Origin: a virus
IMG/VR virus record: IMGVR_UViG_3300046007_005090
Coordinates: 1-33,420 of that record
Length of the DNA stretch: 33,420 nucleotides
Strand: one strand, 5' to 3'
This document shows, piece by piece, positions 1-33,420 of this stretch. The position numbers and the translations under genes are program-made. Below the pieces are notes generated by a model. It did no database searches. It had not been told where the DNA came from and was given only the letters and a program-made list of their open reading frames with translations. Positions within the stretch are counted from its first letter, which is position 1. Each line of letters starts with the position of its first letter.

Positions 1-98
1 GCTTTACAGGAACGCCACAAGATAGGCACGACGATTATATAGACGCGTTAAGTCACGCGTTCAATGCTATTCGCAAAACTCCGAGTATATACGTATGA
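1..98 (+). CDS. 3' end of large terminase gene (duplicate of the right end)
   Basis: The reading frame that starts at base 3 encodes the last residues of the large terminase and ends with TGA at 96-98. It repeats the complete gene at the right end of the window. It is not a separate or broken gene, only the part of it inside the contig overlap. Its stop overlaps the portal ATG at 95. Confidence 0.9.
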   Translation, partial: FTGTPQDRHDDYIDALSHAFNAIRKTPSIYV

Positions 99-126
99 GT
101 TTACTTGACGATATTCGACAAAGAAT
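1..126. repeat. Terminal direct repeat, left copy (circular-contig overlap)
   Basis: These 126 bases are identical to the last 126 bases of the window. They lie inside coding DNA, covering the last codons of the large terminase gene and the first codons of the portal gene. A true packaging repeat can overlap genes, but an exact repeat of this size running right to both contig ends is what an assembler produces from a circular or circularly permuted genome. I therefore read it as an assembly overlap. Confidence 0.95.
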
Positions 127-2113
127 TTCAAATGCTATTTTGCCTAGTGGCAAAAGGCTACAACGTCCATATCAATCGTATTCAGGATATAGACAAGTTG
201 CTTCTATTCCACAAGGTAACGAGCTTGCAATGAGTTTGCGTGGCACGGTGTTTGCGTGTTTACAACACAGAGCAAATGCTTTAAGTGCTATTCAGTTTAA
301 CACGTTCAAAGAGCACAACTTCACTAAATCTGAACTTGGAAACGATAACTGGGCGGCTCACTTAATAGCGAATCCAAATCCGTATTTCACACGTTCACAA
401 GTTTTTAGTTTTATTGAAAATTGGCTTTCAATAAACGGTAACTGTTTTATATGGACGCCAACAATTGGCTACAAAGTACCGCTTCAAATGTGGGTTTTGA
501 ATCCAACTCGTGTGCGTGTCATAATGGGCGGGGATAACTTTATACAAGGGTACACGTATCAAAGCGTTTCAGATGGCTTAATCCCTATTCCAGAAAATGA
601 AGTGATTCACCTAGCAAGAGTACATCCAGCGGCAAGACCAGATGAAATCGTAGGAATGAATATGTTTGGTGTTGGTCTGGTTACGGCTGCTCTTGATTAT
701 GCGAATATCGACGTTGAAGTAAGTGAATACTTACATAGGCTTTTTGCAAATAATGCCGTTCCGCCTTTGATAGCAACGTTCCCTGAAAGATTCGATATTG
801 AAGAGTGGCACAAGCTAAAATCTTCATGGAATGAAGAACTACCAGACTACAAATTGCGTGCCTTGTTAGGGGGTGGAATGCAATTACAACTACCGCCAAA
901 AAGTGAACTAGGTATAAATTACGATTCAGTAAGCAAAGACACGAGAGCGCAAATTGCTCAAGTGTTTGGCGTGCCACCTGGGATGCTTACAGGTGAGTTT
1001 CAAAACAGAGCAACTGCAGAAGTCCAGTTTGCAATCTTTAGACAGAACACAATCGATCCAGAAGCAATCTATATTGCGGAAGAATTCACAAGACATTTTA
1101 GACGTTTTGAAGAAGATATTCTAATAGAACCCGTTCCGTATGCTTACGCAGATCCCGAAATGGATATGCGCAAAGAAGAATTTGAATTGAAATGGGGAAT
1201 TAAAACTATTAACGATGCACGTAAAGAGCGTGGCTATGATGCTGTAGAGGGTGGCAACGTTCCGCTAATAGGTAGCGGGCTTGTTCCTTTGTCAATAAGT
1301 ACAGAACCAAAACCAATAGCACCCGTTCCGCAGTTAGCAAATAGAAGTCTTAACTTAGTTACGGCCAACGCTAAAGATTTATTCTGGCGCAATTACGATA
1401 CCCTTACAACAGCAACTGAAAATGAATTAAAGATTGTTGTTTCTGGCATGGTGAACACACTTGAAAACCAAGCGTTTGATATTGTTCGCAATGAAGGAAT
1501 AAGCGCAACTACTTTAGATGTAACTAATGAACAACTAGATTTATTCGATGCTACGGTTCAAGAAGCTTGTGACAGAGTTCAACAAAGATTGCTTATTGAT
1601 TTAGGTTTAGGCATTGAAGATTTGACAAGTCAAACAGGCCAAGAAATAACAGCTTTAGTAAACGAAAACAGCGCAAAAATATCCGAATCAATCGGAGTTA
1701 TTAGAAGCGAAGTTCAAGCTACTTTAGCAGCGAATGCAAGCAAATCAAGTGCAGAATTAAGAGAGATTCTAAAACAGCAATTTGCAAGTCTTAAGACAAC
1801 ACGTGTAAACATGATTGCAAACACAACGGCTGCTAATGTAACAAGTGGAATGCAATATAGTGTTTATAAAGGTCAAGGTTACAAGATGGTATGGCTAACA
1901 CAAAGAGACGGCCGTGTACGTCCGAGTCATGCAGCGATGGAAGGGCAAACACAAGGCGAAGACGGTTACTTCGATGTTATAACAGAAAAGAGAGATAAAG
2001 ACGGTAATATCATATCGACCACCGTAGAGAAAGCGCCCCGTCCACTTGGTGAGGGCTTAAGCGCTTCGAATGCAGTTAATTGTAGGTGTCAATTATTCCC
2101 AGTAGAGATATAA
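95..2113 (+). CDS. Portal protein with C-terminal Mu F-like domain
   Basis: This 672-residue protein has two parts. Residues 1 to about 400 look like an HK97-type portal: an N-terminal region with a GNCF/W motif, then a segment reading FGVPPGMLTG, typical of the portal stem and clip region. The portal forms the dodecameric ring through which DNA enters the head. The last 110 or so residues match the Mu F-like minor head domain: R604, R607 and R609 precede H612, then G616, a PLGEG motif and the closing N-C-R-C at 662-665. The middle section is helical. The ATG overlaps the terminase stop (ATGA), so the two genes are translationally coupled. The usual single-domain portal is about 400-450 residues, so the length itself supports a fusion. 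Confidence 0.9.
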   Translation: MSLLDDIRQRISNAILPSGKRLQRPYQSYSGYRQVASIPQGNELAMSLRGTVFACLQHRANALSAIQFNTFKEHNFTKSELGNDNWAAHLIANPNPYFTRSQVFSFIENWLSINGNCFIWTPTIGYKVPLQMWVLNPTRVRVIMGGDNFIQGYTYQSVSDGLIPIPENEVIHLARVHPAARPDEIVGMNMFGVGLVTAALDYANIDVEVSEYLHRLFANNAVPPLIATFPERFDIEEWHKLKSSWNEELPDYKLRALLGGGMQLQLPPKSELGINYDSVSKDTRAQIAQVFGVPPGMLTGEFQNRATAEVQFAIFRQNTIDPEAIYIAEEFTRHFRRFEEDILIEPVPYAYADPEMDMRKEEFELKWGIKTINDARKERGYDAVEGGNVPLIGSGLVPLSISTEPKPIAPVPQLANRSLNLVTANAKDLFWRNYDTLTTATENELKIVVSGMVNTLENQAFDIVRNEGISATTLDVTNEQLDLFDATVQEACDRVQQRLLIDLGLGIEDLTSQTGQEITALVNENSAKISESIGVIRSEVQATLAANASKSSAELREILKQQFASLKTTRVNMIANTTAANVTSGMQYSVYKGQGYKMVWLTQRDGRVRPSHAAMEGQTQGEDGYFDVITEKRDKDGNIISTTVEKAPRPLGEGLSASNAVNCRCQLFPVEI

Positions 2114-3408
2114 TGGCCTACGTACCTACAAAAGGAATGCAAGAAGAAGCCGAGCGTGCTATCAAGTGGAAAGAAGAAGGCCGCAAAGGTGGCACTCGAA
2201 TAGGCTTAGTGAGAGCAAGGCAAATTCTAAGAGGCGATCCAATGAGTTTGGATATTGTTAAAAGAATGTACTCTTACTTTTCTAGGCATGAAGTTGACAA
2301 ACAAGCTGAAGGTTTTGAACCCGGTGAAAATGGTTATCCATCCGCAGGCCGTGTGGCGTGGGGCTTGTGGGGTGGCGATGCTGGTTACTCATGGAGTACA
2401 AATATAGTTGAAAACTTAAAGAAACAAGGATATAACATGAATATATTAAAACGTGAATTTGATCTTATAAAAAAAGATTATTATGAACATGAACAAGAAG
2501 AAAAAAGCGTAGTTGAAGACATCTACACTTTTGTAGTGTCAACTCCAGAAGTTGACCGCTATGGAACAATCATTGTTCCAAGTGGCATTGATTATACTTC
2601 GTACTTGAATAATCCAATAGTGTTAGCTCAGCATGATTCTGACGACTGGCCAATAGGCAAATGCCTAGGTTTTGCCATGAACGGTGAAAACTTAGAAGCT
2701 ACTTTGCAATTTCATAGAATAACAGATGAAGCTTGTGAAGTTGCGGACTTGGTTGCGGCTGGGTATGTTCGTGCCGTGTCGGTTGGTATCATTCCAATTG
2801 AAAGCGAAGAACAAACAATTGACGGTAAAAGAATTACAGTCTATACTAAATCTGAACTAGTTGAATTTAGTGTAGTCTCAATTCCTGCTAATAGAGAAGC
2901 TCTTATCAAAAAATCAATAAAACTAAAATTAGAAACAATTTTCAACAAATTAAAAAAGGTCAACAGAATGTTAACCCCAGAACAAACACAAGCAATAACA
3001 GACAACTTTTTGCCTATATTGCAAGATGCTGCACTCACTTACTTACGTGACGAGCTAGGCATTGCAGAAGAAGAAGCAATCGCAGCCGCAGAAGCTGGAA
3101 CGATGGCAGCCGCAGAAGCTATGCTTCAAGTATTAAACGGAAACGCTCCAGAAGTTGCGCCAACAACCGCCGAAGAGCCAACTCCAGAGGTAGCTCCAGA
3201 AGTTGCAACAGCAAGCGTGCAAGCTCCTATTCAAAGAGTAGGCAAAAAGATTGCGGCTTCAACACAAGCACAAATAAGCCAAGGTTTAAGCATGATTCAA
3301 GACGGTTACAAAACTATAAACAAAGCTATCATAAGCGAAAGCGCACGTTCAATTAACATCAAACCATTGACAAAATTGTCAACAGATGATATCATGAATT
3401 TAATCTAA
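2113..3408 (+). CDS. Prohead protease (S78 family) with N-terminal phage domain and scaffold-like tail
   Basis: The protein has 431 residues when started at ATG 2113, which overlaps the portal stop (TAATG). A start 27 bases upstream lies inside the portal gene and is less likely. Residues 1-95 carry a YPSAGR...WGLWGGDAG segment seen in other phage head proteins. Residues about 130-280 match the HK97-type S78 protease, with a probable catalytic His174 (AQHDSDDWP) and Ser223 (AVSVGI), followed by the typical EFSVVSIPANREA stretch. Residues from about 286 are Ala/Glu-rich and then Pro-rich, like a scaffolding delta domain. It should cleave capsid precursors and may supply the scaffold. Position between portal and capsid fits. 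Confidence 0.88.
   Translation: MAYVPTKGMQEEAERAIKWKEEGRKGGTRIGLVRARQILRGDPMSLDIVKRMYSYFSRHEVDKQAEGFEPGENGYPSAGRVAWGLWGGDAGYSWSTNIVENLKKQGYNMNILKREFDLIKKDYYEHEQEEKSVVEDIYTFVVSTPEVDRYGTIIVPSGIDYTSYLNNPIVLAQHDSDDWPIGKCLGFAMNGENLEATLQFHRITDEACEVADLVAAGYVRAVSVGIIPIESEEQTIDGKRITVYTKSELVEFSVVSIPANREALIKKSIKLKLETIFNKLKKVNRMLTPEQTQAITDNFLPILQDAALTYLRDELGIAEEEAIAAAEAGTMAAAEAMLQVLNGNAPEVAPTTAEEPTPEVAPEVATASVQAPIQRVGKKIAASTQAQISQGLSMIQDGYKTINKAIISESARSINIKPLTKLSTDDIMNLI
2968..3408 (+). CDS. Possible nested scaffold product from an internal start of the protease gene
   Basis: An in-frame ATG at 2968 is preceded by AAAAAAGGT about eight bases upstream. It falls exactly where the protease domain ends and the Ala/Glu-rich, Pro-rich tail begins. 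Translation from here would give a 146-residue acidic scaffold-like protein. Nested scaffold genes inside protease genes are known from lambda C/Nu3 and related phages. The sequence shows only the start codon and a weak ribosome-binding site, so this is an inference. Confidence 0.3.
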   Translation: MLTPEQTQAITDNFLPILQDAALTYLRDELGIAEEEAIAAAEAGTMAAAEAMLQVLNGNAPEVAPTTAEEPTPEVAPEVATASVQAPIQRVGKKIAASTQAQISQGLSMIQDGYKTINKAIISESARSINIKPLTKLSTDDIMNLI

Positions 3409-3431
3409 ATTAATAAAGGAAAATTTAAAAA

Positions 3432-4625
3432 ATGGAAAATTTAATAGTAACACCAGACCAACTTAAAGAAGTTGTAAACAGAAAGGTTCAAGATACCTTA
3501 AGAACAGCAAATCCAATTAATCAAGGCAAAACAAATGGTTTTGTTCAAATCAAAGCAGATCACGATTCACGTCGTGAGCAAGCTCGTGTTGTTTCTGATT
3601 ATATCTTAGCTATTCACAAAGGACGTGAAGGCGCTGCAGATGAAATTGCAAGAAAAGCAAATGAAAGATATATCACACGTGCTAACTTCAACACAGGAAC
3701 AGCTTCACAAGGTGGCGCAGCGGTTCCACAATTCTGGATTGAAGAAATCATGTCTTTTGCGGATCAATTTGGATATGCTAGAGCGCTTGCAAAAATCTAT
3801 CCAATGCGTGGCAAAACTGAAAATCTTGTAAGCTCTGGAGCGTTCACAGGCGCTGTAGTTGCTGAAGGTTCTGGCTTAACTTTAACAGATTCAACATCAT
3901 TCTTTACAGCAACAGCAATGACTGCAAAGAAAATCGTTGCGGGTGCTATTGTTTCAGAAGAACAATTACAAGATGCTACACCAGCATTCTTAGACTATAT
4001 CATAAACGGTTTAGGACGTGCTTTAGCAGAAACTGAAGATAAACAGTTTTTTAACGGTGATGGTAACTCACCAAACTTTACAGGTTTAACAGGAATTTCA
4101 GGAACAACTACAGTTCGTCAAGGTGGTGCAAATAACTCTGGAAAAGATACATTCGGTGAAATCTCATGGACTGACTTATGGAACTTGCGATTAGGTGTTA
4201 ATTCTGGAGTTGGTGCAAATGGCGTGTTTGTTGTACCTCAATCAGTTTTCGGCTTCTTAATGAAAGAAACAGCTGGCAGCCGTCCAGTTTATGATCAAGT
4301 TCGCCCGATTGAAATCACTTCAATAGGCTTAACAGCATTAACAAACAACACATACTTTACACCGACTGGACGCCCTATGCACGTTGTACCAGATTCATTA
4401 TTCCCAACAAGCGCAGCGAACACAGCAAGCGCATTCTATGCAGACTTTGCACAATTCTCTGTAATGGGAATCCGTGAAGATGTAACTGTAAACGAATACA
4501 AAGAGTACTTTGGTGCAACTGGTTTAGGCGGAACACACCAAAAAGGTATTGAAGTTGTTGAAAGAGTTGCTTTTGCATTCCCTGCACCAAGCGCTATCGG
4601 TGTTCTTAAAACATCTACAACCTAA
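3432..4625 (+). CDS. Major capsid protein, HK97 fold
   Basis: This 397-residue protein has the organisation of HK97-family capsid proteins. It has a charged, helical N-terminal segment of roughly 90 residues that is probably removed on maturation, then GTASQGGAAVPQ, a common processing or N-arm region. Next come VAEGSGLTLTDS and the TAKKIVAGAIVSEEQLQDA region typical of the E-loop and spine helix. The motif EDKQFFNGDGN, then GLTGISG, is also typical of the family. It follows the protease gene by 23 bases, preceded by an A-rich leader without a strong Shine-Dalgarno. It forms the icosahedral shell. Confidence 0.95.
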   Translation: MENLIVTPDQLKEVVNRKVQDTLRTANPINQGKTNGFVQIKADHDSRREQARVVSDYILAIHKGREGAADEIARKANERYITRANFNTGTASQGGAAVPQFWIEEIMSFADQFGYARALAKIYPMRGKTENLVSSGAFTGAVVAEGSGLTLTDSTSFFTATAMTAKKIVAGAIVSEEQLQDATPAFLDYIINGLGRALAETEDKQFFNGDGNSPNFTGLTGISGTTTVRQGGANNSGKDTFGEISWTDLWNLRLGVNSGVGANGVFVVPQSVFGFLMKETAGSRPVYDQVRPIEITSIGLTALTNNTYFTPTGRPMHVVPDSLFPTSAANTASAFYADFAQFSVMGIREDVTVNEYKEYFGATGLGGTHQKGIEVVERVAFAFPAPSAIGVLKTSTT

Positions 4626-4638
4626 TTAGGAAATATTT

Positions 4639-4803
4639 ATGTTACATAGTATTATCTTAACGCAACCTTACAATGGTATTTCGGCTGGTTATGAGACTTC
4701 ATTACCTAAAGAAATAGCAGAACAATTAATCAAAGAAGGCAAAGCAGTTGAATTACCAACTGCAAAAGCTCCTAAAGTTGAACCAAAAAAAATAGGTAAA
4801 TAA
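4639..4803 (+). CDS. Small head-region protein, 54 aa, function unknown
   Basis: A complete ATG-to-TAA frame of 54 residues fills the gap between the capsid and connector genes, and the connector ATG follows one base after its stop. The protein has a beta-like start (MLHSIILTQPYNGISAG), then SLPKEIAEQLIKEGKAVELP, then a Lys/Pro-rich tail. The pattern 'polar strand, L-P-x-E-x-A-x-x-L-I-x-x-G-x-A' is common in very small proteins found directly after phage capsid genes. I do not recognise a specific family. The tight spacing supports it being a real gene. Confidence 0.7.
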   Translation: MLHSIILTQPYNGISAGYETSLPKEIAEQLIKEGKAVELPTAKAPKVEPKKIGK

Positions 4804-4804
4804 A

Positions 4805-5431
4805 ATGCCATATACAAGCGCATATCCAAAGCAGTTCACAGCATTCATGAAGTTTCTTAATATGGAAACCTCTGGCGATCCTACCGCAGAGGAGATTGCC
4901 TTGTATACTTGGTTCGATGATGTATTTACAACTTGTTACGTAGAGGCTGAAAGCTATTGCGGTCAGCCTTTGCGAACAAGTACGATACAATATCAGTTTT
5001 TGGCTTCTAAAGGCCAGCAAGGGCTCGATGCTTCTCATTGGTGGAAGTTTGTTCCTTATAATGCAAACACGACGCTCACGGCCTTGCAATGGCGTGATAA
5101 TGAATTCGCAACGTATGCAAATTACAGCGGTTCAGATTATGTGTACAATCAAGAACCGTATGCAAACTATATTGTTTTCAGAAACAAGTCAACAGGACAA
5201 TTCAAAGCTACTTTGTCGACAGGATGGACAGACACGAATATGCCGTATCAAATCTTGCAAGGCATTGCAGAAATGGCGGCTTTGATTTATAAGCAGTCGC
5301 CACAGGGTGGCAATTGGTTTGGTTTAAGTTCAATCTCAAGCGGTGGCGCTGGCCAAACGGTGTCGAATAGCTTGAAAGAAAAGATTGACTGGCAAAAGTA
5401 TTTTGCAAAGTATGTAATCCCAACGGTTTAA
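4805..5431 (+). CDS. Head-tail connector protein, gp6-like (putative)
   Basis: This protein has 208 residues. A helical section contains YVEAESYCGQPL (residues about 45-56), which resembles the short helix pattern of HK97 gp6-type connectors, and a second helical section has QILQGIAEMAALIYKQSP. Between them is a beta-rich stretch. Adaptors of this type bind below the portal and form the first ring of the neck. Its place right after the capsid gene, and before a tail-completion gene, supports the call. Family-level identity is inferred from pattern and order. Confidence 0.6.
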   Translation: MPYTSAYPKQFTAFMKFLNMETSGDPTAEEIALYTWFDDVFTTCYVEAESYCGQPLRTSTIQYQFLASKGQQGLDASHWWKFVPYNANTTLTALQWRDNEFATYANYSGSDYVYNQEPYANYIVFRNKSTGQFKATLSTGWTDTNMPYQILQGIAEMAALIYKQSPQGGNWFGLSSISSGGAGQTVSNSLKEKIDWQKYFAKYVIPTV

Positions 5432-5432
5432 G

Positions 5433-5975
5433 ATGCTTAATATTAGCCAATTAGAAAGTGATTTGAAACCGATAATAAGTAATGAATTATTACGGTTTCC
5501 TTTTATCATGCAAGCCTATATAGGTGCTAACATGGTGAATACTGGATTGAAGACAAGGATTGCTCCGAGTACAAATGCAAAACTTGAAATCAATACAGGT
5601 GGTTTATTTAGAAGCTTTTCACGAGGTGGCGTTGGTAATATATTCAAAACCAGTTCAACTGGCAATTTTTACCAATTAGAATACGGATCTAGTTTGCCAT
5701 ATGCAGCTATTCAAGAATACGGCGGCTTCATAAAGTCAAAAGGACGGATGCATAAATACTTCTGGGCAAAGTTCAAAGAAACTAAACAACCGTATTTTAA
5801 GAATCTTGCTTTGCACGTGGAAAAGAAAGGCGGTGTCCAAATACCAAAACGTCCGTATTTTGCGCCTGCGGTCGAAAAGTTCAAAGCGTCAAATCAATTT
5901 CAGCAAGAAGTTAAAGCAAAAGTAATACAAGGAATAAGAGCATGGCAAGAGAGACAGCGGCTATCGAATCAATAA
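5433..5975 (+). CDS. Tail completion / head-tail joining protein (gpG or HK97 gp10-like)
   Basis: This 180-residue protein carries the pattern expected for phage virion morphogenesis proteins. It has a leading helical region, then INTGGLFRSF (a 'G-x-L-R-x-S' variant), the EYGSSLPYAAIQEYGGFI segment where the 'YA-x-x-Q-x-G' motif sits, and VQIPKRPYFAPA (the 'IP-x-RPF' motif) near residue 140. Such proteins link the neck to the tail tube. Its last 34 bases overlap the next gene in another frame, which suggests coupled translation. Confidence 0.72.
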   Translation: MLNISQLESDLKPIISNELLRFPFIMQAYIGANMVNTGLKTRIAPSTNAKLEINTGGLFRSFSRGGVGNIFKTSSTGNFYQLEYGSSLPYAAIQEYGGFIKSKGRMHKYFWAKFKETKQPYFKNLALHVEKKGGVQIPKRPYFAPAVEKFKASNQFQQEVKAKVIQGIRAWQERQRLSNQ

Positions 5976-6397
5976 CAACGCAACTTCGCAAAATGCAAGG
6001 CGTAAAAGTGTATGATCAAGTCCAGATTGATAAATGGAATACGTACGGCTTTGATTTTGTAGGTGTTTTAAGTGGAGCAGACACACGAGAAAATGAACTC
6101 ATGGAAGACGATTCGGCTTTTGCGAATCGTGGAACCTTAGATATCTATATGCTAGTTGGTGTTCAAGTCAAGAAATCAAATACACAAAAGGCAGTTTTAA
6201 GAAATGCGCTTGCTGATCTTTGCGAAAAAGTGGAATATATGCTTCAAAACTTAGATTTAGGAAGCTATGTAACTGATTTTGAAAGTACAGAGTTTGCACC
6301 TTTGCACTTTGTAGATTCACAAGCCGTCACCTTTTCAGATGACGAAACAAAAGGCGTTGCTTTCATGACGTTTAGAACATTGTACTATAGGAGCTAA
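5942..6397 (+). CDS. Putative tail terminator protein
   Basis: This is a 151-residue alpha/beta protein. Tail terminators of long-tailed phages have about this size and usually sit between the tail-completion gene and the major tail gene, as here. A central helix (KAVLRNALADLCEKVEYMLQNL) and a closing beta stretch ending GVAFMTFRTLYYRS resemble that family. No diagnostic motif is visible, so the call rests mainly on gene order. The start overlaps the previous gene by 34 bases. Confidence 0.5.
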   Translation: MARETAAIESITTQLRKMQGVKVYDQVQIDKWNTYGFDFVGVLSGADTRENELMEDDSAFANRGTLDIYMLVGVQVKKSNTQKAVLRNALADLCEKVEYMLQNLDLGSYVTDFESTEFAPLHFVDSQAVTFSDDETKGVAFMTFRTLYYRS

Positions 6398-6398
6398 A

Positions 6399-7073
6399 AT
6401 GAGATTGACAGTATGTGTTCTTTATGAAGATAATGATAATTTAGTAAGATGGCGTAAAGCATTGCCGATTGATAACGTGCAAGTAATTGCATTGAAAACA
6501 AACTACGATGATAAATTAACAGAACCGACACTTGAAGAAGTTGGCGTGACTCCAAATCTTGTGGCGTTGCAATGGAATTACAATGATTTTGAAGAACAAT
6601 TTGACTTTAGCTATTTGCGTAATAAATGCGACGAGTACGCACAAGGCGATTGGATCCTACACATTGATTCAGATGAATACTTAACGACGCCTCACGTCGA
6701 TTTATGGGCGTTTCTTGATGCTTTAGACGATACGGACGCCGTGGCTGGTTACGTTACAATTTATGGATTGCAAAATCAAAAAGAAAAATTAAGAATGCGA
6801 TATGCTTTTCAAAACATGAGACTCCATAAAAGGTCGGCTGGTTTGAAGTGGAGCGGTATATGTCATGAAACAATTGATTCAGACGCACATAAACATACGT
6901 GGGCGGACACTGAAATCATGCTTTATCATGAAGGCTATATGATTGATGAAGAAGACTATCAAAAAAAATGTGAAAGGAATGCGAAGTTATTGATAAGAGA
7001 GTACACAAGAGAAAAAAACAAAAGAAATTGGAATTATCTAATAAAAACCTTTTCATCTATTAAACAAGGATAA
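6399..7073 (+). CDS. GT2-type glycosyltransferase embedded in the head-tail operon
   Basis: This 224-residue protein looks like a short GT-A fold glycosyltransferase of the GT2 type. It starts with a beta strand (MRLTVCVLYED), has LRNKCDEYAQGDWILHIDSDE (residues 73-93) with the metal-binding D-S-D at 90-92, and continues to RLHKRSAGLKWSGICHETI, the usual acceptor-side region with WSG...HE. The soluble protein should transfer a sugar from a nucleotide-sugar donor. It begins one base after the preceding stop and ends four bases before the major tail gene, so it is made with virion proteins. I infer that it may decorate a capsid or tail protein; the acceptor is unknown. Confidence 0.82.
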   Translation: MRLTVCVLYEDNDNLVRWRKALPIDNVQVIALKTNYDDKLTEPTLEEVGVTPNLVALQWNYNDFEEQFDFSYLRNKCDEYAQGDWILHIDSDEYLTTPHVDLWAFLDALDDTDAVAGYVTIYGLQNQKEKLRMRYAFQNMRLHKRSAGLKWSGICHETIDSDAHKHTWADTEIMLYHEGYMIDEEDYQKKCERNAKLLIREYTREKNKRNWNYLIKTFSSIKQG

Positions 7074-7077
7074 TATC

Positions 7078-7638
7078 ATGGCAGTTATAGGCGGCGGAAA
7101 TCTGTCTGTATTTTTTACAGCAGACGAAACAACAGGCCTTATAGGCTCAACAAAATTAGCAACTTTCACAAAGAAAGTTAAAACAAGTGTTTCAAGAACA
7201 AACTTCACACTAGATCAAAACGAAGACAGTCCAGATTTGACAGCGTTTTTTGATTCATATGCTCCAGTTCAACAGGCAACTAATGATTCTGGCGAATATG
7301 AAGACGGTGTAAAGTTCAATTCAGCAACAGCAAACAGTCAAACACTTTTACAAATTGTGTACGGTGGCAAACTTGCGGATTCAGGAAGTGGTAACACAAC
7401 AAAGCGTAAAGTAGTATTAATGCTTTGTAAATTAGCACAAGATACAGGTTCATTTGATATGGAATCTGGTAAATATACAAAGCCAAAAGTTTCTGGCGAA
7501 GTTGTAAACAATGATGCTTTAGTGACTGTTGGAACTTTAGTATTTGATACTAGTATGCTAATTGCTGCTTCTATTGCAACCGTGACAATTCCAGTCGACA
7601 CAGGTTACAAAGAAGTATGGATTGGATGTAATAAGTAA
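7078..7638 (+). CDS. Major tail (tube) protein, putative
   Basis: This 186-residue protein is rich in beta-forming residues and Thr/Ser/Gly, like major tail proteins of siphoviruses. Its position, after the terminator-type gene and before the tail assembly chaperones, is where the tube gene always sits. A strong hairpin terminator follows it directly. Such terminators often follow abundant structural genes and lower expression of the genes behind. No motif is decisive; the call is based on order and composition. Confidence 0.75.
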   Translation: MAVIGGGNLSVFFTADETTGLIGSTKLATFTKKVKTSVSRTNFTLDQNEDSPDLTAFFDSYAPVQQATNDSGEYEDGVKFNSATANSQTLLQIVYGGKLADSGSGNTTKRKVVLMLCKLAQDTGSFDMESGKYTKPKVSGEVVNNDALVTVGTLVFDTSMLIAASIATVTIPVDTGYKEVWIGCNK

Positions 7639-7652
7639 TTCAATTTAACAAC

Positions 7653-7682
7653 GGGGCGGTAAGCCCGCCCCTTATTTTATAA
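7653..7682 (+). terminator. Rho-independent terminator after the major tail gene
   Basis: A perfect 7-bp GC stem (GGGGCGG at 7653-7659 and CCGCCCC at 7665-7671) encloses a 5-base loop and is followed by TTATTTTAT. It stands out strongly from the AT-rich surroundings. It is probably a partial terminator that keeps the major tail protein in excess over the chaperone and tape-measure genes. Confidence 0.85.
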
Positions 7683-7694
7683 CATGGAGACAGT

Positions 7695-8192
7695 ATGAAA
7701 TTTTATCTAAATGAAGAAGTTCACGAAGTGCCTTTATTCACAATCTTAACGCCCGCACTATTTGACAAAGTATCCCCTATGTTCCAAGAGCTTGCAAACA
7801 CTAAAGGCGCACAAGCGGCTGCAGAGCAAGAAATCATGGAAAAAGTATTCAGCGTTCCACACTTGCAAGAACAAATCGATTTAAGCAAGGGGACAAATGC
7901 TTTTACGGCAATTATGGGCGATTTTAGATTCCAAGAAATTGTAAAAGATGCTTACTTGAAAGTAAGACGTGACTTATTCGAGTGTATTAATGTAGATACA
8001 AGCACAATTCCTACAATATTTACACTTGTTAAAACCGTTGTGAACACTAAGAAAATTACAAATCCAGAATTATTAGCTGGCATTCAAAGCGAGATTGATT
8101 CAGAATTTTGGCAAAACCAAGATCTTGATGGTATTCTGGAGGAACTTAAGTTTTTTCGTTCGACAGTTTGCAAACGAATCCGAATTAGTTGA
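7695..8192 (+). CDS. Tail assembly chaperone, G-like (upstream frame)
   Basis: This 165-residue protein lies just before the tape-measure gene, where long-tailed phages encode G-type chaperones. It starts with MKFYLNEEVHEVPLFTILTPALFDKV, typical of small tail chaperones, and has a GGAG six bases before the ATG. Near its end the frame passes through a T6 run (8151-8156) and stops at 8192. The downstream frame carries on as an acidic continuation. This is the usual G/GT arrangement, in which the short form and a frameshifted long form are both made and bind the tape measure protein. Confidence 0.82.
   Translation: MKFYLNEEVHEVPLFTILTPALFDKVSPMFQELANTKGAQAAAEQEIMEKVFSVPHLQEQIDLSKGTNAFTAIMGDFRFQEIVKDAYLKVRRDLFECINVDTSTIPTIFTLVKTVVNTKKITNPELLAGIQSEIDSEFWQNQDLDGILEELKFFRSTVCKRIRIS
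8138..8159 (+). promoter_or_regulatory. Probable programmed frameshift site (T6 run with upstream GGAGGA)
   Basis: GGAGGA at 8138-8143 lies seven bases before TTTTTTCG (8151-8158). A UUU-reading tRNA-Phe that moves +1 would pair with UUC, its better codon, and enter the downstream frame. A -2 slip on the same run gives the same frame. An internal Shine-Dalgarno-like sequence stimulates slippage in some bacterial genes. The direction of the slip cannot be read from the DNA alone. Confidence 0.6.
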
Positions 8193-8454
8193 GTACTATC
8201 TTAGTGAACTAACTGTTTTCAATGATGCAGACGACAAGGAATTCGAAGAAGAAGAGAGCGAGGCCGAGCGATATTTGGAAAAGGATTTAATGAGTAAGTA
8301 TTTTATATTCAAAGGCGTTGCGAATGGCAACGTTGGAGAATTCATGAAGTTGTATTATGAAATCTCAAGACTCGATGTAATTCAAATGTACGCCTTCAAT
8401 ATCACGTACAAAAAAGAACAATATAACGCGGAGCGCCGACGCCATGGCAGATGA
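8158..8454 (+). CDS. Tail assembly chaperone, T-like part made by frameshift (G-T fusion)
   Basis: This frame has no credible start of its own. Upstream of 8150 it is a shadow of the G-like gene, and the next ATG (8290) would cut off much of it. The G frame reads TTT TTT CGT at 8151-8159. The T frame reads TTT TTC GTT from 8152. A +1 slip (or -2 slip) on the T6 run joins them. With a +1 slip after the second TTT the fusion would be 252 residues: 154 from G plus 98 from this frame. The T part is very acidic (EFEEEESEAERYLEKD) and overlaps the tape measure start by 11 bases. Confidence 0.75.
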   Translation, partial: VRQFANESELVEYYLSELTVFNDADDKEFEEEESEAERYLEKDLMSKYFIFKGVANGNVGEFMKLYYEISRLDVIQMYAFNITYKKEQYNAERRRHGR

Positions 8455-11400
8455 TATAAAAGTAAAACTTGGGCTTGATGTAGGAGAATTTTTCAATGGT
8501 CTGAATAAAGTCACTACCGAACTTAATCAAATGCAAAATGAGTCCAAACAGACTGAACAAGCATTTGATAAAATGGTTGATATAGATACAGCTGGAGCCG
8601 TTGCAGATGTAAACAAGCTATCTACGGCAATTGATGACGTTGGTGATTCTGCAGGCGGTCTTAGTGGCGTATTTGAAGGCCTAAAAGGCGGTATAGGTGA
8701 TGCTCTTAGTGGTGGCTTGATTGGAGGGCTTGTAGGTGGTGGTTTAGCCGCTGGGATTGGTGCAATTGCCGATGGCTTTAGTTCAGTTATTGAGAGCGGG
8801 CGTGAATTAGTTGGAGCGCAAGGTGATTTACAAGCGGCGACAGGAGCTTCTGGTGCTGAATTTGAACAATTAAAGAAAAGTGCTGAAGATGCCTTTTTAG
8901 GTGGCGTTGGTGGAAGTCTTGCAGAAGCTACAAAAGCTATCGCAAATGCTAAAATTGTTTTGAAAGATGCTTTGCCAAATGAAGAAATAGGAACTTTTGT
9001 TAAAAATGCACAAGCACTAGGAACACTTTACGATAAGGATGTAAATGAAGTTGTTTCAAAATCTGCTCCATTTATTAGGCAATTTGGTCTTGATGGTCAA
9101 AAAGCATTTAATCTTATTGCTTTTGCTTCTAAAGAAGGGAAAACATCTCAAGACGATGTTCTTGATACGCTTGCGGAATATTCACAATTATTAAGTGAAG
9201 CGGGTTTCAGTGCTGAAGAATTCGCTGGACAAATGGCAGTCGCTGGACAAGAAGGTCTTTTTAATACGGATAAAATTGCAGATTCTATCAAAGAAGCGCA
9301 AATCAGGCTCAAAGCTGGGGACACTGCAAAAGCAATAACTGATTTACAGGCTTCTTTGCCTAAAGCTTTAGGTTCAACATTCAAAGAATTAGAAGGGCTT
9401 GCTTCTTCTGGTCAAATTTCAATTAAAGAATTTTTGCAACGTTCTGGAGGTGCTATTGAAGAAGCGTTTAGTGCTGGACAAATTTCAGATTCCCTACGCT
9501 CGCAATTGCAAGTTGCAATTGCAGGCACTCCAGCCGAAGATCTTGGAGCAGAAGCATATGCAAGGATGTTTAGTGCTCCAATTCCAGCTGATCAAATAGC
9601 AGCAAAAGCACTTGAAGCAGGAAAACAAGCACAAAATGCAGCTGGGCAATATTTGACTTTTGATGCTTTTACAAAAAAATTAGAACTTGCTTTTCAGCTT
9701 GTTTCTCAAAATATTGTAATTGCTTTAGATGGCGTATTCAAAACTTTATCTCCTATTATAGAATTCGTTTCTAATAATTTAGGAACGATTGGAATAATAA
9801 TTGGAACAATCACGGCAGCTTTTGCTGCTTATAATATTGTTGTTGGTTTAGGCACTGCAATTACAACGGCATATGCAGCGGTTCAAACTGCTCTAGGAGG
9901 CTCAATTACTCTTACAACCGTAGCTCAATATGCATGGAACCTAGCATTAAGTCTAAATCCAGTTGGGGCAGTTGTAGCAGCAGTTGCGGTTTTAGGAGCT
10001 GGAATATATGCTCTTACAGATGCTTTAAGTGTTTCAGCGGAAGAAACTAGAGTGCAATCAGAAGAAAACGTCAAACTTATTGAAACGCAAAAAAAAGCAA
10101 ATGAAGAACAAACCACAATGACAAAAGGCACTAAGTCAATGGCGGATGAATTTCTTAATTTAGCTAATAAGAAAAAACTTACATCAGCAGAAAGTGCACG
10201 TCTTAAAGATTTGACAAAAGATTTAAGCAAAGAATATCCAGATTTAGTAAAAAACACAAAAGATTACAAAGATAATCTTGATGGAGTAGAAGCAATTGCT
10301 AATCGTGCTGGTAGCAGTTTGCAAAGTTTAGCAGCAGAATCAGCAAGATTAGATCAGGCTTTATTGCAAGCAAATCAGACATTAAGTTTCGCAAAAAGAA
10401 ATGAAGCTATTGAAGAAGCAATTAAAACAACTAAAACTCTAGGTGTTACTACTGACACATATGGAGCAAATGCAATAAATGCTTTTGCTAATGCTTTATA
10501 TGCTGCAAAAACACAAGAACAAGCAACGGATGCTTATACAAAAGCAACTAAAGAACTAGCAAGTAATAGCAAAGCACTAACAGCCGTTCAAAGTGCATAC
10601 AATTCTCAAATTGCAGCCTTAAATGCATATAAGAAAACAGCCGAAACAGTTGTGGATACTAACAAAAAACTTACAGACACTACAACAAAGCCAAAAAGCG
10701 AAGCAAAAGAGCAAGCAAGCGATCTTGAAAAATTAAAAGAATTTTATAAGGATAAGCAAGAAGCTCAAAAAAATGATATTGAGCGAGAACTTGCAGACGA
10801 AAAAAATAAGTATGCAGATAAAAAAGTTTTAAGGGCTAAATTAGAAGCAGAAGCAAACACTGAATTGAGAAAATTTCTTAATGAGAGAATTGGCGGTATT
10901 AGTGATGCAAATACATTTCTTAAAGAATCTCAACTGACTGTCAAGATAACTCCTAGCAAAGCAAAAGGAGAAACCGTTGAGGATATTAATACCTTCTATA
11001 CTCAAGAAATTGTAAAATTGAGAAAAGGACTTGAAGTTGAAACAAAATATAAAATAGATATACCAACGTTCAAAGAACAACTAAAAGAAGTTGAAACAAT
11101 TTCAAAAGATTTTGCAGCAACAGCTGAAAAGTTAGTTCCTATTACAATATCTGGATCAAGTGAAGAACTTGCTCGAGTTCAACAAGATGTACTCAACTTT
11201 CAAGAATTTTTGAAAACGCAAAACTTAGAAATTGCACAACTTCAACAAGAAGCGCAAATAGCAGGTAATGAAGAAGCAGCACAAAAATTTGCAGAGGCTA
11301 TAAATAAGAATGTTCAAAGTATTAACTTACTTGAAAGTAGAGTCAAAACTTTTGCCGAAAAAACCAAAGAAGCACAAAAACAAAATACCCTTGAATATCA

Positions 11401-12379
11401 AATCCAAACAGCATTGCAGACAAGTTTCTTAGATGTTTTTAATTCTGAAAAGATACGCAAAGAAAAAGAAACAAACGAAGCAATACGAAAGGAACGACTT
11501 GGAGCTTTAGATGTTGAAGAAAATGATCTAAACAAGTCACTTGCAAAACGTGAAATAAGCGCAGAAGAATACGCTACAAAACTTGCTGAAATAAACAACA
11601 ATCGTGCAGATGTGGAAAGCAAAACAAACAAAGGCACCCTTGATAGGTTCAAAGAAGTTGCGGATGCAACTGCAGCTAGTGTTCTTAAATCACAAGGCGA
11701 CATCTTCAAAAAGAATGCTGAAAAGATGGAAGGAAACGAAAAGGTATTTAATGAATTCGTTGGTAATACACTCAATCAGTTTAGCGTTTTAGCAGCAAGT
11801 GGGGAAGCAACTTTAGCAGACTTTGGAGCCGCCGCTGCAAGCGCTGCTTTTGATGCTGTGGCCGCAATGATCCCGTCTTTTGTGACTGGGATTCTAGGAA
11901 GTTCTATAACAACATTAGGGCCTATCTTAGGGCCTTTAGCAGCTGCTTCGCTTACAGGCGTTCTATATGGTTTATTAGGTCTTGCAAGAAGCGCCGCTGG
12001 ATTCAAAGATGGTGTTGTAGGCTTAGATGGTGCAGGCACAGAAACAAGCGATTCTATACCCGCATGGCTTTCACGTGGTGAATCTGTAATTACAGCTCGT
12101 GCAACGAAAAACAACAAAGAAGAACTCGAATTCATGAATAGAACAGGCTTAAGCATTGCAGAGTTTTACAAAATGCGAATGCCGTCGACTTCTGTTAGCG
12201 TCACTCCAGATGGCGATTTGATTCGTGAAGTACGCAAATTACGTGAAGAAACTCGAGGTCTTGGCGTGCGCATTCAAAGAAACACAAGCGTAGAGGTATC
12301 TGGCGTGCTTACAGCGGATTCAAAAAGTATTAATGCACTGATTGTAGAACAAAAACGCCGTTCGGCTCGTAGAGGTTAA
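8444..12379 (+). CDS. Tape measure protein
   Basis: At 1311 residues this is the longest gene in the window. The tape measure protein sets tail length and fills the tube before DNA ejection. Residues about 88-110 are Gly-rich and hydrophobic, residues 447-478 and 505-525 contain membrane-type helices, and about 1140-1185 contain a further hydrophobic block. Between these the protein is Ala/Lys/Glu-rich and coiled-coil-like, with many EAQ/KEA repeats. At about 1.5 angstrom per residue the tail would be near 195 nm, an estimate from known phages. It follows the G/GT chaperone pair with an 11-base overlap. No peptidoglycan hydrolase domain is evident. Confidence 0.95.
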   Translation: MADDIKVKLGLDVGEFFNGLNKVTTELNQMQNESKQTEQAFDKMVDIDTAGAVADVNKLSTAIDDVGDSAGGLSGVFEGLKGGIGDALSGGLIGGLVGGGLAAGIGAIADGFSSVIESGRELVGAQGDLQAATGASGAEFEQLKKSAEDAFLGGVGGSLAEATKAIANAKIVLKDALPNEEIGTFVKNAQALGTLYDKDVNEVVSKSAPFIRQFGLDGQKAFNLIAFASKEGKTSQDDVLDTLAEYSQLLSEAGFSAEEFAGQMAVAGQEGLFNTDKIADSIKEAQIRLKAGDTAKAITDLQASLPKALGSTFKELEGLASSGQISIKEFLQRSGGAIEEAFSAGQISDSLRSQLQVAIAGTPAEDLGAEAYARMFSAPIPADQIAAKALEAGKQAQNAAGQYLTFDAFTKKLELAFQLVSQNIVIALDGVFKTLSPIIEFVSNNLGTIGIIIGTITAAFAAYNIVVGLGTAITTAYAAVQTALGGSITLTTVAQYAWNLALSLNPVGAVVAAVAVLGAGIYALTDALSVSAEETRVQSEENVKLIETQKKANEEQTTMTKGTKSMADEFLNLANKKKLTSAESARLKDLTKDLSKEYPDLVKNTKDYKDNLDGVEAIANRAGSSLQSLAAESARLDQALLQANQTLSFAKRNEAIEEAIKTTKTLGVTTDTYGANAINAFANALYAAKTQEQATDAYTKATKELASNSKALTAVQSAYNSQIAALNAYKKTAETVVDTNKKLTDTTTKPKSEAKEQASDLEKLKEFYKDKQEAQKNDIERELADEKNKYADKKVLRAKLEAEANTELRKFLNERIGGISDANTFLKESQLTVKITPSKAKGETVEDINTFYTQEIVKLRKGLEVETKYKIDIPTFKEQLKEVETISKDFAATAEKLVPITISGSSEELARVQQDVLNFQEFLKTQNLEIAQLQQEAQIAGNEEAAQKFAEAINKNVQSINLLESRVKTFAEKTKEAQKQNTLEYQIQTALQTSFLDVFNSEKIRKEKETNEAIRKERLGALDVEENDLNKSLAKREISAEEYATKLAEINNNRADVESKTNKGTLDRFKEVADATAASVLKSQGDIFKKNAEKMEGNEKVFNEFVGNTLNQFSVLAASGEATLADFGAAAASAAFDAVAAMIPSFVTGILGSSITTLGPILGPLAAASLTGVLYGLLGLARSAAGFKDGVVGLDGAGTETSDSIPAWLSRGESVITARATKNNKEELEFMNRTGLSIAEFYKMRMPSTSVSVTPDGDLIREVRKLREETRGLGVRIQRNTSVEVSGVLTADSKSINALIVEQKRRSARRG

Positions 12380-12381
12380 TT

Positions 12382-12843
12382 ATGGCAAGATGGAAAGCAG
12401 TAATCGAAGGATGTGACTTGAGTAGTTTTACAGGTGCAACTTATAATGCAATTGCTTTTGATATTTTAGGTATATTCCCTACTTATGAAGTGGAATCCGA
12501 AACACAAACAGCTATGAACGGGACGCAAATAGGACGGCGTAAATTTAGAACAGTACTTGAAATAGAATGTATTCCGTTTAGCACATGGGATTATCAAAGA
12601 ACTACAACAACAGAGGCTACAAAGTATCTTATTGATAATGTTTTAAGCAAGGCTTTTTGTAGAATTAAAGCGGCAAATCCACCAACTGAAAAATTGCCAG
12701 ACCGTTACTCTGATTCTACAAATTTTCCATTGACAACAGGTTTATTGCCGTTTAACTTTGCAAAATGCGATATAAGTATGTCAAAAGAATGGGCTTCTGG
12801 AAATGAAAAATTAATACTCACTTGTTATTCAAAGACTTTATAA
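12382..12843 (+). CDS. Tail protein of unknown function, probably distal tail
   Basis: This 153-residue protein starts two bases after the tape measure stop. It is mostly beta-type with no signal peptide or membrane segment. Genes in this place in siphoviruses often encode the distal tail or a tail-tip connector, and that is the most likely role, but no motif confirms it. Its stop overlaps the next ATG (TAATG), so the two genes are coupled. Confidence 0.5.
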   Translation: MARWKAVIEGCDLSSFTGATYNAIAFDILGIFPTYEVESETQTAMNGTQIGRRKFRTVLEIECIPFSTWDYQRTTTTEATKYLIDNVLSKAFCRIKAANPPTEKLPDRYSDSTNFPLTTGLLPFNFAKCDISMSKEWASGNEKLILTCYSKTL

Positions 12844-14759
12844 TGGCAATACTAAATAAATATTACACGACGTGGACAAGTGACGATTCTCAATTGTATA
12901 AACTTGAGATAATACCATCGCACACGGCAAACGATGCTCAAGACACTCTTACAAGTGGATTTGTTGAAACTCAATTGCCAGATGATTTCTTACTAAGAGA
13001 CATGACTTTTGAAGCGTCACTTGGTGACATTCCTTTAGGTATTGCAACTCAAACATTGAAAATTAATTTCAATATTGGAGCGGATGGAACAGACACTATA
13101 AATTACAGTGTTTTACGTAATAAGTTATTAAGAGGTACAGATTCGACTTGTCAGCCTATAGATAGTGGCGGTTCAATCATAGGACTTGAAGCTGATTTTG
13201 GTTTTAAGTGTTTTAATACATTCATATTATCAAGAAGCGATGATTCTGGAGCTACTTATGTTCCTATCTTTATAGGCTGCCAGAAATTTGCAGCGGATAA
13301 TGAAATCGAACTGACTAAATTAAGCCCAGTAATTAAAATTAGTGTTGAAATTTACGATATAGGCCGTTGCATAGGTGAAATAATTAAGCCTAGAATATGG
13401 TTTTACTATCTAAGATGCAAACACGAGCTAGTAGACTACGGTACTCAATGCAGTTCATTGCAATATGAAGATAAAGAATATCATGATATGGAGATTGCAT
13501 ATCATTTTGGGCAACAGCCAAGTAATTATAATTACCTTTTATCATACTTTATGTATAATCAATTACTTGGTGGTTTAACATATAAAATACAAACAATACG
13601 CAGTTTATTTGTTAAAATGGATATAATGTATACTGATCACATGGTTAGCTTGCTTTGTTCGCCTTGTAACTTTTATTTTGATTTGTCAAATACTGTAGAT
13701 TTTTATACATTAAGCACCCCATCAATAGCAGGAACTATTCTTGATCAATTTGATGATGTTTGCATAGTGAGTGAAGTCAATGATTCAAAGTTCTTAGATT
13801 CAGATTATCCAAATATTTATGGTGATTGCATTGGTGGCATATTAAAGGATAAAGAAGGATTTGGTCAATTCACTAACTTTCATGAAGTCATTAATAGTAT
13901 TGCTGAAAACTTTATGCACAAAGGCACTCAAACTTATGGATACGGCGGGGGGTCTTATAGTGTTGAAGTGCTTATGGATTATATGCTTCCTCAATATAGC
14001 ACTAACTTTTCAGTACAGCAAAGCACCGTTTATGATAGTGTAAAATTCAAATTGTTTAATGAAACTCTAAATACTTGCAAAGCTGTTGTAAGTAATATAC
14101 AAGGCGATAGTGATACAACCGACTGGACTTATAACGAGCAAGCTACAAGCGGAGATAATTCAAAAGACTTAAAACTTTTATTTCATAATTTGCCATTGTT
14201 AACAAGTGGTTTCAAAAGAATTAACGATATTTTTAACCCACCACCACCAGAAAGAATAGCATATGATGCAAGTCAATACTATATAAGAAACACTATTAAT
14301 CCTGGTACTTTGTGTTATTTAAGTGAAGATGGTGAAGTTAGAAAAGTAGATACAAAATGTAGAATCAATTATCGATTTGCTACTCCTATAAGTAAATACA
14401 ATCAAATCAACAGAGATGAAACATTTGTTCAGCAAGTTATTACAGAACAACAAAATAATGGTTTACCTTATAATTTGTGTTATGCGATTGTATATACAAT
14501 GGCTCAACCTACTTTCAAAACTGTAGAATTTAGAACAACTTCAAAGCCAAATTCACAAAGCACTCTTAGAGGTATTGAACCAGTTAAATTTGGCAGGTCG
14601 GCTTCTATACTATACGGCAATCTTAATCAAATTCTTGGCGTTTGGGATCCAACAACGCCAGCAATATCTGTTTTAGGAACTGTAGTGAATTATAGTCTTG
14701 ATATTTGGAGCGGAATGGTAGATGCTAAACTAATTGCACATGGAGTCACAGTAACATAA
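12843..14759 (+). CDS. Large tail-tip or baseplate hub protein (putative), unrecognised
   Basis: This is a 638-residue protein from ATG 12843, coupled to the previous stop (TAATG). A start 21 bases upstream is in the preceding gene and is less likely. The N-terminal 180 residues are beta-rich. A segment with several cysteines (LRCKHELVDYGTQCSSLQ) lies near residue 190-210. The C-terminal half has long, polar, Tyr/Asn-rich stretches. Position and size suggest a tail hub, the role usually played by the Tal/gp27-like protein, but I cannot confirm it. No enzymatic motif is visible. Confidence 0.5.
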   Translation: MAILNKYYTTWTSDDSQLYKLEIIPSHTANDAQDTLTSGFVETQLPDDFLLRDMTFEASLGDIPLGIATQTLKINFNIGADGTDTINYSVLRNKLLRGTDSTCQPIDSGGSIIGLEADFGFKCFNTFILSRSDDSGATYVPIFIGCQKFAADNEIELTKLSPVIKISVEIYDIGRCIGEIIKPRIWFYYLRCKHELVDYGTQCSSLQYEDKEYHDMEIAYHFGQQPSNYNYLLSYFMYNQLLGGLTYKIQTIRSLFVKMDIMYTDHMVSLLCSPCNFYFDLSNTVDFYTLSTPSIAGTILDQFDDVCIVSEVNDSKFLDSDYPNIYGDCIGGILKDKEGFGQFTNFHEVINSIAENFMHKGTQTYGYGGGSYSVEVLMDYMLPQYSTNFSVQQSTVYDSVKFKLFNETLNTCKAVVSNIQGDSDTTDWTYNEQATSGDNSKDLKLLFHNLPLLTSGFKRINDIFNPPPPERIAYDASQYYIRNTINPGTLCYLSEDGEVRKVDTKCRINYRFATPISKYNQINRDETFVQQVITEQQNNGLPYNLCYAIVYTMAQPTFKTVEFRTTSKPNSQSTLRGIEPVKFGRSASILYGNLNQILGVWDPTTPAISVLGTVVNYSLDIWSGMVDAKLIAHGVTVT

Positions 14760-15502
14760 TGAAATTCAATGAACCAGTCACACCAAAAGGCATAGGCCGT
14801 AATCAAGTTGCATTCAATTTGCCAGTTAATGGTCAACTTATAAACATAATAGAGCAAGAAGAAGGCGATAGCACAACAGAAGTGAATATTCAAGAAGCCG
14901 TTTCACGTTCTGTAGGTTTAAGCCGTGTAATTGCTCACAGCGCCGCCTCGAGTGCTATTGCGAATAATTATGCTGAACCTTTTGGAATAGCTAAAATAAA
15001 AGATTTTACTATCAACCACGCTGGCCATTCAAATTGGAGTCAAGCAACGGTTACTTTTGAAACTAATAACGTTTTTAAATATGGTCCAGAAAATGCAAAT
15101 TATTTTTTATCTGCGGACGGTTCAACTATTAAAGTAAACCGTTCTGGATGGTATCAAGTGCAGGCCATGTTGTACATTGGTGATCATGCTGGTAATCATA
15201 TTTATATGTTAAAAGCATATCCAGAAGAACAAGTTGACGAAACTTTGCATGGTGGAGATTATTTAAAAACACAAGAACATCCTACTTTGCGCTTAACTCA
15301 ATTAGTGCCAGTTATTGGTTTTGATCTTTTTAGAGAAAATAAACCAAATATTGCAGCAAATGAAAGTGGAGGTTTCAAACTTGATCTTTTTATTTATGGT
15401 TTGAATCAAAACATAACAATTACCAATGCTAATTCTCAAATATGGCTGCAAGCTATATGGCTAGCACCATTAAGAAATTCAATCACATCTAACCCAGCTT
15501 AA
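14759..15502 (+). CDS. Virion protein with C1q/TNF-like jelly-roll domain (putative)
   Basis: This is a 247-residue protein. Its start overlaps the previous stop by one base. After an N-terminal linker (to about residue 110) the sequence reads FLSADGSTIKVNRSGWYQVQAMLYIGDH and ends with a strand-rich section (IWLQAIWLAPLRN). The pattern 'i-x-V-x-x-S-G-x-Y-x-V-x-a-x-l' is typical of C1q/TNF-like jelly-rolls used by phage tail-tip and head-decoration proteins to bind receptors or stabilise virions. The assignment is by pattern only. Confidence 0.5.
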   Translation: MKFNEPVTPKGIGRNQVAFNLPVNGQLINIIEQEEGDSTTEVNIQEAVSRSVGLSRVIAHSAASSAIANNYAEPFGIAKIKDFTINHAGHSNWSQATVTFETNNVFKYGPENANYFLSADGSTIKVNRSGWYQVQAMLYIGDHAGNHIYMLKAYPEEQVDETLHGGDYLKTQEHPTLRLTQLVPVIGFDLFRENKPNIAANESGGFKLDLFIYGLNQNITITNANSQIWLQAIWLAPLRNSITSNPA

Positions 15503-15506
15503 TAAT

Positions 15507-15998
15507 ATGGAATTCTACACAGGATTAACAGGCAAAGACACAGTCTTGCAAACTTTTGATTTTAGTACTCTTGATACCGCCGCTTATGCCAGTGGTGATA
15601 TATTGACAAGTTCAGCAATTGCAGTCAGTAGCGCCCGATATTTAGGCATGGGAGGCATTATTGAACGAATTATCCTTAAAGAAACTTCGTCTGGAACTCT
15701 TGCTTTGCCTGATCTAAGACTTTGGATCTTTGGCGATTCAATTACGCCAGCGGCTCGAAATAGTCCTCAAGCATTCATTAGTTCACAGCTTTCATTTTTA
15801 GTTGGTTATATCGACATTGCGGCGGGTTCTTGGGTAAATGGAGCAACAGGTGTTGCGGTAAACACAGTTACGCCAGCGTTGCACTTTGTTTGCCAGCCAA
15901 CTTCAAAGACTTTGTACATTGTACCTGAGTGCAAAAGCGCTGAAACCTATGCAAGTGGCGCTACAATTACAGGGCAAATCGTTATAACACGAAACTAA
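15507..15998 (+). CDS. Virion-associated protein, unknown
   Basis: This 163-residue beta-rich protein starts four bases after the previous gene. The sequence has a YASGDILTSSAIAVSSARY start, then GGIIERIILKET...LRLWIFGDS, and ends with SGATITGQIVITRN. This layout (a 'Y-A-x-G-D' start, a hydrophobic I-x-x-I-x-L strand and an F-G-D-like loop) recurs in phage structural proteins of unknown role. It is the last gene before the strong terminator at 16007, so it closes the virion operon. Confidence 0.55.
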   Translation: MEFYTGLTGKDTVLQTFDFSTLDTAAYASGDILTSSAIAVSSARYLGMGGIIERIILKETSSGTLALPDLRLWIFGDSITPAARNSPQAFISSQLSFLVGYIDIAAGSWVNGATGVAVNTVTPALHFVCQPTSKTLYIVPECKSAETYASGATITGQIVITRN

Positions 15999-16006
15999 AT
16001 AAAAAA

Positions 16007-16056
16007 ACCGCAAAGGGAAGAACTTTGCGGTCATAATTAGATTTTTACTTTTTAAT
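16007..16056 (+). terminator. Strong terminator closing the virion operon (bidirectional shape)
   Basis: A perfect 9-bp stem (ACCGCAAAG at 16007-16015 and CTTTGCGGT at 16023-16031) has a 7-base loop. A run of seven A bases precedes it and a T-rich tail follows (16041-16056). The flanking A run makes it look like a terminator on both strands. This fits the convergent end of the small minus-strand gene at 16186-16296. Confidence 0.85.
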
Positions 16057-16191
16057 CTTACAAAAAAGATTAATTAGTGATCGCAATATAAAAAAAAATC
16101 CAAACAAATCCCACTTTGTTCAGACTTTTTTTTGGCAATACTTAATATAACGTGAAAATATTAAGTAATTTATAATGCAAATATATTACTT
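16052..16191. promoter_or_regulatory. Cluster of inverted repeats in the gap between convergent genes
   Basis: Three clear inverted repeats lie here. The first has 8-bp arms TTAATCTT/AAGATTAA (16052-16059 and 16066-16073). The second has 10-bp perfect arms TACTTAATAT/ATATTAAGTA (16139-16148 and 16158-16167) with a 9-base spacer. A third, overlapping pair is AAGTAAT/ATTACTT (16163-16169 and 16185-16191). They may be protein-binding operators, minus-strand terminators or an origin element. No coding frame of note lies in 15999-16185. Confidence 0.45.
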
Positions 16192-16296
16192 TTGAACTTG
16201 TTCTGCAAGTGCTATTTTTTCGGCTTCTTCTTTTGACAAGCCTTCGCAATATTGCAAAATAGCAGCCCTTTCCTCATACAAATCTTGATTAAACAT
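16186..16296 (-). CDS. 36-aa microprotein, the only minus-strand gene
   Basis: Read on the minus strand, an ATG at 16296 opens a frame of 36 codons that stops at 16186. The protein is acidic and helical, with the core EERAAILQYCEGLSKEEAEK. The pattern 'ERAAI-x-x-Y-x-x-G-L-x-x-E-E-A-E' recurs in small proteins of Bacteroidota mobile elements, which is why I trust it despite its size. Its start codon overlaps that of the divergent + gene at 16295 in the sequence CATG. Its function is unknown. It is followed by inverted repeats and a bidirectional-looking terminator. Confidence 0.55.
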   Translation of the reverse strand: MFNQDLYEERAAILQYCEGLSKEEAEKIALAEQVQK

Positions 16297-16516
16297 GAAA
16301 ACTACCTATACTAAAGTAGATGGAAAAGTATTCTCTATATATTCTGATAAGTTCAATGATATTGAAGCGCTTCTTTTGGATGCAAATATACAACACATTG
16401 AATGCTTTTTTGTTACGCAAAGAGAAAAACATATGCTATGCAAATTATTTGAAAAAAAATATTATGTTCAAAACCTCGATTTTATGCGCTCTCTAAAGGT
16501 GTACAAAAAAAAATAA
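16295..16516 (+). CDS. Hypothetical 73-aa early protein
   Basis: This is a small, Lys-rich protein (MKTTYTKVDGKVFSIYSDKFND...). A possible mixed alpha/beta fold is visible, with a basic C-terminus (SLKVYKKK). There is no recognisable family. The ATG overlaps the start codon of the minus-strand microprotein, so the two genes either share a very compact control region or only one of them is translated. It lies just upstream of the first of the twin promoters. Confidence 0.5.
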   Translation: MKTTYTKVDGKVFSIYSDKFNDIEALLLDANIQHIECFFVTQREKHMLCKLFEKKYYVQNLDFMRSLKVYKKK

Positions 16517-16523
16517 AAAAAAG

Positions 16524-16566
16524 TTTTGCAAATGGTTAAATAATGCCGTATATTTGTATCAACAAA
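16524..16566 (+). promoter_or_regulatory. Bacteroidota-type promoter P1
   Basis: TTTG at 16525-16528 and TATATTTG at 16549-16556 are separated by 20 bases. This matches the Bacteroidota housekeeping consensus (TTTG at -33, TAnnTTTG at -7) exactly. A poly-A tract lies upstream. The predicted start is around 16562, giving a leader of about 40 bases before the ATG at 16601, with CGGAGAAAG in front of that ATG. Confidence 0.85.
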
Positions 16567-16600
16567 ATGACACAATAACAAACACACTCGGAGAAAGAAC

Positions 16601-16798
16601 ATGAAAACAGTATTAACAACATTACTTGGTAGAACAAAAAAAGTTGTACTTGCTAAAGAAACAAAATGGGGTATACATCCTTATTCATATTCTAATCATA
16701 AGCAAGCAGCAAAAAAAGTAGAAGAATTGAGAGCAATGGGCATTGAAGCTTGGTATAGTGAATTTGATCACGTTAAATATGTTTATGTAAAACAGTAA
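16601..16798 (+). CDS. Small basic protein of unknown function, driven by P1
   Basis: This 65-residue basic protein has a helical middle (YSNHKQAAKKVEELRAMGIEAWYSE) that looks like one alpha-beta unit in small phage accessory proteins. No family is recognised. It is the first gene after P1 and its leader ends with CGGAGAAAGAACATG, exactly the sequence in front of the next small gene. Early phage genes of this kind often inhibit host functions, but that is inference from position. Confidence 0.65.
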   Translation: MKTVLTTLLGRTKKVVLAKETKWGIHPYSYSNHKQAAKKVEELRAMGIEAWYSEFDHVKYVYVKQ

Positions 16799-16808
16799 TT
16801 AAAAAAAC

Positions 16809-16851
16809 TTTTGCAAATGGTTAAATAATATTATATTTTTGAATCAACAAA
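16809..16851 (+). promoter_or_regulatory. Bacteroidota-type promoter P2 (near copy of P1)
   Basis: TTTG at 16810-16813 and TATTTTTG at 16834-16841 are again separated by 20 bases. The 21 bases from 16809 to 16829 are identical to 16524-16544 in P1. ATCAACAAA downstream of the -7 box and CGGAGAAAGAACATG at the start codon are also identical. It looks like a duplicated promoter/leader cassette. Confidence 0.85.
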
Positions 16852-16867
16852 TAAACGGAGAAAGAAC

Positions 16868-17005
16868 ATGGAATCTTACGAAGACATCAAAAGACAAAGA
16901 GACTTCTACAAAAGTCAAGTTGCTAATTACGAAAACATTGTAGACTATGCCAAAATAGTCATTGTCTTTGTTATTGGGCTTCTTACTTGTTGTATAGAAT
17001 TTTAA
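16868..17005 (+). CDS. 45-aa single-pass membrane peptide driven by P2
   Basis: This 45-residue frame begins with a polar helix (MESYEDIKRQRDFYKSQ) and ends with a hydrophobic segment (IVIVFVIGLLTCCIEF, about residues 30-45) that should span the inner membrane, giving a tail-anchored topology. It has its own promoter and the shared leader with GGAGAAAG. Role unknown; possible uses are host-membrane modification or superinfection exclusion, but nothing in the sequence shows that. Confidence 0.7.
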   Translation: MESYEDIKRQRDFYKSQVANYENIVDYAKIVIVFVIGLLTCCIEF

Positions 17006-17024
17006 TCAATTAATGGAGCTTACT

Positions 17025-17231
17025 ATGAATGAATGGCTTACGCCAAAAGAAGTCGCAGAGTTGCTAAAAGTTTCACGAGTGTATGTTGACTATCTTATCA
17101 AAGGTAGGCTAAGAAAACTAAAGAACAGAACATACACAACACCGCCAGTATTTACAAATATTCAACAAACAGAATGCGCTAAGCGTTCACACTATTTAAT
17201 ACATTATCGAGAATTGGAGAAGTTGAGATGA
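17025..17231 (+). CDS. Excisionase-like helix-turn-helix protein
   Basis: The protein has 68 residues from ATG 17025, which has GGAG eight bases upstream; a start at 17013 would add four residues. The sequence MNEWLTPKEVAELLKVSRVYVDYLIKGRLRK matches the 'L-T-x-x-E-V-A-x-L-L-x-V-S' winged HTH of excisionase and MerR-like proteins (HTH_17 type), with the recognition helix near residues 17-30. No integrase is visible, so it is probably a transcription or DNA-architecture factor and not an excisionase. Its stop overlaps the next ATG (ATGA). Confidence 0.75.
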   Translation: MNEWLTPKEVAELLKVSRVYVDYLIKGRLRKLKNRTYTTPPVFTNIQQTECAKRSHYLIHYRELEKLR

Positions 17232-18124
17232 TTAGAATTTACAGCCAAGTTGACGATCTTGCATATCAAGGTCTTAACATCCTAATATATGGCGATCCCG
17301 GTATTGGTAAAACTACACTTGCAAACACCGCACCAAATCCACTTGTTTTGGATTTTGACAGAGGTTCACACAGAGCTTCGCATCGTCGAGGGAATGTAGT
17401 GCAATTTGATTCATGGATTGACATTATAAGTTCACAAAAAGAGCTCACAGAGCTTATTGCAAAGCATGATTCAATAGTAATCGACACCGCTGGCACTATG
17501 ATTGAACTTATGCAAATGTACCTACAATCTTCACAGCCAGCACTTGCAAGAAACGGAATTAAACTCTGGGGCGAAACAAAGAAGCTATTTGCGGAGTTCT
17601 TTGCGCCTTTGAAGTTAAGTGGTAAAAATGTAATCTTTATTGCTCATGCAAAAGAAAAAGAAGAAGGCGACTTCAGGATCAAGCGTCCACTTGTTCAGGG
17701 CGGTTCTTATGACTTGCTTATGCAATCATGTGACCTCGTTGGATATTATACAACAGTAAACAATCGTAGAATTCTTACTTTTGATTTGAGTGACACAGTA
17801 ACCGCTAAAAATTGCGCAGGCATTGAACCAGTGCATATTCAAGAAGTTGATTCGATGGTCGGTACTCTTGAAAACATTATAAAACACACACAAGAAACGC
17901 TTGTAAAGCGATCAAAAGAGCAAGAAGAAGCAATTAGCCTTGTAAGTGAATGGATGCAAAAAGCAATGACTTCAAAGGATGCAAATAAGTTTATGCAAGA
18001 AATGGCAAAAGCTAACTTGCAAGCAAGCATTAAAAAATCTGTTTGGGCTGGCGTTCAGCAAACATTCAATAGCCGTGGATTGAATTACAATGCTGAGTCT
18101 AAATTATGGGAGGGCGTGCAATGA
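17228..18124 (+). CDS. Sak4-like RecA-fold ATPase (single-strand annealing)
   Basis: This 298-residue ATPase belongs to the AAA_24 / phage nucleotide-binding type. The Walker A motif is GDPGIGKT (residues 22-29), a hydrophobic strand with LVLDFDRG follows, and Walker B is SIVIDTA (82-88). The long C-terminal helical part is typical. Proteins of this type (Sak4) are phage recombinases that work with an SSB protein to pair single strands. An SSB-like gene and two or more nucleases lie in the same operon, which supports the call. ATGA overlaps join it to both neighbours. Confidence 0.8.
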   Translation: MIRIYSQVDDLAYQGLNILIYGDPGIGKTTLANTAPNPLVLDFDRGSHRASHRRGNVVQFDSWIDIISSQKELTELIAKHDSIVIDTAGTMIELMQMYLQSSQPALARNGIKLWGETKKLFAEFFAPLKLSGKNVIFIAHAKEKEEGDFRIKRPLVQGGSYDLLMQSCDLVGYYTTVNNRRILTFDLSDTVTAKNCAGIEPVHIQEVDSMVGTLENIIKHTQETLVKRSKEQEEAISLVSEWMQKAMTSKDANKFMQEMAKANLQASIKKSVWAGVQQTFNSRGLNYNAESKLWEGVQ

Positions 18125-18402
18125 GTAACAAAGCAATTGAAGAAAGCATTATCTCTTATTATGAAGATTTTTACGCAATACATGAATTACGTGAAAACTT
18201 TGATGGATATATTCAAGAAACTAAGAACCTTGAAATATGCGATCAAATAGAAGAAATAATTTACACTGATTTGATTAAACAATGTAAGAGTGACGTTTTG
18301 CACTATATCATTGAAGATCTAGGCAATATGCTCGATTGGGATTATATTACAACGACATTACAAGATGTGTACTTTGCGGAGCCGTCAAATGAAATGGAAT
18401 AA
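18121..18402 (+). CDS. Hypothetical acidic protein, 93 aa
   Basis: This is a 93-residue acidic helical protein from ATG 18121, overlapping the previous stop by ATGA. A start 15 bases upstream is inside the ATPase gene and is less likely. It has no known motif. Its operon position between the Sak4-like ATPase and the nuclease suggests an accessory recombination or host-takeover function. Confidence 0.6.
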   Translation: MSNKAIEESIISYYEDFYAIHELRENFDGYIQETKNLEICDQIEEIIYTDLIKQCKSDVLHYIIEDLGNMLDWDYITTTLQDVYFAEPSNEME

Positions 18403-18634
18403 ACTTAAAGATCATGAAAAATTTCCTATAGGATTGTTGCTTATTAGATTCAAAGCTTTTCAAAACATTAGATTTCATTATGTTACAGGTCATATTGAAT
18501 ATAATGTTTTAGAAAAAAAATGGTTTTTATATTGCAATACTGAACATGAAGCTTTAATGAGATTTGAATTTTTTATTGAGCATAATGCAGACTATATACT
18601 ACTTGATAAGATTGCGGAGCCTTGCAATGATTAA
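18389..18634 (+). CDS. Hypothetical protein, 81 aa
   Basis: This 81-residue protein starts at ATG 18389 and overlaps the previous gene by 14 bases; an earlier start at 18365 would overlap more. It begins MKWNKLKDHEKFPIGLLLIRFKAFQNIRF and contains aromatic-rich beta stretches (FHYVTGHIEYNVLEKKWFLY). This looks like a small all-beta or alpha/beta fold often found in phage early regions. Function unknown. Confidence 0.6.
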   Translation: MKWNKLKDHEKFPIGLLLIRFKAFQNIRFHYVTGHIEYNVLEKKWFLYCNTEHEALMRFEFFIEHNADYILLDKIAEPCND

Positions 18635-19226
18635 AGTAAGCGCAACGAATCTCGAAGCATATAGAAGATATATCAATGAAAAAATTACACTCGATCAATT
18701 AATCGACTCAATCTTAAGACGCTTCGAACCTAATGAAAAAATGATAAAAGGAACCAAGTTTCATGAGATGCTACAAAGCAAGAACCCAGAACCATATACT
18801 GAATATTTTACAAAAGATTGTATCACAGCTGCACGAAATTTTATGGACTATAGAAGCCCGCTTTTTGAAATAAAAGTACGCAAAACATACGAAACAAAAC
18901 GAGGGCTTGTTTCACTGACTGGAATGGCGGATCAAATCGTTGGCAATAAGATCATTGAAATTAAAACAACGTATTCTCCTATTCAATATGAAACCTATGC
19001 AGATTCTTTGCAGTGGCGTGTGTACTGCGATGTGTTCCAAGCGCCAGAAGTACAATACAATGTTTTTGAATTCAAAGATAGTCTTGCAACTGATTTTAAG
19101 AATTGCGCATTCTTCAATTTTTTTGCGCCCGCAAACAATCATGAAACGGTAAATAATTGGGTTTCAGATTACACAGATTTTTTATATTTAGTTGGATTGG
19201 AGAACGCTCTGGAGGTGCAGTTATGA
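18627..19226 (+). CDS. RecB/Cas4-like PD-(D/E)XK nuclease
   Basis: The protein has 199 residues from ATG 18627. The motifs of the RecB-like nuclease family are in order: G42 and H46 in KGTKFHEML, D102 in MADQI, E111 and K113 in IIEIKTT, and the Q-x-x-x-Y helix in SLQWRVY (Q129, Y133). This enzyme probably degrades or resects DNA ends, working with the Sak4-like ATPase three genes upstream. It has no Cys cluster of the Cas4 type, so I prefer a phage exonuclease. The start overlaps the previous stop by eight bases. Confidence 0.85.
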   Translation: MIKVSATNLEAYRRYINEKITLDQLIDSILRRFEPNEKMIKGTKFHEMLQSKNPEPYTEYFTKDCITAARNFMDYRSPLFEIKVRKTYETKRGLVSLTGMADQIVGNKIIEIKTTYSPIQYETYADSLQWRVYCDVFQAPEVQYNVFEFKDSLATDFKNCAFFNFFAPANNHETVNNWVSDYTDFLYLVGLENALEVQL

Positions 19227-19309
19227 ACATGACACGCCAAATGTTTAGAAGTCAATTTGCACAATGGTTATTATTCTGGAGGTGCGTATGCAAGCGATTC
19301 AATATTTAG
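19223..19309 (+). CDS. Possible 28-aa peptide with a strong ribosome-binding site
   Basis: The ATG at 19223 follows TCTGGAGGTGC (19208-19218), a near-perfect Shine-Dalgarno. It opens a 28-codon frame that stops at 19309 inside the next gene. The same 11 bases recur before the next gene's ATG (19275-19285). The peptide contains WLLFWRC and is hydrophobic near its end. It may be a leader peptide that couples translation, or simply chance. Confidence 0.25.
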   Translation: MNMTRQMFRSQFAQWLLFWRCVCKRFNI

Positions 19310-19683
19310 AACTTCCAAGTTCATTCGATCCTAACGTTCCTATGAGTGTTCAACTTAGAAAAGAACGACTCAAACTGTTCCCTATCAAAAAAGTAGTTGA
19401 ACCAGTAACGTGTAAACATCCTATCATAGCTGAAGCTTGCAAAAAGCTGAATATAACTTTTGATGAACTTGCTTTGATTAAAGCTTCTCGACATACTGGA
19501 TGCAATCTTAATCTTTTTGCAATTGTATATTATTTTAGATCTCGAAATATTTGCAAACTTTCATATTTGCAAAAGTATATATTTACACAAAGAGATATCT
19601 ACAATTACAAAAGACATATACCGCAATTTATAGACAAAAAAAAATATATAGATTTATTTAATTATCTGGATGCAATGAAATGA
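19288..19683 (+). CDS. DnaA domain IV-like protein, first copy
   Basis: The protein has 131 residues from ATG 19288, which follows GGAGG at a proper spacing. The start at 19264 would add eight residues but has no such site. Residues 19-32 (MSVQLRKERLKLFP) match the N-terminus of the next protein (SEQIREERMKLFG). Residues from about 75 (NLFAIVYYFRSRNICKLSYLQKYIF) align with the DnaA-type DNA-binding domain of that neighbour, although the helix-turn-helix sequence is divergent. It is therefore a paralogue that probably binds DNA in replication start or control. Its function is inferred. Confidence 0.6.
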   Translation: MQAIQYLELPSSFDPNVPMSVQLRKERLKLFPIKKVVEPVTCKHPIIAEACKKLNITFDELALIKASRHTGCNLNLFAIVYYFRSRNICKLSYLQKYIFTQRDIYNYKRHIPQFIDKKKYIDLFNYLDAMK

Positions 19684-20120
19684 CACTAAGCGAGCAAATA
19701 AGAGAAGAACGAATGAAACTATTTGGAATTACCTATAAGCCAAAGCAAGACCGTGTAATAGGTGAAACTCCTGACATCATGAAAAAATACATTAAAGCAA
19801 AGAAACAATTTGACAAAGATCCAGACTTTGCAATAAATAAAATTACTAATTGGCTAGCTCAAGAAAAAAAAGTGCTTGTTGAAGATATCTACTCGAATAA
19901 ACGATATAGAAACTTAGCAGATGCAAGACATATCTTATTCTTTTTACTATATTTTACTTTGCCAGTTACACAATCATTCATAGGATTAAAATTCAATAAA
20001 CATCCGTCAAGTGTAGTTCATTCAATCTTAAAAGTGAAGGACGTTTTTATCAATTCACTTGATTTTCAAGCGTTTATTCAAGAATTTGAAAGTTTTTACT
20101 TTGATAGGGTGGCAAAATGA
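19680..20120 (+). CDS. DnaA domain IV-like DNA-binding protein
   Basis: The protein has 146 residues. Residues 76-118 read RYRNLADARHILFFLL...TQSFIGLKFNKHPSSVVHSILK, which match the DnaA C-terminal domain: an 'R-x-x-x-x-x-A-R' helix followed by 'I-G-x-x-F-x-x-x-H-x-x-V-x-x-x-x-x'. In DnaA this domain binds DnaA boxes. There is no ATPase domain, so this is a free-standing DNA binder, possibly a phage origin protein or a regulator that competes with host DnaA. It overlaps the primase-helicase start by four bases, consistent with a shared role. Confidence 0.75.
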   Translation: MTLSEQIREERMKLFGITYKPKQDRVIGETPDIMKKYIKAKKQFDKDPDFAINKITNWLAQEKKVLVEDIYSNKRYRNLADARHILFFLLYFTLPVTQSFIGLKFNKHPSSVVHSILKVKDVFINSLDFQAFIQEFESFYFDRVAK

Positions 20121-22303
20121 ACATTTCAGTATTCAAAGCAGCTCTGGATACGAATCCAGAAGTAAATATCTCTTTCTACACCTTTCTAGGCTATGTGAAA
20201 GACGGCCGCTGGCAAGATGAAGTGCTGGCCGTTCGCCTTGGTAAAAAGGACAAGAAAACAATGCCAGCCGTGACGCCATCTGGAACGTTTTCGAAAAGGC
20301 GGGCGGACTCTTTACAGCAGCATAGCAATATCCTTTGTGTAGATATCGACTTCAAAGATAATGAAGACGCCGATATAGAAGCGCTTAAGAATGATCCATA
20401 TACGTGGGCGGTTCACCGTTCTGTTGGTGGTCTTGGTTGGGTGGCATATTTCAAGATAGACGGCTCAAAACATCTTGAAGCATATCTCGGGCTTGAAAAA
20501 TATCTTGCTGATTATTACAAAGTAATTGCAGATAAGTCTTGCAAAGATGTTTCACGATTGAGAATAGTTTCATGGGATCCAGATTTATATCAAAAAGACC
20601 ATGAACCAAAGCAATTTAAGCTGTACATTAAAGATAAAACACAAGAAATCGAACGCAAGCCAGTAATTGCTACAAATGAAGACTATAAACATATCATAAA
20701 ACAGATTCAAGACAAGAAAATCGATCTTACTAACAATAGCCACCATGATTGGATTCAGATTGGTTATTCTTTGGCAAATGGACTAGGAGAGCAAGGGCGC
20801 GAACTTTATCACGCTGTAAGCTCTATAAGCCCTAAATATGACGAATTGCAAACAGATGCGAAGTACAATTTGCTTATTAAGAACAAAAACGGCTCTGTAA
20901 GTCTTAATACGTTCTTTTATCTATGCTCACAAGCTGGAATTGAAACACAAACAGATACAACACGCAAAATTATCAATCTTACACAACTTGCAAAGTCACG
21001 AGATAGCCAAAACGCAGAGCAAGCCAAGGCTTCAACTCTGAAACTACTTGAACAACAAGGGATTAAAGGCCCTGAAATCGTTGCAACTGTTGACAAAGCC
21101 TTTGATCTCGATATAAAGACAAAAAAAGCACAAAAAAGCTCTGGAGAAATAGAATCTATTAAGTTAATGCTGAAAAGTTATGATCTAAGGTTCAATCTTG
21201 TTACGCAAAACATGGAAATCGACGGCCGTAACTTTACAGACCGTGAATTCAATAACATTTTTATTCAGTTACGTGAGCAATTAGGTAACACCGTTCAATC
21301 GCAAATAGTTAATAGCATAATTGATAGCGATAATACGCAAAGCTTCAATCCTTTTACTGAATATTTGAAAGAATGCCGTGACATCAAAACAAGCGGCCAT
21401 ATTACAAGGCTATGCGAAGCGATTCAGTACAAAGAAAGCAAGTATATGACGCCCGCAACGCTTGAAAACTATGTCAAAAAATGGCTTCTTGGAATCATTG
21501 CTTCAATGCACGGTACTCACTCTGTTACTATTTTAGTTCTTTGCGGCGGGCAAGGCATAGGGAAAACGAATTTCTTTAGAAAGTTACTCCCTGAAAAGCT
21601 ACGCAGCTACTATGCTGAATCTAAACTTGATCTTGGCAAAGATGATCTGATCTTGATGTGTAATAAGCTGATAATATGCGACGATGAGTTTGGTGGCAAG
21701 TCCAAAAAAGAAGAAAAACTACTCAAAGAGCTAAGTTCAAAGCAAATCTTTTCAGTTAGACCACCATATCAAAAAAGAAATATTGATATGCAACGCTATG
21801 CAGTTCTTTGCGGTACTTCTAATGATTCTCAACTACTTAACGACTTGACAGGCAATAGAAGGATCATTCCGATTGATATTACTGGAATTGATTGGGATTT
21901 GTATAATTCAATCGATAAAGACCTACTTTTTGCGGAGCTTTATAATGAATATATATCATGTGGCAAAGAATGGCAGTTGAATTCTTTGGATATTTCCATC
22001 TTAAATGAACTCACATACGCAAATCGTTCCATTTGTATTGAAGAAGAATTACTGATTCAATATTTCAAAGAACCAGAAGCAAAATACTCCGAATGGCTAA
22101 CAAATACCCAAATTTTGAACATTATTAGCCAAGATACTAACCAAAGACTAACATCTCACAAATTAGGCCAAGTCCTTAAAAATTATGGATATAGAAAGGA
22201 ATACAAATCCATAAATGGGAAAACTTCTGGCGTATGGTGGGTATGCAAACGCAATGATCTTGAACCAACGTTTACTATTACAGATATTACAGATATTATG
22301 TAA
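20117..22303 (+). CDS. Primase-helicase, BT4734 / VirE type
   Basis: The protein has 728 residues. Residues 1-160 resemble the BT4734-like primase-polymerase domain, with LCVDIDF (D76, D78), H100 in AVHRSVGGLG and D154 in VSWD as likely catalytic residues. Residues about 195-285 look like a primase C-terminal (PriCT) domain. The C-terminal half is a VirE-type SF3 helicase: Walker A GGQGIGKT (477-484), Walker B CDDE (521-524), the GTSN motif and GNRRIIPIDI sensor. It should prime and unwind DNA for phage replication; such single-polypeptide enzymes are common in Bacteroidota elements. The C-terminus ends ITDITDIM, encoded by a tandem 9-bp repeat. Confidence 0.88.
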   Translation: MNISVFKAALDTNPEVNISFYTFLGYVKDGRWQDEVLAVRLGKKDKKTMPAVTPSGTFSKRRADSLQQHSNILCVDIDFKDNEDADIEALKNDPYTWAVHRSVGGLGWVAYFKIDGSKHLEAYLGLEKYLADYYKVIADKSCKDVSRLRIVSWDPDLYQKDHEPKQFKLYIKDKTQEIERKPVIATNEDYKHIIKQIQDKKIDLTNNSHHDWIQIGYSLANGLGEQGRELYHAVSSISPKYDELQTDAKYNLLIKNKNGSVSLNTFFYLCSQAGIETQTDTTRKIINLTQLAKSRDSQNAEQAKASTLKLLEQQGIKGPEIVATVDKAFDLDIKTKKAQKSSGEIESIKLMLKSYDLRFNLVTQNMEIDGRNFTDREFNNIFIQLREQLGNTVQSQIVNSIIDSDNTQSFNPFTEYLKECRDIKTSGHITRLCEAIQYKESKYMTPATLENYVKKWLLGIIASMHGTHSVTILVLCGGQGIGKTNFFRKLLPEKLRSYYAESKLDLGKDDLILMCNKLIICDDEFGGKSKKEEKLLKELSSKQIFSVRPPYQKRNIDMQRYAVLCGTSNDSQLLNDLTGNRRIIPIDITGIDWDLYNSIDKDLLFAELYNEYISCGKEWQLNSLDISILNELTYANRSICIEEELLIQYFKEPEAKYSEWLTNTQILNIISQDTNQRLTSHKLGQVLKNYGYRKEYKSINGKTSGVWWVCKRNDLEPTFTITDITDIM

Positions 22304-22492
22304 TTTTTTGTAGTTCTATATATATATAAAATGCGTGTGTGTATGTGTGTATGTATGTATATATAAATATATGTTTAATACCTATAATATCTATAATATC
22401 TATAATAGTTTGCGCAACTTATTGAAAATTAAGAACTTAACCTATTACAGACTTTTGAAAAAGTCTATAATAAACTATAATATCTATAATAA
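22304..22492. promoter_or_regulatory. AT-rich repeat region, candidate replication origin or operator
   Basis: This 189-bp gap has an alternating TA/TG tract (about 22315-22375) and six copies of CTATAATA in two clusters of three: 22382, 22391 and 22400, then 22465, 22475 and 22484. The last copy overlaps the helicase start. A hairpin (arms 22449-22456 and 22459-22466) sits between the clusters. Such iterons beside a primase-helicase gene, with DnaA domain IV-like genes upstream, suggest an origin or DnaA-type binding region. A short 61-codon frame in it is only a low-complexity shadow. Confidence 0.45.
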
Positions 22493-23904
22493 TGACACAA
22501 CTAAGACAATATCAACTTGATGCAATTCAAAAACTCCGCAATGCAATTACAAGCGGACACAAAAGAATTATTCTTTGCGCTCCAACGGGAGCGGGCAAAA
22601 CGGTAATCTTTTCAGAGATGTGCAGGAGCGCAATCGAAAAGGGCAAGACAGTGATGATCATTACAGACCGTGTGGAACTGCTTACACAATCTGGAGGCGC
22701 ATTAAACCGCCTCAAAATATTACCAGAGTACATTCAAGCCTTTACAACGCACTTGAATAGGTATTCAATTTATGTTGCAATGGTGGAGACAATCTACAGA
22801 CGCTTAAGCCAGCCCGAATACTTAGAGCTATTCAAAAGACTTGATCTAATAATATTCGATGAAGCTCACAAGCAAACCTTTTCAAAGTTAATGCCGTTCG
22901 TTAGTGATAATGCAATCGTAATTGGCGCAACGGCTACACCATATCGCCAAGGTAATCAAGAAAGTTTAGACAAGCACTACACCGAAATTGTAAACGTGAT
23001 CGACGTTCAAAACTTGATCGAACAAGGCTATTTAGCAAAGCCGACTTATTACGGTGTCGAAGTAAATTTACAAGGCATAAAGACGCGCGGGGGTGACTAC
23101 GACACGGCCAGCCTTGGAGCAATGTACAGTAATTCGCAAATATACAAGGGTGTTTTAAGCAATTACAAGCGCCTTGCAAAGAATAAAAAGACTTTAATAT
23201 TCAGTTCTAATATTGAAAGTTCAAAAGAGCTATGTGCGGAATTCACATCGCATGGAATCCCTATAATGCACGTGGACGCCTCTACAAGCCCCGCAGAGCG
23301 ACGAAACGCACTCGAGTGGTATAAAGTGACGCCTAACGCTGTTTTGTCAAATGTAGGGCTTTTTACAACGGGTTTTGATGAACCTTCTACAGAATGCGTA
23401 ATACTATACCGAGCTACAAAGAGCTTGCCTTTATATTTGCAGATGTGTGGTCGTGGATCAAGAACGGCTCCTGGTAAGGATAGTTTTATGATTCTTGATT
23501 TTGGTAATAACGTTTTGACACATGGTTTTTGGGATGATCCACGTGAGTGGAGTTTACAAAAGAAAGAAAAGAAGAAATCAAGTGGCGTTGCGCCCGTGAA
23601 GTTGTGTAAAGATTGCGGAGCTTTGATTCCTAGCGTTGCGAGAGCGTGTGTGTATTGTGGTTGTGTGATACCAAAAACAGAACGTGAAGTGATTGCAGAG
23701 CTTCAAGAACTTACAAAAAGTCATGCGATGAACATGGCACGATATGGCAATATTGAAACCTGGGTAATGCTTGCTAAAGCAAAAAAAATAAATTCTATTT
23801 GGATTGTTAAAACTTTATGTCGTAACTTGCATGAAGCGAAACAATTTACGCAAATGATGGGCTATGCCAACGGCTGGCTCTGGATGCACTGGAGAAAGAA
23901 GTGA
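22492..23904 (+). CDS. SF2 DNA helicase with C-terminal zinc ribbon
   Basis: The protein has 470 residues. Helicase motifs in order: Q-motif-like QYQLDAI, motif I APTGAGKT (30-37), Ia IITDRVEL, motif II DEAH (123-126), motif III GATATP, and motif VI QMCGRGSR. This resembles the DEAD/DEAH RAD25/type III restriction-like helicases of phages. Near the C-terminus two C-x-x-C pairs (C372/C375, C386/C389) form a zinc ribbon that probably binds DNA. It probably unwinds recombination or replication intermediates. Its ATG overlaps the last CTATAATA repeat. Confidence 0.9.
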   Translation: MTQLRQYQLDAIQKLRNAITSGHKRIILCAPTGAGKTVIFSEMCRSAIEKGKTVMIITDRVELLTQSGGALNRLKILPEYIQAFTTHLNRYSIYVAMVETIYRRLSQPEYLELFKRLDLIIFDEAHKQTFSKLMPFVSDNAIVIGATATPYRQGNQESLDKHYTEIVNVIDVQNLIEQGYLAKPTYYGVEVNLQGIKTRGGDYDTASLGAMYSNSQIYKGVLSNYKRLAKNKKTLIFSSNIESSKELCAEFTSHGIPIMHVDASTSPAERRNALEWYKVTPNAVLSNVGLFTTGFDEPSTECVILYRATKSLPLYLQMCGRGSRTAPGKDSFMILDFGNNVLTHGFWDDPREWSLQKKEKKKSSGVAPVKLCKDCGALIPSVARACVYCGCVIPKTEREVIAELQELTKSHAMNMARYGNIETWVMLAKAKKINSIWIVKTLCRNLHEAKQFTQMMGYANGWLWMHWRKK

Positions 23905-24560
23905 GTGTAATGCTGAATGTAATGACTGCAGAATATGTTGGTGTGGACTTCGCTCATAAAGATATAGCAAACTCTAGTGGTGAAGGATATTTACACAAGC
24001 TAGCGAAAAGTGTATTCTTTGAAAACAAAGCAATGCAAATAATTAGTTACAAGGAATTTGCATTCTCTTTGTTAAATGATAGCAAAGGTAAATTATCAGA
24101 TGTATTTGATATATGGGAATATGAAAAAACTATAGGAAAATACCGTGCAGATATACTTCTTTCTAGTTCAAAACATGATTACAAAGTAATGGTAGAAATT
24201 AGGGTTACTCATGAGTCAAGTCGAGATAAAATTGATTCAGGGATACCAATAATAGAGATAAGAATACAAAATCAAGAAGATATTGAAAACCTAAAAAAAG
24301 GTAAGTTAACAGATAGTACAAGTTATCACCTAGCTGGTAATTCTTCTATATATACAAAATATTACAATCTTTTTAAGGAATACCCTTATAAATTTAATAA
24401 AGATTATGTGAACGATGGTCAAATGTGTTATAATTGCGTAAATTACAAAACTATAGAAAGCAAAAAACATCTAATATATTGTAACTTATTTAATGAAGAA
24501 AGGTTGTATGGGCAAGCTAAAAGATGCGAAAATTATACCAATATGATCAACTATGAATGA
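23901..24560 (+). CDS. CoiA-like nuclease domain protein with C-terminal Cys cluster
   Basis: The protein has 219 residues from GTG 23901, which overlaps the helicase stop (GTGA). ATG at 23910 is an alternative. H32 in EGYLHKLAK and the pattern RADILL...VMVEIRV (D84, E99) resemble the PD-(D/E)XK core of CoiA-type competence proteins. A set of cysteines (176, 179, 194, 209) suggests zinc binding at the end. In known phages these sit with replication genes. Nuclease activity is a reasonable inference; the exact family is uncertain, because the second acidic motif is E-I-R and not the usual E-x-K. Confidence 0.55.
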   Translation: MSVMLNVMTAEYVGVDFAHKDIANSSGEGYLHKLAKSVFFENKAMQIISYKEFAFSLLNDSKGKLSDVFDIWEYEKTIGKYRADILLSSSKHDYKVMVEIRVTHESSRDKIDSGIPIIEIRIQNQEDIENLKKGKLTDSTSYHLAGNSSIYTKYYNLFKEYPYKFNKDYVNDGQMCYNCVNYKTIESKKHLIYCNLFNEERLYGQAKRCENYTNMINYE

Positions 24561-24873
24561 ATCCCAACTACAAGCCTTTTGTTTTCAATCGCATTGGAAT
24601 GCATATCCAGAAGAACGTGGACTGTTATACATGAACTTCAATAATCCCCAGAATGCACGGCACGGAATTCACTTGCGTTCGATAGGCTTGGTTGCTGGTG
24701 TTGCTGACATGACGTACTTGCATTCTGGTGGCGTGGTGTTCTTGGAATTCAAAGCTTTGAAGGGACGCCAAAGCGTGCTTCAAATCGAGTGGCAAGCGAA
24801 AGTTATGAGCGTTGGTTGCAAGTATGCAATAATTAAATCGATTGAAGAATTTTACAAGGCAATAGGAAAATAA
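24553..24873 (+). CDS. VRR-NUC domain nuclease
   Basis: This 106-residue protein is a complete VRR-NUC domain. GLVAGVADM (D52), GGVVFLEFK (E65, K67) and the Q-x-x-W helix (Q77) give the D-E-x-K catalytic set, followed by the usual closing strand YAIIKSIEEF. These single-domain enzymes resolve or nick branched DNA such as Holliday-junction-like structures in other phages. Its ATG lies 8 bases inside the previous gene. Confidence 0.9.
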   Translation: MNESQLQAFCFQSHWNAYPEERGLLYMNFNNPQNARHGIHLRSIGLVAGVADMTYLHSGGVVFLEFKALKGRQSVLQIEWQAKVMSVGCKYAIIKSIEEFYKAIGK

Positions 24874-24874
24874 T

Positions 24875-25423
24875 ATGAGTATATACAACAAACAATTTTA
24901 TGCTTCACAAAGCCCTGGTTCTTATAACTCTGCTTTGGTTGTAGTTCCACATATAATCGAGCTTTACAAGCCAAAAAAAGTTGCGGATGTAGGTGGTGGG
25001 GTTGGTACATGGTGCAAAGTATTTGATGATCTTGGAATTGATGCAACTTGCTTTGATGGTGATTATGCAACTCCAATTTGCAAAAACTTTATTTCGATTG
25101 ATCTTGAGGAACCTTTGAAAATCAAAGGGCGTTTTGATGCTGTTTTATGTTTAGAAGTTGCTGAACATTTGCCAGAATCAAGAGCGGAATATTTTGTTAA
25201 AGATTTGTGTTCTATATCAAATATAGTTATATTTAGCGCAGCTATTGTTGGACAAGGTGGCACAAATCACATAAATGAACAGCCACATGAATATTGGCAT
25301 AAATTATTCAAATTGAATGGTTATAAGATTAATACAGATTTAAGAGATATAGTACAAACTTTACAAGGTGTAGAGTGGTGGTATTCTCAAAACATATTTA
25401 CATATGAAAAGGCTAGAGTATGA
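24875..25423 (+). CDS. Class I SAM-dependent methyltransferase
   Basis: The protein has 182 residues. Motif I is VADVGGGVGTW (36-46), an acidic strand end (D61) follows, and FDAVLCLEVAEHL (87-99) is the motif IV region of the Methyltransf_23/11 fold. There is no target-recognition domain and no NPPY or DPPF motif, so it is unlikely to be an adenine DNA methylase. It is more likely to methylate a small molecule, a sugar or a protein. Two glycosyltransferases in the genome make sugar modification one candidate, which is inference. Confidence 0.75.
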   Translation: MSIYNKQFYASQSPGSYNSALVVVPHIIELYKPKKVADVGGGVGTWCKVFDDLGIDATCFDGDYATPICKNFISIDLEEPLKIKGRFDAVLCLEVAEHLPESRAEYFVKDLCSISNIVIFSAAIVGQGGTNHINEQPHEYWHKLFKLNGYKINTDLRDIVQTLQGVEWWYSQNIFTYEKARV

Positions 25424-25737
25424 GCAAGATTGATTTAAGTGGATTCATTGAACACGTTGGAGCAGTTCAACAAATTAGCGATAAGTTTTCAAAACGTGAT
25501 TTTGTTTTACGTATTGATTCTGGAAAGTACACAGAGTTCATAAGATGTGAAGCAACGAACAACGCTTGTGAGATGCTGAACGGATTCAAGCAAGATGACG
25601 AGGTCAAAATCAGCGTGTACTTAACAGGCCGTAAGTACAATAAGCCGACTGGTGAAGTTGCTTACTTTACAAGTGTGAAGTTAAGTGCTATAAACAAAGT
25701 GGAACCTATCAGCCATGCCGAAAATATACCATTTTAA
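25420..25737 (+). CDS. ssDNA-binding protein-like (DUF3127 / OB-fold)
   Basis: The protein has 105 residues. The N-terminal stretch GFIEHVGAVQQISDKFSKRDFVLRI and a later YLTGRKYNKPTGEVAYFTSVKL follow the DUF3127 pattern of Bacteroidota phages, an OB-fold family. The C-terminus ends in ENIPF, like the acidic tip (D-D-D-I-P-F) that bacterial SSB proteins use to dock partners. It probably coats single-stranded DNA and partners with the Sak4-like ATPase. ATGA coupling to the methyltransferase gene supports co-expression. Confidence 0.8.
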   Translation: MSKIDLSGFIEHVGAVQQISDKFSKRDFVLRIDSGKYTEFIRCEATNNACEMLNGFKQDDEVKISVYLTGRKYNKPTGEVAYFTSVKLSAINKVEPISHAENIPF

Positions 25738-25969
25738 CGAGTCGCCTTTCTTTGATTGGCGAAGTTACAAAGACGGTTGCAAAGCTAGTATTTTTTATAA
25801 TGGCGTGCAATCGTTTTGCGTTTTATTACCTTATGACAATGGTTGGAAGTTCACTATCTACGATATGCAAGGCAAAGGCTTAATTAAGTACAGATTCAGA
25901 AATTGCACTTTGCAAGAAGCACAAGGCAAAGCGGAATTTTACGCAATGAGTGAGGACGAATGCAATTAG
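25715..25969 (+). CDS. Hypothetical 84-aa protein
   Basis: This is an 84-residue protein with a beta-rich middle (SIFYNGVQSFCVLLPYDNGWKFTIYDMQGKG) and a helical end (TLQEAQGKAEFYAMSEDE). No family is recognised. It overlaps the previous gene by 23 bases and the next by 10 bases in other frames, which is consistent with a tightly packed operon and supports its being real. Confidence 0.6.
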   Translation: MPKIYHFNESPFFDWRSYKDGCKASIFYNGVQSFCVLLPYDNGWKFTIYDMQGKGLIKYRFRNCTLQEAQGKAEFYAMSEDECN

Positions 25970-26586
25970 CAATCATAGTGCCTTTTAGAGATAGGCACGA
26001 GCACGCAAAAGAGTTTATTCCGTACATGAGTACCTACTTGACTATGCAAGGTCACGACTTTCATATCTTGATAGTTGAACAAGAACCTGGTTTGCCGTTC
26101 AATCGTGGCAAACTTTGTAATATAGGCTATAATTCAATTGAAGCGGATTATTACGTATTCCATGATATTGATATGCTACCTATCACAGCGGATTATTCGC
26201 CATGCTTAAGCCCGACTCACTTAGTTGCAAGCGCAACGCAATTCGAGGACGGTATTCCATATGAAACCTATTTCGGTGGCGTTACGATGTTCCCAAATGC
26301 TGACTTCATGAGAGTAAACGGATTTTCTAATGAGTTCTGGGGATGGGGTTCTGAAGATGATGACTTGATAAAAAGATGTGCAAATGAAAAACTAGTGATC
26401 ACAAGACGTGAGGGCGGTACATTCAAAAGTCTTGATCATGCAATAAATATAGATTCAACACTTGCAAAGGCTAACTGGGAACGCTATGCAAAAGGCACAA
26501 GCGACGGTTTAACAACATTAAAATTCACTCCTTTATATAAAAAGATCTTGACTTCTAAAGTCTCAATTTTACACGTATCAATTTAA
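25960..26586 (+). CDS. Beta-1,4-galactosyltransferase-like enzyme (GT7)
   Basis: The 208-residue protein carries the hallmarks of the GT7 family, best known from animal beta-4-galactosyltransferases. FNRGKLCNIGY (48-57) is followed by FHDIDMLP (68-74) with the metal-binding D-x-D, YFGGVTMF (104-111), NGFSNEFWGWGSEDDDL (120-136) and a late His160. The last motif is the donor/acceptor site. There is no membrane anchor. It probably adds a hexose to phage or host glycans. It lies at the border between the replication module and the lysis genes. Confidence 0.85.
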   Translation: MQLAIIVPFRDRHEHAKEFIPYMSTYLTMQGHDFHILIVEQEPGLPFNRGKLCNIGYNSIEADYYVFHDIDMLPITADYSPCLSPTHLVASATQFEDGIPYETYFGGVTMFPNADFMRVNGFSNEFWGWGSEDDDLIKRCANEKLVITRREGGTFKSLDHAINIDSTLAKANWERYAKGTSDGLTTLKFTPLYKKILTSKVSILHVSI

Positions 26587-26595
26587 GGATTCATC

Positions 26596-26859
26596 ATGCA
26601 AGCTCTTAAAACTTTTGCGCCCTTATTTTTAGGCGCATTTCTTGCAATCTTTTTCACACTAAATTCAAACTGGCAGTTCAGTACTTTTGCTTTTGGTTTA
26701 AGCAAATACGCTCTTGCAATCGGCTGCGCTTGGTTTGTAGATTCAATATTAATAAAAGAGGTTAACACACGTGAAATCATATCTTCTAGTCCTATTGCTT
26801 ACAGCTTGTTTCTTACAGCCAATATACTCACAGCCGCTTTGTGCTTCTCGCAGTCATAA
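26596..26859 (+). CDS. Holin-like membrane protein
   Basis: This 87-residue protein has three hydrophobic segments (about residues 7-24, 31-52 and 67-84), the topology of class I holins. It lies immediately before an endolysin gene. Its last 89 bases overlap the start of that gene in another frame. The usual pairing of holin and endolysin, and the size, support the call. No conserved holin family motif is evident. Confidence 0.7.
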   Translation: MQALKTFAPLFLGAFLAIFFTLNSNWQFSTFAFGLSKYALAIGCAWFVDSILIKEVNTREIISSSPIAYSLFLTANILTAALCFSQS

Positions 26860-27319
26860 GACATACTTGATCGCACGTGGATTCATAGGAACTAAAGAAG
26901 TCGGTAACAATGGCGGGTACTGGGTAGAGCGCTTTCAAAAGGTATCCAAAGCGCCGCGCGGTTCGCAATGGTGTGCAGCATTCGTGAACTTTTGCCTTGA
27001 TTCAGCAGGCGTCAAGGGATTACCTTTTACGGGTTCAGGTCTTGCTCGTAGTTTTGCAACTAAGAACAAAACAATCAAAGCAAACACATTCAATGGTGAA
27101 TTACCAGCGGGAACGATTATTGTTTGGAGACGTGGTAATACAATCTTTGGCCATGCTGGCGTTGTTGAAAAGTGGAAAGGCACGAAAGGCACGACGGTTG
27201 AGGGCAACACTTCGAGTGGTGTCAGAGGTAGCCAAAACGATGGCGACGGCGTTTGGAGGCGAAGACGTTCAATCGATCCGAGCAACTATTTTAGGATCAC
27301 AGACTTCATACTTTTTTAA
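26771..27319 (+). CDS. Endolysin with CHAP-type domain and signal peptide
   Basis: The protein has 182 residues and starts at GTG 26771. The first 22 residues (MKSYLLVLLLTACFLQPIYS) form a clear Sec signal peptide, after which the mature enzyme is released to the periplasm. The CHAP-like catalytic set is C68 (QWCAAFVNFC), H128 (FGHAGVVE) and E144/N146 (TTVEGN), as in TIGR02594-type amidases. It should cut peptidoglycan. The export signal means lysis may not need a large-hole holin. A hairpin terminator follows. Confidence 0.88.
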   Translation: MKSYLLVLLLTACFLQPIYSQPLCASRSHKTYLIARGFIGTKEVGNNGGYWVERFQKVSKAPRGSQWCAAFVNFCLDSAGVKGLPFTGSGLARSFATKNKTIKANTFNGELPAGTIIVWRRGNTIFGHAGVVEKWKGTKGTTVEGNTSSGVRGSQNDGDGVWRRRRSIDPSNYFRITDFILF

Positions 27320-27343
27320 GCTCCCCCCAGAGCTTCGGACATT

Positions 27344-27370
27344 AGCCCTTCGGGGCTTTTTTATTTTTTA
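27344..27370 (+). terminator. Rho-independent terminator after the endolysin gene
   Basis: The hairpin AGCCC-TTCG-GGGCT (27344-27357) has the very stable TTCG tetraloop and is followed by TTTTATTTTTTATTT. It should stop transcription of the lysis genes and so isolates the module downstream. Confidence 0.85.
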
Positions 27371-27412
27371 TTTGGAATTGTCAAAAATATTTCTTATTAT
27401 AGTTATACTTCT
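27371..27412 (+). promoter_or_regulatory. Possible promoter upstream of the late block
   Basis: TTTG at 27371-27374 is followed, after 20 bases, by TATTATAG (27395-27402). The -33 box is perfect and the spacing is right, but the -7 box differs from TAnnTTTG at two positions. It lies directly behind a terminator and ahead of a long + strand block (small membrane genes, fibres, terminase, head and tail). It is a reasonable late promoter but weakly supported. Confidence 0.3.
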
Positions 27413-27432
27413 CATGCTCCTTCTCCAGACGA

Positions 27433-27466
27433 GGGGGGCGCAACTTTGCAACCCCCTTGTTTTTAT
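27433..27466 (+). promoter_or_regulatory. GC-rich hairpin before the membrane-protein genes
   Basis: GGGGGG (27433-27438) and CCCCC (27452-27456) pair across a 13-base spacer containing GCAA/TTGC, and TTGTTTTTA follows. It is GC-rich in an AT-rich setting, so it is not random. It could be a second terminator or an RNA structure near the ribosome-binding site of the gene at 27479. Confidence 0.5.
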
Positions 27467-27478
27467 ATATATATCGAA

Positions 27479-27769
27479 ATGGATTTTGTACCAGAAATAC
27501 TTAAGAACATTTTAGCCAGCTTAGTAAGTACAATTACAATTGTGCTTATGTTTTTGCGATACATGAATAAGACACAGATAAGCCACGCAAATCAAATCAG
27601 TTCAATAATAAAAGAGACGGCTCATGCTGTCTTCAACAATTCACAACTTGAATACCGAGTGAAGCAATTGGAAAAAACTGAAAAAGAAAATGCTGCTAAG
27701 ATGGACGAGCAATTCGAGAAAGTCAATGCAAGACTAGATCAGATTTACGCAATAATGGCGAACAAATAA
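27479..27769 (+). CDS. Membrane-anchored coiled-coil protein (putative lysis or fibre accessory)
   Basis: The protein has 96 residues from ATG 27479. An alternative start at 27446 lies inside the hairpin region and is less likely. Residues about 7-27 (ILKNILASLVSTITIVLMFLRYM) form one membrane segment and residues from 55 (EYRVKQLEKTEKENAAKMDEQFEKV) form a coiled coil. Small proteins of this design lie next to holins or spanins in many phages. No motif settles the role. Confidence 0.65.
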   Translation: MDFVPEILKNILASLVSTITIVLMFLRYMNKTQISHANQISSIIKETAHAVFNNSQLEYRVKQLEKTEKENAAKMDEQFEKVNARLDQIYAIMANK

Positions 27770-27963
27770 TGAAGTTTGGTTTTGAATATTGGAATGAACC
27801 TACACCAAGATTGGTGAGACGAATAGCAGGCGCTTTTGCAAGCGCTGGTATTGCTGGTTGTGGTTTTGCACTATTAAGTCAAAGATTATGGTTAGCAATC
27901 ACTTTGCTTTGTCTTGCAGTTGGTGGTTCTTTTGTAGCCAAATTATTTGCGGAGAATCCATGA
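27769..27963 (+). CDS. Small two-helix membrane protein, holin-like
   Basis: This 64-residue protein has two hydrophobic segments (residues about 20-38 and 42-60) joined by a short loop, with a charged N-terminus. The pattern fits a class II holin or a pinholin-like protein, so the genome may have two holin-type proteins. It overlaps the next gene by ATGA. Confidence 0.6.
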   Translation: MKFGFEYWNEPTPRLVRRIAGAFASAGIAGCGFALLSQRLWLAITLLCLAVGGSFVAKLFAENP

Positions 27964-28298
27964 GAAACAAGCTAAACATAAAAATTTACAGAGGCGAAAC
28001 GTTCAACTACGTTATTGCCTTCAGTGATTCAAGTGGAGCGGCGATTGATTTAACAGGCGCAACGCTTTCAAGTCAATGCAAAGATAAGAGTACAGACTCT
28101 GTAGTGTTTACGTTTGTAGCAACGTTAGACACTCCGCACACGGCTGGTAAGATTATTCTTAATTTGCCAGCTTCGACTTCACTTGCTTTGACTCCTACAA
28201 AAAATTTATATTACGATGTAAGAATCACTTTTGCAAGTGGCGAAATTGTCAGATGGGTACAAGGTGATGTTCATATACTAGATACGGTGACTACATGA
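27960..28298 (+). CDS. Baseplate upper protein N-terminal-like (BppU-type) tail protein
   Basis: The protein has 112 residues from ATG 27960, which overlaps the previous stop; an upstream start in the membrane gene frame is a shadow. The sequence follows the BppU-N fold: RGETFNYVIAFSD, AIDLTGATL, then a strand series ending YYDVRITFASGEIVRWVQGDV. These domains anchor receptor-binding fibres to the baseplate. The genes that follow have fibre-like repeats, which fits. Confidence 0.65.
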   Translation: MRNKLNIKIYRGETFNYVIAFSDSSGAAIDLTGATLSSQCKDKSTDSVVFTFVATLDTPHTAGKIILNLPASTSLALTPTKNLYYDVRITFASGEIVRWVQGDVHILDTVTT

Positions 28299-28579
28299 GT
28301 TTAGTTAATGTCGGTGATGTAACTGTAGAATGGAATGGATTCTTAACAACAACGGCAAACAGTCAAGTTGTGCAAGAAACTCCAAACGGTGCAATCAATG
28401 GAACGAACGCAACGTTTACTGTAGATTATGCTTTTGATCCAGACACGGTAGAAGTGTACGTAAACGGCATTCATGCAACGAACGGGATTGACTACACAAC
28501 AAGCGGAACTTTGACAATAAACTTTACTTATTCTTTGGCGGTTGGTGACGTTTTAAGAGTTAATTACAAAAAGGCTTAA
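28295..28579 (+). CDS. Small fibre-module protein (NGI module, copy A)
   Basis: The protein has 94 residues. The section from residue about 27 reads ETPNGAINGTNATFTVDYAF...VEVYVNGIHATNGIDYTTS...VGDVLRVNY. This matches a module at the C-terminus of the next gene (ETPSGSVNGSNTSYTLAN...LKLYLNGIRL...DYTIST...SGDVLIADY). It therefore looks like a fibre or baseplate module in a separate gene. The start overlaps the previous stop by ATGA. Confidence 0.65.
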   Translation: MSLVNVGDVTVEWNGFLTTTANSQVVQETPNGAINGTNATFTVDYAFDPDTVEVYVNGIHATNGIDYTTSGTLTINFTYSLAVGDVLRVNYKKA

Positions 28580-28581
28580 CA

Positions 28582-29403
28582 ATGGCAGAAACACAAATAG
28601 CAGGCCGCCAAATAAAAGACGGTGCAATAGATAATAACAAGATACAAGCGGGCGCTGGAATAGCAAGTTCAAAGCTAGCAGACGGTTCAAACTTTATAAA
28701 GAAAGACGGCTCTGTGGCTTTTACGGGTTCTGTTTCTTTAGGCAATCAGACTATAACAAGCTTAGGAACGCCAAGCAATTCAACAGACGCCAGCACAAAG
28801 GGCTATGTAGACACGGCAATCGCGGGCTTATCAAGTGCTTATAAATATAGGAACGTTCATGTAGCAAGTATTGCGGACGTGAATATTTCAAGTGCACCAA
28901 GTTCAATCGATAGTCACTCTCTTTCGAGTGGCGAAAGGGTATTGCTTAAAAATCAATCAACTTCAAGCCAAAACGGGATTTACGATTGGAACGGCACGGG
29001 CGTTGCGATGACAAGGTCAAGTGATTCTAATGTGTGGGATGAAATTACAGGAACGCTAGTATTTGTAGATCAAGGTACAACGAATGCCGATACGAGGTTT
29101 TATTGCACATCGAATTCAGGTGGCACGCTAGGCTCAACTGCTATCACGTACGTGCAAGACACGGCGGGTGCTTTTGGTGCTTCTAATATCGTGACAGAAG
29201 AAACTCCGAGCGGTTCTGTTAATGGTTCTAATACAAGTTACACTTTAGCAAACACACCAACGGCTGGATCATTGAAGTTATATTTGAATGGTATTCGATT
29301 AAAGAGCGGAGCAGGCAATGATTACACAATAAGCACAAATACAATTACAATGACAACGGCTCCAATAAGTGGCGATGTATTAATAGCAGACTATCTAAAG
29401 TAA
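28582..29403 (+). CDS. Tail fibre protein with repeat and NGI module (copy B)
   Basis: The protein has 273 residues. The first 80 residues are low-complexity and fibre-like, with SLGNQTITSLGTPSNSTDAS and STKGYVDTAIAGL, typical of tail-fibre shafts. The middle has HSLSSGERVLLKNQST...NGIYDWNG, a module widely shared among phage fibres. The last 70 residues are the NGI module (see the previous gene). These parts suggest a modular fibre that can be exchanged among phages. Confidence 0.7.
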   Translation: MAETQIAGRQIKDGAIDNNKIQAGAGIASSKLADGSNFIKKDGSVAFTGSVSLGNQTITSLGTPSNSTDASTKGYVDTAIAGLSSAYKYRNVHVASIADVNISSAPSSIDSHSLSSGERVLLKNQSTSSQNGIYDWNGTGVAMTRSSDSNVWDEITGTLVFVDQGTTNADTRFYCTSNSGGTLGSTAITYVQDTAGAFGASNIVTEETPSGSVNGSNTSYTLANTPTAGSLKLYLNGIRLKSGAGNDYTISTNTITMTTAPISGDVLIADYLK

Positions 29404-29412
29404 GGAATTGAG

Positions 29413-30228
29413 ATGCCAGAAACTAAAGTAAGAAGCGGTCAATTAGGCTCGACACTAAGTAGCAAGACAATTGACAATACAAATACAATTAATACCGACT
29501 TAACAAAGTTAAAAGTTGCGGGCGGTACAAATGGACAAGTTTTGAGTACAGACGGTTCAAGCAATCTGTCTTGGACAACTGCCAGCGGTGGGGGTGTTTC
29601 CGACGGTGACAAAGGAGATATAACTGTTAGTAGTTCAGGCGCGACTTGGACTATTGATAATGATGCCGTAACCTATGCAAAAATTCAAAACGTTTCAGCC
29701 GCTTCTAAACTTTTGGGGCGTGGCGATTCTGGTTCTGGAGACGTGCAAGAAATTACATTAGGCACGGGCTTAACAATGTCAGGAACTACACTTGCTGCTA
29801 GTGGTGGTAGTTCTTTAGGAGCTCCGACTGCAGTAGTGAATAAGACTGCAGACGAAACAGTTACAAACTCTGATACATTACAAACAGATAACCACTTAAC
29901 ATACGCTTTTACAGCAAACAAATCTTATTACATAGAATTTAGACTTCTAGTAAGTAGGACTAATACTACTGACTCCCCTATGATAAAGTTAGGATTTGAT
30001 GGAAGTTCTAAGGGCTATATATCAAATAGAATAGCTGATGGTGTAGCTTATCTTGATAATATTGTAAATACATTAGGTGCTATACCAAGAGTAATAAGAG
30101 TCGAAGCTTCATTGCTACCAACTTCTAATATAACAGGTTCTTTAATGTGGGCTCAGGTTGATATATCTTCAAGTACTGGAATAACAGTACACAATGGAAG
30201 TCAAATGTTTATTTGGGAGGTTGCATAA
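29413..30228 (+). CDS. Tail fibre / receptor-binding protein
   Basis: The protein has 271 residues. Residues about 37-52 ([18 protein letters not shown]) and the stretch [15 protein letters not shown]...[15 protein letters not shown] are fibre motifs found in many phages. The C-terminal 130 residues (from about 140) are unlike these repeats and form a compact beta domain ending QMFIWEVA, a likely receptor-binding tip. It stops at TAATG, shared with the next small gene. Confidence 0.7.
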
Positions 30229-30431
30229 TGGAAATTACATTTTATAAAAAAACTCAAGCCGTAAATACACCTGTTTTGTCATTCGATGCTGATGGCAATC
30301 CGACTGAATACGGCGTTCCATATCCCGTAATGCTTTGGAAGTTCATTGATGAAAATGGCAATTTATGGAATACCGAAACTTCTATAGATGGTACAGAAGA
30401 AGAAGCTAAGAACTTAATTTTACAAGCATGA
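30228..30431 (+). CDS. Small tail-fibre-associated protein, 67 aa
   Basis: The gene encodes 67 residues from ATG 30228, within TAATG. A TTG start 15 bases earlier is possible but unlikely. The sequence is beta-rich (ITFYKKTQAVNTPVLSFDADG...LWKFIDENGNLWNT) with no known family. Coupling to the fibre gene suggests a fibre chaperone or accessory subunit. Confidence 0.6.
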   Translation: MEITFYKKTQAVNTPVLSFDADGNPTEYGVPYPVMLWKFIDENGNLWNTETSIDGTEEEAKNLILQA

Positions 30432-30577
30432 AATACGCATTAATTAATAAAGACACTGGCAAAGTGATTGATATAATTACATGGGATGGTTTTTCAGTTA
30501 TTGAATTACCTGACAATGTGCAAGCAGAAGTTTGTACAGAAGATCATGAAATTGAATTTCCACTTGGATTGTCTTAA
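30428..30577 (+). CDS. Small fibre-region protein, 49 aa
   Basis: A 49-residue frame starts at ATG 30428 (ATGA with the previous stop) and ends two bases before the next gene. It reads MKYALINKDTGKVIDIITWDG, a pattern repeatedly seen in small proteins after phage fibre genes (the 'M-x-Y-A-L-I-N-x-x-T-x-x-V-x-x-I-I-x-W-D' type). It may be a fibre assembly factor. Confidence 0.7.
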   Translation: MKYALINKDTGKVIDIITWDGFSVIELPDNVQAEVCTEDHEIEFPLGLS

Positions 30578-30579
30578 TC

Positions 30580-31434
30580 TTGAGCTATCGTGAAACAAAG
30601 CACACTATCCGCCACCGTCTAAAATTAGACGAGGCGGAGGTAATATACAAGATGCGAGGTATTGCAAGCCCAGACGCTCCTATGGACTGGTTGGATGCAA
30701 TGCCAGACGGTCGTGATCAATCTTATAGCCTTGTAAGGATTGAAGGCAAAACAGCGGTGTTTTGTGATATTCATTTTGGCTCTCATGATATTGTAGCTTT
30801 GAAGGCGGCTATACAAACGGCAAAGCGTGAAAAGTGTATAAACATAGTTCTAAACGGTGACGTAATAGACTCTCACAGACTTTCAAGACATCCACAAGAG
30901 CCAGATGCGCCGAGGTTCTTGCAAGAACTTGAATTGACAAGGCAATTTTTAAGAGGTTTACGCAATGAGTTTCCAGACGTTCGAATTATATTCAAAGCTG
31001 GTAATCATGAAGACAGGTTGCAAGCCTATTTAGTTAAGAACGCAGACGCCGTTCAAGAATTAATTAATTGGCCTAGCTTATTACATCTTGAAGAACTTGG
31101 AATTGAATTTGTAGAGTCTGGTCAGTTTATGAAAGTTGGTAAAACGTTTATTGCTCACGGCCATGAATTCAAAGTGAGTGGAGGTATTAATCCAGCAAGA
31201 AATCTATTGCTAAAGACATATTCAGATACGGTAATAGGCCACGTGCATAGGACAAGTTTCTCGAGTGGTAGGAGCTTAGAAAATAAGTTTATAAAGTGTT
31301 ATTCAATTGGTTGTTTGTGCAAGTTGGTTATGAACTATATGCCTCATTCGAATAGCAATCACGGTTTTGCAATTATTGATCAAGATGGCGGTGTGAAAAA
31401 TTATTTAATTGAAAACGGAATAGTATTGCAATGA
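30580..31434 (+). CDS. Calcineurin-like metallophosphoesterase
   Basis: The protein has 284 residues if it starts at TTG 30580, two bases after the previous stop. An ATG at 30652 is an alternative. The five metal motifs are in order: D63-x-H65, GD94-x-x-D97, GNHE (141-144), HGHE (193-196) and GHVH (220-223). This is a phosphatase or nuclease with two metals. Its target is unknown. The position between fibre and terminase genes is unusual for a nucleotide enzyme and suggests a role in packaging or host-defence escape, which is inference. Confidence 0.85.
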   Translation: MSYRETKHTIRHRLKLDEAEVIYKMRGIASPDAPMDWLDAMPDGRDQSYSLVRIEGKTAVFCDIHFGSHDIVALKAAIQTAKREKCINIVLNGDVIDSHRLSRHPQEPDAPRFLQELELTRQFLRGLRNEFPDVRIIFKAGNHEDRLQAYLVKNADAVQELINWPSLLHLEELGIEFVESGQFMKVGKTFIAHGHEFKVSGGINPARNLLLKTYSDTVIGHVHRTSFSSGRSLENKFIKCYSIGCLCKLVMNYMPHSNSNHGFAIIDQDGGVKNYLIENGIVLQ

Positions 31435-31901
31435 TGAATCGAAATTTCATAGCGTGTTTTATGTGGGCTTTACTTATGCTTCTAATAGGCTTAAGTTACG
31501 GTCATTCATGTAACAAAGGCTCTGCAATAAAAAGTGATACGAGTGTTGTAACTAAATTAGTTGAGCGCCCTGTTTATATCAAAGACACAATCAAAGTGAA
31601 AAGCGTTCAATTAAAATATAAAGACTATTTTCACACAGACACAGTAGACATTCCTTGCAACGATACGAACTTTATAGCCCAAGCAGATTCAGTAATCACG
31701 TCCACAAACGACACGATAAACATGGCGTTCAATTACACTAATCGCAGGGGCTATTTTTCTTTAGTCTATAGACCACGTCCAGATTCTATTCAAGTGAAAA
31801 CAATTACCTTTCCAGTTGAAGAAAAACAAAATTACGGTTATTTAGTTGGAACGTTTGGTCTTGGTTTGGTTTTAGGAGTATTGGGAGGAGTGAAAAAATA
31901 A
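31431..31901 (+). CDS. Membrane protein with spanin-like topology
   Basis: This 156-residue protein has an N-terminal hydrophobic segment (about residues 6-24) followed by Cys27, a polar region of about 100 residues (SVVTKLVERPVYIKDTIKVKSVQLKYKD...), and a C-terminal hydrophobic segment (YLVGTFGLGLVLGVLGGV, about 136-153). The layout with two ends in membrane resembles u-spanins, but the residues before Cys27 (GHS) do not fit a canonical lipobox. It may also belong to the DUF6808-type Bacteroidota phage proteins. The start overlaps the phosphatase stop by ATGA. Confidence 0.55.
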   Translation: MMNRNFIACFMWALLMLLIGLSYGHSCNKGSAIKSDTSVVTKLVERPVYIKDTIKVKSVQLKYKDYFHTDTVDIPCNDTNFIAQADSVITSTNDTINMAFNYTNRRGYFSLVYRPRPDSIQVKTITFPVEEKQNYGYLVGTFGLGLVLGVLGGVKK

Positions 31902-32254
31902 TGCCAGCAAAACACATTCAAAAAGGTAAAGTGAATCCACACTTGGCGCCGCATTCTTTTGCGAACAAGCCAGAGTACAGAAACAACAAAGGGCGCCCGT
32001 CTGGTTCTATTGTGTACGTTAAAGATTTGGCAAAGATAGCAGCAGAAGAACTTGCAAAACCTGGCAAAACAAAAGAGACTATTGCTCAAGAAGTTATTCA
32101 TATGCTGATTCATAAAAAGATTTTGGACAAAGAAGACATGGCAGCAATGAAGGTTCTTATTGATTTGCTTTCTCATTTGAATACAAATGTTCAAGAAGCG
32201 AATGTCATGAAAATTGAGTGGGGTGGCAAAAGTGGAAACGATAGTCAGGATTAA
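31901..32254 (+). CDS. Putative small terminase subunit
   Basis: This 117-residue basic protein lies directly before the large terminase, where the small subunit normally is. It starts with MPAKHIQKGKVNPHLAPHSFANKPEYRNNKGRPSGSI, which has the 'N-x-x-G-R-P-x-G-S' pattern of DUF5681-type DNA-binding proteins, followed by helical segments. The small terminase selects the packaging start. Its last bases overlap the large-subunit gene. The ATG overlaps the previous stop (TAATG). Confidence 0.65.
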   Translation: MPAKHIQKGKVNPHLAPHSFANKPEYRNNKGRPSGSIVYVKDLAKIAAEELAKPGKTKETIAQEVIHMLIHKKILDKEDMAAMKVLIDLLSHLNTNVQEANVMKIEWGGKSGNDSQD

Positions 32255-33392
32255 GCCTCATGAAAAACAACTTGAAATTATTAACAATCGGAACCGGTTT
32301 AATGTTATTCGGTGCGGGCGTCGTTTTGGTAAATCTTATCTCGCTTTTGCTCTTGCCCTTGAAAAGATGCTGGAAATTGATGGAGCGATGGTTCTTTACA
32401 CCGCGCCCAGTTACACGGAACTCAAAGGACGGCAAAACGAAGCAAGACAATTATTTGCGCCACTTGGAGCAACTTTCAAAGACGGCGAAATTAAACTAGG
32501 AAATTCGCAATTGAATTTGGAAGGTATTTGGCGTGCGGATGGTTTACGTGGTAATAAGTTCCACAGAGTGATTCTTGACGAGTGGGCTCACTGCCCAAAT
32601 GCTGAAGACGCATGGAACTTTGTTATAAGTCCGATGCTAGCAGATTATGAAGGCGATGCTTATTTCTTTTCGACACCAAAAGGCAAAAACCATTTTTATG
32701 AAGTCGACCAGAATTCAAATATATACTCCGATTGGCAATCGTTCCATTACTCAACTTATGAGGGCGGACAGATTAAAGAATCCGAGATTGATCGCCAAAA
32801 GGAACAGATGCCGTCAGTTGTTTTCGCACAAGAATTCTTGGCTGAATACGTTGACCGTTCCGCTAGTAAAGTTAAGCGGGATTGGATCAAGATTTCAGAT
32901 AACAAACAATGCACGGCTTATTATATTGGTGTCGATCTTGCAATCAGCCAAAAAGAAACAGCGGATTATACGGCGATCGTTACAATTGGCACGACTTCAC
33001 AAGGTGAGATAGTGGTAGTTGACGCTAAACGAGGGCGCTGGAGCTTTGTAGAAATTGGCGCAGAAATTATCGCAATGGAATCAAAGTGGCAAGCCCGTGT
33101 AGTTGCGGTCGAATCAAACCAAGCGCAAGCATATATGGTTCAAGAACTTAAGAGAAATACAAAGATGAATGTTGTTGGTGTTGTTTCAACACGTGATAAA
33201 ATTACACGGTTTCAACCAGTTGAAGCACGATACGAGCAAGGCCTTGTATATCATGTTGGCCACTTAGATCCAGACTTTACAGATGAACTGTTGAGCTTTA
33301 CAGGAACGCCACAAGATAGGCACGACGATTATATAGACGCGTTAAGTCACGCGTTCAATGCTATTCGCAAAACTCCGAGTATATACGTATGA
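32214..33392 (+). CDS. Terminase large subunit
   Basis: This is a 392-residue packaging motor. Walker A CGRRFGKS (34-41), Walker B VILDE (119-123) and coupling motif FSTPKG (152-157) form the ATPase. The nuclease has D241 (GVDLA), E300 (VAVES) and the final D376 (HDDYIDALSH). The frame opens at TTG 32214; GTG codons at 32223 and 32232 are alternative starts, and 32232 follows a GGGGTGG sequence. All overlap the preceding gene. The stop shares ATGA with the portal gene across the circular junction. Confidence 0.9.
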   Translation: MSGVAKVETIVRIKPHEKQLEIINNRNRFNVIRCGRRFGKSYLAFALALEKMLEIDGAMVLYTAPSYTELKGRQNEARQLFAPLGATFKDGEIKLGNSQLNLEGIWRADGLRGNKFHRVILDEWAHCPNAEDAWNFVISPMLADYEGDAYFFSTPKGKNHFYEVDQNSNIYSDWQSFHYSTYEGGQIKESEIDRQKEQMPSVVFAQEFLAEYVDRSASKVKRDWIKISDNKQCTAYYIGVDLAISQKETADYTAIVTIGTTSQGEIVVVDAKRGRWSFVEIGAEIIAMESKWQARVVAVESNQAQAYMVQELKRNTKMNVVGVVSTRDKITRFQPVEARYEQGLVYHVGHLDPDFTDELLSFTGTPQDRHDDYIDALSHAFNAIRKTPSIYV

Positions 33393-33420
33393 GTTTACTT
33401 GACGATATTCGACAAAGAAT
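33295..33420. repeat. Terminal direct repeat, right copy (circular-contig overlap)
   Basis: Exact copy of bases 1-126. Joining the two copies gives a circle of 33,294 bp in which the large terminase stop codon overlaps the portal start codon (ATGA). This supports the junction being real and in frame. The copy contains the first 32 bases of the portal gene (from 33389), which are complete at the left end of the window. Confidence 0.95.

Follow-up and report, generated by a model that had tools for sequence, protein, structure and literature searches.

The question raised by this locus is how an open reading frame lying behind a gene, and out of frame with it, comes to be translated. The window (the whole stretch of 33,420 nucleotides analysed here, positions 1 to 33,420 of IMG/VR virus record IMGVR_UViG_3300046007_005090) contains a gene, G, that ends shortly after a run of six T, and an open reading frame ending at 8454 that is shifted by +1 relative to G and runs past the ATG of the tape measure gene at 8444 (Table 1). 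At 8151-8159 the window reads TTTTTTCGT, with the T6 run at 8151-8156 followed by C8157 and G8158, and the zero-frame codons near the end of G are CTT AAG TTT TTT CGT TCG. A sequence-only reading of this DNA had described the downstream frame as +1 at the T6 run, with GGAGGA seven bases upstream, and both details are exact. It had also proposed that G and the following region, T, form a tail-chaperone pair, and this is borne out by the gene order and by the coding character of the +1 frame. The order tube, G, T, tape measure is kept in 12/12 loci compared, and in all 12 relatives examined a homologue of the putative tube gene (57-97% identity) adjoins G upstream. Overlapping open reading frames between the tube and tape measure genes are the layout expected of a G/GT pair, the tube gene being assigned here by position; its product has no PHROG match and no Pfam match above the cut-off.

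Table 1. Features of the chaperone locus, in coordinates of the window.
Feature	Coordinates	Strand	Remarks
Putative major tail (tube) protein gene	7078..7638	+	Inferred from position and size only; directly before G
Gene G, tail assembly chaperone, 165 aa, zero frame	7695..8192	+	Stop TGA 8190-8192
GGAGGA, Shine-Dalgarno-like	8138..8143	+	7 bases (8144-8150) before T6; not conserved
Slippery site TTT TTT CGT = F153 F154 R155 (zero frame)	8151..8159	+	TTTTTTCG invariant, ninth base T or C across the family
T region, +1 frame, 98 post-shift codons + stop	8158..8454	+	Periodicity of changes 368/256/897
GT fusion (predicted product)	join(7695..8156,8158..8454)	+	252 aa if +1; junction translated for +1
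GT fusion, -2 version (predicted product)	join(7695..8156,8155..8454)	+	253 aa
Tape measure protein gene	8444..12379	+	PHROG 1272, 5755, 58, 28 (tail length tape measure)

Other genes of the window are recorded here as separate observations. A family 2 glycosyltransferase gene (PF13704, E 2.5e-7) lies at 6399-7073, within the structural module and directly before the putative tube gene, and is found in the same place in 12/12 relatives compared (40-96% identity). A group 7 galactosyltransferase-like gene (PF02709, E 1e-23) lies at 25960-26586. The portal open reading frame at 95-2113 (672 aa) matches portal families, and its C-terminal third matches head morphogenesis families, so that it is apparently a fusion of portal and minor head protein.

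The +1 frame behind G evolves as coding sequence. Changes after the G stop fall on positions 1, 2 and 3 of +1-frame codons in the ratio 368/256/897, a periodicity similar to that of G in its own frame (704/395/1716). Among the 65 distinct junctions described below, a stop five bases before the T6 run closes the +1 frame in 27, and the change of frame must therefore take place at or after the slip site. T is thus coded in the shifted frame and has no conserved start of its own, as is typical of a G/GT pair.

The slip site was followed through several partly overlapping sets of relatives, which share contigs. All members of a first set (29 loci with 59-99% identity to G, together with the window) carry TTT TTT CGT (30/30). 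A second set, from a profile scan (58 loci and the window), gave complete junctions in 56/59, the other three running off their contigs, and all 56 read TTTTTTCGT. A capsid-based scan, from which 80 of 141 relatives were kept, yielded with the window 41 sequences with a G match and 40 without; two of the 41 run off the contig and the remaining 39/39 have the same site. A T-profile scan and further scans reached T relatives down to 31% identity, and the new contigs have this site too, with CGC instead of CGT in two of them. The pool of 237 overlapping loci was reduced to 65 distinct 270-nt junctions, four loci with fewer than 150 nt after the site, all four reading TTTTTTCGT, being left out. 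Every one of the 65, a pool selected for FFR at the protein level, carries TTTTTTCG in the same frame, 62 as TTTTTTCGT (CGT) and 3 as TTTTTTCGC (CGC). The motif SEFW..QD without a following FFR was seen only in L080 and L154, which are from the same contig, and in L080 the contig stops before G is complete. IMG/VR was scanned with the protein motif EFWxxQD-x9-FFR, with all codons allowed and T6 not required. Although Phe-Phe-Arg has 24 possible spellings, all 72 matches, many of them on contigs also present in the earlier scans, have TTTTTTCG[T/C] with an open +1 frame (70 TTTTTTCGT, 2 TTTTTTCGC). An in-frame UUU_CGN with a +1 downstream reading frame, the arrangement known from influenza PA-X, is thus present in 65/65 junctions and 72/72 matches.

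The most divergent example is L236 (2463-3060 of JAKPDK010000097.1), a phage-like 8.5-kb contig binned with a Candidatus Hydrogenedentota metagenome-assembled genome (MAG). Its G is shorter (121 aa), 25% identical to that of L233 and about 30% identical to window G over 81 residues, and its site, AGA TTT TTT CGC ACG (TTTTTTCGC), is followed by an open +1 frame. BLAST gave no match between T of this contig and window T. In L268 and L295, G is 67-68% identical to window G, T only 36-37%, with a second half that differs (the WTVYTWGAMAKPE stretch); L298, L303, L319, L338 and L343 are alike. Such sequences suggest that T either diverges quickly or has been exchanged, while the slip site before it stays the same.

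Conservation extends to the codons themselves. Apart from M and W, 24 columns keep their residue in at least 95% of the 65 sequences. Codon changes counted on a tree number 2-21 in 22 of these columns and zero in the other two, F153 and F154. Nine other Phe columns of G move back and forth between TTT and TTC, with a total of 62 changes in 455 cells. By this rate F153 and F154 should have about 8.9 changes each; the Poisson probability of none is about 1e-4 for each, or about 0.03, calculated by hand, if the slowest of the nine columns (3 changes in 54) sets the rate. In other open reading frames of relatives, Phe before CGN is spelled TTT in 20/43 cases, against 64% TTT overall, a mild effect. 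An apparent avoidance of TTT_CGN elsewhere in the window (one in-frame case) was set aside because Phe followed by CGN is itself equally rare there.

Taken together, these data are best explained by a G/GT tail-assembly-chaperone pair produced by programmed frameshifting on UUU_UUU_CGN, most likely through a +1 slip of the P-site tRNA-Phe, a reading to which we assign a probability of roughly 65%. We infer that the ribosome, rather than RNA polymerase, changes frame, and that it moves in the +1 direction. The majority of ribosomes would translate G through to its stop. In the remainder, while CGN waits in the A site and tRNA-Phe sits on the second UUU in the P site, this tRNA (anticodon GAA) would slip from UUU to the overlapping UUC, its fully cognate codon; the tRNA-Phe that holds the first UUU, in the E site, could likewise re-pair after the +1 move. 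The T domain would then be read in the +1 frame as a C-terminal extension of G, giving GT, and the ratio of short to long product would be set at this step. By analogy with lambda, G would coat the tape measure and the T domain would recruit the tail-tube subunit. Bacterial UUU_Ynn sequences are described as especially prone to +1 shifting (PMC5009743), and UUU_CGU is the +1 site of influenza PA-X, as established by mass spectrometry (PMC3498833). The tRNA-Phe slip from UUU to UUC had been thought plausible from the sequence, and it is supported here as a good mechanism; in that reading of the site, the frame, the T6CG sequence and the tRNA stood, but it had overlooked that CGN fills the A site, that UUU_CGN sites of this sort occur in influenza A virus, amalgaviruses and haloviruses, and how widely the site is spread. 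Several points count against the +1 explanation: the first Phe codon never varies at its wobble base, and a plain +1 slip that involves the second codon alone would not require this; the fusion is a predicted product; Mu, whose site has the same geometry, is reported as -2; CGT is not rare in the window; G, T and GT gave no significant match to a known chaperone; and T of the MAG contig has no match to window T by BLAST.

The first of these points bears on a second route to the same frame, a -2 slip at the same site, in which the P-site tRNA-Phe would move back two bases onto UUU and UUC would then be read, giving a GT of 253 aa with F-F-F-V at the junction. The sequence-only reading had named this route, with the junction residues that tell it from +1, and it is retained as an alternative that is unlikely but deserves serious weight. 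The first Phe codon is TTT in 65/65 with no synonymous change, which -2 needs and a single-tRNA +1 does not, and the invariant TTTTTT permits re-pairing two bases upstream, as at the Mu site. The chaperone gene of Mu, in the same place, has CGG GGG CGA, which in our own reading of its sequence allows perfect -2 re-pairing, and Mu is cited as a -2 case at about 2.2% (PMC3498833). However, bacterial UUU_Y sites are described as prone to +1 (PMC5009743), -2 is impossible at the haloviral UUU_CGC sites, a +1 move finds a fully cognate UUC in the unvarying C behind T6, and pairing in the E site would be lost in -2 and kept in +1.

Slippage of RNA polymerase at the T6 run, dropping one U or adding two so that some of the mRNA joins G and T, is improbable. 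A homopolymer run is indeed present and its length is invariant, but six T are short for efficient transcriptional slippage. The run is never longer than six in 65/65 (A, C or G before it, C after it), although a longer run would help, and the invariant CG after it, in a chosen codon phase, would be needless. More doubtful still is the translation of T alone from an internal start, with no fusion. Start-type codons in the T frame (ATG, GTG, TTG) do occur before the slip in 21/65 junctions and by position +30 in 57/65. The first of them is GTG at +7 in 30/65, ATG at -23 in 7 and ATG at +13 in 6, with others between, and lies 34-196 nt inside T in 8/65. However, none is conserved in place across the 65 junctions, the conserved +1 coding begins right at the slip site, and independent starts leave the two frozen Phe codons of G unexplained. 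The possibility that G and T are truly one continuous gene, broken by an indel that arose in the T run during sequencing or assembly, had been named as the finding that would undo the frameshift. We found no supporting point for it, and it is excluded by the same frame relation in 72/72 contigs, with no long -1 frame, and by the stop that closes the +1 frame just before the site in 27/65. The same observations exclude a -1 shift: in 72/72 motif-scan matches the +1 frame stays open until the contig stops or beyond 50 codons, and a -1 frame open beyond 50 codons occurs in 0/72, so that the -1 downstream reading frame of a canonical X_XXY_YYZ frameshift is absent.

Returning to the +1 slip, we looked for elements that might stimulate it. 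The GGAGGA of the window had been pointed out beside the site, but most relatives do without it: GGAGG or GGAG occurs within 20 nt upstream of the site in only 10/65 junctions. An internal Shine-Dalgarno of the prfB or dnaX type was rejected as a conserved element, although it may play some part in those 10. Pseudoknot-free folding of 25 diverse junctions gave mean z scores of -0.33 to -0.82 over four windows around the site. Since these lie between the two controls (+0.13 inside G, -1.09 inside T), they are not taken as evidence for a 3' stimulator. A rare codon in the A site as cause is unsupported in the window, where CGT is used 10.1 times per 1000 codons and is the second most used of the six Arg codons; because CGT is not rare there, a rare-codon stall is not evident. 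According to Atkins et al. (PMC5009743), certain tailed phages and influenza A virus seem to shift without stimulators, and the slip site described here agrees with such stimulator-free shifting.

That G and T work like a lambda-type G/GT pair is well supported by anatomy, because the position between tube and tape measure genes, the overlap and the C-terminal extension in a shifted frame all match those of lambda. G, T and GT have no PHROG match at E 0.05 and no Pfam family above the cut-off, and comparison of the G profile with the T profile gave no similarity. An AF2 model of G (mean pLDDT 91.5) has an N-terminal beta hairpin followed by helices; against BFVD it matches two uncharacterised phage proteins at E about 2e-4 and annotated chaperones only at E 0.7-4, and its fold has no PDB match at E 0.001, with only generic matches from PDB and VIA-align. 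Searches by tblastn with G of the window, L092 and L233 gave no close named phage. Neither MH319747 (a weak match) nor MT835660 (a tape-measure match) has such a chaperone pair, and the chaperone of Elizabethkingia TCUEAP2 is unrelated by hhalign.

As regards the host, the sole cellular match is the L236 contig binned as Candidatus Hydrogenedentota. The GT profile matched 0/68 genomes of that phylum, but it also missed G001, the genome that holds L236, so that this negative carries no information. The assignment of the window to a Bacteroidota-type phage, made earlier from its sequence, is not established. A VapE-like protein with a BT4734-like N-terminal (primase) domain is encoded at 20117-22303; this domain, which we take to be linked to Bacteroidota, is the only pointer to such a host, and a weak one.

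A large family of uncultured tailed phages thus appears to make a short and a long protein from one gene. Shifts into the +1 frame in tail chaperones are already known or proposed for Mu, HSTV-2 and the HF1 group, as is UUU_CGN in the HF1 group. As far as the literature searched can tell, what is new is a bacterial phage family with a T6CGN site, fixed across large divergence and linked to the Mu, halovirus and influenza sites; searches of the PMC open subset gave no published account in which a bacterial phage chaperone slips at TTTTTTCG. Lacking an accepted general motif, sites of +1 shifting are difficult to spot, and a site that has stayed fixed while the chaperone diverged to about 25% identity shows, as an alignment supplied by nature, which features a +1 (or -2) site requires. 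In practical terms, annotators can join G and T correctly in an uncultured group that PHROGs and Pfam miss.

Among known systems, the lambda-type G/GT pair resembles this family in gene position, in overlap and in an N-terminal G common to the short and long products, but differs in direction, shifting -1 on X_XXY_YYZ where here no long -1 frame is open (0/72). The view that -1 is commoner in phages, expressed in the sequence-only reading, agrees with PMC5009743 and with the SEA-PHAGES data, which contain 350 forward and 2368 backward sites (PMC10885494). T-rich heptamers have been given as putative -1 sites in SPP1 (UUUUUUC, gene 17.5) and in PaMx73 (T TTT TTC) (PMC6316719, PMC4378225). Mu, a phage with a contractile tail, is like this family in having a chaperone gene, gp41/T, before the tape measure gene and a homopolymer P-site codon followed by CGN. 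Its zero-frame codons lie in Mup41 (L352, 1458-1466), and the +1 frame is open there for 51 codons to the TAA at 1615-1617. It differs in that its run is of G rather than T and in that the shift was reported as -2 (PMC3498833).

Close parallels are the HF1-group haloviruses and HSTV-2, archaeal myoviruses which likewise have two chaperone coding sequences between tail tube and tape measure, the second in the +1 frame. A UUU_CGN +1 shift was proposed for the HF1-group chaperones in 2020 (PMC7230728), and that of HSTV-2 has been called very likely +1 (PMC5009743). Their sequences, which we checked, read AAG TCC TTT CGC AGA in HSTV-2 and GAG AAG TTT CGC AGA in HF2. The comparison is by site and gene order alone, and the codon before TTT is TCC or AAG in these viruses but TTT here; because TCC or AAG precedes TTT, these viruses lack both the T6 run and the -2 route. 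In Halorubrum TTT is a rare codon (PMC7230728), whereas in this window it is the common Phe codon. Influenza A PA-X and the plant amalgaviruses, in which UUU_CGN is prevalent (PMC5052127), share the frame phase of UUU_CGU or UUU_CGN and the movement of P-site tRNA-Phe from UUU to UUC, with no evident stimulator (PMC3498833, PMC5052127, PMC5009743). These are eukaryotic RNA viruses with unrelated genes, the E site of PA-X holds UCC where here it holds UUU, and the direction was shown in PA-X by mass spectrometry, whereas here it is predicted from sequence. Viewed beside the haloviruses, influenza and the amalgaviruses, the present family points to a shared decoding weakness at UUU_CGN. We would tentatively suggest, as an idea that may well prove wrong, that UUU_CGN is a minimal, stimulator-free +1 cassette adopted independently by viruses of bacteria, archaea and eukaryotes, in which the A-site CGN and not its rarity is the common active element (also after a homopolymer codon, in Mu), and which is doubled in this family to UUU_UUU_CGN so that the E-site and P-site tRNA-Phe can both re-pair.
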